This document shows, one piece after another, positions 1 to 64,000 of a stretch of DNA of 64,000 bases (the first letter of the stretch is position 1; each line of letters opens with the position of its first letter). Both the position numbers and the translations under genes were made by a program. Source of the DNA: Isoetes taiwanensis (taxonomy: Eukaryota; Streptophyta; Lycopodiopsida; Isoetales; Isoetaceae); contig JAJEKV010000003.1 of the NCBI GenBank assembly GCA_021234155.1, forward strand, positions 32,595,166 to 32,659,165. Direction: 5' to 3'. The notes under the pieces were generated by a model that saw only the letters and a program-made list of their open reading frames with translations, searched no databases and was not told where the DNA came from.

Positions 1-1379
1 GAAAGATAAGTGTGTAATTTGGAGGAGCCCCAGAGGCCATTTCAATCATCTTATCTGAGCTCTGTTTCAGGTTGTTTATGCCATATCTGTAGATCTTTAT
101 AGGGTCAAGAACAGGCAACCAACAAGAAAATCCAGAAAATTGTCTCAAGGGAACATAGTAGATGGAAGACGCTTACAAACTACCTGGAAACACAATGCTC
201 TTTGCCAAATATTTCTTGACCTCCAGATGAAAACGGCCGACCACCAACTACGCTCAGATTTAGATTGCTGAAATCCTGGCGGCTAAACCCAACATGTGAA
301 CTCCCAAGCCTGATAACACGTATCATTTCAATTTATCAGAATGAATAAAGCATATATATGCCATTTCAGTTTAGACATATATTTAAAATATTTTAAAACT
401 TTTGGCCAATTTGTCGGAACTCATGTACTGGAAAGTTATTTCCAATTATCTAGAGTGGAGATAAAATACAGTGAATCTTACATATTAAGCTGTATATCCA
501 CTGCATTTGTTATTGTTGGTAGTGTTGGGAAATATTTTCTGTCAAAAAAGAAAAGGTAAGGAACATATGCTGATCCAGTGATGGGGTTTATTGTGGCCAT
601 AGTATCTTCAAACACAAACCTCCGAGTACTCCACCAGCAATCATGGTTTCCTAGAATAATAGCTTTTGGCATTGCAAGTCTGCTCACATCATTTATAAGT
701 TCCACATTCTCGTTCCCAAAATCACCTTTTTAAGATTTGTCAGTAGTAACAAATAAAAGCGGTTATGCCCATACGCAGATCTTATAGCTAAGTTAATCAC
801 AGACTCTACTCTTCCCTGGTTAGCTGATGCCCCAGCAACAAAACATTGTCAAATAACTCAGGAACTGACATAATGCTTCCATATATCCACAGAGAAGAAC
901 TTTTGATAATCAATAGCTAATTCAAATTGTCATATATGAAGAAAGGCAGTATATGACAAAGGATGTTTACAAGTTCCATCTGAGAGATGACACCAAAATT
1001 TCCAAAAATGCATACACACTCTGAAAGAACAGGCAATCCAAACCAGCTACCTGTGAGGAGCACCAGGTCAGGCTGCAGCACAAAAAAACGTGGATTTTAG
1101 ATGCAATTACATGTACACACCAAATTGTGGCTTGTTATGGTGCATCCCTTCAGACAAAGGAATTACCATACCTGTAGAAATGCGAGGGCTTTTCGATCCT
1201 TCACGGGATCCCAGAAATCATGCTGTAAACGAAGTATTCCAATGCATCAGTTCTAATGCTAACATAGCTGTCATTAGAATTACATATATGTTTCTTCGGC
1301 ATGCCTAACCTCAAATTTCAATCCTTACCACGTCGCCCACGACCGCAATCCGCACCGAATTTGAATACGGGGTTGCCAT
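1..1379 (-). CDS. Calcineurin-like metallophosphoesterase, 5' part (gene runs off left edge)
   Basis: Six exons can be joined in frame on the minus strand: 1329-1379, 1172-1222, 1051-1072, 620-725, 184-309 and 86 down to the window edge, all with GT/AG borders. The start ATG at 1377-1379 is immediately preceded by an in-frame TGA. Motifs in order are VVGDV with HD of the next exon (first metal motif), TGDFGNE (second), GNHD (third) and VVGGRPFS. This is the layout of the plant and cyanobacterial calcineurin-like family that I recall as TIGR04168. The GNHD histidine and aspartates should bind two metals; the physiological substrate is not known to me. No transit peptide is visible from this start, although relatives are often plastid proteins. 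Exon 3 is only 22 nt. The C-terminal metal-binding histidines lie outside the window. No damage is seen in the visible part. Confidence 0.85.
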
Positions 1380-4300
1380 TCACGCCTTAAAGTTCCGTTA
1401 AGGAAAAAGGCCGGATGTTTGAACTTGAAACATGGAAGCAAAATAGTCTGGAAACGTCGCTGCTGCAGCATAGTTGTGGCCAAAAAGTTGTTCCTAAGGT
1501 TTGGCATGTGTGATGTGTCTGCAACTTTGAACATGCTGTTTTCCCATTTGAAAATGTGGGTTGAAAGGGTTGAAATTTTTTTTCGACGAACTTTTTGTAC
1601 GATTTCTGGCAATACTTGTGATAGTCATGGGATGTCTCTGTGTGTTAAGCTCCATGCGTCATTTATTGCTATCTTTATCGGTTTCATTCCAGGTTTTATT
1701 CAGAGCCATTGATTTCTGGGATATCCCTGGTATTGTGCCAGATCAATGGCCATTAAGATTTTCACCCAAAAATAAAAAACCACTTCCTATGGTGTGGTTG
1801 AAGCACAAGAAAGAAGCAAAATAAAGAAGCCAAAACCAAAAAAAAAAACAATAGTCAGAATGAAGACTCCGTTCAAAGCGACGGACCTTGGGACCCATAG
1901 ATCCTCTCCCTCCACAGATCAATCCTCTACCACGCCAAAATTAGGACAAGGTGGTTGGAGGATTCGAACCTCGAGCCAAAGCAAAGGCCTCACCGTAACC
2001 CTTCCAATTTGCCTCATTCAAGAGAGAAACATGAAAAAAAAGAGAGACCGGCTCCTCGGTTTGAATTAAACGGTTTTCCTAAACCCAAGATGGAAGCAAG
2101 CAAAATCGGCCATGGACTACGCCTACAATCAAGATCAAATGGCGCCAATTACGCCCATCAATTTCATATAAACACCTTCCATTCAATCCCAAATTTTGCT
2201 TCCCAGATAGCCATTCATGCACATGGCTATGATCCGTAAGATTATTCATTTCTTTGTGTTAACAATCATTGATGGACTCTTCACAAATGCAAATCCGGTG
2301 AAAATTAGCGTGAGATTTCTACCACTCAAAATCTAGAAGGCCAAAGATCGATTCGGTTAGACGCATTGTGGCAAAGACAATCGTAGACTCCGATTTGAAT
2401 TGATCAAGTATTACAAATCGATCAGCAAAGAAATGAATTGGTTCAATTTAAACTAAGCAGCAATGCTACGGAAGCCCTCCCTAAACCATGCTTAACAGAA
2501 CATTGCGGAAAGAGCCATTGTTAAACCTGCTAACCGCAACAGAAGCAGAGAAGCACAACCGCTTCAACAACTTCGAGTTTCTCGACCTGCAACAATGTCT
2601 CCTTGGCAACTACAAACCCTTCGTCGTAATTCGTGTGTGGCGCAGGCATATCCATGGCGAATCCGGCAGTCAAGCCTAACCTGTTGCATGCACAGAGCTC
2701 CCGCTGGCCGCCCACACCCAAAAAACCAGGGCTCCAAATAGAAACGACCGTCACTTCTTATCCACGCCCATGAAATTCACTTCTTCCCTTTTTCCAACCA
2801 TGCCAAGGAAAACCAAGAAAGACCATAAAAAAGGCAGTTGCCAAGCACCCAAAATAGCAATAACCATCCAAGCTCCTCTCACATGGCAAATTATACCGTT
2901 TTTCATACAATACTATACGAAAATCATAGTCCAAACCACTGCCTGAAAACCCTCCCCCAACCCAAAACGAAATTAGCACACTATACCATGGGATGTCTCT
3001 ATGTGTTAATGTCTCTATGTATTAATGGTTTTTATGTCCATTGGATGAAGGCATAATTGTGAGAATATGCTAAATCAAAGGCATGGGATTTTACACCTCA
3101 CACCCCTGTATAGCACAACGCTCCCCATACGCCATATACACGTACAAAAATACGTTTGCGAATGGGAAATACGGCGTCATGAACCATTGCCACGCAAGAA
3201 ATTGTTTTTGCAATCAGACCAGAAGCCGGCACAAGCTGCACAATCTATTACAAGCAAATCGAAAGTCCAGTCTAAAGCCCACATCCAAATCCACAGCCGA
3301 AGATCATATAAGAGGGCTCTCTGCCTGCTTATGAAACCTTTCCGCTTCCTCATTCCCTGCTTCCTAAAACAAAACTCTTCATGGCAAAAGCGTCAAGCAA
3401 AAGTGGCTTCTACATTTCGTGCATCCAACTGATCCATCTGCAATCGGCAAGAAAGGGGAAGAACCGAAATAGGTGAAGGTCGAGCTGCCCTCCAAAATCA
3501 GAAGCAAGAAGAAAGAAGAAGCCGCCGAACTGAAACAATAAATAAATCAAGCAATAAATGAAGCAAGAACAACAAACAATATTTTGGCAATCAGGCTGAC
3601 TTGGGCAGAGGCAGACCGTCCGAGCGCCTCCATCGGGCTGTTCTTGGCAGCCCCCGTGAAGCCAACGCCTGCTATTTCTGACCATGAAGAGCAACCACAA
3701 AGAAGGAAGAACGCCTCAGACCATAGAGAAAAAAATTTGGAATCCCCCTTTTTCCGGCCCACCTACGCCCAAATCTTAGGAAAGAGATATTTTGGGGACG
3801 TAATGGCAGACTTTGAGATTTTTGTGGGGAGATCCTGCCAGCGACTACATCGGCCGATTTTCTTGGATCTTATCTTCAAGTACTAATTTCCTTTGATCTG
3901 CATGTTGCTAATGGTTGAATTGATTTGCAATCATCATCATGTCGATGCCTTTACCGTACATGCAACCATCGCCGGAGAGGGGCCTTGTTTTGCCCTGTGC
4001 TATTTGGCGATAGCAAGTGATGGTGCATGAAAAGGTCAGCCTTTTTACACGATGATACCTTCACAACATGTGAACCGGCCCTTAAGGAGCCACCACAAGT
4101 GTTGTTCTTTATTGAGAATTCAGATGTTAGATTCGCACAATCTTGTACCTGTCTCCTTTTTTTTTGCAGGTTTAGGCATTGGGAAATGGATGACAAGCAC
4201 TTCAATACCTAACAAGATACATAAAAATTTTCTTAATGCTCAATCTCCATGCTCAGATTTGATTCCTGAGGAGCATGTTTGATGTAATTTTGTATTGCTA

Positions 4301-4390
4301 TCTATGGAAATGTACAGGTTCATAATGTGGCCGAAATTTGGAACCGTATATTTGTAACCTAAGGTTTTTAATGGTGTGTATAAGTATTCG
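1380..4390. other. Anonymous stretch, no supported gene
   Basis: Short overlapping frames occur on both strands, none with a recognisable motif or convincing splice structure. A tRNA B-box-like string lies on the minus strand near 1954-1973, without a matching A-box or acceptor stem. The 3400-3900 part is slightly more GC-rich and could be an untranslated first exon, but nothing supports that directly. Confidence 0.5.
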
Positions 4391-4393
4391 TAT

Positions 4394-4465
4394 GTGTGGC
4401 AGTGGGGATTCGAAACCCTGGAATGTAGGCCGAGCATCTGTTGCCCGGTTGGGTAGTGCCGCCGT
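4394..4465 (-). repeat. tRNA-like sequence, possible SINE head
   Basis: Read on the minus strand, this segment has a tRNA-like order: an acceptor-like GGCGGCA, a D-arm-like stretch, then a B-box-like GGTTTCGAATCC and a closing TGCCAC. Only about five of seven acceptor positions pair and the T-stem is imperfect, so it is not a working tRNA gene. It may be the head of a tRNA-derived SINE, or a T-arm-like hairpin belonging to the element whose HUH gene starts at 4666. Confidence 0.3.
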
Positions 4466-4665
4466 GGTGTGGCAAAGATGCTGAGGGTGGAGGTTCATAT
4501 ATGTCCTGGCTCTGAGCTTGTTTCTTTTTTGGGGTTTTGGATAAGGAGGGGTCGGTTTGCTTAGTGGGGAGCGGAGGTGGAGTCTTGTCGAAGATGATTT
4601 GTGCCTGAGGTAAGCCGGCCGTGTTCTTCCCTTTGTTTTTGTCTATAAATTCCGGCCACATTATT

Positions 4666-5466
4666 ATGTCTCTGAAGAGGGCAGCGAGAAAAGTGAAGAG
4701 TGTTGGTTGCTCTGTCCCTGATTCTCTGAGCCACATTATAAACCTGAGTTCTTCCAATTCCCAAGAGCGTGAGACCGGGGGATATGGTGGTTTTTCTATT
4801 GAGCAGGACTGGAATGCCATAGATGTGAGTGTTACCTTAGGTCTGTCTGGGCAAGATGTGCCCATGAGTTTTTATGATGGTCTTGTGGGGTTTTGCAATC
4901 GGAGGTGTGTTGCTGGAGCTGTGGCCATGGAGCGTGGTGCTACTGTAGATCATTTGCATTGTCAGGTTGTCTTTAGAGTCCGGTTCAAGAGTCCTAGGGC
5001 TATGAATGATGCCATAAAAAGATATTTCAATTGGGTTTCTAAGCCTCCTGGTGTGATATTGGTATGCAAAGCCCTTAAAAATACTCGTCTTCATTGTTTT
5101 GAGGATATGATTGGGTACTGTATGAAGGATGTGGGAAAAGTTCATTATGTCTGCCATCTTCATAATTCGGTTGAACCTGAGGCAGCATTTTTTGCTCAGG
5201 AGTTCGTGAATAGTGCTATCCAGGTTGGAACTGAGGCGCATAGGATTGCGGCATCTTTGTGCTTGCTTAGGCAACAGCTTAGAGGGTTCTATGTGTCCAT
5301 TGACAATGCCATATTTGTTGTGGAGTGGGAGCATTTGTGGGTGCCCGTTTCTGAATTGCACATCTTGCGTTCTCATATGAGCCTTGCGAGGGTATTGCTT
5401 GTGCAAGAAATACGGCAACTAGATGCAGTCATTAGGCATGCACAAAGTGGCTCGGCTATGAACTGA
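4666..5466 (+). CDS. HUH endonuclease (Y1 Rep), Replitron-like transposase
   Basis: Intact 266-codon ORF. An in-frame TGA at 4606 precedes it, and the first ATG is at 4666. It has the two core motifs of a rolling-circle Rep in the right order. H96-L97-H98, followed by hydrophobic residues, is the metal-binding HUH motif. Y151-C-M-K154-D155 is the single-tyrosine nicking motif of the Y-x-x-K-D type. The segment at about 51-60 could be the first beta-strand motif. Some 110 residues follow the tyrosine, and no helicase (Walker A/B) is visible. That excludes a Helitron RepHel and a complete CRESS-virus Rep. Replitrons are eukaryotic transposons with a Y1 HUH protein and no fused helicase, reported as abundant in non-seed plants; this ORF fits them best. 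An endogenous CRESS-type Rep fragment is the alternative. There is no intron and no stop, so the copy may be young. Confidence 0.65.
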   Translation: MSLKRAARKVKSVGCSVPDSLSHIINLSSSNSQERETGGYGGFSIEQDWNAIDVSVTLGLSGQDVPMSFYDGLVGFCNRRCVAGAVAMERGATVDHLHCQVVFRVRFKSPRAMNDAIKRYFNWVSKPPGVILVCKALKNTRLHCFEDMIGYCMKDVGKVHYVCHLHNSVEPEAAFFAQEFVNSAIQVGTEAHRIAASLCLLRQQLRGFYVSIDNAIFVVEWEHLWVPVSELHILRSHMSLARVLLVQEIRQLDAVIRHAQSGSAMN

Positions 5467-5708
5467 TTTCTTTACATGTTCTTCTTTTGTTGGCTTGTGA
5501 TTTTGTATGTGGAGTTGATAAACCTTGATCTGGATTTGTATTGTGAGGAGGTTGCTTGATGTATAATAGGTATGGTTTGCTGGTTCTGAAATTGGTTGTG
5601 GTAAATGCTTATAAATAATGTGTTGAATAACTTTGAGCAGGCTGCAATTGGTTAACAGAATTGTGTATTAAAATAATATGCTGGTACTGACCTGTGTGCT
5701 TTGTTAGT

Positions 5709-5810
5709 GGGCTTCGGCCTTTAAGCATACTAGGCATCCCTCTTGTGGGATACCTAGTATGCTTGGATGAGCGTCGAAACTTATACTGGGGTTCGACACC
5801 CCAGGCTCAT
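5709..5810 (+). other. Three consecutive hairpins downstream of the HUH gene
   Basis: Hairpin 1 is GGC-TTCG-GCC (5710-5719), a UUCG-type tetraloop. Hairpin 2 has an 18-bp stem with one mismatch (5723-5740 with 5747-5764) and a 6-nt loop. Hairpin 3 pairs ATGAGC (5767-5772) with GCTCAT (5805-5810) and CTGGGG (5786-5791) with CCCCAG (5799-5804). Its loop TTCGACA resembles a tRNA T-loop. The bulged GTCGAA (5773-5778) is exactly complementary to TTCGAC in that loop, so a pseudoknot or an alternative fold is possible. The position about 240 bp after the HUH stop suggests a transposon terminus or replication signal; a structured RNA is the other reading. Confidence 0.7.
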
Positions 5811-6209
5811 TGTTTGTTTGGCCAAACTTTCAAATTTCAGAGATTATATTTATTCAATGGCTTGCTTGGCTGATGGGGGTAAGTCAAATATAGGGGATTT
5901 GACCCTATCTTGACCTCCATTTGAAGGCTGGAATTTGATGGCGTGGCATATGCTCTGGCATATGCTTGCATCGGATGGCCCCAAAAAATTATTGGACACC
6001 CCAAATTATAATGATGGCTATAAGGTTTGGGAATGATCTTTTCTATTTTTTTGTCTATTAGGAAGAAGATCTGACCCAAAGAAAAAACGTCATAGCCATT
6101 GCATTTGATGATTCTAGATTTAGGTTTCAGGTGTATTTTATACACTTGGTATTCTGTTTTTGTAGGGTTGCAAATTTGAGGGCCAGCATGCATTGATCCC
6201 TGGAATATT

Positions 6210-6333
6210 TTGTATAGGGAATGGAGGCTGGGCCTCCATTCCAGATTTTCAAGTGGGGTCCCACGACTCTCGTTAGCCGGGAGAGGGTCACCTGGAAACC
6301 GGAATGGAAGCCCCAACCTCCATTCCCCTACAA
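6210..6333. mobile_element. MITE-like foldback element, about 124 bp
   Basis: The termini TTGTATAGGGAATGGAGG and its imperfect inverse (…CCTCCATTCCCCTACAA) face each other, and the whole element folds back on itself around 6265-6285. AATAT flanks both sides (overlapping the terminus on the right), so a target duplication is possible but unclear. A second element with the same terminal bases and length lies at 50253-50377. Confidence 0.6.
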
Positions 6334-6339
6334 TATAGA

Positions 6340-7480
6340 AGTTGGAGACGTTTTTTTCCTTTCTGCAGATCCAACAGATTTACAGGACATTTGCCAACGG
6401 ACTTACAGCATTCTTACAAGATCCGACAAGGTTTTACAAAGAATTTTCGTCCCTTGAACAGATCTGGCAATAAACCTGCGATTTTTCGACCCTTGAAGAG
6501 ATCTGCTACCTGTGCAGAAGTAAACTACATGCAAACTAGGTCGAAGAGCAGGCATTGGACCGAAGAACAAGGCCATGGCAAGCATTTCTTCTGAAGAATT
6601 GCACGTTGGATTGAAAACAGAGGAAGAACACGCCCATAACGAGCTTCAAAATGCTCTGTTATGGCAACGATGGCAAGCACCGTAAAGAACTGCCGATCTG
6701 TGAAGACTTGGCGATGGCAAGCACTCCGGTCTGGGAAGAACTGGCGATCTGGGAAGAATTGGCGATGGCGGGAATTAGCGGCGACTATAAACCTAAAACA
6801 AAACTTAAGAAATCCCTAACCTGCGCAGCCGGTCAGTCGGAATGCGTGAACCCAAGTTCCATTCCGCGTTATTGGCTGATGCCGCGCGTTGGCACCAAAA
6901 TGCATGCCACTAAAATCAACGGACTCAACTTCTAAATTGATACGGATCACACTAATGATCCATTCTCCAAACTTAAGCAAGTCCACAAAAAATAACATCC
7001 ATTAGGCTTATAACAAGATCATCAAGCAATCGTTATATTGCCATGCATTGCACCCTTTTTTGTTTAGTGTATTATCAGCATGGTACATAGTTGCAGCAAT
7101 TATCACTTATATATTCAGTCCTCTTTTCTGTTTGACACTATTTATTTGAAGCTAATTTGTTTGAAGCATCCGGGTGCTGACACGTATGTGCAACTCAACT
7201 TTTCATTTGTACTTCATTGGTTTGAAGACCCCCTTCCTTGCTCTGCAAGAAATCGCTTGATCTTCCTATTTCTTGCCCTAACCATCATTCAATTAAATTG
7301 GGATTATGTCTTAATTTTGGGACAAATTTCATATTGCATGTTTTTAGTAGCATATTCAAATTCACACATTTCACCTCAAAATTATGAAAACGTAATATCA
7401 TGTTATTTACAAAATAGTCAATATTTCACAATATAGCACCATATCATAAAAACGTGAATAAAAAATTTACATAGTTATTC
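6340..7480. other. Anonymous AT-rich stretch
   Basis: Small frames only. A short internally repetitive frame near 6651-6935 has repeats encoding EELAI/EELAM-type strings. No recognised domain, RNA gene or clear promoter is seen. Confidence 0.5.
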
Positions 7481-7484
7481 AACT

Positions 7485-10340
7485 TTCTTCAAGCACCCCC
7501 AATGATATCATAGCCTTCTTCCTGACATCCTGAGGTATTGTAATTCTCGCATTTCTAGCTGGAATAGTGTTTGGAGTCCATGAGTACAAAACACTTACAT
7601 AGTCTAGCCAAAGATCAGGATCACTCGGATTTCTCCTCCATCTCTTTGTCCAACAATCGAGTACCTTTCTTTTATCCGATCACGTTGGTCAACGATGCCT
7701 TTGGACACCACCATTCCACCCGCACATGGTTGAAGTTAATATTACCTTCTTCTTTGCAAATATCAGAGATAGTGAACCCCAACCACACTATATATGTATC
7801 TAAATCTGTTTGGCTTTACTACCACAAATTGATGGCATTCCAAGTCAGTGGAAGGTTCATAAGCATCCATGCCTAGAAACTTTGGCCTATTGTTCTTAGG
7901 ACCAACATAGTGTTTGCCGAAGGAGGAGGAGCATATTACTTTGCGAATGCTACTTACGGTGTCATCAACATCCTCGGCACACCGCTAAGGTCTTCCACCT
8001 AGTTTTAGGCAACCACCCTTCTTTCAATTCATCCGAGGATGTGTCTATCTCCCCAACGGGTTAATCACCTTCTTCCAAGAAGCCACCAAGGCACGGTTGG
8101 TGTCATCCGGATTGGTTTGCCAATGCTTTATATAGTCCCGGATTCCTTCCTTAGTCAATCCCAATTGCTTCACTTCTTGATGAGGGTTTTAGAGCTTTTT
8201 GGTTGACACGGAGGTATCATAGGCTTGCCATTCTCATCTCTCACGCCATATTTTCTCCCCTCCTCTCCACTCATCCTCTGAAGGTCTCATCTTCCATTGG
8301 AAGATTGGAATCCCATCTCTCACCCAAAAAGTGAACTGCAGAGGCCTGGAATGACCTTCAAGATCCAATGTATAATCATCTACAAAGCTCTTCCAATCGG
8401 GCACTTCTTCTATGAGAGAAGCTATAGGGTTTGAAGCAGTGCATTCATGCAAGATTTCCATTAGCCTAGGAAAGTTGGTCTTTGTCACGCCCAATTATAC
8501 AACTATATTTGCCAAATAATGCATCCACATCCTCATGGGTATGCCCGGGCATAAGAAACCCTAAATTAACTCTTTCAAATATCCCCACAGCTGTTAAGTA
8601 AGATATGAAAGAAAACATCCACATGTTCTTATTTTGGCCAGCACAATTATCAAGTTGCAAGAGAAACCTTTTGGGTAGATCTTGAGGTCTAGCACGTGAA
8701 GTTGAAGCTCCAACATGTTCATTAGACCCATGCTTCCTAAACCTTGCCTTGCTGAACTTTTTAATATTGTTAGGGTTCCCATCTAACAATGCTCTATGTA
8801 GTGCCTGGCTAGCTGTAGGGTTCTGGAGGTGACCATTGTATCCATTTTCATAGTTTCTCAAACACCTCATGATACTCCCAATATGAAAATCTGGACCATC
8901 ACTCCACAACTCCAAACTAAAATGGCCATAGTAGGTTTGAGTTTGCCCATGCAAGATTGCCCCAGTCATTGAGATCTGTAAAGGGTATGATCTTCCACAT
9001 GACTTTCGTATGTACTTGAATTATGGAAGACAAGTCTTTTGCTGGTCCATCTTGTCATGTATAATACATAAATAGTTATTGGGTCCCAATGCAGATAAAG
9101 TCCTCCACATCCAATAACATGATCTACATGATAGTTGGTCAGTCATATGGTCCTTCATATGCTCCCTTCTCCTAGCCCTTTGACTAGGTTGCACAGTCTT
9201 ATCAAGAGTCTTCTTCAACTTAGCACATAAATTGCACTTTGCAAAGTTGTTTGAAGTTGCTATGATGACATGATTGAAATGCTTCTTCCATAACCTACTA
9301 AAGCTAGGTTGGGATATTGGAAGAATTCCCAATTCTCGAAGTAGGGAATTCACTTCTTCCAAAATACTCTTTTGAGTGCAATGTGATGGCAACATTTTCT
9401 CAACAACTGCTCTTCCCTTTTCATCCCTTCTGCTTTTGTGTGGCATAGACTCTGCATTGAAATCAATATATTTTTCAAATATCTCCCTGGCAGCCAAGGT
9501 CCTAGCTGTTGGTCTCAACAAACCATTATTTCCATGTAAAGCAATCCTGTTCCCCTCTGCCTGTTTTTTTTGTCATGCTTTTGCACATATCCATTTGCCT
9601 AGCAAAGGGTATCTTTTTCTGTTTGGGTTTCTTTCATCCTGAAGTGCATGCTCGAAGATTGTGTACATGTAGGTCCTCCTCTCATCAACAGTGTACTCTT
9701 GAAAAGTGGCTCTTGCTTCCACCAATTGTTCTATTGTAAAGAATTGCATACAAGCACTCCAACAACAATCTGAGTCCCTAACCTTCACCATTGTCTCACG
9801 TTTGGTGTCACTAATCAACTTGGCTCTTTTGCTAGGATAATGTCTGGCAACTGATACTTCTCCCCTTTTGCCTAGGTTTAGAGTTCCAACTGCCAATGGA
9901 TCAATATCAAGACAATCATTGTCCCCAACAACCTCAGGCTCTGGAAAAGTATAATCCTCCACAAATTGAACACTACTTATAGGCCATGCCATGATGCAAG
10001 GAACCTCCAATTGCTTGACACAACCAAAACATTCTTTGTCACCCAAACCTTTACCTTTCCAGTTGTCTTCCAACATCGAAATTGCAATACCAATATTGTC
10101 TTCCCCTAGCCTTTCATCATTAATGACTTGACCAGGGATCACGCTAGCACAATGACTCCTTGGCCTACTATTTCCTTGTTGCACTTGTGCATGATTCTCA
10201 TCTTCTTGTTCCTCCATTGCACCCTACTATAGAGGACTAATTGTTTTTCTTCAACATTCTTGCTAGGAGTTGGTTTTTCATTGATATTGCTCTTTTCAAT
10301 ATGTTGCACACCATCTTGAGTTGGAGAGGCACCATTGACC
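7485..10340 (-). pseudogene. Decayed transposon protein with DUF7869-like core
   Basis: One minus-strand reading frame runs from 10217 to 8466, interrupted only by TGA at about 9573 and TAA at about 9021. It then shifts frame near 8490 and continues to 8234, with weaker coding remnants down to 7485. The core reads QLDNCAGQNKN, about 30 residues, then GFLMPGHTHEDVDALFG. I recall that arrangement (LDN … GHTHxDxDxxF) from transposon-derived DUF7869 proteins of plants and animals. A cysteine pair (CNLCAKL) and basic stretches precede it. Both internal stops are one C-to-T change away from CGA and CAA, as expected if methylated DNA decayed by deamination. Remnants upstream to about 10340 are in another frame. 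No terminal repeats were found. A catalytic role as transposase or nuclease is inference. Confidence 0.6.
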
Positions 10341-10563
10341 TAGGCAAATTGCACCCTTTTTAGTCAATGCGTAGGAAAAAATTATTACACCATAAGAGAA
10401 AAAAAGTACGTACATTTATGGAATATCTAGAGGTAAATCAAATTTTTTTAAAAGCAAGAAATTCCTTGGAAATAGGTTTAATATAATAATAACAATGGGT
10501 GTAAACGAAATCATTTAAAACAAGAATTTTCGTGGCAACAACAAGGAAATGACATTTATATAA

Positions 10564-10601
10564 ATATATCCAAATTTTAATTATCGAAAATTTGGATATA
10601 T
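10564..10601. repeat. Perfect 15-bp hairpin upstream of the acidic-protein gene
   Basis: ATATATCCAAATTTT (10564-10578) is exactly complementary to 10587-10601, with an 8-nt loop. It lies about 150 bp upstream of the TATA box at 10751 and might mark an element end or a regulatory site. Confidence 0.6.
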
Positions 10602-10689
10602 GATTACGAAAAGACATATAACTGATAAGGTAGACGTGAGAATTAATTATCCATAATAATATACCCTAGATGATATAGGTGTATGGAAT

Positions 10690-10800
10690 TTAAATGCGCT
10701 GGCGTGTTATTTGAGGCAATCAATAATTCACGCTAATTTCTAATTAACCCTATATAAATCCGGTTCACGCTCTCAAGCTCCATTCCTTCCAATTTTTTTT
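10690..10800 (+). promoter_or_regulatory. Promoter copy 1 with TATA box
   Basis: TATATAAAT at 10751-10759 lies 54 bp upstream of the ATG at 10813. The surrounding block (GGCGTGTTA, GCAATCAAT, TATTTCTAATTA-like, TATATAAATCC, TTCACGCTCTCAA) recurs in the same order at 11873-11990. A degenerate GCGCTGGCGTG at about 10696-10706 corresponds to the better palindrome in the second copy. Confidence 0.55.
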
Positions 10801-10812
10801 TCTCTGCCCGCC

Positions 10813-11133
10813 ATGAAGCGTTTGGCCTCAGCGGCAAATCTTCATGAAGAACCCGAGGTCTCCTCAAAAAGACGTCGGGTTGAAGAACTGCTCCCCCCCT
10901 CCCAAATTGATTTTCTTTCCCAATTCTCCTCTGATTCCTCCTCTGATGAAGAGGAGGAAGAGGAGGAGTTGAGCTCTCAAGAGCACATGACCGCTCTGCT
11001 TCAGGGTTGGCTTGACCAAAAGCGAGAGAATGAAATCTCGGAAGAGTCGCCGTCGTCGTCGGAGGAGGAGGAGGAGGAGGAGGAGGAGGATTCGGAAGAA
11101 GGTCGACAATTCGACCGGTTTTGGAGTGGTTGA
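10813..11133 (+). CDS. Small acidic protein with basic NLS-like motif, unknown family
   Basis: Uninterrupted 106-codon ORF starting CGCCATGAAG, 54 bp downstream of a TATA box. Residues about 18-25 (SSKRRRVEE) look like a nuclear localisation signal. Two runs of Ser and Glu (roughly 39-53 and 78-95) make the protein strongly acidic, and it ends RQFDRFWSG. Such acidic, serine-rich proteins often bind histones or basic proteins, but no family is recognised. The DNA of the Glu runs is GAG/GAA-rich and could be a slippage-prone repeat. The shared promoter with the 11.9 kb unit suggests it belongs to the same element as the ParB-like gene. A spliced 3' exon after about 11230 (TTGTTGCAG) is possible. 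Confidence 0.5.
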   Translation: MKRLASAANLHEEPEVSSKRRRVEELLPPSQIDFLSQFSSDSSSDEEEEEEELSSQEHMTALLQGWLDQKRENEISEESPSSSEEEEEEEEEDSEEGRQFDRFWSG

Positions 11134-11872
11134 GAGATGAACCGGGTTTGCATGTTTGCTTTTTTTTTTTTTTTTTTTTTGCACCTTTCTTTCTTTTCTA
11201 ACACATTTCTTTCTTTCTTCTTTGTTGCAGGGTGGAAGAAGAGTGATCTGAGATCCGGCGGCCCATTTTTTGTTTCCTTTCTTACGAAGTTTTGGACACG
11301 CGGGGGCATTTTTTTTCTCAGAATTGTGTGAAAAGCCTTGCAATTTGCCTAAGCCTTCCTTAAGCATCTGTACATATAAGCTGTTTTTAATGAAATCAAG
11401 CGGTTTTCTTCATAAACTTTGTCTTCAAACAGTTTTCTTCAAAGCCCTTTTTTTTACGTACATAAAAATTTTTTGAATAAAATCAAACTGTATTCTCAAT
11501 TATTTTGGCTCCAATTTGTTTTTCTCTAAAATTTTGTCTCTGCAAATTTTGTCTCTCTAAACTTTTGTCTCTGCAAATTTTGTCTCAACAAAGTCTCGGG
11601 AACACTATAAATCAACCACATGAGAATTCTCTGATTCATCACAGTAACCATAGGAAATTTTCCTATACGACCTAAAACAATTCCCCAACCTTACAAGCCA
11701 TTTTTTAGCCTTGATAATTTTGCCTTTAAAATCATTTTTAATTTAGCCTATATAAAATTTCTAAATTCTATTTTTTTGAATGCAATAAATGGAATAAAAT
11801 GCCGTGAGAATTTATTGCATAAAATGGCAATATTCTCTATATATACCATATACATGTCATGTCTGGCGGGAA

Positions 11873-11990
11873 GATTGTACGCCAGGCGTGTTAATTTAAG
11901 CAATCAATTATTCACACTAACTTATTTCTAATTATGCCTATATAAATCCATTTCACGCTCTCAAAGTTCCTACATTTTCTTCCTTCCTTC
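11873..11990 (+). promoter_or_regulatory. Promoter copy 2 with TATA box and palindrome
   Basis: TATATAAAT at 11939-11947 and the blocks listed for copy 1 are repeated here with roughly 80 percent identity by eye. ACGCCAGGCGTG at 11879-11890 is a nearly complete copy of the palindrome found in the introns downstream. It should drive the transcript whose leader is spliced from 12251 to 12910. Confidence 0.55.
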
Positions 11991-12251
11991 ATACAATTTT
12001 GCGGTTTAACCTCATTGTTTGGATCCGCCCTCCTAAAATCTTGGTGAGCAGATTTATATTCAAACAATATTAGATGTTTGGTTTTGGCAATTAGAACTTA
12101 CTAAAAGACTCGCCTTTTGTTCAGAGCAGCACCGTAGCGAGAGGACATCGGAGGCTCAGAATTAAAACCAAAAGCGGAGGACTAAGGTCTGCGAATCCAA
12201 AAGCCTCGGAATTAAAACCAAAAGCGAATCCTTCCAGCCTCAGAACTCAAG

Positions 12252-12909
12252 GTTAGTTTTCATTTAGTTTTAAGCTGCATCTCAATGGCAGCGTTAATCC
12301 AAGAAGACAAGCTTTTGCATTTGCTCGAGGCAGAGGAAGCAGATGATGTTTATGAAAACCAGAATAGTTTTTATAAACTTCATCTGCTTCTTTTTGTTTC
12401 GAGTACATTCTTGAGTTTCTCTTCGTGAATTAATCATGCTATTGCATGCAAGTTTCTATTATGAATAAGTGTAGTAGAAAGGATTAGAAAAATCTGAAAG
12501 ATAATATTTGAAACACGCTAAGCGTGTTTCATGCTAACCTTAGCCTTCAACATGAATACTGCGCTTCGGCGTGCATTCAGAGAGAGAGAAAAAAAACGCA
12601 TGGATAGATAAGTAAATAGATAAAGGCCAGGCAATTATCTACACACTAATAGATAATTGCCTGGCCTTTATCTATTTACTTATCTATCTGTACAGTTTTT
12701 TTTTTCTCCCTCTCTGCTGAATGCACGCCGAGCGTGTATAGTTTTTCCTATATAGCAGTTTACACGCTGAGCGTGCAAACAATTTTATCCCTACTTTCAA
12801 CTTTCACGCTAAACACGCCGGGCGTGTCTCTTAGTTTCTAAGTTTTTAAATAAATAAATATAACACGCCAGGCGTGAATACTGATACTCCGCTCACTTCC
12901 TATTGATAG
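12252..12909 (+). other. Leader intron carrying palindrome copies and a foldback
   Basis: Donor AAG|GTTAGT at 12251/12252 and acceptor GATAG|ATG at 12909/12910 bracket a 658-bp intron. It contains palindromes of the form ACACGCYNRGCGTGT near 12511-12529, 12723-12737, 12762-12776, 12813-12827 and 12863-12876, plus a degenerate copy at 12562-12573. An unspliced alternative would translate a short ORF from 12285. Confidence 0.5.
12562..12735. repeat. Foldback with perfect 39-bp arms
   Basis: Positions 12603-12641 are exactly complementary to 12650-12688, with an 8-nt loop (CACACTAA). Outside this the arms continue imperfectly through an AG-rich stretch to GGCGTGCATTCAG (left) and its inverse CTGAATGCACGCC (right), so the outer ends coincide with copies of the CACGCC/GGCGTG motif. 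Perfect long arms imply recent formation or maintenance by replication. Confidence 0.8.
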
Positions 12910-13467
12910 ATGCCAAGTTACATTAATCACCCAGTTGGTGACGAAGATGCATTGGAATTACATTTGGGCCAGCAATCACACACCCCAGCTCCAGTTTCGG
13001 CTCCAATCTCCAGTCCGGTTGAACCGCAGCCGAGCACCGGTCCGATTTGGAGCACCGATCTTGCAACCCCCGAGTACTTGGATCAAGTAATGATGATGGG
13101 TATTAGAGCGCCAGGGCAATGATAGATTTGGGCTCTGGGGGCCCTTGCAATCGCACTCGGAGGCTGGCCCTCTTATCTAATCACCGAGAATGCAAGACAT
13201 GCATTGATCGAGAGTGAATCTCGCATGATCCATTTCGAGATTCAAAATGAGGAGCTGCGTTTCTTAGTGGTTAGCCTCTATGCCCGGATGCCCCAACACG
13301 AACCACTACCACAAGGTGATATACGATGCAATGGAGATGGCTCAACCAATGGAACCACTACAAGGCGTTATAACGATGCATTGGAGGTTCAACCAATGGG
13401 GCGGGGAGGTGGAGCAGGGGAGGAGGAGGCGAGGAGGTGGAGGTGGAGCAAAGGGAGGTGGAGCTAG
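12910..13467 (+). pseudogene. Unknown Pro/Gln-rich protein followed by hydrophobic segment, split by two stops
   Basis: The first part (12910-13122) starts with ATG directly at the inferred splice acceptor and encodes 70 residues rich in Pro, Ser and Gln. It ends at TGA-TAG. The same frame then stays open to 13467, beginning IWALGALAIALGGWPSYLI, which could be a membrane segment, then an acidic helix-like part and a Gly/Arg/Glu-rich tail. Either this is two cistrons or one gene broken by stops. No family is recognised. Confidence 0.35.
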
Positions 13468-13538
13468 AGCACGGTGTTTTTGCCGGGTTTTACCCGATCG
13501 GGTTCACTATGCCCGGCCTATGGAAATGGGAGATCGAT

Positions 13539-13563
13539 AGCCCGCCTACTCAATAGGCGGGCT
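13539..13563 (+). terminator. Perfect 10-bp hairpin after the 12.9 kb gene
   Basis: AGCCCGCCTA (13539-13548), loop CTCAA, TAGGCGGGCT (13554-13563). It lies 70 bp after the stop at 13467 and before an AATGAATACAA region. The position suggests a 3'-end signal, but plants do not normally use GC hairpins for this, so the role is open. Confidence 0.4.
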
Positions 13564-13689
13564 TGAAACAAGAGTCCAGGATTTTTGTCCGGTTTATCCG
13601 GTTTATCCAGATTATATACAATTGTAAACTTTTTCCAATGAATACAACAAATTTTGTCTACTTCTATATTTCTACAATGTAATACATGT

Positions 13690-13930
13690 TACATACCTTT
13701 TTAAGCGGTTTCTTGGCCATGCAACAAATGTTCCAACACTTTCATCAACCGTATCCCCCCCGGGGTCTCCGCGAGGTAAAGCTTCATCCATAGCGCAGTT
13801 AGATTAATCATCAGTAACTTGGACATACTTATCCCCGTTTGAATTCCATGACAATTTGCAAATCGGATCGATGGAGTCGATTTGCATAATCCTACTTTCC
13901 TTTTTCGATTTGTAGTTAACATGAAACATT
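13690..13930 (-). pseudogene. DUF8039-like fragment of a plant transposon
   Basis: The minus strand encodes a stretch ending DESVGTFVAWPRNRL, followed by a splice-donor-like AAG|GTATGT at 13697. I recall VGxxVAWP as the hallmark of the DUF8039 module attached to plant En/Spm-type transposons. An in-frame TAA interrupts it upstream, and no transposase core is seen nearby. It is probably a small captured or inserted fragment. Confidence 0.4.
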
Positions 13931-14556
13931 CATCTTCGACAGACTGCAGACAATTGCCTATTCGGACACCTTTCTTTGGAAATTATTGTACAAGCTATAG
14001 GAATGAGATGTTTTGCAGTGCAGAGCCATTCTTGAGAAGCCGATTCGAGTTCTAGAAATCACAGGCGCTATGGAAACGCAGGCGGTCGGGAAAAATTCGA
14101 GTTACAAGAAAGCTTAGGTTAATTACATTTTGGCGGGATAAATGTAATCAATGAAAGAACAAGGTAGATTGGTTTTTAAAAACTCAATGAAAGAAGTCGG
14201 CGGACGGGTTCTTTTTTCTTAGAAAGTGAATCTTCGTCATTATTATTTTTATGTGTCAAGAATATTTCGAAACTGCATTTTGTGTTTTCTTGAAATTCAA
14301 ATTTCCCTCGTGCAGGTAGAAAACGCTATTTCTCTTACAGGTAGAAAAAGTTATTTCTTCGAGCAGCTCGAGTGCGTATCCGAGCGAACCTTCCGACTCT
14401 GTTACTAGGCGACTCCAGAGATGTCTTCTAAAGCGAATCGAGGTCGAGGCGGACGGGGCAGAGGAAGCGGTGGAAGAGGAATCTCAAAACCCGGCTCTTC
14501 TCAAGTTTCAGAGGACGTTGATTAGAATACACAGAATACACAGAACCCTATTCCAG

Positions 14557-15000
14557 GTATTTAATTTGCCACAGAATACACACTGTGTGGAGAGTATTAT
14601 GCTTGCATGAATTTGAGATATTATGTGGAGAGTATTATGCTTTGCATGAGTTTGAGTTATTATGCTTTGCATGAATTTTAAGTATTACCATCAGTTAATG
14701 CTCTGATTGTCCGTTTTGTAGAACATAATTTTGCTCTGTTTTATAGAATATAGCAGTGTTAGACAGTTGGAGATAGCAATGTTCAATGAGGTTAAATAGT
14801 GTGAAATATGGATTCATAAAGGGTATGTATCTTAAAATGTGGATGCAAACTAATTTAGTTTCAAATTCACGCATAGCATGGTCAATAATAGAGCTACCAA
14901 CACGCCATGGCGTGAATTGTACTAATTTAGGTTTAAATGCATGGCCGCGTGATCTCTTGTTACGAAAAGTACTCTAAAAAATGTTCATCTTCTTTTGTAG
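14557..15000 (+). other. Intron 1 of the ParB-like gene
   Basis: Donor CCAG|GTATTT and acceptor TTTTGTAG|TGCCC keep the flanking frame open (…PIP|VPKRKK…). It contains one palindrome copy, ACACGCCATGGCGTGA, near 14900-14915, and short direct repeats of TATGCTTTGCATGA. Confidence 0.5.
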
Positions 15001-16173
15001 TGCCCAAGAGGAAGAAAACCCCTAATAATTCGGGTTCTAATCATGCCAAGAAAGCAAGGGTAGACGACCCAGATGCAGTACCATATGATCTCACCTTAGA
15101 TGATGAAGGGCCGATTCTTATAGCAACCCGACCCTGCCGCCGAAGAGGAAATGGACGAGGGTGCCGAGTGGAATACGTTGATCTTGCCAAGACAAATGGC
15201 AAGCTCGACTTAACTCTCTTCTCGAGGAAAAAGGAAGCAGACAAGATGGCCAAACAAGGGATCCTAATCTCTTGTGAGGAAGAGGATGACACCAACTACA
15301 AATTGCTCTTGGAGATTACACATAAGCAAAAGAAAGATCCTTTCGGACTTACTCCTTTGTAGAGCTACCGCATACAAGGATACGTTCATGAAGACAGATG
15401 TGAGCGGTGAGACATGTTTTAAGTATGGTTGGCCAACCAATGTAGCGATTCGCCAATATTTATTTGCCAAGGGGTTACAAATGCGTAGAGGCATGTTCAC
15501 TAAACCGACGCTGACAAGTCACTATGTGCGCGACAAGCTAGGGAATTAGCGACTTGAAAGCTTCTAGGAGGGTCCTAGATCTAGGGAAGGATGTTCAACC
15601 CGGATTTGTCGAAGGCATGGAGGCTTCGCTTTTTGAGAATGAACAGACAGGGTGGCGCAGCTAGAGGCCATGAACAAGCTGAATAAATACTCTGACCATT
15701 ATCCATTGGGTCTTAAGGAAACTTTTGCGATTCATGTGAAGTCCCTCATCCGTTCACCAAGCTCCATTTATGTTAGCAGAAGATATGATCTAGCACATGC
15801 CATGGAGATTGTTCAGAGCATGATTAGTAATCCAGGTCAAATGCCTATGCCAGCGGATGTGTTACCTTGGGATATGATCTCGAACAAGCCCGCTGAGTGG
15901 ACGAACTTCGAGGACGTAATGTTAAAGGATAACATTAAATTTGTCGTCATCGACGGGCAGCATTCTGTTGAGGCACAGAAGGCCCTCATCAGGCAGGCAG
16001 AACAAACAGGCCAAACCGCGTTCTACAATCACTATGCGTATAGGAGGTGTTGTATCTTGGATGCAATACTTCACCTGCAGATTTGGCTGAGATTAATGCA
16101 ACTTTGAATGAAATAGGGAAGACATTTCTATACAAAAGGTAACTAACTATTAGGATGTTAGCACTTTCATATT

Positions 16174-16478
16174 CACGCCAGGCGTTCATTCAAATGAAAC
16201 CCATTCAGGTCAGGCGTGTATTCCTGTAATGAAACCAAATCACGCCAGGCGTGCTTTCAAATCAAACCAATTCACGCCAGGCGTGAAATGTTAAAGCACG
16301 CCTGGCGTGAATTGGTTTGATTTGAAAGCACGTCTGGCGTGATTTGGTTTCATTACAGGAATACATGCCTGGCGTGTATTCAACCGATTCGAAAGCACGC
16401 CTGACGTGAATTCAACCGATTCGAAAGCACCCCTGGCGTGAATTGCATTGGTATTTAATTCATTTCACGCCAGGCGTG
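16174..16478. repeat. Ten-copy palindrome array (CACGCCAGGCGTG) in an intron
   Basis: Copies, some with one to three changes, start at 16174, 16206, 16241, 16273, 16297, 16329, 16364, 16396, 16428 and 16466. Spacing is 32-38 bp except for 24 bp at the centre. The array is itself a large inverted repeat about 16291, with near-perfect 75-bp arms (16207-16285 against 16297-16376). Each copy is a 13-bp palindrome, usually extended to AATTCACGCC/GGCGTGAATT. The array lies just after the donor AAAAG|GTAACT at 16138/16139, so it is intronic in the ParB-like gene. It is not CRISPR: the spacers are partly repeated and mirror-symmetric. Confidence 0.85.
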
Positions 16479-18571
16479 CTTTGAGGTTGATCTTTTCTAT
16501 TGAAATCGCGCCCGTATTATTTCTTGTCTCGATCTTGATTCAATGCCCGTATTTTTGGCGGTCCATACGTGGAGCAAGCTGCGCCCGCGCCAACAACGAT
16601 GGGTGGAATATGGCTGCCCATTACCCACCGCATGCATGGTCAAAGTCCGAAGCTTTCAAAGGCTTTGGAGCGGACTTCATGCCGGAACAATTATACAGGA
16701 GAAGAAGAAAACTGCAAGAAAATCAAAGAAAAAGGGTGGTGACGACATTGCAGATCCTTCTGAAAGCTCATCTAGCAGGTCAGGCCCAACAGACTCGTAT
16801 AATATTGTGTTTTATAAGGACGCAGTATGGCAAAAGTGGAATGAATTCGGGACGCTTATGCACAAGGGAAGTCGCCGATACTATGGGTAGGATGCCTCCT
16901 CGTTGATGTAAGCATCTTTGACTTGAATGTGACAGAGATGAGAAAGACTCGAGAGGCTAGACGACGCCGGAGACCATTTGGGTTTTAGACCGGTGCTTAA
17001 AGAAGGAAGTCTTATACAAGAAGAGTGCTTTCACTAAGGATAGGATGTCCTTCGTTGAGTGCTGCAGACCATGTGAAGGATGTACGTACAATGAAGTCAG
17101 CTGTAGGAGCTGAGTTACAAAGGCTATCGGAGGATGTGGCATTATCTCGAAATTGGATTCTTTGGACAAATACAAGGTCAAGTAATGATGACATCAAGAA
17201 GTTTGTATTCTGGTCAAAGGACTTCCTAAAGAATTGGAAGGCTAAAAATACAAACATAAGGAGACTCTACCCCTAAGGTACTTGGCCGAGTTGAGAAGAA
17301 AAAGTGGCCCTTGTGAAGAAGATTCTTCGAGAAGACGACGCTGTCCAATATTCAGTCTCCATTGGGTACAAAGGTCTCTTGCCAGAATCAACTTCTGGCC
17401 TTAAAAATATATCACTCTCTGTGTTGGACAACAGGGGTGGGAGAGGAGATATGGCGAAGGACTACAAGCCTTCTTTACCGGTTTGTATAGGATTGACAAC
17501 CGAGAGGTCCTTCACTATTGTCATCGTTTGTCCTTCGGGTGAGTCACATCTGCATGCACTATCTGGCCGCTCATGATCCGGAGTGCCTCAAAGTTATTAG
17601 GGAGGGATGCCTAATATATGATGTTAAGGATAACGAAGCAAAAACGTAAGCGGAAGATGGCACATGTGATCTTTATTATGATAGCCATGCTGTCAGACGA
17701 GGAATATGATATTGCTAAGGCCAAGGGTGACAATAGCAGTGCATGGGAATGTTTTCTTCTAGATGATCCAGACTTAAGAACTATATTCTATCATACGGAT
17801 CAGGATCAGTCAGAACAGGATGAGTCAGAAGAGGATGAGGATCGGGACCCCCTCCTAAGTGGGGAAATCAAGTACGAGCTACAAACTAAGGAGAAGGGCC
17901 CCTTAAATAAAAATGGATTTCCCCCGTCTATGGCTGCTTACCTCGTCGAGGCATTTGCTCCAATTGATAACCTGCTTGGAGCTTCATGTTGGAGGTTATA
18001 TTGCCCGAGAAGCTCTTATGGGTGTTAGAAGATGTCACTGCTTTGTGAGTGATGAGCAGACCAAAGACTTTCTTGAACCATTCCTCATGCATGTGCTTGC
18101 CAAATCTCCTAAAGGCCCTTATGGCAACCTGAAATCATCAGCAATCAAAAGTCTCGTAGACTTGTCCAATTCGAAAGTGGACGATGCTTCTAGTGAGGGA
18201 ACTAGTAATCCGCAGCCTGATAAGGAAAGCAATAATGAACAAATAGCTGCTAAAGTGACAGCTCAAAGTACTGTGATCGCGGCTGGCTTGGGGAATATCT
18301 TTGCCACCCTTCAGGGTGATGCAAGCAACAATAGAGTAGATTCACAGGTTAACAATGAACTAATTGACAGGGAAACCGAAACTGAAGGCAACCAAGGCGG
18401 CTCTAGTGATTCACAGGTTTGACAAATCAATAGTAAAATAATGTCAGTTGTGAAAGACGCAGCGGAACTAATAGAAAATAACAATTCTAAAAAAATGAAG
18501 AAAGGCGAAGATTAAGGGTGGCGAAGGGGAGAATGACGCTGGACCACGACAAAATAAACCGAAGATGATAG

Positions 18572-18743
18572 GTATGGCCTTGCCCACGAAATCGCGCCAC
18601 GCGTGATTTAATTTGTATTACCTTTGAATTAAATCGCGCCAGGCGTGCTTTGATTTGGTTAAGACTATCTCAAATCACGCTTTGGCGTTTGTATTGTTTG
18701 TGTTATCGTATCTTTGCTGTGGGATACTTGTTTGATGTTTCAG
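18572..18743 (+). other. Intron with three further palindrome copies
   Basis: Donor GATAG|GTATGG at 18571/18572 and acceptor TTTCAG|CTTG at 18743/18744 define a 172-bp intron. Variants CGCGCCACGCGTG, CGCGCCAGGCGTG and CACGCTTTGGCGTT lie near 18593, 18634 and 18676, about 41 bp apart. Confidence 0.5.
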
Positions 18744-19378
18744 CTTGCATTGCGTTTCTAAGAAGGTTGTGGTGTTCGACCTAAGCGGAGTTCTTTGCAA
18801 GACTTTTCCGAAAAATAAAGTGGCTAGAGATCGGTTTCATCGGACACCGAAGAGAATCAAACACCAAGTGGATCTATCCGGGCCGCACTTGAAGGAGATG
18901 CTAAATGAGGCATTCAGGTTATTTCGAGTTGGTATTTGGTCATCCATGAACTAAGGAACATCAAGGATACTTTGGAGGCACCGGGGAAATCGTAGACATT
19001 GGTTGACCTTTTGGGATCGGAACAAATGTGTGAAGTTCACTAATCCCAAGGATCCAACGAGCAAAGCCTATCTTCATCAAACACTTGAGTAACATGATGG
19101 ACGAACTTGGTATCGAGAATAAGGATGATATAATCATAGTGGATGATGATGCTCTCAAATGCTTCTACAATCAAACGCAGGCCCTAAATCCACTATCTTA
19201 CTATCCAAAAAACTTTGCGACAGATGATTTTCTGGTGAAATTTGTGTCTATTATGCATAATTTGGCTATGGGGATGACGGTGGGTGAAGTGTTAGATTCA
19301 TACCCAGAACTGGATAGAACGGCTGGCATGGAACCACACCTTGTTAAACACGTGGAAAAACATGGATTGATCCCTTAA
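18744..19378 (+). pseudogene. FCP1/NIF-like HAD phosphatase domain, frameshifted
   Basis: The segment reads KKVVVFDLSGVLCKTF (HAD motif I, of the DLNG/DLSG subtype seen in some plant FCP1-like proteins, where the second Asp of DxD is lost). Then come GPHLKEMLNEAFRLFRVGIWSS (motif II serine), KPIFIKHLSNMM (motif III lysine) and DDIIIVDDDALKC (motif IV aspartates). This is the NIF/FCP1 order for a CTD-phosphatase-like fold. A stop at 18952 and at least two frame changes before 19085 interrupt it; the last block, 19085-19378, is open to TAA. Loss of the second catalytic Asp suggests a non-standard or absent phosphatase activity. It follows the ParB-like gene through a good intron, so it may be its C-terminal domain or the next gene. 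Confidence 0.6.
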
Positions 19379-19380
19379 TG

Positions 19381-20830
19381 TTTTATTGGAATATATGATA
19401 TTTTTGTATGAATTGTGCCATGTATCGATAATTTCGAGTCTGGAATTGCCTCGCAAATAATGCAATCTGTTATTATCAAACCTAATATTATCATCTAAAT
19501 GCTCTTCAATTTTGGTCTCATCTATGTTAGCAACTTGCTCTTCATTTTTGCATATTTCAATTCGCATATGAAACGTCACACGTGAATCGCAGCCTTGTGT
19601 TATTTTTGAAGTCCAAAAAAAAAGATTAAAAAAAACAAAAACCCCTAGAAGACAACAGCAGGTTGGCGTGATTTTGGAGTTGACATAATCCCAATTTAAT
19701 TGGATGACGGTTCCCTACAATCAATCCAATCCCATCCCATGTTGGGAGCGAGGCGCGCCCTGCAAGCAATCCCTGGATTGGCTCTTTGCTGCAAGCATTC
19801 CCTCGGTTTGGCTCCTTGCAAGGACAAATAAAGATGTCTCTCTGCCTGATGTAGGAGGTTCTTCCCATAAACAAATATGCGCCCTTTTTGAAGCAGGTCG
19901 CAGCTTTCTATTGTGGTTTCCGGCCCTTGCCTTTTAAGCGGCTTCCTACTTGCAAAGTGCTGGAAAGGTCACCACCGGATGCTCCAAGCTCGGCTCCTGG
20001 AGGGATTTTCTGTTTCGATCTAGGTAATATACTTTTTTAGAGAAGGCTTTACTACCTGGACTGTGCAAGCAAAAACTTAAGAACGTATTAGTGTTTCAAG
20101 CAGTCCCCACCGAAATTCTTTTGATTTTCAGCCATTGTGTCCCTTAATCTTTGCATTACAATGGATGGAGCCATAAATCCCCTGTACCACATGAATAGAT
20201 CGAGCCACAAAGAGTCTGTTGGAACAGACTAAGAAACAGGGGAGAAGCATTTGTTATAGAAGCTAATCCATTTTTTGCGAACAAGTTAACAAGTGGAGGG
20301 CATCGAAGCTAAAGCTCCAGTAAACACTCGTCCTTTTGTTCAACTCTGTTTTAGCCTGAGTTCTTTAAGAAACTTGGTTACCGTTTTAAGATTTCGTATA
20401 AGCAAATTCCTTTCGGTTATCAAGGCTGCATTGATAACATGCTAATGCTACATAAAACAAAGGAGGGTATTTTTAGTCTTTGATTTAGGAACATAAAGAA
20501 GTTTACTTGCATTTAAGTCTAGACTAGCAAGGATATGTTCATCGGTTCATTTTTCTATACACGAGTTCCATATTTACCCTGCAGTCCTTACCACTTAATC
20601 TTCATATTATGGGAGTCTGTCTATTAGCTTGGACATGGAAATGATCTATTACATGATAAGTTGCCTAACATCTGACGTGCGAGTTGACATTATTCTAGTG
20701 ACTAGATGTTCAATGTCTTAAGGTGCTTATCTCATGTCTGTAATGCAGACTACAACTATTCAGTATGGTATCTATGACAAGAAACCAACAATGCCAGTAA
20801 GGAAGAAAAAGTACAATCATGGATTGTGCA
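19381..20830. other. Anonymous stretch between the ParB-like block and the DUS pseudogene
   Basis: Contains A-rich tracts near 19612-19645, one GGCGTGATTTT near 19664, and mostly AT-rich sequence that may include introns of the DUS gene. No coding motif is recognised. Confidence 0.45.
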
Positions 20831-20839
20831 TTGGCCATG

Positions 20840-22048
20840 TGTCCACCAGGATTGGGGGCAATGGAGGAGAATAAGGGAGCCAAAACATTTGGTAGCTTGG
20901 AGTTACCCTTTCGAATGCTACGTAGGAAATATGGTGCAGCTGCTCTTATTCACCAATGCTATACTCTCGAGTATTTTCTGAAAACCAGATTTAACGTAGA
21001 AAAGAATTTAGTACTTGCCCGGTAAACTCTTTGGACAATATATGTGATTAACAACATACATGTTTATTAAATGCTAGAAGCTATATGCTTTATTGCAGCG
21101 TTTGGTGGCAGAGGGATAGACCATTATTTGTGCAATTTTGTGGCAATCATTCGGACATTTTATTAGCAACTTCACAAATAGTAGAACCATTATGGGATTA
21201 CATTGATCTTAATCTAGGGTAAGTGTATGACAGCATGCTCTAATTCAGGATAATTAAGCATGCACAACGAGGTTTTTCAATCATTACATTTAATAGGTTA
21301 CATTGAAATTAACATTTGCATTTGATCACTATTTAAATAACAATTATACCTTGTCTTTGATGATGCAGATGTCCGCAGAAGATAGCGAGCCGAGGGAATT
21401 ATGGATTATTTTTAATGGATAACTTACCGTCAGTCTCATTCATTGTTTCTAAAATGGCATCCAATCTAGAGATACTTGTTTCCTTTAAAATTAGAATTTT
21501 TCCTGAAGTAGACAAAATGGTGGCATATGCACGGATGTTGGAGGAATCAGGATGTGCACTTTTGGCTGTTCATGAAAGAACAAAAAAACAAAAATGTTCT
21601 AGGACACTCCGATAGAATGGGGTTAGATTAAAGCTATAAAAGAGGCTATTCAAATACCTGTGCTGGTAAATGGAAATATTTCCCACATAAATGATGTAAC
21701 TAAGTGTTTAAGTGAAACTGGAGCAGGTGTGTTCTATCGGGTAATGCTCTGCTTGATAATCCTGCATTTTTTACAGGCCGTAGTTTAACAGCACCCCGTC
21801 AGTCTAGAGATTATATTGAGGATACTCTTGATGCACCTACTTTGTGTCTAGAATATCTTGGTCTCTGTGAAAAATACTCAGTGGAGCCAAAGATGGTTTA
21901 GGCGTATGTTTATCGCCTATTGAGGCATTGGTTGGATGTGCATGAAGATCTAAGGAAGCAACTAGAACGACATTGGAGCTTCAGCTTAGATGCACTTAGA
22001 ATCACAGTTTATGAAATGCTTAAACGTGACAAATTGGTGTTAAATTAA
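20840..22048 (+). pseudogene. tRNA-dihydrouridine synthase (DUS1-like), decayed
   Basis: Exon-like blocks follow the DUS1 order. 20840-21022 encodes ELPFRMLRRKYGA. 21101-21220 encodes DRPLFVQFCGNHSDILL and DYIDLNLG, ending at a GTAAG donor. 21369-21614 starts CPQKIASRGNYGLFLMDN and goes on to KIRIFP, then AYARMLEESGCALLAVHERT. 21630-22048 encodes IPVLVNGNI, ALLDNPAFF and a C-terminal helix block. The FMN-binding APMVDQS region is deleted or scrambled. The catalytic-pocket VHGRT is VHERT. There is a TAG in the last exon and there are frameshifts near 21615 and 21735. Functional DUS enzymes reduce uridine 16/17 in tRNA using FMN; this copy cannot. Confidence 0.8.
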
Positions 22049-23102
22049 TTTGATAGACAAGTGGGCACGAAGAAGCATCCCCTTTAGAATCAATTCTTTT
22101 GAAGTGAAGGCTCTTTCACTAAGAAACTCTGGTATTGCTCCTGTGGCACACACTTTGTTTATAAAATACCTACCCATTGAAATAAGAGTAGTTAATCTCA
22201 AAATTGCTTTTTGAATGGTTTTGAAAATTGTCTATTACTTAAATAATTTGAGGAATTTAAGCCCATGCAAGCAGAGAAAGAATTGAACTCAACAGGGCCT
22301 TCATTTGGACATCTAAATCATCTCCAGGGTAAAGTGCAGAACCAGAATACATCTTTGTAGTGCAAACATTACTTAGTTTGATCTAAAAAAAATGCAATTT
22401 CAAAGAAAATTTTGAACTTATTCACCTTGGTAGAATAGCATAGATTATATTGGGGATACTCTTGATGCACCTACTTTGTGTCTAGAATACCTTGGCCTTT
22501 GTAAAAAATACCCAGTGGAGCCAAAGATGGTTTATGCGCATGTTTATTGCCTATTGAGGCACTGGTTGGATGTGCACGAAGATCCGAAGAAGCAACTAGA
22601 ACGACATCGGTGCTTCAGCTTAGATGCACTTAGAAGCATAGTTTATGAAATGCTTGAACGTGATAGATTGGTGTTAAATTAATTTGATATTCAACGCCAA
22701 AGCAAATGTTTATAGCAGGATGACAATAAGATAGAACTTGTGAATATCAATATTCATATATTTTTTATAGTTGCCAAAATGCCCTATCGCCTAGCAGTGG
22801 GCACTTCAGAATCAATTCTTTTGAAGTGACGGCCCTTTCAATAGAAATGCTGGTATTGAAATTGCTTTTGAATGGTTTTGAAAATTGTCTATTACTTGAA
22901 TAATTTGAGGAATTTAAGCCCATGCAAGCGGAGAAAGAATCGAACTACAAGCTCAACAGGACCTTCATTTGGACATCTAAATCATCTCCAGGTAAAGTGC
23001 AGAGCCAGAATACATCTTTGTAGTGCAAACATTACTTAGTTTGATCTCAAAGAATGTGATTTCAAAGAAAAATTTGAACTTATTTACCTTGGTAGAATAG
23101 CA
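21809..23102 (+). repeat. Tandem duplication (634-bp period) of the last DUS exon and 3' flank
   Basis: Unit 1 (21809-22442) and unit 2 (22443 to about 23102) share the exon and the sequence up to CTTGGTAGAATAGCA. The exon copy in unit 2 (22443-22682) is open, whereas unit 1 has a TAG. Unit 2 has an extra insertion of about 90 bp after the stop. Confidence 0.85.
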
Positions 23103-24320
23103 AGGATGTTGCACGTCAGGCAAAAAATTTTGAGTGTATACAAAGGGTTGGGAAAGAGAAACATTTGGCCGCCGCGATAAGTTTCTTGTAGATATTATGC
23201 AAGGTTGGATGTATCATTTATAATGCAATAATAGCACCATTTTCTGTGCATCTTCTGAATTTGGGAGATTGGATAGTCTTTAAAATGGTAAAAAGAGTCA
23301 CACTCATCCTCATCTTTGAACTTCGCCTCCAAAGAGTTGAGTCTCTACTTTCTATATTTTGAACTTGTTACTATTGTTTTTCCAATTGATAAATTTGAAG
23401 TGTGGCTTTTTCACTTTCGTGGAGCATCTCTATTGCTGGATTAAAAGCTAGAATATACTTTCACCATGTTCAAGTTGATTCTCTCCTGTTTTAGGCTAGA
23501 AAGGATCGTCATGAGTTTCAGCCTTGATATTCTTCCCAACTTGCTTCTAAAAGCTAACTTAAGCACCATTGAGGTGTGTTGATTTTCACTTTTCTTAAAA
23601 GCGCATATGTTCATTCTACTACATAATTCAAGCTCCAAATAGTTTCATTGATTCTATTATTACCTGTGCAAGCATTCACTTACCTGCATATAATGCGTCA
23701 TAAGTCTGGTTCAAAGCTTTAACAGTTTCCGTTAGGCTGGGAAAATTTCTTATACTTTGGTTGTTACCTCAGCATTTGCGATTGAAAAACAATGCTCATA
23801 TATGTATCTTGTCAAAGACAATGCAGGATTTACTAAAAAGAACTTATGATGCTGGGGATACCATAGCCAAAATTCAGGGCCATGAAGATGCAGGGTACAA
23901 ATTGTTCACGTACTTTTGAGAACAAAAATAACTGGATTTGAAATTAGAGTCATGTTCTTTCTATTTTTTGCAAGAGCATGCAGGCAATGCAGTCTGGCCT
24001 GGAAAGACAAACTTGTGTGCAAATTATGTACTGTCTCTCACAAGGTCATGACTTCTTCAGATACAACTCCATAGTTTGAACTCTTTTATGCACAACACAT
24101 TTCTAATTTCCAACTAGCCAGGTAGGTAAATTCGTCACATAACACTTTCAATGAAAACTTAGTTGCCTTCATTGTCCCCTGTGATTCCATTGTGCTGCTG
24201 CTTTTCCTGATTCAGTACCATACCATGGGTAAGCATTCTGCAAATGCCCACCTTTCAAAGAACAAAAGACATCATATTGCTAATTCTGACCTCTGGACCC
24301 TTTCTGCCAAAAATTCTGAA
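23103..24320. other. Anonymous stretch
   Basis: No motif-bearing frame. It may hold 3' exons or the untranslated region of the minus-strand CX9C gene, but no exon could be fixed. Confidence 0.4.
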
Positions 24321-24324
24321 GGAA

Positions 24325-24863
24325 CTAAACCACTCTGACACTTTGTTCCCACGAACACCCTGAAATGGCATCATGGCGGCAATTAGACTGGAGCCTTATA
24401 GAAGACATTAAATAGTGAAAGCTGCTCACTCTATGTTCTGTGTAACAATCCCAAAAGACCTTTTGAAGATCTGAGCACTCTCCGAAAGCCCCCTTACGCA
24501 AGCACTCAAGAAGTTCTCCTACAGAAGCACAAGTTAATTGATCCAACCAAAATCAACCACATGAAAAGATCCCGTTGCTTCGTAGAAAGTGCAAAAATGA
24601 ATCGGCTTAGAAGAAAGATCATGTTAAAGGCGACGGAGAAACAGAGAATAACTGGGTAAAGAGGACAAAATACTGATAGACTTTAATAATGGATACGCAT
24701 GGAATGCTAAATGACCAAAATAGGAAATGCGTAACTCACTGTGTTGTTGAGCGCATCCAGCAAGAGCTCGCTGCTTGGGATCAAGTGGAGATTGCTTGTC
24801 GGAAGTGGTAGATGGCTGCTGGTCCTCCACAAATTCTTCACTCCCAAATGCCTCGTCGGCCAT
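24325..24863 (-). CDS. Twin-CX9C (CHCH/Cox19-like) protein, two exons
   Basis: Exon 1 is 24740-24863 (ATG at 24861-24863). Exon 2 starts at 24518 after TTCTGTAG. Joining them restores codon AGA and gives C-x9-C, eight residues, C-x9-C, followed by YTEHR. This is the twin CX9C pattern of intermembrane-space proteins that fold through the Mia40/Erv1 relay and often help cytochrome c oxidase or complex I assembly. The first 35 residues are acidic and disordered-looking, as usual in the family, and there is no presequence. Exon 2 either ends at AGA|GTGAGC (24430) and continues to an unseen third exon, or reads through to TAG at 24325-24327 with a tail unlike the family. No damage is seen. It has no functional neighbour here. 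Confidence 0.75.
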
Positions 24864-25239
24864 ACCGACCGAAAACCTAAATGAATTAAAGTATGCCTAA
24901 CATTTTTGTACCATTTATCATCACTCAAAGTGAATTTTATCCCTTATAAGAATTTAGCCGTCTTACGGGAGTCGAATCCAAATAGGACCGTATCAAAATA
25001 TTCTCTTTGAGACACAACATGGAAATCGGGTCGCAAATTCCGTGTGATCTTTAACCCTGTGCTGACACCTGTCAGGTCCCTACAATCCGGAATGGAAAGA
25101 GGCAAGCACATTCCGTGCATATCAAGTTTAACAGGCTACTGCCGGTTGTCCAGACAGTAACAGAGCATAACAGAGCAAAAACTAAAATCGTCAACTATGG
25201 GATTTGAACCCACAAATCCGAAAACAGTGTTGGAAAACT

Positions 25240-25660
25240 AAATCAGTGTAGAAGAACGTTAGGAAAATGCTGTAACTCGTGAAAACTCTGCAACAGAGTT
25301 ACGGTAATGGCCCTCAGGGCTTAAAATAGCATGTAGATGCCGGATTTGTTGCCAAGATCAGCCTAAAGCAGGCCAAGAGGACCGATTTGCTCTATAAAAG
25401 CATCATGGACCTGCATGCAAGAAATAACCAAATCAGTAGAAGAACATTAGAAAAATGCGGTAAATCAAGAAAGCTCGCGAACAGATAATCGCGTGATGGC
25501 CCTCAAATGGGGCTTAAAACAGCATATACCTACCGGATTTGCTGCCAAGATCAGCCTTAAAGGTGTCCAAGATCGCCTTTTAAAGCGTGTCCAGAGCCGA
25601 TTTGCTCTATAAAAGCATCATGGAGCGATAATATAGCACGGCTACCTGCATGCAAGAAAT
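25240..25660. repeat. Direct tandem duplication, 190-bp period
   Basis: AAATCAGTGTAGAAGAACGTTAG at 25240 recurs with changes at 25430, and the following blocks (GGCCCTCA…GGCTTAAAA, CCGGATTTG, GCCAAGATCAGCC, TTTGCTCTATAAAAGCATCATGG, CTGCATGCAAGAAATAA) recur in the same order. It is clearly diverged and non-coding. Confidence 0.8.
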
Positions 25661-28259
25661 AATAGCACAACTCTTGGAAAAAACCGCTATTTGCCATGCA
25701 AACTCTGAATACCTGTAAGCAGAAACCAAAGAAAGGTGAAAAATAAGGCAAGCGCCATAGAAACACTGAAAAACTGAAGAATAAGGCGCATCCGGTCTTG
25801 GAAAATCTGAGGCAAATACCAAATCGTTGAGCGCCATAGCCACTGAGCTGAGCGCCATCAAGCGCCTAATTTTTTCAATTTCATAGGATGAATATGACCT
25901 CATTCCTGGAATTGTTATTTTCAAATTAAGTTAAACATCTAGAAGAGAAATAGAGTTGAACATGTAGAAGGGAAATATTTCGAACCTTGCGCAAGATTCA
26001 GGCAACAAGACAAAATTACATAAATTTATAAACGTTGCGAATGTATAATTGAAGAGCTTTACTTTTGTGAATATTATAGCTTCTTCATATATCATTTGTC
26101 CCATCATTTGTTATTGATTGTGGTACATCAGATACAAATATTCACGATGAAAGTTACTATGTTAAATTCTATTATCAAGGTAGTTGTCATGACCTGCCTT
26201 CTTGTTGCTTCCTTTCTATGGTGCATTGAGACATCCAGTTAAAGCAATTATTAAATATAGATACATAATCTGATGCAAACAATATTGCACTTACATTTTG
26301 AAGGTCCGATCCATAAAAAATATGCCTATTTAGCTTCAGCGAATAGAATTTAGAAAAATTGAGCCTCTGCCATGTTTTGTAGCACCAACCCTACACTAAT
26401 TCTAAAACCTGGTGAGACCTATTCGACAAAAACTTTAGTCACTTAAAGCCTTAATGATGTAGAGGTCTTTGAATTCAAAGAACTTTTTTGGAAGTTGTCC
26501 TTGTCCGAGCAAAAGAAATTTTCATATTCAAATGATCTTGGCTGACAAAACTTGTTGAGGTTTTCGTATTTCTCAAAGATGCATATTGACATGAATCGAC
26601 TCATTACATGTGAAATAAAGGCTTTATAGCTTGATAGTAGATGCTTTCAAAACATTTATGAAGCATAAATCCATACTTTTTACACCAAATTCATCTCTTA
26701 AAACTTCTTTTTCAATTCAGCTTGCATAAATTTTCTAACCTTTGTTTATACTAAAACAAATCTATTTTTTTAAGCTTCAAAGCAATTATGATATTTCTAT
26801 TACTGAATAGTTAAAAATGCAAGAAGATACTTCTTAAGCACATTTCTGTATGTTCAGAATTGCTGGACAAATTACGAAGTAAAAGAAGTTTGTTCTAGTT
26901 GAAATTAGAGATCTCTAATTCACCAGAAATGTGGGCTGCTAGTGCTATTTCAAAAAGTGCTTTAAATGCATACACAAGACTGCTTGCCAGGAATCTGAAC
27001 TAGCGCATCGGAGGAAAATTTTAAATCGATATTATGCATATGTGCATGCTTTTATAAGTGCAATAAAGATTTCCATTCGAGAACTTGGATCTAACTATAT
27101 TTAGGGAACACTAGGAATTTTTTTGATATGGTTTAAAAAGTTTACCCATTGTTAATGTTAATGCTCGGGAGTCAAATCCAAATATGACTATCACTTTAAG
27201 GCCTTTGTATAAAGACAAAGTTGTTATTTGTCAAAGGCAAAGTGCATTTTGCTTGGACAATGAATTGTATAAGAGCTGCCATCAATAGAGATATGCAGAA
27301 AGCTAAAATGTGGGTAATTAATATTGGTGCTCTAAAAATGAAAACATGGCACATGAAGAAAATAGTTAAATTAATTGTTTAATTTATATTGGTTGCCCTA
27401 GTAGAGATAACTTAACAGGCCACAGCATAGGTTAACATAGAGAAAGATGCAGAAAGTGAATAGATTCTTATAATAGACAAAAAAACAAAGAGTAATTACA
27501 GTTATAGAAACTAAAGTTAAATGCATGGCCCCAACAAAAGTCTGGAATGGGTAGGATCCATATGAAGCAGACTATATTCCTTCTCTTATACTCTGGAAGA
27601 TTATTTCAAGAATAAAAAATACCTCAACGAATGCCCTTATTTTTTAATCTCCTTATGGCTCAGTATTTGAATGCAAATTTTTTCCATTGGCAGCTCTAAA
27701 ATGCCTAGGTTCAAAAAACTCTAGAAAATCATAGGGATTCTTCATCACAGAGTCCACATCATCATAGATCTCCTCGTCTAATTTTGAAAAGCCCCAGGAA
27801 TTCGAATCAGTTCTTCATCACATAGTCCACAGCATCATAAATCTCCTTGCATTGCACTGTAGTATCTTCACCTAAGCATAGAAATATTTAGAATCATACC
27901 TCTATACAATCCACAATGTGGAACATATACTGCAACATTCCTTGAGACTGCAATTGTGATGTAGGCCATAACTTCATGTGTGTATTGACAGAAATTCCAT
28001 CTATATTACCGAGGTGAAAGTAGTAAAAGAATAATGCTGCTAGAGATTAGTATAGTTTTATACAAAAGAAAGGATTTAGGCATAACTCCCCTAATATTCC
28101 TCTATTTTCCTCAACAGGACATATATTAAGAAGCTCTATGAGATATGTGCAGTATGCTCAACCTGACTAGTTTAGTAAACATGTTAAAAATGATACAACC
28201 TATCTGATGTGCTATTTCTAACTGATAATACTAAAATGGCCATAAGTAAAGTTCTATAT
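25661..28259. other. AT-rich anonymous stretch
   Basis: No convincing gene, RNA or repeat. The base composition and short frames suggest intergenic or long-intron DNA. CATCACAxAGTCCAC is repeated near 27744 and 27816. Confidence 0.5.
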
Positions 28260-28581
28260 GGGTAAAAGCATGTTAGGGTGTACCACTTTTGGAACCTGCA
28301 AAAGTACATACACTAGGTACTTCTGAACTGGGTACTTTCTCATTTTTCTTTTCATTAAAACTAATACAAAAATCCAAAATAAAAGTCAAGGACATGGTAA
28401 TATTCAAAGTTAAGGTAAAGATAATGCTATCGAAGACCAATATATATATAAAAAGTTATAAAACATACCTTATATTGAGATATTATACAGGTACCCAGTA
28501 CCCAGTCCTGGCTACCTTTTTAGGTACCTTTTTAGTCACTAAATAATACTTTTTAAGGGACACCCTAACATGCTTTTACCC
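28260..28581. mobile_element. 322-bp MITE, copy 1
   Basis: Perfect 22-bp terminal inverted repeats begin GGGTAAAAGCATGTTAGG and end with their inverse at 28581. Flanks are ATAT on both sides, a possible 4-bp target duplication. The interior is AT-rich with no transposase; short frames inside it are not genes. Copy 2 at 47179-47499 differs at only about seven positions. Confidence 0.9.
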
Positions 28582-28855
28582 ATATCTACATTTTCCACTC
28601 AAGTTGACTCTTTGGAAAGTTTTCAACATTTAAATATAAAAAATTTCAAGTGACTTCCATGTTATAAGTGATTCAAACACCAAAACATATCTGATATGAT
28701 GAAATTAGGGCTACGAAAACTTGCTTGTATTAGAAAAAGTTCCTTGTATCAAAAGCAAATCCTATCATCATTACAAAACAAAACTTGAAATGCAAAACAA
28801 AGCAATCAAGCCCAAGGAACTGAACGCAGGCAAATAGAACGGAGATATGTATACA

Positions 28856-28955
28856 GAAAGGTCACTTACGTGATCTTCCTGCTGTGGAAACAGGGCGACG
28901 TGCGGCAACACAGAGCCCTATTGACACAGCAGGAAGGTCATATAAGTGACCTTTC
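28856..28955. repeat. 100-nt hairpin: 41-bp imperfect stem, 18-nt loop
   Basis: 28856-28896 pairs with 28915-28955 at 35 of 41 positions, with mismatches in small symmetric bulges. It could be a small foldback MITE or a miRNA-type precursor; the size and stem suit either. Confidence 0.65.
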
Positions 28956-31900
28956 CTGTAACGTGGAGAAAAGTTGGATGTCCGTTCTACGCCAAGTATC
29001 ATCAATTTGATGGTTGGAGCAGAGAATGTCGTAGAAAAAATAGGGTGTATGTAAACGTACTTGCCGAAAAAGAAAGGGCTAAAAATTGCCACGTGGTGTC
29101 ATATCACTGGAGGAAAGGGCGAAGTAGAGTCTAATTGTCCTTTGCATAGCTTGCAACCCCAAAATTTGAAATGGACTAAAGAATGTACAATAAAGATGAT
29201 TTAATCTGGTACTAACTACACACACATCTAGTAGTAATTATAAGTAGTTACAATGCAAATCATTAGATTATCGACTACCTATGAAATCTGCTATGTGTAG
29301 AAGCCAGCATCCAATTGAATATCACTTGCCAAGATGAACACAAACTATTAAGGAAAAATCATAAAACCTATTTTGCAATCATTCAGCTTTGAGGTAATGA
29401 CTCATGCAATCTAATAAGAGCTCCTAAATTCCATAAAGGGTCAAGTATTGAGTTTGTATATAATATATATCTGGCTAGAACGAGGAGGCAACTTGGCATG
29501 CCCCTGCTATTGCAATGGTTTGTGCAGAGGTTATGGCTGCTAGATGGCATTTGATTGTTGCAATCAATGCCGAGGTGTCCTTGCAATGTTTCCTCGTCCA
29601 TATGTTTCTGCAAACACATAACACTCAATAAAAGGCCTATTTCAGGAATGCTCTTATCCGCAAATCCTTGCATCTTACATTGGAGAGCTCGGCTTGCAAA
29701 TCCAATTGGTATAGAGGAAAATATATCACTAAACTGAATATGCCTCATCATAAAGTGCGGCAAAATTTTAGATTGATAGAGTGTCGATTCCATGGGGCAT
29801 GGAAAGAAGGACAGTTAAGCAAATTCGTTCAATGAATGCCAAAGCTAGGGAATCAAGATCAGCCTTTGACACATGCAAAAGGAGAAGGAGCATGATGGCT
29901 TTTCTTCCATGCAACAGGACCATGCTAAAAGTTGAAGAAAATTCCGAACATAAGATTGGAAGCTATGAAAGGCTAGAGTGCAGGATAGTAGGGATTTTTT
30001 TGCCGGAAAAAAAAAAAGAAAAAAAAAAGAAACTTGTTGCCAAAAAAAGCATTCCAAAACACAAGGTAAGTATAACTTGTTCTAGCTTCCTTTGATTTGC
30101 TTCTATGATAAGTATATGAGCATTTACTGATTTTCTAGCTGTCACTAGGCTGCATGTAATACTTTTGGGACAATTGTTATGATTAGGTCTTCCATTACTA
30201 TACAATGTATCACATAAGGACTTTTTTTATTCAGCTCTTCTAAACAATCTTATGGAGTTGTACAGTACTAAATCCTCAATAGCAATCAGATGTAATACTA
30301 CAAAGTCACAACATCTAGCCCAAGACTGTACATATATCCAACCATTGGACTTTCCTGTGCTATCAGGTTTAGCCACAATGATGGTTGTTATGATTCTCAT
30401 GGTATATATATGAAAAAGCAATGTAGGCATCAAATTGAGATAAGGAAAGCCAAGGATGAAAGAATGAGGGCAACCAATGAGTACTGAACTTCATGAAATT
30501 TATTAAGTTATTGGCATGGGAAGATCACTTTCAAAACCTTGTCAAGGAGCTTCATATGATAGAATATGGTTGGCTTTCAAATATCATGTTTGCATTCTCT
30601 ACCATCATAGGTCTTTTGAATACTTGTCCATCTTAGGTCCCTACTGCTTTGCTTAAGGGATGGGTGCTTTTGAAGACGAGGCTAATAACATCAAAGGTAT
30701 ACATTGAACATTATAAAAGCATGTATATTGGTTCCCACATGCACTGTTACTTTGTCTAAAGCTATTATCTTGCATAGACTAAAGATTACATGCAGTGCAC
30801 TAAAAGTTACATAAAACAACTATCATATGGGTACGTGAAAGAATTTATGATGTGCAAATTGAAAATTGTTCCCTTTTTCTAGAATGAGGGAATTAAAATC
30901 TTAACCTTGATGACATTAATATCAGGATTAGGCCTAGTTCTGGTCTCACAGTAATCAGAACCATTGGATTAGAGCATATGCATCCTATGACTTTTGAAAA
31001 AAAACCATCAAGATACACTGCCTATCTTGTTCTACAGGCCATCAAAAAAACCATTTATCCAATACCTTTTCAAACACGTTATGATGTGTGCTCAAGAGAG
31101 TGACCAAACCCTTTTTGTGGTCTGACTAAGGCCATTTTTTTCAAGTTCGACTTCGGAAAAATGAAAAAAACTAGTCGAACTTTACAGGTTTTGAATCTAG
31201 ATTTTCCTTTTGTTAAAATGTACTGACTAACTTCACACTTTTACTGACAATTAACACTTAAAAGCACAGTTTCATTCATTTGAGAAAAAAATGCTAATTT
31301 GAGAATTTAAAAAAAAACCAAAGACAATTTTTAGATACATCCTTATCCTCATTGACAATCAGGTCTCTTACCAAGAGCTCACATTCTGATAAGATAAGAT
31401 AAGATAAGGGACTTGCAAATAGCACAGAAAACCGCCTAGACTTGTCATTCATCACAGCAGCAGAATACAATGGTTTGAAGGGATTGTTTGGGGAGCTAAA
31501 CAAGGAACACCATCGAGCCACCCCCGATAAATGAAATAATACACTACATGTCTAGGCAAGAGTGAGAGCACTGGGAAACTTCTCATTGGGATTAAAAAAA
31601 ATCCCGTCCTTTTGAGTTTTCAAGGAAAATTCTAATGAGAAAATGTCGTCAATGACCTCGAATGGATGCCTTGGAATAGAAGACGAAAGGATGCGGGCTC
31701 TAAGAGAGTAACATTGCTCGCAGTAAACTCATGCTATCCATTGAAGATGTAGCAAATTTTAAGCAGAGCCATTATAGAACAATTCTTATTGTACGTGTAA
31801 AAGCACAAAAGGTTGGAAAAAATACGAACTTGTAACCTTGAAATGAATTGCAAATATGAAGAAATAGCAAATTTATATTTCAACAACTGGCATAAAGCAG

Positions 31901-33370
31901 CACTAATGAATCAATGCCTGATAGCTAGATATCTATAGAACAAAAATGAATCTTTTACAGTACCTTACATCTAGTCACGTAATTGCCAAATATCAACATA
32001 TGTATTTCAACTTGCAAGCTGATAAGCACGAGACTGATGGACTATAGGTGCCTCTTATGATCTCTTGATGAGCTCAATAATATGTCTAGAGTAAGTGATT
32101 AGCTCCAGAGTTACCAATCTTGAAATGATTCATTCAAATGCATATTGTAGAGCCCGTTGTTTTTACAATATATTCACAATAGAAGATCATTTGATTTAAA
32201 TGATGAGCAACAATACTCCTGATAGCTTCATCCAGATAGTAGTTTACATGTTAGCTTGCATTATAAATGCAAGAGTTAGATTGCCCCTATGCAAGGACAT
32301 ATATCTAGAAAGTTAGGGTTAATTTGACATAAATTTATGGCAGCCATGAATTGGATCTTGTGCAAAGAACCCATAATGAATTTCTCATAGATATGTGAAT
32401 AAGGGATGTAAATAGAGCTGAATGGAACTGCCGGGACCTAGAAATTAGTGGAAAATGTTTGGACAGACACAAAATAGAAGTCACTCACTAAATATACACT
32501 CAACTTCTAGGGCAATGTACACTCTTGAATAAAAATGGACCTCAAGCTCCAGTGATGTAATATTCACAAATTCCAGTTTCTCATCCATGTGCACCTGCAT
32601 ATTTTTGACAACTTACGTTCTACCCTTCTTGCTGGTACTTGATGATCCCAGCTAGCTTGACATTCTATTAACTAACAAAGACAATATTTATATCCCTGCT
32701 AATTATACCATGCCAATTTAATCCCATGTGTCAAAAAATTTGCCCTTAAATTATCTATGGATAAAAAGTTATGGGGCTCCAAAGTGTTGGGGGGTCGCCG
32801 GGGGTAAGTGCCTCCATCGCCATACACCTTGCCCCTCACGCCATGGCTGTGGCCTACTTTCGCACACCCCAATAGCCTCCTGTCGCTATATAGGTAGCCA
32901 GGTATCGCGCTGGCATGTTCCAGCCTTCCTATTATGGAAACCTAATAATGCCATGTGCATAGCCCTCTTTCGCGACCCAAGGGTCCGTCTCACGTGCCTT
33001 CGCCTACTGGCGTCGTGGTGGTACCTCAATCGAATGCCTCACGCTGTGCTTGCGGTCGCGCAACCCGAAGTCCCCATCATGACCCAACGGTCCACTGAAC
33101 GAGGATACATGGACCATCATTCGCTACCATTTCTGGCCTCTTTTCGAGCTTTTGCCAAACAATTCTCTCCTCCAGGCATTCGATCTACCTCCAACTCAGC
33201 CTTCTCCACATGATTTGGGAGGCTTATAGATTCCAGCGCCTCGCGCAAATCGGCAGAGGCCTCATCATGCCAATCTGAGCTATGAAAAGTGCTGCGCTTT
33301 CTTTCAATTGACATTCCACCAGCTGGTTCCGGCATCCGCATCTCCCAGCATTCTTGCATCCGATCAACCC
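28956..33370. other. Anonymous stretch with two open frames of unknown status
   Basis: A 136-codon frame on the minus strand (29383-29793) and a Lys-rich frame on the plus strand (29781-30067), ending at a donor-like AAG|GTAAGT, have no family resemblance. 32780-33120 is a GC-richer block with a long but unconvincing plus frame. Otherwise AT-rich. Confidence 0.4.
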
Positions 33371-33458
33371 CGAGCTCAAGGGTAATGTTTGCTCTTTGCA
33401 TAGACTGTGGTTACAGGGTTCAGTTTATCTAATTCGTCTCCTTTTGGTTTGCAGCACC

Positions 33459-33794
33459 ATGGAAGGGCAATGGAGGCATGGGCAAGGCATTGCAGGAGCT
33501 GGTTACCGCAAGCCCCCTCCAGGGACACCATCTCCATCGAAGAAGAGGGAGCGTCGTTATTCTGATGCGTCTGTGCAGACAGAGGAGCTTGGCTCCTTCA
33601 CTTTGAAGAACTGCCTTGTCAATCGTGAGGAGATCTCTGCTGCCATCGGATCTAACCTGAACGTGGTGGTCACACCAGAGATATGTGATCACATCCAGCA
33701 TGCAAAGGGTGAGCATGACCTGGTGCACTGCAGTGTCACGGTTGCTGAGGGGGACAACGTAAAGTTTGAAAGTCCTGTCAATCAGGAGACCTGA
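33459..33794 (+). CDS. Hypothetical 111-residue protein
   Basis: The ATG sits in CACCATGG, four bases after an acceptor (GTTTGCAG, 33454). An upstream donor (GTAATG at 33382) gives a 73-bp leader intron. The protein begins with a Gly/Pro/Arg-rich basic part (PSPSKKRERRYSD). A more ordered second half contains EEISAAIGSNLNVVVTPEIC and ends FESPVNQET. No domain is recognised. The intact frame, good start context and leader intron support a real gene. A similar plan (basic start, short ordered C-terminus) is seen in the 39726 ORF; homology between them is uncertain. Confidence 0.45.
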   Translation: MEGQWRHGQGIAGAGYRKPPPGTPSPSKKRERRYSDASVQTEELGSFTLKNCLVNREEISAAIGSNLNVVVTPEICDHIQHAKGEHDLVHCSVTVAEGDNVKFESPVNQET

Positions 33795-34379
33795 GATGGT
33801 GAATGCTAGTGCTCCTTGGCTAAATGGACGACCCTTTGAAACTTGCCCTTTTATGTTTTTTTATTTATGTTTTGTTGTATTTTGAAAGAGTGTCATTTTG
33901 CAACAGTTTTTTGTGAGAGCATTTTATGGAAGCAACAATGTAGTTGCCCGAGAGGCACGTTTAATGGAATATATTATTGCATTACAAAATCTGATACCAC
34001 GTACAATTTTGTCCTTATCTTTCTATTATGGCTTCTTTGGCCATTAAGTATATCTTCTATTCTTCTACTGTCTCGTCCGAGTCATAATCACCCTGCATTA
34101 ATTGATAGGATTTAGTAATAAAGCACACGGGTTTGTCCATCCCAAATCACAGGCCAGCAAATGACATACCTTATCTGTAACATTCTGGTTCAAGAAGATG
34201 GCTGGTGTAGCCTCTTGGACCTGCATAGACAGAGGTGTTACCAAAAGCTATATTGAATAAATTGTATATAAAAATAGTTATACCTTGGCAACACCTCATT
34301 AAGACGCAGGAGGATCGAGATGTAGGGGAGGGCAAAATTTGGTCTTCGTGCAAATTTAAGGAGGGGCTTCTTTTTTATT

Positions 34380-34680
34380 TTTATAGAAACCTCCCCACCT
34401 TTTCATGGAAACCTCCCTTGTTTTCTTACTTGGTGGAAACCTCTCCACCTTTCCGTGGAAACCTCCCCGGTTTTCTTAATTAGAAACCTCCCCAGGTCAT
34501 GCTTAGAAAGTTGGGGAGGTTTCCACGGAAAGGTGGGGAGGTTTCCATGGAAACCTCCCAAGTTTTCTAATGTGAAAACATCCCCAGGTCGTACATGGAA
34601 AGCAGGAAAAGTTGGGGAGGTTTTCAGGAAATGTTGAGGAGGTTTCCATGGAAAGTTGGGAAGGTTTTCATTGAAGTCCA
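34380..34680. repeat. Minisatellite of GGAAACCTCCCC in both orientations
   Basis: The unit GAAACCTCCCCACCTTTCC is repeated four or five times in direct orientation (34386-34495), and its inverse AGGTTTCCAYGGAAAG several times after that (34515-34670). The array can therefore fold into a long hairpin. A run of nine G lies at 34710-34718. Confidence 0.8.
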
Positions 34681-34756
34681 ACCCAACCGAGCGTAAAAAA
34701 AACCACCGGGGGGGGGGATATAAATGTAATTTATGGTAAGTTCTTTGTGAAGGATT

Positions 34757-35125
34757 TGAGGATTAAATCTTGCATGAGTTATTATAACCATATTTTGAAA
34801 GCGTGTCAATGCTTGCAATGCTATCTACAATCTAATGGAGGTACTCTAAAGCACGAAATTAAGAGAAGCATGAGGTTGCTTTGAGATGTGATATCACGAG
34901 TAAGACATGGATAACAATTATAGCTTATTGAATTATAATTGCTTACATGAGGATTGAGCCTTGCATGAGTTATTATAACCATATTTTGAAAGTGTTTCAA
35001 TTCTTACAATGCTGTCTACAGTCTAGTGGATGTACTCGAAAGTACGAAATTGGAAGAAGCATGAGGGTGCTTCGAGAAGTGATATCACGAGTAAGACATG
35101 GGTAGCAATTATAACTTATTGGCTA
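34757..35125. repeat. Tandem duplication, 191-bp period
   Basis: TGAGGATT…TTGCATGAGTTATTATAACCATATTTTGAAAG and the following GATATCACGAGTAAGACATGG block occur at 34757 and again at 34948. Non-coding. Confidence 0.85.
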
Positions 35126-35841
35126 ATACTTATTAATAAGGTTCAAGTTGTGAGTAGATTTCTCTTGTAAGCACATAACTAACCTTGAATGAAATTATAT
35201 TATGTGCAGAATGAGTTGAATCCTTATGCAACCTAGTGAAACACCATGTTTGAAGCTTGCTTCATGATAAGTTGAACGTATGGTGAGAAGTTGTTAGGCG
35301 ATAATAAGAGGGGTGATAGTGCAGTTCAATGGTTTTGCCTTTTCTCTATCATGAAATTCCTCGTCTGTATCCAGGAGATTGTTGTAGGTAATTGTCTAAG
35401 GAAGGAAGGAAGGAAGGTTCTTTTATCGTCCGCGGAGGCCAATCGACCTATGGGACCCAAATTACACGGGTGCAGCAAGAGAAAAACCGTCGCAGCAACA
35501 AGCCTGCTGGCAGCTGTACAAATATACATATACACATGAATTTCCGGCACCTCAGGTAGGCGCGCGGGGACAGAGGTGAGTCCGCAGCCAAAACCTCCTG
35601 GAGGTAGGAGCCAAGGGATCGAACTGACGGCGTACTGAGTAGCTCATTAGAGTCATATTGGGGTCCCATTTCATCCTACACGGGTGTATCCAGTCAGCAA
35701 AGTCGAAATTGGCCCTAACCAATAAGATTTGAGGGCGTCCTACATGTCACTGCATATTGGCTTTTACCAAATCAGGGGGAAATCAGGGGGAAGATACGGG
35801 AAAATCCTTCACCGATTATTCTGTTGGGCCTTCGTTCCCCC

Positions 35842-35868
35842 TCCCGCCTCCGCCTCCGCCTCCGCCTC
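35842..35868. repeat. CCGCCT microsatellite
   Basis: About four CCGCCT hexamers within a C/T-rich tract, in what is probably the leader of the 36172 gene. Confidence 0.85.
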
Positions 35869-36171
35869 TCCCTCCCCCTCCCGTCTGTGATGCAGAAGAC
35901 GGCATTCAAAGAAAATTCCTTCTTCTCTTTTGATGAGTAGAAGTAGGGTGTTGATTTTTGTACTATCAGTGTAAGATTCGGCAGGGTGGTAGCATAGCAG
36001 GCCTTGAAAGAGCAATCTTCCAGAGCAGGTCTTCCAGAGCAATCTTCACAGTTCAGGTGAGCTTCCATTGCAATTTATGTTTTCGCAAGTTTCCTTTATG
36101 ATGTTCTTGCATATTCGTTCAAGGTAAGAAATTTTTGTATTCTGATGTAAAATATGATTTTTTGTGATAGG

Positions 36172-37429
36172 ATGAAGCGCTCAGAGCCTCGAAGTGTCAC
36201 ATTGAGGAACAGGAAAAATGCAACAGGTGGTTCGATCGACATGGAAATATCTGTAGGGTCATGGGTGTCAATGTTGCCCAGAAAATATGGACCTCATGGT
36301 GTTAAGAGGCGAAAAGAAGATGTCATAAAAATGCACTGGAAAGCCCAGGTACTTGGTTTTGTATTTAGCAAATCAGGAAAAATTGTGGATGAGGTTTTGG
36401 TTGCTCACGCATACTCTGCACAAGATATGCAGAAAGAGGAAATATGTAGGACAGCGGGATTTCCTAAGATGGAAGTAAACTGCATATGGTCTTCTAATTT
36501 CAAGGAAGCTGTTTCAGCTAGAAGTATAACAAGTGTACTACATGTTCATCACATCAGTGTTGGCAAATTGTTATTTGCTGACATACCACCACTTTTGCTC
36601 AAAGAAAGTGGCATTTGGTTTCATAAGTATCATTATAGTGTTGCAAATGGTATTGGTGCTCAATTGGCTGAAATTCCAGCACCAGATCTTTATTACTTGT
36701 CGAAAAGCTTTTATGACCAAGAGTTGGTGACGCTATGTCGATGTATGCTAACAAAGGAAATTGGAAGAATGCTAACCGAGAGGGGTGGAGTGAGATGTGG
36801 TGTTAAGTTGTTGATGCCAATCAAATTATTTGCATACATGTTTAAAGATGTTAGGGGAATAAAGCGAGCACCGCAAAGTTTCAGCTTCCAGGACTTAAGT
36901 GATTCTGATGTTGACAGTTTGTTTATTGGTGAATGGAATAAGAAGGTTTACTTAAACAGGTGGGCAACTTCATTGAATGTGCAAATCGACAAAAGTAGCC
37001 TCCTTTTCGGTGAATATATTTATTGAGTGATCATCACGTTGTAGATATCAAGAGGTAGTATAACTAGTCTCGATTTATCATCCGCAGTACGTAATTCCTA
37101 AGCAAACTCTATATTGCAATTTCTATGTGGAAAGAAAAAAAAGGATATGGAAGAACGGTGGATGGTCATGGATACCTCTGGTACAAACTTTAAGTAGGAC
37201 TGCTGCCATGCAATTACAGGTTGAAATAACAAATGACATGAATGAAATGTTGGATGTGGATGCGGAGTGGTCTTTGATGGAATGCCGGAAGCTTTTGGGG
37301 GCTCTTCACAACCACTTTGACTTCTACTTCATACTTGACGAGAAGAAGGTTGGTTTCCGAAGAGAATGCCTAGTTAAATGCAAAGATTGCACAGTGCCAC
37401 ATAACCTAAAGCTTGCTTTTGAAAAGTAG
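36172..37429 (+). CDS. Hypothetical protein, about 370 residues, two coding exons
   Basis: The ATG at 36172 directly follows an acceptor (TTGTGATAG, 36170), so a leader intron is likely (donor near CAG|GTGAGC, 36056). Exon 1 is taken to 36945 (AAG|GTTTAC) and exon 2 from 37088 (CCGCAG|TACG) to the TAG at 37427-37429; this keeps the frame. Without that splice the first frame ends at 37026. The N-terminus is basic (MKRSEPRS). A part starting VGSWVSMLPRKYG…WKAQVLGF loosely recalls a chromatin-reader barrel, but I cannot assign a family. The later part is Cys- and charged-residue-rich (CLVKCKDC). Long intact frames argue for a real or recently active gene. Confidence 0.45.
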
Positions 37430-37627
37430 TTGACAGTTTGTAACAGCAACAGACATGTTTAGAAATGGAATTGCGTAAGTTAAGTGCCATTATGGGCAAC
37501 TCATAACAGGTAATTAGGCATTATGCCTGATTTGTCAATGTATTCCCTGCTACTCAATAAATGGAAATTGTATTTTTGCTTCTCTACTGCCTGATTGACA
37601 TTGACAGCTAAAGATGTCTTGCCATAC

Positions 37628-37756
37628 TGTAATAAACCTGTTTGGCATGTTTGGATCAGCTCTTGATCTGCAGTTCCCAAAGAAGCATCTATGTAATAAA
37701 CCTGTTTGGCATGTTTGGATCAGCTCTTGATCTGCAGTTCCCAAAGAAGCATCTAC
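37628..37756. repeat. Tandem duplication, 64-bp period
   Basis: TGTAATAAACCTGTTTGGCA starts at 37628 and 37692; the copies are essentially identical through GAAGCATCTA. Confidence 0.9.
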
Positions 37757-37860
37757 AGACTGTGACTCTGATGTACTGCCTGCTTCCAAACTGTACTCAT
37801 TTTTCACAATGCTTTGCTTTTTCTTCATTCTTCAGATCTCCTTGTACCTGGAATGCTGAC

Positions 37861-37956
37861 TTCCTTGCTGGTTTTGTCCTTCATATCTGTTTAGTGATTG
37901 CACTTTTTTCCTTGCTGGTTTTGTCCTTCATATCTGTTTAGTGATTGCACTTTTTT
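37861..37956. repeat. Tandem duplication, about 47-bp period
   Basis: TTCCTTGCTGGTTTTGTCC through TGATTGCACTTTTTT is present twice in a row without visible changes. Confidence 0.9.
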
Positions 37957-38441
37957 CTTTAATTGTCTTTCCCTTCTGCAATCATTTCCATTCACAAGGC
38001 AAACAAAAAGAAAAAACTAAGTGGTTTAACCAAGTTCTTATACTTGAAAATCATTGAGGCAGATTTGTACTTTAAATCATAACAATTGGGATATTTTCTC
38101 TCCTCTCTTTTTAGCGAATATATATAACTAGTTGTGATCCCCACCCTTTGCAAGAAATTTGCTACGAATAATGCAGTTGTCATCGTCTCCTGACAAAAGA
38201 AAGAGGAGTACACTTGAAGTTCTTCTCCTTTTTTTTGCTTTACAATTTGGGCCCAAAATCTTCCTAGATAAGTTAGGGTTGTGCACTTTCACCTTAGAAT
38301 TAAGTTTTACTAAATAAATAATATGGGATCTAATGATTGTAAGTTCTATTATTCTAAAAGAGTTATCTTGCAATGGGAACATTATGGTACATCTTGCAAT
38401 GTGGTGATAGAGACTAATTTTGAACTCAGACTTTTCAAATG

Positions 38442-38653
38442 CAATGTTCTTTTATGTAATAGAAATTAACTAGGAAACTGTTTATGGACACAAGGTTTAA
38501 ACAGAATGATCAATTACTGTTATTAAGTTAGAAATTCACTTTAAACGGGGGAAATGCTCAATGTTCTTTTATGTAAAAGAAATTAACTAAACTCATTATG
38601 GACACAAGGTTTAAACAGAATGATCAATTACTCTCATTAAGTTAGAAATTCTG
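38442..38653. repeat. Direct duplication, about 117-bp period
   Basis: CAATGTTCTTTTATGTAA…GACACAAGGTTTAAACAG…AAGTTAGAAATTC occurs at 38442 and 38559. Confidence 0.85.
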
Positions 38654-38698
38654 TTGTTGCTGTTGCACCATGGTTGTTAGAATTTCAATTTTAATTAT

Positions 38699-39459
38699 CT
38701 TAGACATCTTGTACTTCCAAATGTACTTGGACTCCACATGGACTGCTTAACATGGCATGCCACATGGACTACTGACATGGCATGGCATAACACGTGTTTG
38801 ATGACTTGGCTCATTGAATGCTGGCATGGACTGCCACAGAGACCCCCACCCCCCCCAAAAAAAAAAAAAAACTTATACTTGTCCAGAGCACCATGGGTGT
38901 TATAAAGTCAATTTTTGAATTGTGACATCTTGGGCAAGCACCATATCTTAGACATCTTGTACTTCCAAATGTACTTGGACTCCACATGGATCAAGCTTAC
39001 CCATGGATCGCCACATGGACTCTTGACATGACATGGCATAACACGTGTTTGATGACTTGGCTCATTGAATTTGGCATGGACCGCCACATAGACTACCAAA
39101 AAAAAAAAAAAAAAAAAAACTTATACTTGTCCAGAGCACCATGGGTGTTATAAAGTCAATTTTTGAATTGTGACATCTTGGGCAAGCACCATATCTTAGA
39201 CATCTTGTACTTCCAAATGTACTTGGACTCCACATGGACTGCTTACATGGACTGCCACATGGACTACTGACATGACATGGCATAACACGTGTTTGATGAC
39301 TTGGCATGGACTGCCACATAGACCCAAAAAAAAAAAAAAAAAACTTATACTTGTCCACATGGCATGACGTGTATGATGACATGGTAAGATGATGTGGCAC
39401 ATGCATTTTGATACACATGGCATGACGTGTATGATGACATGGTAAGATGATGTGGCACA
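38699..39459. repeat. Three-unit 248-bp tandem array with A-tracts, plus a two-unit 54-bp tail
   Basis: Units begin TTAGACATCTTGTACTTCC at about 38699, 38948 and 39196. Each holds many CATGG-containing repeats and a poly-A tract of about 15-20. At 39356-39459 a CATGACGTGTATGATGACATGG block is present twice. Frames that read Cys/His-rich peptides across the array are artefacts of the repeat. Confidence 0.85.
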
Positions 39460-39725
39460 CAAATTTGCTTAAAAATGTAATATGAATTTTCTAATATGAA
39501 TTTTCTAATATTCTAAGGATCTATATAGGTCCTTAGTGTCATTAGTGTCCTATATAGGTCATTAGTGTCCTATTTAGGATCTATATAGGATATTGATGTA
39601 TTTAGTGTCCTTAGTCTATGTAGGATCTATATAGTAGTGATTTATGCATGCAAAATCTAGACCCATAAATTTCGAAGTTTCTGATTGCGTTGCTCCACAA
39701 ACTGTTTGCATTGCTCGACAGTGTA

Positions 39726-39983
39726 ATGGCGCGAACGAAGCTCACCCAGAAGAGGCCAATGGAGGAATCTGTCGGTTCTTCTCCATGTCTTCAAAAAATT
39801 AGTGTAAGAGCTCGGTTTAGTTGCTCTCAGGTTATGATCTTGCAAGACAAAGGAGCTTTAGTTTCTGAAAAAGTGCAGCAGTGGGTAGATCGTTCCTGCT
39901 ACCATGAGGAACGCCTTCTCAAGATGAAGACTGAAGTTGATGGAGACGGTGCCCTCAAAATACAGCTGAAGATGCCGGATTGA
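39726..39983 (+). CDS. Hypothetical 85-residue protein starting MARTK
   Basis: An intact short ORF with no domain recognised. The first five residues, MARTK, followed by a Thr two places on, match the start of histone H3 (MARTKQT), but the rest does not. The C-terminal part is charged and ends LKIQLKMPD. It lies just after the 248-bp array. TATA-like and polyadenylation signals are not clear. Confidence 0.35.
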   Translation: MARTKLTQKRPMEESVGSSPCLQKISVRARFSCSQVMILQDKGALVSEKVQQWVDRSCYHEERLLKMKTEVDGDGALKIQLKMPD

Positions 39984-39999
39984 AGTGATCTGCTGAAGA

Positions 40000-40855
40000 T
40001 ACCTCCTTGGGCTGATCTGCTTTTATAAATACTATCTTATGTTCGTTACTTTTTCGGCTCCAGAACATACTATCGTATGCTTTAGTTTTTTGGTATACTA
40101 TCTTATGCTTTAGTTTTTTGGCATGTAAAAACTGATGTACAAGTTTCCTGATATAATGTTAATATGGTTTTATTATGATATAATATGGTTTTATTATTTG
40201 ATGCGAGTTTAGACAGAAACTGAGATGTAGCTTGCTTTATAGTTGTTGTCTTTGTTTTTACTTTGGTGTTCCTGCAGAAACATATCTTGTTAACATGCTT
40301 GCCTTAAATTGCACAATGAAGCAAGCTTTAAGTACTGTTACATGAAAGGCTGCCTTTGTACTCTCAGTTTAGATGTCTTAGCAAAATGTCTGATACCTCA
40401 CGAATTTAGAGCATTTTTTTGGAAAGATCCAACAAACTTTGATTGGGCAAAGGTATATGCAAATTTAGCTTTTTAATCAACAACTTGGTGTTCCTGCAGA
40501 AACATTTTTAATCAAATTTAACTTGGTATATGAAAATTGAACTTTTTAATCACCACGAGCTGAGATAAATAAATTTGATGCAACCATTTGAAGTTCAATC
40601 TCAAAGTTGAATCACAACAGCTTGCTCTACAAACTACACTCAGATTTAAGGTCCTTCAAATGCACATAAGTGTTCCTGACAAAATATGTGTATAAACATA
40701 GTCAGTGTACAGACATAGCAAAGTGCATAAACTACAACAGAAATTTGTCCTGAAACTACTCAAGCTTGCAAGTAATCAAGTCTGTATGAGAATTGAATGT
40801 GACACACCTTTTCATACTGCATATTTGCTTCCAACTCTCGTGCGTTTTGATCCCC
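40000..40855. other. Anonymous AT-rich stretch
   Basis: Short internal repeats (ACTATCTTATGCTTTAGTTTTTTGG twice near 40066-40125; AATATGGTTTTATTAT twice near 40163-40198) and no coding motif. Confidence 0.5.
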
Positions 40856-40859
40856 ATTG

Positions 40860-43430
40860 CTCTAGTTTGTACGTGCTTCTGAGTTGGTCCATGCCTCTCT
40901 CCTTCTCTTCTTCAGTTCAACCATAGCAAGATCAAGACCTGAATTTGCACCCTTTCGATGCCGAATATTCTTCTCGTGCTTGGCTATTAGTCGTCTGTAG
41001 AACCATTGGCACATTTGATGTAAGGGTTTGGTCATGAAACTGGAGCCACCTCTTTGTGTTGCTCGATGGAAGGCTTGCTTGGCTTGTTTGTGTGATTTTT
41101 CCATTCCTTGTATGCTCCAAACCGCTTAAACCGCCAAACTTCTCACCAACCACGGTCCATGTGCATGCAATAAGTGTATGTAATGAGTAATCTCACTCCC
41201 CCATGCACGTATGTATGCTGCTTGATTGAATTTAGTGACCAAAACTTTGAATTCCACCACATCTTGTTTCTTTGAAACATTGCTTTTGTAGCAAAGCATT
41301 GAAAATTGAAAAAGCATTCCATGCTTCCATTTTTCTTATAGCAGCATCAACACCATCCGTTTCTATCCTTCTCAAAGAAGAACAAGCTTTTTACCATATT
41401 CAAATGTACCTTTAAAAATTTTGGGATCTTTCTCGCTGCAAAAGTGTTTTGCTTTTTCACCACCTAAGGATACTTTTGCAGGCCTGGAGTTTTTGGTAGA
41501 TGTCTTCATATCTTGTTCTAATTTCACATAACCCCCATGTAATCCAGCATCAGAGAGCACCTTCTCGACACGCTCAATACCTGCTGCCCTTTCATTTTTG
41601 CCTCTAATGTTCCAAACATAACAACAACTATTATGTATCATTTTTTCTACGATACGTACCATGGCATGCAGAGTACACGGGTGAACCCTTTCAAGCGGAA
41701 TTGGCAATACTGGATCCATTTTTGAGTCTTCCTTATCTCTGTTAGGTGGCAGATTTTGGTTGCATGACAATGTACTTACACTTTGTCCCTTCTTCTTCTT
41801 CAAAGTGAATGAACAATATATACAATTTTTGGAAGTTTGTCTTTGGTGTAGAAGATACATTATACAAGGCCTTCTCTTTTTCAAATCTGCAAAGAAGGTG
41901 AAACCTAACTTTAAATGATCCATGACCTTCCACTTGTAACCTTTCTCCAGCTTCATAAAGACCGATTAGTCTTGGTATATCAATCAAGTTTAACACCCAC
42001 TTCAAGACCTCATAGTTTTCTTTTCGAACTTGAAACATGCCAAGCCACCACGTATGCTCCTCTGACTGCACAGAAAACCAATCTAAATCCCTACTTGACT
42101 TTGGAACCTGCCCCTTCTCTAGATAGTCATCAGATACTGCATGGTTCATGAAGACTAGGGAGACCATCTCAAACTTCTTTTGACTTGTCAACTCCATCTC
42201 ATCAAGTTTGATGCAAATGTCTAAGGTGTCTCCTACTTTAGCCACATCCACATTGTAAAAAATAACCATAAATTTCAGCACGGCCTCTAGATCAAACCAA
42301 ACATTATTTTTGTCATTCAAGCCAATCACATCACATGCAGCGGACTTCTTACCTTGAATATTCGGCATGCAACCAGCTTCAATGGAGTACATCTTCCCAA
42401 AAACATCTTCCACAGTAAGGTTCCTTCTCCTTCTAATATTCTCAATTGCATAAGGGCGAGGAAGAATCACTCTTCTGGTTCCCAATGATCCAATAGCAGC
42501 ATGAAAAGTCTTGAACAAGCGTCTATAGCCTTCCCTGCTAATTCCATTTGCATCACATGCTGCTTGCACATCATCTCCATCAATTTTATTGCTAATCTCT
42601 TTCATGGCCATTTCTAAAACACTAACTCAAAGACCTACATTTGTTGGATCAGCAAACAAGGCCAACAATTTATCTTTAGATGCAATTCTCTTAACAATGT
42701 TACTTACATTTTTTCTGACAATTCCTTTATCCTTCTTGGAGTTAAGTGCTTGCTTTATTGCGAAAATTCTTTTCCGGGCTGCACCACAAGTAGGATTCAG
42801 ATCTTCAATGGGTTTGCTCTTTCTTATTCTCTCCCTGTAGCCAGAAGGTATCCTTTTCAAGCAATTCAATCTCCTCTCAAATTTGTTAGCCCTGCGGTCT
42901 GCATCATTGTACTTGCTCCTCAAACACTTCAACAGAGAGTCCATTTCCTTAAGTTTGTTCTCCCTCAAAGACAATGATGTTCGTTACCTCTCATTGTCAA
43001 TAGAGACAAGTGTAACTGACTGCAAACCTGATTAATGCACTTGAACATATTTTCACAGTAACCAAGCAAGCCCAATTTTCCTTCACATGCAAATGAGACA
43101 AGTTCACTTACTGACCTGAAATCTGGATGTTTTCCAGTGATAGGATCCTTTGGATAAATGCTTCCGTCAGCCCATAAATCTGCATGCTTTGCACCCAAGC
43201 CTCTAAGCCTCTGCTTATCTGCATTGAACCCAACTCCTGGGATACGCCAAGTCTCCACATATTTGGATGAGGGGAGACCAATTCGTATCTCTGCCATAAC
43301 TCAGGGCATCTCCCGATAAGAGCAGACCATGAAGCATCATCAAGTCTAGAAAACCTCCAAAAATTCGAATTTTGAAATTCAAACACATATTTTCTCTTCT
43401 CATGATTATGTTGGGGCTGGATCACAATGC
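40860..43430 (-). pseudogene. Transposase-like protein of unrecognised family, decayed
   Basis: Long minus-strand frames follow one another: 43425-43108 and 43297-42965 (WSALIGRCPELWQRYE, then DPITGKHPDFRSVSELVSF), 42974-42627 (coiled, basic), 42611-41742 (the largest), 41956-41372 and 41104-40862. The order and a late block HAMVRIVEKMIHN…GLHGGYVKLEQDMK recall uncharacterised transposon-type proteins of plants and aquatic animals. I cannot name the family or place a DDE triad. Frame changes near 43300, 41900-41830 and 41370 break it. It is probably one element's only gene. Confidence 0.5.
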
Positions 43431-43664
43431 CGGATCAAGCGCGCATGAACGGAGCTAACAAGGGATCACTGACCGGCAAAATCCGGAGAGCACCATCGGG
43501 ATAAAAATGACGTGGGGGTACAACAAAAAATGAGACGAAGTTAGTTGAGATAGGGAAATCACGCGGACGCTTTGACGTCAAATCTAGGTTTGTGAATAGG
43601 ACAAAATTTGTAGATTGCAATTTGGATTTTGGGCTATCCAAGGTGGCAAATGACATGGACTTCT

Positions 43665-44690
43665 TTATGAGGACAGTTTCAGACTCCAATATGCCTCTAA
43701 TGCGTGCAGTGGCAGACCAGATCGCACCAACAGGGTGTAGCGAGCCCAGATCTGATAGGCTGGACAACTCTGGAAGGCATGGCTTTCATCCTCAACAACC
43801 CCCAGCAGGCAGCACTGACAAAGCATGTCCTGGCGCGACTCTCCAATCCACCAACCCGTCTCAAGCCGAACATGGTGGGCCCCTGTTCGAATGAACGCGA
43901 TGATCCTGCGCTTCTTCATGGGCAATTGAAAACGCAGGTAGAGCTGTGGGCCTCGAACCAGGGTGGGGTTTATGTGCTGTTTGTAGTGTGCCATCTTTAC
44001 CTGTTTCAGAGCATTGTGGTCCCAGAGCTTCCCCAGGAAACAAGAGTCCAAGTACCCCCTCAGCCTATCCCGGCTGGCGTCTGTGTGCACCTGGACGTAC
44101 CTATGTGCCTCTAAGTTCCAACGCGCCAACCACTGGGCTCTCTTGTCCTTCCAACAAGCCCTGAGTTGTTGCGGGCTCATCGCCACAGCGTAAGCCAAGT
44201 GCGGGAGACGAGTGTCGCCCATGCTGGCCACCTTATGGAAATAAACAATGTGTCTATCGAGGGCCGCATGCTGCAGGGGCATGAATCCTGTCTCCTGCAA
44301 CAAGATCTGATATGGAACTGAGGGCTTGACCCCAAGTGCGCGTCAAAAATGCCTTCTGGACCTGCTCCAAGTCGTTCCAAGTCGCCAAAGACACCACTGG
44401 GCCCCACACCTCCACCCCATACGTAAGAACTGGCTCCACCAAAGTTCGGAACAAATGTATTTGGTGGCCCTACCATACTACGCTTCGCGTGACTATTATT
44501 TTGCATTGCGTACAACGCCTTCCAACCTGCGGTCACCCGAAGGCGAATGGATGCATCCCAATACATTGAGGACGGAAATTCCACCCCCAGGTACTTGTAG
44601 CTGGGTGTGACCTCTACCATCTGCCCCTGATAAGTGAGCGCCGGAGGTGCTGGATGACGTGAGGAGGATATAAAAAGCACAGATTAGCAC
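43665..44690 (-). pseudogene. 5'-truncated LINE (non-LTR) reverse transcriptase, C-terminal part
   Basis: The minus strand has SYKYLGVEF (44600s), then LVEPVLTYGVEVWGP (about 44400-44450), the typical thumb region of LINE reverse transcriptases. It then has RTGAHHVRLETGWW with a C-x2-C…H-x4-C cluster (LCQCC…HAFQSC), the usual C-terminal zinc knuckle. The fingers and palm (YADD) are missing, so only the last third remains, and it is spread over two frames. Such truncation is normal for LINEs. The adjoining frame 43435-43767 may belong to its tail. Confidence 0.75.
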
Positions 44691-46420
44691 AAGTTCCTCG
44701 GTGGGGGGATGCTAGATAATAGTTCAGTTTTCAGGTGGATGGATGCAGGCTTTGGCCAGGTTGTCTCTAACCTTTTCGTTGGGTTTGGGTCAGCTATGAA
44801 TAGGCAGATCTGACAGTGGTTATTTTGGCTGTAGCTCTCTCTGTTGCATATTGCATCTGCCCTTGCAATCTTTGCATTGATGATCTTTGCATTATGCAGG
44901 CCCATCTTCACCCCTTTTTATCCCTTTTTCCTTTACTTTTGACGTCCAATCTGCTTGGCAAAGGCCCTCCTCGTCCCATTCTTCTTAGGCTTTTCTTTTA
45001 TACGGCTCCTTTTCCATCGTTATGGCTCTAGATTTGCAATCCACCTGCCTAGTTTTTCTTTTCTCCCCCTCTCTAGATTCGGTCTTGTTTAATCATTTCA
45101 TGGCCTTCTATATGAACCATGTCCTGGAGCTCCTTATGATTCTTCCCTCTATTCTGTCTTCCCCTCAATACGAGATTTCTCCATTTCTTTCAACCCTTGA
45201 CCTTAATAAATATTTTGTGATAATCTTTGCTACAAACGGATTAAGAGCTAGTCTTTTGAGCTACGGTGCATGTTAAAACATGAGCACATTTTCCCTGAGT
45301 TGTATTTCATAGGTGCGCAGTCTTCCATCTCCTTAGACCAGCAGGCTACTACCACATAATTTAGGAGTGCTCATCTTGGTGAAGATCGTCTAGTTACACG
45401 CCTTATTTTTCAAGAATTTTAATCTTCGTAACCGTCAATGAAAAAAAATAAGGATCGAATGGACAAGAATAATTTCAGTGGGCATCGACATCCACGTGGA
45501 TATACTAGAATTGCAGGAATTATTGTAGGGGGAAATAGGGAAACCTACAAAATATTGTGGTAAGAATCTTTTATACCATTTAGGCAATTTGATTTTATAT
45601 TGTATGGAGGGAGGATTCGAGGACCAAAGAGTTTTTATGCTGTACATCTTGAGAAAAGGTAAAGTGCATTTCTATATTTTGACTAGAGTTTCATAGTTTA
45701 GATTCCATTAACTATCTTATTATATTCTCCAATCACATGGCTTTGTTTCTAAGACTCAATACTTTATATACATTTAAGTTGTTTCTAATATGTATCGAGT
45801 AATTGATGAGTTAGATCTGGATTTTAATTATGATGATATTGTAGGTTACACGTAGTGCTAAACAGTAGTACCAAATGCACGTTGAGAAAGCCATGTGCAG
45901 GTAATTCTAGAGCCCTTCTAGAGCCATGCCAAGGTCATTTATAGATCCCATTTTGTGTTTTTATTAGCCGCTTGCTTTTGATGATGATAATGGTATAATA
46001 ATAGCATTATCATTATATAATGTTAAAGAGTGTTAGACATGTTTCAATTAGTATAACAAAATGGAATTTGGGGTCACTATTTTGGTTGAGGATCAACCTC
46101 ACGATGCCATGTGGCATGCTTTCCATGACGGAATAGAAATTTGGTCTTATATTCCAGCAACACCAAATTTTACCTATTTTATAGGTCATTCCCCTGTTGC
46201 CCATTCCTCTGATCTTCTCTCTATTTTTCCCTGCTTTTTCCTGTTATTCGCAGTCTTGACAGAAATAGGACGGAATCTCCAAAAAGTTGTGGTTGTAGCT
46301 ATGGCATAGAGTGCCGGCGGATCAATGGTGTGCTTAGCTATGGCGCAGCATGCCGGTGGAATGATGGCAGTTGGCTAAAAAGGAAAAAAAACCTCCGGAA
46401 GCCATAGCCATGAGAAAATA
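44691..46420. other. Anonymous stretch
   Basis: No supported gene. GCTATGGC/GCCATAGCC inverted segments near 46295-46410 resemble the foldback repeated at 63.5 kb. Confidence 0.4.
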
Positions 46421-46429
46421 TCTATATAT

Positions 46430-46456
46430 AAGAATGTTCTGTAAAAGAACATTCTT
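46430..46456 (+). promoter_or_regulatory. Perfect 11-bp inverted repeat with heat-shock-element-like half sites, next to a TATA box
   Basis: AAGAATGTTCT (46430-46440), GTAAA, AGAACATTCTT (46446-46456). Each arm reads GAAnnTTC, the core of a heat-shock element. CTATATATAA lies immediately upstream, so the order is unusual for an HSE promoter. Confidence 0.4.
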
Positions 46457-46977
46457 CTAACGTGAAGTTTTGGGTTTGGTGAAATTTTGACGTGGCGGAA
46501 TAAATTTTTTTTCCTTATTTCTTTCCTTCTCTTTCCACAGTTCTGTTCCGTGCATGATGGCGCTCGTTGTTCAGTTGCGGCTTTAAGGTCAGAAATGGCA
46601 TCTTCCGCTTGTGAATGGTCTTTCTGGTGTAATTTTGTGCTAACTTCGGCTTGTTTTTCTTTTGTTTTGCAAGATTTGATAAAGCTCGTAAAGAACTCGT
46701 GATTTTTTGTATATTTTTACTCATTCCGGCGTGTGGAGATGGGGGATGGCTGCTTGTAATGATTTCTTGCTGAACTTTACTCTGTTCTTGTTAAGACGTC
46801 GTCATATGCAAGTTCTAGCGTCTCTTTTCCGTGGGAAGAGCTTTCCTTGTTCTGAAGACGATTGTAAATCTGGATTCTGTAGTATTCAAGGTAATTTTGT
46901 TATTTTTGTTTTATGTGTTTGCATGTTTCAGATTATGATGATAATCTTCTAATGTTCGCTGTTGCATATGTTGCAGG

Positions 46978-47725
46978 TTGTTGTTGCAACATCTGGAGGT
47001 GGGAAATGGCCATATGTCTTCTTTACAACTCCGTATGGCTATGGAACAAGCCCAAAAATTGCTACATATCCAGGTCCGACAATTCTAGCGATGAAGCATG
47101 TTTCTGTTAAGGTGAAATGGGAAAATCACATTACAGATTCTACCCACATTTTATCAGTAGATCGAAGCATATCCATAGGGTAAAAGCATGTTAGGGTGTA
47201 CCACTTTTGGAACCTGCAAAAGTACATACACTAGGTACTTCTGAACTGGGTACTTTCTCATTTTTCTTTTCATTAAAACTAATACAAAAATCCAAAAAAA
47301 AAGTCAAGGACATGATAATATTCAAAGTTAAGATAAAGATAATGCTATCGGAGACCAATATATATATAAAAAGTTCTAAAACATACCTTATATTGAGATA
47401 TTATACAGGTACCCAGTACCCAGTCCTGGCTACCTTTTTAGGTACCTTTTTGGTCACTAAATAATACTTTTTAAGGGACACCCTAACATGCTTTTACCCA
47501 TAGCCAATCCAAGAGCATGGATGCCAATAGCAACCCATTTATACGGTGGAGAGGTGCATTCAAATTTCGATGGGAATCCAGAAGCCTGGCTCACGGCAAT
47601 GGGAGAAAAGGGAGCTGCATACAAAACTAATTTGTATTTATATCCGAATGAGCAATTTCTGACCCTGTTATGGTACCATGATCATGCGATGGGCAGGACT
47701 CTTGCAGTTGTGAATACAATTGATA
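46978..47725 (+). pseudogene. Multicopper oxidase fragment (LPR1/CotA-like) interrupted by a MITE
   Basis: After the acceptor TTGCAG (46977) the frame encodes YGYGTSPKIATYPGPTI, the N-terminal cupredoxin signature, then VKWENHI and HILSVD. It resumes after the MITE with THLYGG and GNPEAW, then WYHDHAMGRTLA. This is the first domain of LPR1/CotA-type oxidases. The first copper motif, normally HLHGG, is HLYGG, so one trinuclear-cluster histidine is lost (a C-to-T change); the second, HDH, is kept. A donor-like GCA|GTTGTG follows at about 47707. No later domains are visible downstream, so this is a fragment. Deleting the MITE and one ATA restores the frame exactly. Confidence 0.8.
47179..47499. 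mobile_element. 321-bp MITE, copy 2, inside the oxidase exon
   Basis: Same 22-bp inverted termini as the 28260 copy, about 98 percent identical overall by eye. It is flanked by ATA on both sides and is inserted in the exon of the multicopper oxidase between codons for SISI and ANPR. Confidence 0.92.
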
Positions 47726-47904
47726 TTGGAATATGTTTGATCAAAATTGCATAATCTGCAATCTGTAATTCCATTTGACATGCAGTACTGGTATATAATC
47801 TCTTATCAAAATGCAAGCAAAAAGGGTTTTAAAGAAAAATGTTAGTATGTGTTTAGTATGTGTTCTGGAAAAACAGTTGGACATCAAGAATGTAAGTAGG
47901 ATAT

Positions 47905-48520
47905 AAGAATGCCATCGATTCGCGTAGTGAATCGCCATTCTTGCACGAGACGAGCATGCATGCATTGCATGCGTCGCATGCATGCATCGCATGCATTTAT
48001 AGGCCGTTCATCAGGTTGGGGGATCGCTACTTATTGCAGAGTTCTTCATCGACGTTTCATCGGCGCTTTCTCATCTCTCAGCAGTATCCATGGCTTCTAT
48101 TCTTGATCTCATGCGGAGGAGGGGCTTCTTCTTGCATGAGCTACGCTTTCTTGGCCATTCCTATCCTTTCTAACCTCTTCTATCTTTGCCCTTTTGTCCA
48201 GCCTAGGTCAATCTTCAACCTTTTCAATCTTGTGGCGTGACGTTAAAATCTCTTCTTCTTCTTCCTCGGATCTAGTATTTGAAGTTCTCTAGTATCGGGA
48301 TGTTGTTATGTTCATGCGAGTCGCAGTGCAAGAATGCTATCGATTCGCGTAGTGAATCGCCATTCTTGCATGAGACGAGCATGCATGCATTGCATGCGTC
48401 GCATGCATGCATCGCATGCATTTCTAGGCCGTTCATCAGGTTGGGGGATCGCTACTTATTGCAGAGTTCTTCATCGATGTTTCATCGGCGCTTTCTCATC
48501 TCTCAGCAGTATCCATGGCT
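47905..48520. repeat. 191-bp direct duplication with hairpin and GCATGC cluster
   Basis: Unit 1 47905-48095 and unit 2 48330-48520 differ at only a few bases. Each starts with a hairpin (AAGAATG…CGATTC…GAATCG…CATTCTT), continues with a cluster of GCATGCAT palindromes, and ends at CAGTATCCATGGCT. A 41-bp leader ending GTCGCAGTGCAAGAATG precedes unit 2 and occurs again at about 49040-49080. Confidence 0.85.
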
Positions 48521-48574
48521 CCCACCCTTCCCCCCTCTTAAAATTGTTATTTATATGTTCATATTTGTTATAAT

Positions 48575-48680
48575 TGTCGCGTGGCATGCGTGACCAGCCC
48601 CTCGCTTTTTCGAGGTGTAAATGTTGTTTTTTGTCGCGTGGCACGCGTGACCAGCCCCTCGCTTTTCGAGGTTTTTTCTC
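48575..48680. repeat. 57-bp tandem pair with CCTCG/CGAGG hairpins
   Basis: TGTCGCGTGGCAYGCGTGAC and CAGCCCCTCGCTTTTCGAGG occur twice. Each unit contains a 5-bp hairpin followed by a T-rich run. Confidence 0.8.
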
Positions 48681-48798
48681 TATTGGTTTTTCTGTTGGTG
48701 ATGTGCAGGTCCAGGGGTGATGCGCGACTTCGGTATTCTCTGTGGAGCATGGGTTTTTTTTTGGGAACGTTTAGCAGCCCTGCGTTGTCCAAGCCCCT

Positions 48799-48879
48799 TG
48801 CCGAGATTTTATCGCTAGGGTTTTTCCTCGAAAACCCGAAAGGGCGGGGTTTTTTAATCCCGGCGATAAACTCTCGGCA
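48799..48879. other. Strongly structured 81-nt segment
   Basis: The outer stem, 48799-48815 with 48863-48879, pairs at 16 of 17 positions. Inside are GGGTTTT-TCCTCG-AAAACCC (48818-48837), an alternative CCC-GAAA-GGG tetraloop hairpin (48835-48844) and CGGG…CCCG. Such nesting suggests a folded RNA or a DNA element terminus; the identity is unknown. Confidence 0.6.
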
Positions 48880-49080
48880 GGTACACTAGCCAACATCTAT
48901 AGCACACAATTTTATTTGGGATCCAGGTGTTATAACTGGATATTCCCTATGTTTTTCATTTTTTGGGTAGTCTGCGATGTGCGGCTACCCACTCTATACC
49001 ATTGTATTAAAAACTGCTGAGATGAATGAACAGCCTATGGCGGGATGTTGTTGTGTTCATGCGAGTCGCAGTGCAAGAAT

Positions 49081-49665
49081 GTAAGTATATTAACAGAATT
49101 GCAACTAATTGACAATTCCTTAATAGAATGATGTACACATGGCACTGTAGGATTGGTGGATACTTCAGAATTTCACCAACCCAAACTTTACGTCTGAAAA
49201 TATATGCTGGCAGCCATAGCTCTGCTGCGCAGAGAAAAGGGAAAAAATTGCTGCGCAGAAACATGGATATGTCCTCAAATTCGGTTGCCGCCGGGAGGGG
49301 TCCCGTCCAAACCGGAAAGGGGCGACCCCCTTTCCTATTCTATTCCTTCCATTCCGCAATAAGTTGTGGACATTAAGTTCACGCATTCGTGCGAACATGT
49401 AAATGTCAAGAACATCTGTTATTCATGGGCATCAAATATGTGAGGCATACAATATAGCAGATTCAAACTTTACGAAAACCTTGTGGAATAGACGAGATTA
49501 TTACTGTGGAATCACACTATCTTGTGCCCTTTCCCTATTTGTGGTAAACAACTTGTTGCCGGAAGTCACATTTGTAGCTCCTTTTTTACCAAGTGTTTAG
49601 AAATTGCCCTTTGAAGTTTATGTGCTTCTACAAGAACTCTACAATTGTTCATTTCTGCTTCAAGA

Positions 49666-49711
<46 letters not shown>

Positions 49712-50250
49712 TTGAGCAGGATATATAGTAGGAAATTTTCATGCAAGAGGCGAGCCATAGTTTTATTATTAAATCTATGAGGCTTGGTTGAACAAAACTG
49801 AAATGCTACAGTGGTTAGCATCTAACTTAATATGAATGGAAGTTAAGAGTTTGCCCATTTGAAATGCATAAATGCTATCATCCAAACACATGCAATAACT
49901 TTTTTACATTCAAGACTAGAGATACATGTAATAGCTCTTTTATTTTCAATACATATAAATAGCTATTTTATTCATGATCAATTTATATATGCTAAATGCA
50001 TGCTGTAGAACTAATTCAAAAGTACTTGGAAAGAGTGCCTATTATGTACATAATCCTTTTGTAAATCTATGTAGAAGAAAAATTTCTTGGTGGATTTTGG
50101 AACAAAACAAAAGAGCTAATTCAGTTCAAATTTTTATAATTCTACCAATTTAAAAAACACAAGAATATTTTTCTATTCCAAAAAATGGTTTGTTATACAT
50201 GCTCCTCCTTCTAAGGACATTTGTAAGTAGAAACTTTTAAACACGTTGTA
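49081..50250. other. Anonymous stretch with an ATT microsatellite
   Basis: ATT repeats run from about 49675 to 49711. A GC-rich fragment at 49285-49345 resembles the foldback family at 50253. No gene is supported. Confidence 0.5.
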
Positions 50251-50252
50251 TG

Positions 50253-50377
50253 TTGTATAGGGGGGAGGAGATCGGGACCCCCTTCCGCAGTGGACAGAGG
50301 GAGCCTCGCGACCGACGCAGATGGGGAGCGAGTCCCCTACCACTGCGGAAGGGGGACTGATTTGCTTCCCCCTACAA
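50253..50377. mobile_element. MITE-like foldback, 125 bp
   Basis: It begins TTGTATAGGGGG and ends CCCCCTACAA. An internal pair, CCCCCTTCCGCAGTGG and its inverse CCACTGCGGAAGGGGG, closes the fold. It shares terminal sequence and length with the 6210 element, but the interior is unrelated. Confidence 0.65.
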
Positions 50378-51660
50378 CAAGGAAGATGGGAGCCTGCATC
50401 AGATTTCAAGATTTTTGTTCATCTTCACCAGATCTTCACCGATTGCTCTTGATTTTTAACGGGTAAGCAGAATCAAAGCCCCTGTTTCCATTTCAGATTG
50501 TAGGGGACTGCCACATGGCAGCACCAGATTCATTCCGGCGATCCATCTTCTTTGTTAGTAGATATAAGAAACTAAAGAAAGAAATATTAGGAAGGATGTT
50601 TACGGGAGGCATTATTGACATTCTTCATGGTTCTTTCTTTATCCCATTTTTTATAACCCCCAAATCATTAGCTCTTTGTTTAGTCTTTCCCTCTCTTTCG
50701 TTTGAACTTCAAAAAACTTGAAAATGACAAGTACAAAAGAATCTGAATACAATATATGAGCTAAAGTTGTCGGTCTATCTACCACGACACCTTAAGAATA
50801 AAGAACGATATATCAGACAAGGATTCAAACTCATTGTTTATTATACGCAGTGACAGTTGGGCAGTTGAGAAGCAAAGAAGATGTTCAAGGGGGGCAGTTA
50901 GAAAGGAGGCGGGCAAAAACAATTGTCCAGTTCATGAGGTGAAGGGAATCTAGGTCAAGTGATGTTTGGGATCACACTTTGTTCAAGGGGCAGTTGGACA
51001 GAGGCAGAAGATTCATATTTCATCCTGAGCACATGGGGAGTGTAAGGGAATGCAAGTCAAATGAGGAAGCAGATGAGGGTGGAAGTGCTGCGTGTGTGCT
51101 AGGGTGGAAACACGTAGAGGACAGTTGCAAATTGACCCCACAAAGGATTGTTAATGGGATTTTCACGCAGTGGCATATTAGGGCATCTTCAAGGTTAGAA
51201 GATTTCAACGCTTGTATAATACAAGCAATCCAACTGGCTCGCACAACCCAATTGTATGGTTTGTGGTGGAAATAAAATTACTCGTAATGTCATGAACCTT
51301 AGGGGATGGAATCACCAGCCGTTGGATAACTTTATTTTCATCTTGTATGTAATGCCAAAACCTTGAGGAAGATGGATAAACAAAACCCCTAAACCGGCGG
51401 ACGGTGCGATGCTGCGAAGACTTTATATCAGTCCATCTCGGCCCTTGGTTTCCGGCCAGCAAAAAAGTGCCGTCCCACTCAACTGCACCACTAACAAGCC
51501 CTGTCAGGCTAACGGCCGTCTTTGCTTCAAATAGCCAACCAATAATAACCCGCCACGTAACGCGCCAAAACGGCGATTTTTTTACCCCACTTTTTCCTTT
51601 GACTCCAACGCTGACGCCCACGGTCGCCGCCACTGCATTATTGACGACGTGGTCAGCCAA
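50378..51660. other. Anonymous stretch upstream of the PP2C gene
   Basis: Overlapping frames on both strands at 51205-51669 lack motifs. This is more GC-rich than its surroundings and may be promoter DNA. Confidence 0.4.
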
Positions 51661-51666
51661 ATAGTA

Positions 51667-51672
51667 CACGTG
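51667..51672. promoter_or_regulatory. G-box/ABRE-like CACGTG
   Basis: TACACGTGTC is a good ABRE/G-box context, 1.0 kb upstream of the PP2C start. In plants this binds bZIP or bHLH factors; whether it acts on this gene is inference. Confidence 0.35.
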
Positions 51673-52672
51673 TCATGCCATGACTGGTAGTCGTAGCACG
51701 ACCCTGTAAATCCAGTTTTACATAGCGGAGGACAGTTCTTGGGGTTGCTCGTTTATACTAAGACTTTGTTTGGTACTGTACTGCAGGCCACAGTGCACAG
51801 AGGAAACTGCTGCTATGGAGCTGATCTCCATTTTCTTGCATTTCGGGAAGGGTTAGAGGGTTAGACCGGTGGATCAGGCGATGATGGCGATGGTCTCCGG
51901 CTATGGAAAATAAATCGTCTCATCGTGCGAATGCCGTGTCAGGCCAAAAAAAATGTGCCAGTTTTCTCAGCATCTGCTCCCATTTTTAATCCTGATGCTT
52001 GGCTGCGCAGAAGTTAGAAGCTCCGATTTGGGGTCTCGGAAGTCTTGAATGCAGTTTCTGGGTTGCAGGAATTTCAAAGTGGGTGAAAGATGGCTTTTCG
52101 GATCAATGAATCTGGCGTGTAAAGGCGGATTTCTGACCACTTGGAAGGTTCCGTCCCAACTCGTCCTTAGTCATTTAGTCATTGCTTGATCATCATGCTA
52201 TATTTGCTGGATATGAACAAGCATTACAGGCAACGAAGGAAGCTATGATAAACAAAGATGTATTTTATGCTTGCTAGATATGTTGCTTTTCCCCTTAAAA
52301 AGTTTACTCCAAGCATAAAAATTGAATGTGAGTGATCTGATCGAAACATTCAATCAAGTAAGTTTGTTCACAAGACAAGATTATCTACTGGAAGCGTCAT
52401 TTGTCTTTTTGCGTTTGATCAAAGCTCAAAATCAGGAGAGAAGAGTGAGGAATACTTTACGAGTTCAAGTTCGGAAAAGACTGCGTTAAGAACCTACTTT
52501 TTGTTGATTTTGAGGGGTATTCTTGAATTAACGAGGCATGATACTTCAGAACGTGACGTTGAGATGTTAAAAAGTGATATTCATGACCGGATCATTAGGA
52601 TTACATATGATCAAAATGCAGGCCTGAGCTTGTTTTACTCTTTGCCCTAGCCTATGTTATTTACTGGTTGTG

Positions 52673-55025
52673 ATGGTGGCGTATGATATTGCTGGCAGCA
52701 CGAACATGACTGTGGAGCCTGTGAGGCAGCATCAAAGGAACAAGCAAGAGGTTGTTCCCAAGCAAGACAGTATGGTTTCTTTGATTCACTTACTCAATCA
52801 AGAGGTTCGGACTAAGAAATTGGAGAAGCCAGTCTTGCAATATGGACATGCAGGGCAGGCCAAAAAGGGAGAAGACTTTGTTCTTGTGAAGACAGATTGT
52901 GAAAGAATACCTGGGGATGGATCATCTACATTTGGAGTTTTTGCGGTAAGCAACATTATTTTTGTTAAAATCATCGTTTGCTGCATTAATTACAATGGGG
53001 CAAACATTTAGATGCCTATTGATAGTTTTCTTGTCTTCTGTAGATCTTTGATGGACACAATGGGGCTGCTGCAGCTATTTATACTAAAGAAAACCTCCTG
53101 AATGATGTCATGAGTGCCGTTCCTTCGGGGCTTGGTAAGGAGGAATGGCTGGCCATGTTACCACGTGCACTAGTAGCTGGCTTTGTGAAAACAGATAAAG
53201 AATTTCAGCGGAAAGGTTTGTTGAAACCTCATATATATGGATATATTGCTGGTTTTAGATGCTTATGGCCAATATCTCTTCTTCAGAGCAATCATCTGGC
53301 ACCACAGTCACATTTGTGATCATCGATGGATGGACAGTTACGGTGGCTTCTGTTGGAGATTCCAGGTGTATATTGGACTCTGAAGGAGGGATCACCACAT
53401 TGACTGTTGATCATAGATTGGAAGTAAATGTTGAAGAGTAAGCACTTCCCTTGAATGGGCACCTACTCTTTTGTTCCAACATATATTGGGCAAGTCTTTT
53501 AACATTTATGGAGATATTATAGGAGAGAACGTGTCACAGCTAGCGGTGGGGAGGTTGGAAGGCTGAGCACTGTTGGTGGGGCTGAGGTAACATGTTTATG
53601 CATTGCTTTGGGTATCTATGGACTGTTGTAATTTTGGCCATATAATGAAGCTATATGTGTTAAGCATCTCAATGCCAGTATATTCTCCACGTGTCTCTTT
53701 CTTATTTCAATCCTCTATATATTTTATCTTCTTAACCTTCCTTTTCTTTTCTGTTTTAGATTGGTCCATTGAGGTGCTGGCCAGGGGGTCTTTGCTTATC
53801 AAGATCAATTGGTGACATGGATGTCGGCGAGTTCATTGTCCCTGTACCTTTTGTGAAGCAAATCAAGGTATACATATGACATCTTTATTGTGACACATCC
53901 CCTCCCTTCTTAGAACATCAGTTGCTGATTACTATGTACAAGATAATGTTGTGGTTATGGTAGAAGGCTTGACAGTTGTGACATGTTTAAACAGCTTCCT
54001 TTTTCTGGTGGAAGGCTGATCATTGCATCTGATGGTGTTTGGGATGCTCTCAATTGTGAGAAGGCTGTACAATGCTGTCGAGGACTACCTATAGAGATTG
54101 CAGCCAAGCAAGTTGTCAAGGTATGTAAATGGTTTTGATATTTGCTTCATGCATGTTCAGAGTAAAATTTATGTAACGTTTTTAAAATGTATAATACAGG
54201 AAGCATTAAGATCAAGAGGGTTGAGGGATGACACTACTTGCTTGGTTGTAGATATAGTTCCACCTTGTGCTCCCTTGCCACTGCCACCTCCTGCCACAAG
54301 GAAGCCAAACAAAATATTGAGAGCGTTCAGCTTTAAAAAGCAAGCACAGAACTCATCTGCAAAATCACAAGGGTCCAGTGAACCTGGAAAAGTTGTTGAA
54401 ATCTTTGAGGAGGGCTCTGCAATGCTTGCCGAAAGGTCTGTGTTTCTTGTCTTTTGCTGATTATGTTTTTTGTGGGTGTTGACGTTACTCTAACCAATGT
54501 CAGTAATCGTTGTATCCCTTATAGAATATTTATTAGAATACCGAATTATATGTTCATTTGGAAACAATACTCTAGGCATCAAACTCAGAAGCGCTTGCAC
54601 CTATGCTTTGGATAATCAAATACCCGCCATAGTTAAACATATAGACCATGTATCTTACAAACATGCAGGGGCTGGATCTCTGTTAATGTCGTGTGTGCTT
54701 AAACAAAAAAGCCTGGGATTTGTGGTCAAACTGAAGTTCTAAACCAAATTAAGGCTTTATTTGTTCTTTGTTTTTCTGATATCTGATATGCATTCATCTT
54801 AACAGATTGGGCTCTAGGTTTTTGTTTGGGGATCAAGAGTCTTGCGTCTGTGCGATATGCCAGACAAGTCTTACTAGAGATGAAGGAATTCCACTCCATG
54901 TGGGCACTATTTTCACCGGCAGTCCAGGATTATGTCAAGGTCCCCTTCTATGTGTCAGTTGTAAAGAGAAAAAGGATGCTATGGAGGGAAAATCGAACAA
55001 CAGGCCAGTTCCAATGGCATGGTAA
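52673..55025 (+). CDS. Protein phosphatase 2C with C-terminal zinc-ribbon-like tail (plant PP2C, At1g47380 type)
   Basis: Eight exons join in frame with GT/AG borders: 52673-52945, 53044-53215, 53287-53437, 53523-53586, 53760-53867, 53995-54120, 54200-54435 and 54806-55025. PP2C motifs occur in order: KKGED (metal Asp/Glu), IFDGHNGAAA (Asp and Gly for Mn/Mg), SSGTTVTFVII, VASVGDSRCIL, SRSIGDMDVGEF (metal Asp), ASDGVWDAL (metal Asp) and RDDTTCLVVDI. After the catalytic core come a Pro-rich linker, FEEGSAMLAER, and a CAIC…CVSC cysteine pair cluster. This is the hallmark tail of the plant group I recall as At1g47380/At1g09160/At1g68410. The enzyme should dephosphorylate Ser/Thr in the cytosol or nucleus. 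All exons are open and key residues kept, so the gene looks functional. A 52673 start leaves a long N-terminus of about 55 residues before the core. Confidence 0.92.
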
Positions 55026-57573
55026 AGTCGTGTCTATGGGTTGCTCATGTTGGATTTGTCCTGGGGGATCCCACATTTTGTAAAGTAGGTACATATTATA
55101 CTTGGTTATCATTGGCTTCAAATACATATTACAGAGTATTAGCTTATGGTCCTTTCGGACTCGATTGATTCATTACCTTTGAGTTCGGCCTCTTGGCAAG
55201 GAAGGGGCTATCAAATTTCTTACGACATATCAGAAGTGGCCAAGAAATGTGAAGAACACATCCATTAAATTGGATATAGTTTGGCGCCTCAAGTTTTCTT
55301 GTGCACAGTGTTTATGGAATGTATCCTTTTTTAATATTGGCCTAATCAATCTCTGATCGATGGGCTCACTCAAATCACTCAAATGATGTATAATGCTGAA
55401 GGGAATAATGATTATTTAATAGCACAAGGACAGCCGATTGAATGTTTAGAGTTATCCATGTACTTTACAAGGAATTGCAGAACAGGGATAGACATGAAAG
55501 TGTCTTTTGTGTTCACGTGGTCATGCTTTATTCTTTTGTTTTGAGGCAATATACAGTTATCACACTAACTCCAAACTCTTTGCCTATCGTGCATGTTAGA
55601 TGTTTAGCGGAAAGGACATTTGTTCTAAAAAGCGCAAGAGCATTGATTTAAAAAGCGCAGCAGACTGGTACGTGGGAGCCTTGTGCCCCACACTTATCAC
55701 ATACTGTTGCAATTTTGTGGTCCAAGCATCTTGCGGACTTAAACAACATTCTTTATTATGGTTCATATGTTTTATGTTGCAACATCAGTCTTGTGGCCGC
55801 CATTCATACCGTTTGGTGTCTGAAGTTGGGATGTCACACTCTCTATCCACGTTTGGTGTCTGAAGTTGGGATGTCACACTCTCTATCCACGACAATAAGT
55901 TTGGTCTATCCTTTTTCATGCATTCAGAAATCGTTGGCCCTTGCCCATTTAACAGGGCCCATAACAGGGCCCTCCAATCATAATCATGTTCTTGTCTACA
56001 AGCATTAACACCTTTTTGCCCCTGACCCACGGATATATTCAAGGAATGGATGATTGCATCCCATCAAATCAAATTGCTCACATTAGAACCCAAATTAGGC
56101 CATCGAAAGATGAAATATCCTTGGTTATGTAATAAGTAATTGCAATTAAAAGCAATTCTATGATGATGATAAGTCCAAGTTTTGAGATCTCAAAACTTGA
56201 ATATACATGCAACCACTTCAAAATGATCAGAAAAATACATAAATGTCAATATTGAAATGCCTAAACATGACCCATTACAGTTGCTTTCAAATACAAGCCG
56301 ATTTTGCTAGCAGTAGATGGGCAAAGGGATTTTGGCTGGCAACAGATACTGCATAATCGATTTATAGATCAATGGATTGAATTGAATGATTTTTATCGTC
56401 CACGAAGATTAATCGGCCTATAGAATACAAAAATGGTGGACAACACATATATTATTGTCTGGAATAAAAAACCCACAATAATAAGAATGCTAACAAATTG
56501 TATAAATATATGACTTGAAATATTGTAGTACATGTTAAGATTGTGCCCAAGGACATAGCTGAGCTCACATATCCATGATCTCTTGAAGATATGACCTCAG
56601 CAACCGCCGTGCTCACTATCACATGCGCACCGAATGGTTGAGCATGAACAACTCAGCATAGCGTGCCCGGATGTGATCATACGTCGTACAACTCTAAGGA
56701 GTGTGTAGATACAAACAAGAATGTTGAAATGCGGTGCAAATTCGCTTGTGCTGCATCTTTTCAACAACTCTTTTGTCTAAAAGCACTAGGATTGCCTCGA
56801 AACATAATATGTACTTAATTCACATCAAATGAAACATGCAAACAAAGAAAGACCCACAACCACACGATTTTCCATTTTCTTTGAATTCAATGGCTAAAAA
56901 GGGATGCACTCTAGAAACAATGTTTAATACATCCACGTGAATGCAACGACCAAATCGTAGGAAAACCTTATGAAAGAACGTACAAAAATACAAAAGAAAC
57001 CCCGCATTATTATGCTAATATATTTGTCCAATAACTCAATTTTAGAGCAAGACTGTAGTTTAACAAAGTTAATACTCTGAGCTAAATTTTTTTATAAGGA
57101 TAGTGTACCCCAGTATTAGAAGAACAATAAAGAAGTACTAACTTATCCTAGTATAAAACTACAATACTAATATATTCGTCCTACGCCTTCTACGGGAATC
57201 CTATATAGCAGAAGCTTACATAAAGGTTAGCGCCTAGCACACAATATATAAAATAATATGCCACCTCGAAAGGTGGCCCATTCATCAATAGTACAACACG
57301 TCATAATGGTAGGAAATATAATAAATGCATCAAAAATGAAGGTCCTAATCCCAGGCTTAGAATCAATGGTATCAACTGACAGGCAGGGCCTCCGGATATC
57401 AACAGACATAATAGTGGCAATGGCGTTGGCTGGCATAGAATAATGGCCAGGGTAGTCCACTCCATATGCCCTTCCTGTGCACACTTTGCAGATAGGCTGA
57501 ATCATGCTATGGCGTGGTTGTAGCCTTTCAGAGACCCAATCCCATGGAGTCACCCTGTGAGACTACTCCAGAT
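55026..57573. other. Anonymous stretch with a 40-bp tandem pair
   Basis: GTTTGGTGTCTGAAGTTGGG…CTCTATCCAC is repeated at 55811 and 55851. The rest is AT-rich without a supported gene. The 57.2-57.55 kb frames on both strands may be retroelement remains. Confidence 0.5.
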
Positions 57574-59260
57574 TGTTCAAATTCTCCTTATAAGGAAGAC
57601 GTGCACCTTTGCCTTTTCAACCTTTGCCTAATGTAGCTCATTTACTTGTATATATATTGATCTCATATTGAATAAAGTCTCATCTGGTTGTGGGAAAAAG
57701 TCTTATGTTCTCTCATTCTTTCTTGCTTGCTTTCATATTTCTAACATGGTATCAGAGCTAGACTCATTATAGTCTAATAGTCTATAAGAATTAATCTTAT
57801 AATGATGCAAAAGCATTAGGTGGAAGTCGTAGCTATAGAGCAAAACAATAGGCCAACGTTGAAAGTCCGTAACTCTCTTAATATAAATCGGATTCATGCG
57901 ATCTAGAACTTGCTAGAAATAATACGAAGTCTAGTTTAAGTAGCAATAAAAAATCAGAGAAAAAGGATAAGTACTTTTTGAGTTATTGAAATTTTAGTAA
58001 CTAACCCTGTTTTAAGACTGTAGGGTATTAGAATCCTGCCTAAACATTTGCCCTTGATTAGTTGGATATGCATGGTTTTTAGCTTTTTATATTCCTAGAG
58101 ATCTTGAATTCCTCCATAAGCTTGTAACTATTATTCATGCAGCATGAAAGTCTGAAATATGTTTCATGTATGTTAATAGGTGTCTGCTAGTTACATTGTT
58201 GAAATCGCAATGCATGTGTGCATTATTCTTGAATTGTGGATAGTTCTTGGCTGTGGCATACAAGTTGTGTGCATAAATAATCTAAGACGTCAATTGATTT
58301 CTTTAAATTGGATGTGTAATTGGGCCTACACCACGATATGCATATACATATGAGTTAAGTTTGAATAATGAATTTGTTTGTACATGCTATGACCGCACCT
58401 GGTTGTTCTACTGGAGGATACTGATTTATTAGAATTTGGCTAGTGTCATGAAAACATCATTGGAGATGCTTATTGAAGATTTACAAATACGTTATTGCAA
58501 ACTAGAAATTTGGCTACTATATCATTGGAGACCGATTTACTAGAAATTGGCTAGTGTAATGAAAATCTTATTGAAAATGCTTATTGACAATTGACAAATA
58601 TATTTTTACAAATTAGAAAATTGGACAATATATATTATTCACAATCTCATTGGAGATTGACTGATAATTGGCCAATTTCCAATTGGATATCTCACTGAAA
58701 GTTAAAAAATCTCATTGGAGATTGACTTGAAATTGGCCAGTATCTGATAATACATCTTATTGCAGATTGACTTACTAGAAATTGGCCAGTATTGTTATAG
58801 ACATGGACTATGAAGAGCATCAGATTGCATGTGCATATTCTAAAATTGTTGCTACAGATGATTTGTCTCTGTGCATGTCCCAATTGAATTCTTCTACTAG
58901 TGGATGTTCAGGAGACTCTTGGAAGACTGCAATTACAACTATGTTACATATTGAAAATGAAGTGCTTGGGTTTTTTCCTATTCACCTACAAAAGGTTTTC
59001 TTCATCTAAGCGTGAGACTAATGCTGCAGGGAGGGTGACATGATGCATCATTTAGTCTCTCTCAATTGAGATACAATATATTTTGTTGAAAAGACCAAAG
59101 TTGCAGAGAAGGTGTTCAAATTCTCCTTATAAGGAAGACGTGCACCTTTGCCTAATATGGCTCATACACTTGTATATATATATTGATCTCATATTGAATA
59201 AAGTTTCATCTGGTTATGGGGAAAAGTCATTTTTTCTTGCTTGCTTTCATATTTCTAACA
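57574..59260 (+). mobile_element. Small non-autonomous LTR retrotransposon (TRIM-like)
   Basis: Left LTR 57574-57746 and right LTR 59113-59260 both begin TGTTCAAATTCTCC and end TTTCTAACA. TGGTATCAGAGC at 57747-57758, directly after the left LTR, is the initiator-methionine tRNA primer site typical of plant Copia elements. A purine-rich AGAGAAGG precedes the right LTR. Flanks CAGAT and CAGGT are a 5-bp target duplication with one change. The 1.35-kb interior has no gag or pol; it contains degenerate repeats of CTCATTGGAGATTGACTT…AAATTGGCCAGT at 58440-58790. The left LTR is 25 bp longer because CCTTTGCC is partly duplicated. Confidence 0.88.
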
Positions 59261-62200
59261 CAGGTTACATCTCCCCGGTCCAATGAGGCAGGAAAAGGAG
59301 GAATCCCTTCCTAGAGCATGGTGCCTCCATGGATGGCTAGAGGATCGTGGTCCCACTGGCGACCATGTATCCGTACCCGACTTGAAATCCCAAAATCCAT
59401 AGGCCACCCCGGTGCGTCCATCAAGCCCAAGATGTCCCTATAGGTACGTATCCTGCGACCAGGAGGTGTCAGACCCAGACCCGGCCCATACGGAATGACC
59501 GACTATAGACTCAGCCACTATAGGGAGCCTTGTAGCCATGCTAGGCAAGGTCCCACCTCCACTTTATCACCATGTTCCTTATATGGTGTTCACCCACATC
59601 ATACCATTGACAGCCAGGAGGGCTCTTGTGCACAAGCCGCATTTAACGAGATTGAAGGGGTTCTAACCAGGAGCAACTCTATTCTTTGATGGCCTTTAGA
59701 TATCTACCCTCCTTTAACCCATACACATAGGAGGAACAGAAAGAGAGAGCAATCATATACCAACATCCGTCATAATCCGAAATAGAACATAAAAGAGAGT
59801 CTAATCATCCATCTACTCATACAAGGGTTAGGTGGAAACATAAACCAGTGAGCCGTCAGAGAACCGTAGGTGCCATAGTACGCGCTACTGACCTGCAGAA
59901 TCACAGTACATCAGTACTTTATACAATTATTTAATAATGTGATTGAAGGGACCACCCCCTTTAGCAAAAGAATGAAAACTAGAAACGTGTGCCCGACGAT
60001 GCCGGGCATTAATCATAGATGTGTGGAATAGATAGACATTATGGAATTTGTAGGTGGAATTAAAGGCCCTATATCTATTCATGTCTATGGAGGTAATGGA
60101 GTGTCCAGCATTAGCTATGGATGGCTAGGAAAAATGGACGACATGGTGTGAATACAATGTGTAGACGTACTGGAGTATGTACAATTCAGGGTATCAGTTT
60201 AGAATTTTATGGAAGATCTCAGATCTAATGCATGGTCAATAGAGTTGTATTTAAAGTGTTAAGTATGGGGGATTATCATTGTGGCACTGCGACATCATAC
60301 AATTTAGGGTAATGGTTTAGAGTTTTATGGAAGATTGCAGCTCTAATGCATGGTCAATGGAATTGGATCCTAGTTTTACATATTGCAAATTCCGTTTTTC
60401 TTTCCACTATGTGGTAAATCCTTATGGTCATTCATAGCCAATCCGCTTAATTAGCCCAATGTTATTATTGGCTTTGAAATGGATGGTGTTGCTCATTGAC
60501 CATTGGCTATAAATTAATCTAGCAATCAAAATATAGTATATAGCAGATAAGGTAACAGTACATACAATTGTATGTTGCACGTGCCCTAGTAACCCTGGCC
60601 CAAAGTCTTCATCCTGCTAGTAATAATGTCACACAAATTTTATTATTGGTAGTCATTAGTTTGGTTTGGAATATACTATGTGAGGCTGTGCAGCTCAGTT
60701 ATAGTTGAATGTATATTCCTATATCATGGTTGCTCAAAATCATCATTATCCTGTCCTAAAGCAAAAAAAACTCATCCAAAATCTCAAGTAATGAAGTAGG
60801 CAGTGGCATTTTTTCTATATGGAGAAAGTCAATAATAATATTAAGGTAAACATAGTTTTAAAGGATAGATTTTTCGAACATATAACTTGCAGGGATTTTT
60901 TGATGAAAAGAATTAACGCAACTTGTGCCTGTAATGTATGATCGCTCAATGCCATTAGACTTCCACCGGAAGCTGCAATGTTGCCTCGACTGCCTTGTGC
61001 ACCAGCACTCAAATCTTGGGTCCTGTTTGATGTCTATGACATTAGTCTTCATTAGTCTTTCTTCGATGTTCCTTCTACGTGGTCATGATATTGGATAAAA
61101 AAAGACCCTTATTGGCTGATCCATATACAAAGACAATGCATATAACGGGTAGATTTTAACTGACAAAATGCCAAAAAGTGGAGATGATAGATGGGATGGG
61201 AATCTAACAATCTTTTGATCCTATGTTGGCTATTCATCAGAAATGTTATGCCAAAGAACATCGCATTGTGCCATAAACAATGTCTTCTGTTAAGCCTCTT
61301 TAGGCAAGCAAAGGGCTCGTTTCCATGTGCGCTGCATCAGGTACACGCAAAAGTTCCACAATCTTCTACCTTAATGCAATCCTTGCAGTTGGCATATATC
61401 GGCCATGAGCTTACAGAGTCTGCAATAAATAACTTAAGAAATGTAAACAAAATAAATGAAATGTAACAAAATAAATGAAATGTAGAGACTGGAGAACAAT
61501 TTTCGTAACTCTTATGCCATGTGTACGCCAACATCTTTTCCTCATGTTAAGAGCTAGATTCTCTTGCTGCCATGAAAACAAAATGTTTTGGTTAATGACC
61601 ATTGCCAAATACAAAACATGGTAGGGAAACTTCAGAAACTAAGAATGAGAATGCACCTTCTTCCAAAATTTCGGCAACATGGCCGCCAAAGGCATACGAT
61701 GGCATCAAAATTTGCAGCATCTACAACAAAATAGGAAAATAAAATAGAGCATGTTTAGGCAAGGACTAACCCTTGTTTGCATACCTTTGAAAGATGAAAA
61801 TAGCACATGAAATAAATATCATGCACAACTAACCTTAGAAGAGGAGTTGAATCAACAGGTCACTACGTAGTCTTTGATTTTGCTCTTACAACGTAATTAT
61901 CTCCTGCAAAACCACAAAAAAGATCAAGCTCATATTATATGCATGTGCCGACTTTTGCTCTATTTCTATGTACATGTAAACATTGCATATAGATAAATAT
62001 GTTATAGATTATGGTCCTCAAGATATCATTTATTTGAGTAATTTGTTGATTGAAATATATGGAAGTGTGGAGATCTTAAGAAAACCAAGGATGTTTTTGC
62101 TAAAATAAGAAGAAAAATGTCTATAACAGCATGTGTACATCAAGACCTTCATGAAAAAAACCCTTCACTTGTTTCGTCAAATGTGTCATGCGTTGAGCCA

Positions 62201-62970
62201 GATGCTGTCATCCTCTGATGTCACTAAGATGGCCCTGCTTTGGGAACGCATCTGGCCTTGAATATATAGCGAGTGTTTCTGATTCCAAGTCCATTCCCAT
62301 GTCCCGTACAATATGGATGGAAAACAAACTTCAAAAAACATGGTTAAAGGAACAACATAGTTTACCTTAAATGCTCCTTTCGAGGTATGATAGAGCCCGA
62401 GTACGGGGTATGCCAATGCTCTTGAGCAAATCAATGGTGTGGCCTGCTTGAGTAAATCAATTTGACCTTCTACAAAATTTTGGCAAAGACTACCAGTATC
62501 GTAATAAGACTCTGAATGGAATGCAGCAAAAGCGTAACAGATTTAATACCTTTGCCGGTTACTGGTCTGCACCAAATGCATCAAATGGGTCTGTGCCTAC
62601 ATAAAACAAAACAAAATGAGATAGCATGATTTGAGAAGGATGCGCTATACGAAGAAAAGAACTACTCAAACTATTTACATATGTTTTACCTTAAACCTTA
62701 GGCACCTTCAATTTTGTAGAAACTGAGGCCTATTTTGCTGTACCTGAACCTTTTTGCGAGAGATCTATTTTCCAGCACATTTAGCCTTGAAAACAAACTA
62801 TTTGCATCTGTTTTACTAACAAATATAAGAGAATTTGCAAACAACTATTTTTAGCCTCTCGTCTTACCCGGCTTCATAAGTTTTCCAATTATACTATACA
62901 GTTAGTTGCTTTGAGCACCTAAGAGAACATGATTTCCAGTTAGGTCTTTTACAAAACTATTATAAGAATG
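59261..62970. other. Anonymous stretch
   Basis: 59.27-59.9 kb is GC-richer and continues the sequence into which the LTR element inserted. A related block (AGGGTA…TTTAGA…TTTTATGGAAGAT…CTAATGCATGGTCAAT) occurs twice, at about 60187 and 60306. No supported gene. Confidence 0.45.
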
Positions 62971-63100
62971 CATATGTTGGCATGCAAAAACATGGACATT
63001 AGAAGAGTTACCTCATATGTTGGCATGCAAAAAACATGGACATTAGAAGAGTTACCTCATATGTTGGCATGCAAAAACATGGACATTAGAAGAGTTACCT
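62971..63100. repeat. Three-unit 43-bp tandem repeat
   Basis: CATATGTTGGCATGCAAAAA…GAAGAGTTACCT occurs three times (62971, 63014, 63058), almost identical. Confidence 0.92.
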
Positions 63101-63345
63101 AAAAATGAAGCAAAGAACTACTGCTAGATCCGTACCTTGAGGATTTGAATATTGTCCATTCTGAAGACCCCAAAACACATGGCTGTTCATATACAATAAA
63201 CACCTACAAATGGGCAGATCCACAATATAAGAATGGCATGAAAAAACTAAGTATATTCATAAAATAGAGTCCAATAACCTTTCCTAGCTACTGGTGTTTT
63301 GCTATATGTACAGTGGCAATGGCAGGATCAAACCAAAGAAATACA

Positions 63346-64000
63346 AATCTGAAGCCTGATGCCTCAGGTTACAGCACTCCAGGTGCTTCAAAGCTGCCAA
63401 ACATGAAACATAAAATGGTTATGTGACAACTTGATAACACTATACAATTGTCTGAAATAAGTAAATACTAACTTCAATCGAATGATGCATATGCAACAGA
63501 AGAGTGACGAAAAAATGCACTGATAAGTAGGTCCTTGCGGCTATGGCAGCTTCAGCTCGTAAAACTTTTATGGCGGCTTCAGTTCGTGAATTTCCCCAGC
63601 TTTGGGGCCATATAGAATGCTGCTTAGCCATAGCCAAGACCAGACACACAAATCCGAAGCCTGATGCCTCAGGTTATAGCACTCCAGGTGCTTCAAAGCT
63701 GCCAAAAAAGATGAAACATAAAATGGTTATGCGACAACTTGAAAACACTATGCAGTTGTCTGAAATAAGTAAATACCAACTTCAATCGAAGGATGCATAT
63801 AAACAGAAGAGTGACAAAAAAAATGCATTGGTATTATTTAAGCAGGTCGTTGCAGCTATGGCCGCTTCAGCTCGTAAAACTTGTACAACGGCTTCAGTTC
63901 GTGAATTTCCCCAGCTTTGGGACCGTATAGAATGCTGCTTAGCCATAGCCACGACCTTCACCTGGTTTGGGACCGTATGGAATGCTGCTTAGCCATAGCC
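63346..64000. repeat. 305-bp tandem duplication containing a GGCTATGGC…GCCATAGCC foldback
   Basis: Unit 1 starts at 63346 and unit 2 at 63651, with a partial third from about 63961 to the window end. Each unit holds a 97-bp segment bounded by GGCTATGGC and GCCATAGCC. In unit 2 the plus strand stays open from 63651 to 63841 (KPDASGYSTPGASKLP…), ending at a donor-like AAGCAG|GTCG, so a duplicated exon is possible. The 149-codon frame across both units is a product of the duplication. Confidence 0.75.

Follow-up and report, generated by a model that had tools for sequence, protein, structure and literature searches.

Why should a plant gene that resembles bacterial ParB proteins carry clusters of one palindromic site in its introns? 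The question arose in a 64,000-nucleotide stretch of the Isoetes taiwanensis genome (hereafter, the window), in which a first-pass annotation had described positions 14421–19378 as a single decayed gene with ParB-like, methylase-like and FCP1-like blocks, and had proposed a selfish element carrying both a ParB-fold protein and its own sites. The gene and its site array are real, but they are only part of a 12,433-bp transposon that had been overlooked: the gene is the plus-strand gene of a terminal inverted repeat (TIR) transposon at 7280–19712, which also has a minus-strand DUF7869 gene. The features of the window copy, with a target-site duplication (TSD) on either side, are as follows.

7276–7279 (left) and 19713–19716 (right): target-site duplication CCCT, computed
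7280–19712: whole transposon copy, subfamily A, 12,433 bp; ends aligned with other copies, TIRs and TSD
7280–7310, plus strand: left TIR AACCATCATTCAATTAAATTGGGATTATGTC, 31 bp, computed
7480–10223 (lower limit approximate), minus strand: broken transposase-like gene, from reading frames
10694–10706: degenerate site in promoter P1, about 50 bp upstream of a TATA box (10751)
11878–11890: site TACGCCAGGCGTG in promoter P2, ~55 bp upstream of a TATA box (11939)
12514–12876: four sites (12514, 12724, 12814, 12864) in a 5′ non-coding region, from a motif scan
14421–14556, plus strand: exon 1, Gly/Arg-rich gene start, donor CAG/GTATTT
14901–14951: intron 1 sites, CACGCCATGGCGTG at 14901 (4-base spacer) and, near 14940, a decayed copy of the relatives' CACGCCAAGCGTG site
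15001–16138, plus strand: exon 2, ParB/DndB-like DGQHS domain, frameshifted in the window copy, from frames and profile matches
16139–16561, plus strand: intron 2, ten sites (16174–16478) at ~32-bp spacing in an inverted-repeat array with near-perfect arms of about 75 bp
16562–18571, plus strand: exon 3 (broken), without a Pfam family; marginal N6/N4 methyltransferase likeness in the C-terminal stretch, as seen in relatives
18572–18743, plus strand: intron 3, sites at 18593–18605 and 18635–18647 and a remnant near 18675
18744–19378, plus strand: exon 4, FCP1/NIF-like HAD domain, DLSGVL in the window, from frames and Pfam
19665–19670, plus strand: half-site GGCGTG adjoining the right TIR, GGCGCG in subfamily B
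19682–19712, minus strand: right TIR, 31 bp, two mismatches to the left TIR, computed

The left end of the element was placed by alignment with copies L007, L008, L010 and L012, and the right end by alignment with L007, L009, L010, L011, L015 and L008; the right end of L012 was not located. Independent copies combine 31-bp TIRs with 4-bp TSDs, as in a TIR DNA transposon: CCCT in the window copy and AAGA in L044 were computed, and AATA (L007), AATT (L010) and ACAA (L008) were read off the flanks. The family, ~12.4 kb in size, is multicopy in the Isoetes taiwanensis genome. Subfamilies A and B share about 47–55% protein identity and are saturated at synonymous sites, and L044 and L047 differ with a dN/dS of 0.045, A lineages among themselves with one of about 0.19–0.21, showing that the plus-strand protein is under constraint. 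The window copy is decayed, as the annotation had said, with exon 2 frameshifted and exon 3 broken.

The minus-strand gene, presumed to be the transposase, holds an LDNCAGQNKN...GHTHEDVDA block within the open frame 8469–9020. A relative was scanned in place of the window frames: the matching gene of copy L012 (piece L020) matched DUF7869 (PF25273) with an E value of 1.3e-33. The Pfam entry gives no function for DUF7869, and the name was absent from the best five of 59,944 open-access literature matches. In the full B copy the gene was matched by tblastn, with 35–86% identity over the main stretches. Neither the B nor the C copy matched two small A ORFs, P1 and P2, so the recognised element-encoded candidates are the two genes common to A and B. 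In the subfamily C copy L043 and the 10 kb upstream of it we found no transposase match and no left TIR, so that only A and B are shown to have the two-gene plan.

The palindromic sites have the consensus CRCGC-N3-GCGYG, and allowing two mismatches or fewer the window contains 31 strand-wise matches against 0.41 expected, a number reached in 0 of 100 shuffles. Introns 1, 2 and 3 carry one, ten and about three sites, as first described. The annotation had missed the five upstream sites (11878–12876), the degenerate P1 site, which is better kept in L010 and L008, and the half-site at the right TIR. The four sites at 12514–12876 possibly lie in a 5′UTR intron, judging by the sequence.

Genome-wide, exact CACGCCAGGCGTG occurs in 858 + 913 copies (0/1 for the reversed-pattern control) and the variant CGCGCCWGGCGCG at 1,639 sites (control 1/1). 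All of the first 12 site clusters listed in the exact-site search lay inside copies of the transposon; the exact site fell within an aligned stretch of >150 bp in 11 of them and between collinear aligned stretches in the twelfth (L292). Less decayed relatives keep the palindromes in their introns, a check that the annotation had proposed for full-length copies. No site overlapped a coding match (0/166, with exon 3 coverage taken from the B3 query), placing the sites of the element outside coding sequence. A spacer of three bases was found at 172 sites, compared with at most five at any other spacer from 0 to 8 and a Markov control mean of 0.08, and direct and everted half-site controls gave 0; the copies are related and the C pieces L291–L294 were selected as site-bearing, so that these spacer counts, like the outer-base counts below, are not independent.

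The arrays are conserved across subfamilies together with a symmetrical base change. The outer bases are symmetrical CACGC/GCGTG at 104 of 126 sites in A and symmetrical CGCGC/GCGCG at 30 of 31 sites in B, with C mixed; the outer pair has changed as a unit from CACGC..GCGTG in A to CGCGC..GCGCG in B, giving the subfamily forms CACGCCAGGCGTG and CGCGCCAGGCGCG. Arrays of B occupy the same introns as those of A, and intron 1 carries the inner variant CC-A-AGCG in both. In intron 2 the sites alone can be aligned between A and B, and the sequence outside them cannot. The half-site at the right TIR is GGCGTG at seven A ends, GGCGCG at three B ends and GGCGTG at two C ends, that is, at all located ends; the ends were listed by a pattern demanding GGCGYG, and those placed by alignment all carry the half-site. 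These subfamily-wise symmetrical letter changes suggest that the transposon labels itself for recognition by a protein.

A candidate for that protein is the plus-strand product, whose DGQHS domain has a weak, reproducible profile similarity to ParB/DndB. The Pfam DndB model matched 11 of the 13 exon-2 proteins, with a best E value of 1e-4, below the Pfam cutoff. Over the whole genome the model gave 25 scored matches (best E 0.24), the best of them at 19.8 bits; in the scan of the exon-2 proteins L047 reached 19.2 bits, and the gathering cutoff of PF14072 is 29.1. Profile positions 37–127 accounted for 24 of the 25, and identity was looked at for 12 of these: ten lie at places of the transposon's exon 2, L047 was read as the transposon family, and one other adjoins an exon-3 match. 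In place of the pentapeptide DGQHR, DGQHS stands in 11 of the 13 rows and EGQHS in L033, and the L043 row stops short of the motif. Compared with 63 phage ParB-like proteins, which were chosen for their IDGQHR motif and whose group labels (ParB-like, DndB-like) are our own, the exon-2 profile reached an hhalign probability of 93.8% and outscored all 60 shuffles that preserved the motif; masking the DGQH block removed the signal. The ParB call accordingly survives as a DndB/ParB-type similarity by profile, but one that is below cutoff and rests on the DGQH block.

Relatives of the DGQHS domain were absent from the viral-contig scan, the genome-contig scan and the phage tblastn, PDB searches with single proteins and profiles gave no credible match, and NCBIfam gave nothing for exons 2 and 3. 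The sole PHROGs match of L007 exon 2 was to a ParB-like partition family, at a non-significant E value of 0.068, and L047 exon 2 had three other weak matches, none of them ParB. The most common eukaryotic representative of the ParB-type fold is reported to be sulfiredoxin (PMC12704722). With a profile similarity found and sites kept in relatives, the proposal of a selfish element bearing a protein of ParB/DndB-type similarity and its own palindromic sites is supported, and the annotation's interpretation as a whole is supported in part.

The middle region of the plus-strand product may be a degenerate methyltransferase. Against 103 methyltransferases the exon-3 profile had an hhalign probability of 13% and a score of 27.8, above a shuffle maximum of 23.7 (n = 100); this was a second try, and its score is to be discounted accordingly, the first comparison, with only four methyltransferases, having given 18.5, inside the shuffles (mean 14.9, maximum 24.4, n = 40). 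The DPPY-type motif of N6/N4 methyltransferases and the FxGxG motif I are absent, with DSR-type residues (DVR in L009) and ELHVGGYIG in their places, and Pfam and PDB searches of exon 3 gave no methyltransferase match. Of the annotated methylase, then, a marginal profile score exceeded by 0 of 100 shuffles remains, but without the catalytic motifs. Reading the methylase block into the VLDLGKDVQPAVVEG stretch of exon 2 was also considered and dropped, because subfamily B lacks it.

The call of an FCP1-like HAD domain was right: PF03031 (NIF/FCP1) matches exon 4 of L009 above its cutoff (E 7.9e-8, 32.6 bits against 21.8), the two window pieces scoring 19.3 and 17.9 bits, below it. NCBIfam gave a weak HAD match and two weak unrelated ones for exon 4. 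The signature of FCP1/SCP-type HAD phosphatases is DxDx(T/V); DLNGVL (L007, L016, L044) or DLSGVL (window) stands in its place, which makes phosphatase activity of the domain doubtful.

What reads the sites? The explanation that we prefer, while placing it a little short of an even chance, is a self-encoded dimeric protein that would bind the palindromic sites and tune expression of its own subfamily only. The favoured candidate for the binder is the plus-strand product, and its clustering on the arrays would set element expression by relief of host silencing, by autoregulation or by both, with the effect confined to the element's own subfamily. Binding, the identity of the binding protein and any influence on silencing or transcription are what we infer from these sequence patterns. 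Against this reading stands a ParB/DndB similarity of 19–20 bits, dependent on DGQH, where the cutoff is 29.1. The P1/P2 promoter arrangement of A, which was not found in the one full B copy, and the C copy, which gave neither a transposase match nor a left TIR, also count against it.

A serious rival is selection on RNA, in which the inverted repeat of intron 2 would form a transcript hairpin for splicing or small RNAs and the 13-bp sites would be its short stems. Minimum free energy z-scores of intron 2 are −24.7 (window), −23.7 (L044), −22.6 (L015) and −7.6 (L016), and all 17 introns examined give z of −5.8 or lower (with 20 shuffles per intron, and with guessed ends for six of them); stems of at least 22 occur in both A and B despite unrelated spacers. 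The symmetrical outer-base change also leaves intact a stem of 5 bp closed by a 3-base loop, and a hairpin would be expected to change a short palindrome symmetrically too, which counts against the preferred reading. A hairpin does not account for sites upstream of the A TATA boxes, the half-site at the right end, or the single and paired sites of introns 1 and 3; moreover, L007, L011 and L016 (A) and L042 and L043 (C) keep their sites with longest stems of just 15–17, and the orientation of the arrays differs among copies. We regard this role as unlikely. It is also rather doubtful, though a little less so, that the DUF7869 transposase or a host transcription factor binds the sites, in the manner of the subterminal motif arrays of CACTA elements, while the ParB-like protein has another role. 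The subfamily-typed half-site adjoins the right TIR in the 12 located right ends, the A promoter sites lie 50–55 bp upstream of TATA boxes, and A and B share the transposase-like gene as well. Yet the left terminal 45 bp hold no matching half-site, most sites are intronic in the ParB-like gene and thousands of bases from the ends, the full B copy has none in its transposase region, and the C copy keeps sites where no transposase match was found; for a host factor, a subfamily-linked change of specificity is not expected. The half-site at the right TIR could nevertheless point to the transposase and so tells against the self-recognition reading.

Two further explanations are far less probable. 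ParB-type similarity and clustered palindromes would suit a putative partition or clamp system in which the protein loads at the sites in parS fashion and then travels along the element by spreading or sliding, but a chromosomally integrated transposon has no need of partition, and no ParA family was matched among the element frames scanned (part of all frames); we consider this very improbable. Least probable of all is that the arrays are functionless by-products of tandem and inverted duplication, as the 32-bp tandem period and the inverted arms would allow, since sites persist in corresponding introns despite saturated divergence, nearly all B sites share the symmetrical change, and spacer length is fixed at three.

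For recognition by a self-encoded dimeric protein, the closest working model would be VANC-type self-recognition, not plasmid partition, with anti-silencing as a putative outcome. Subfamily-specific motif arrays lie in the element's non-coding regions, as in VANC/VANDAL-type systems. VANDALs are Mutator-like; Pfam scans of the Isoetes element revealed neither a Mutator-type transposase domain nor one associated with VANC, which sets it apart by Pfam domains. Unlike VANDALs it has TIRs of 31 bp and TSDs of 4 bp, together with a DUF7869 gene and a protein with ParB/DndB-like and HAD domains. Introns of both VANC21 and VANB21, and the sequence upstream of VANA21, are reported to carry VANC21 motif arrays that diverge with subfamily (PMC5735166); the Isoetes element resembles VANDAL21 and VANDAL6 as reported in carrying arrays of short motifs in non-coding sequence of its own, introns included, in their growth by tandem repeats, and in subfamily-wise divergence (PMC5735166, PMC10398659). 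The VANC21 motifs are reported to run in a single orientation along the array (PMC5735166), whereas the Isoetes sites are palindromic.

Operator binding by DndB offers a possible biochemical parallel: Salmonella DndB is reported to bind TACG-N10-CGTA palindromes in its own promoter (PMC4507180). As in DndB / DGQHR proteins (PF14072), whose binding of palindromic operators is ATP-dependent, there is a DGQH-type domain with palindromic sites near promoters of its own unit; unlike them, S replaces R, the score is below cutoff, the carrier is a eukaryotic transposon, and the sites are mainly intronic.

Arabidopsis VANDALs are a documented case of plant transposons that recognise their own sequence, and no paper on a ParB-bearing plant transposon stood among the open-access literature matches listed. 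If our reading holds, the Isoetes family would be a second case, in a distant lycophyte with unrelated proteins and with sites whose bases change symmetrically from subfamily to subfamily, implying that such systems arise repeatedly; it would offer a test of joint change in a protein and thousands of its sites, and would add a transposon role for the ParB-type fold in eukaryotes.

As to origin, we hold it possible, if rather doubtful, that a ParB–methyltransferase fusion of prokaryote or phage type was captured by a plant DNA transposon, lost its methyltransferase catalysis, gained an FCP1-like HAD domain and became a dimeric self-recognition factor with an evolving palindromic site code in introns, promoters and one end of the element, an independent VANC-like invention on the ParB fold. 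The plus-strand product shares with phage and bacterial fusions the order ParB-like then methyltransferase-like, and differs in its missing catalytic motifs, its marginal similarity and its additional HAD domain, which is like FCP1/SCP-type (NIF) HAD phosphatases in the L009 match and unlike them in the altered signature motif. Proteins that look like such fusions, judged by eye, occur at phage loci L061, L125 and L166.

Aligning the window region with other genomic copies showed sharp borders at both ends of a transposon that extends far past the broken gene described in the first-pass annotation; that gene and its palindromes were both confirmed in the window sequence. The window copy belongs to subfamily A and has the following features.

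Features of the window copy of the transposon
7280-19712: transposon copy, 12,433 bp, placed by alignment with other copies
Both ends: terminal inverted repeats (TIRs), 31 bp each, starting AACC
Flanks: target-site duplication (TSD) CCCT, 4 bp
About 7480-10223, minus strand: transposase-like gene; its counterpart in copy L012 matches DUF7869
10813-11130, plus strand: small open reading frame, acidic with a KRRR run
12910-13130, plus strand: small open reading frame, Pro/Gln-rich
Exon 1, plus strand: Gly/Arg-rich
Exon 2, plus strand: holds the DGQHS block
Exon 3, plus strand: about 600 aa
Exon 4, plus strand: FCP1/NIF-like HAD domain

Flanks of other copies gave the TSDs AATA (L007), AATT (L010) and ACAA (L008), and the full subfamily-B copy, L044, has AAGA. 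The subfamily-C copy L043 (with piece L301) keeps the plus-strand gene, the sites and the right TIR. The 10 kb upstream of it yielded neither a left TIR nor a transposase match, so the complete element plan is established for A and B only. The minus-strand gene is likely a transposase, given the Pfam match to DUF7869 (E 1.3e-33) of its counterpart in L012 (piece L020). The DUF7869 family appears to have expanded hugely here: a first look at the genome gave 9,908 candidates, and all 150 of those scored were above the cutoff. The same genome contains LEAFY-type genes (4 matches), which marks the host as a land plant. The two small plus-strand frames are partly retained among A copies, whereas searches of the B copy and the C copy gave no match to either. 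In the element's 5' non-coding region, 12598-12690 forms a near-perfect inverted repeat with arms of ~40 bp (...gataaaggccaggcaattatct...) that by eye resembles a MITE or hairpin. The left end of L007 is adjoined, in the upstream flank (L017), by a 461-aa open frame that by eye resembles a Ty3/gypsy-type reverse transcriptase and RNase H, and this copy therefore probably inserted into an LTR element.

A genome-wide search for copies of the plus-strand gene yielded 3,633 candidates, and some of the 150 matches scored have stop-free open frames of ~400 aa. Subfamily B shares the positions of introns 2 and 3 with A, at a protein identity of ~47% in exon 2 (L044) and ~53-56% in exon 3. The dN/dS ratio was 0.045 between L044 and L047 (dS 2.4) and 0.19-0.21 among A lineages (dS near 0.7), values indicating that the product has long been under purifying selection; closer pairs gave 0.35 to 0.81, as expected from decay of copies after insertion.

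The interpretation in the first-pass annotation is supported in part, and its domain calls, ParB-like, methylase-like and HAD, fared differently. The HAD call stood, with 32.6 bits in copy L009 against a cutoff of 21.8 (Pfam FCP1/NIF family); the two exon-4 pieces of the window copy score under it. For exon 2, homology to ParB/DndB is probable. Alignment with 63 phage ParB-like proteins (hhalign) gave a probability of 93.8% and a score of 55.4, compared with a mean of 37.4 and a maximum of 43.7 in 60 shuffles that preserved the DGQH block, while the score against six DndB-like proteins, 41.1, was reached by one of 60 shuffles; with the block masked, the signal in this profile comparison was gone. 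In Pfam, DndB was the most widely matched family, with 11 of the 13 exon-2 proteins scanned across A, B and C, although under the cutoff (best E 1e-4). A search of the genome with the DndB model returned 25 scored matches (best E 0.24), of which 24 fall at profile positions 37-127; at least 12 of these 24 belong to this exon of the transposon family. The methylase call is marginal. In a comparison with 103 phage N6/N4 methyltransferases, the last part of exon 3 lined up in register with their C-terminal part (score 27.8, maximum of 100 shuffles 23.7), at a probability of only 13%; an earlier comparison with four sequences had not reached significance, and Pfam and PDB searches found no methyltransferase match. 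Since DSR-type and ELHVGGYIG stand where methyltransferases have DPPY and FxGSG, a methyltransferase part, if it is one, would presumably lack activity.

The palindromic sites typically have the form CRCGC-N3-GCGYG. Across 21 copies or pieces, 172 sites have the 3-base spacer (Markov control mean, 0.08), any other spacer from 0 to 8 occurs at most five times, and direct or everted half-site arrangements are absent. Subfamilies differ in both halves together: 104 of 126 A sites are symmetrical CACGC/GCGTG (22 mixed) and 30 of 31 B sites symmetrical CGCGC/GCGCG (1 mixed), while the 15 C sites comprise 5 A-type, 1 B-type and 9 mixed. The same code appears in a half-site just internal to every right TIR located, GGCGTG in seven A ends and two C ends and GGCGCG in three B ends. 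The intronic placement first noticed in the decayed window copy is kept in less decayed relatives: L044, with long open frames across exons 2, 3 and 4, carries B-type sites. Intron 2 shows no alignment between A and B beyond the sites themselves and a few adjoining bases. Intron 1 sites of A and B have the inner variant CC-A-AGCG in common. Coding matches cover 32% of bases in the copies examined, yet overlap none of 166 sites. In A, an intact or decayed site lies 50-55 bp upstream of two promoters with TATA, P1 (4 of 5 full-length regions) and P2 (5 of 5), an arrangement that neither the full B copy nor the C copy showed. The CCWGG centre of the sites at 16174-16478 is a CHG (CWG) as well as a Dcm-type methylation context, and CG dinucleotides are also present in each of these sites; protein binding to them could be methylation-sensitive.

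Exact sites number 1,771 (A-type) and 1,639 (B-type) genome-wide, against at most 1 per strand for controls. The first 12 A-site clusters listed all lie within family copies, eight A-like and four C-like, counting L292, where the site falls between collinear matches to the family. Contig C139 has an exon-3 match with B-type sites on either side, at the distances of introns 2 and 3 in L044.

A serious rival is that intron 2 acts as an RNA hairpin. Its RNA is an extreme inverted repeat (z of -24.7, -23.7, -22.6 and -7.6 in four copies; between -5.8 and -33.6 in 17 of 17), with a stem run of 77 in the window copy; A and B both have copies with stems of 22 or more. However, sites persist in L007, L011, L016 and both C copies, whose longest stems are only 15-17. 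Sites are present outside introns too, so RNA pairing cannot account for everything. At 16206-16380, the two arms of intron 2 in the window copy match almost perfectly along ~75 bp; as this copy is decayed and copies differ by ~10%, this suggests recent homogenisation of the arms.

Dyad symmetry, fixed spacing, ~32-bp repeat steps in non-coding parts and halves that co-change by subfamily are expected of a dimeric, sequence-specific element protein. We propose that such a protein, encoded by the element, selects for the sites, self-recognition being the most likely reading; each step from site to protein to effect is one that we infer. The plus-strand protein and the transposase are the candidates because only these two genes were recognised in both A and B. 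Binding by the transposase also fits, with a half-site at the transposon end. We favour the plus-strand protein because the sites crowd the introns of its own gene, because this gene and the sites persist in the C copy, where no transposase match was found, and because DndB, a possible relative, binds palindromes in its own promoter (PMC4507180). The closest working parallel to this quillwort element is VANC/VANDAL, whose introns and upstream regions likewise carry arrays of a motif; these arrays diverge with the family and let the transposon protein lift silencing from its own kind (PMC5735166; PMC10398659).

Elsewhere in the window, tandem arrays with units of 248 bp, 64 bp and 47 bp occupy 37628-37957 and 38696-39305.
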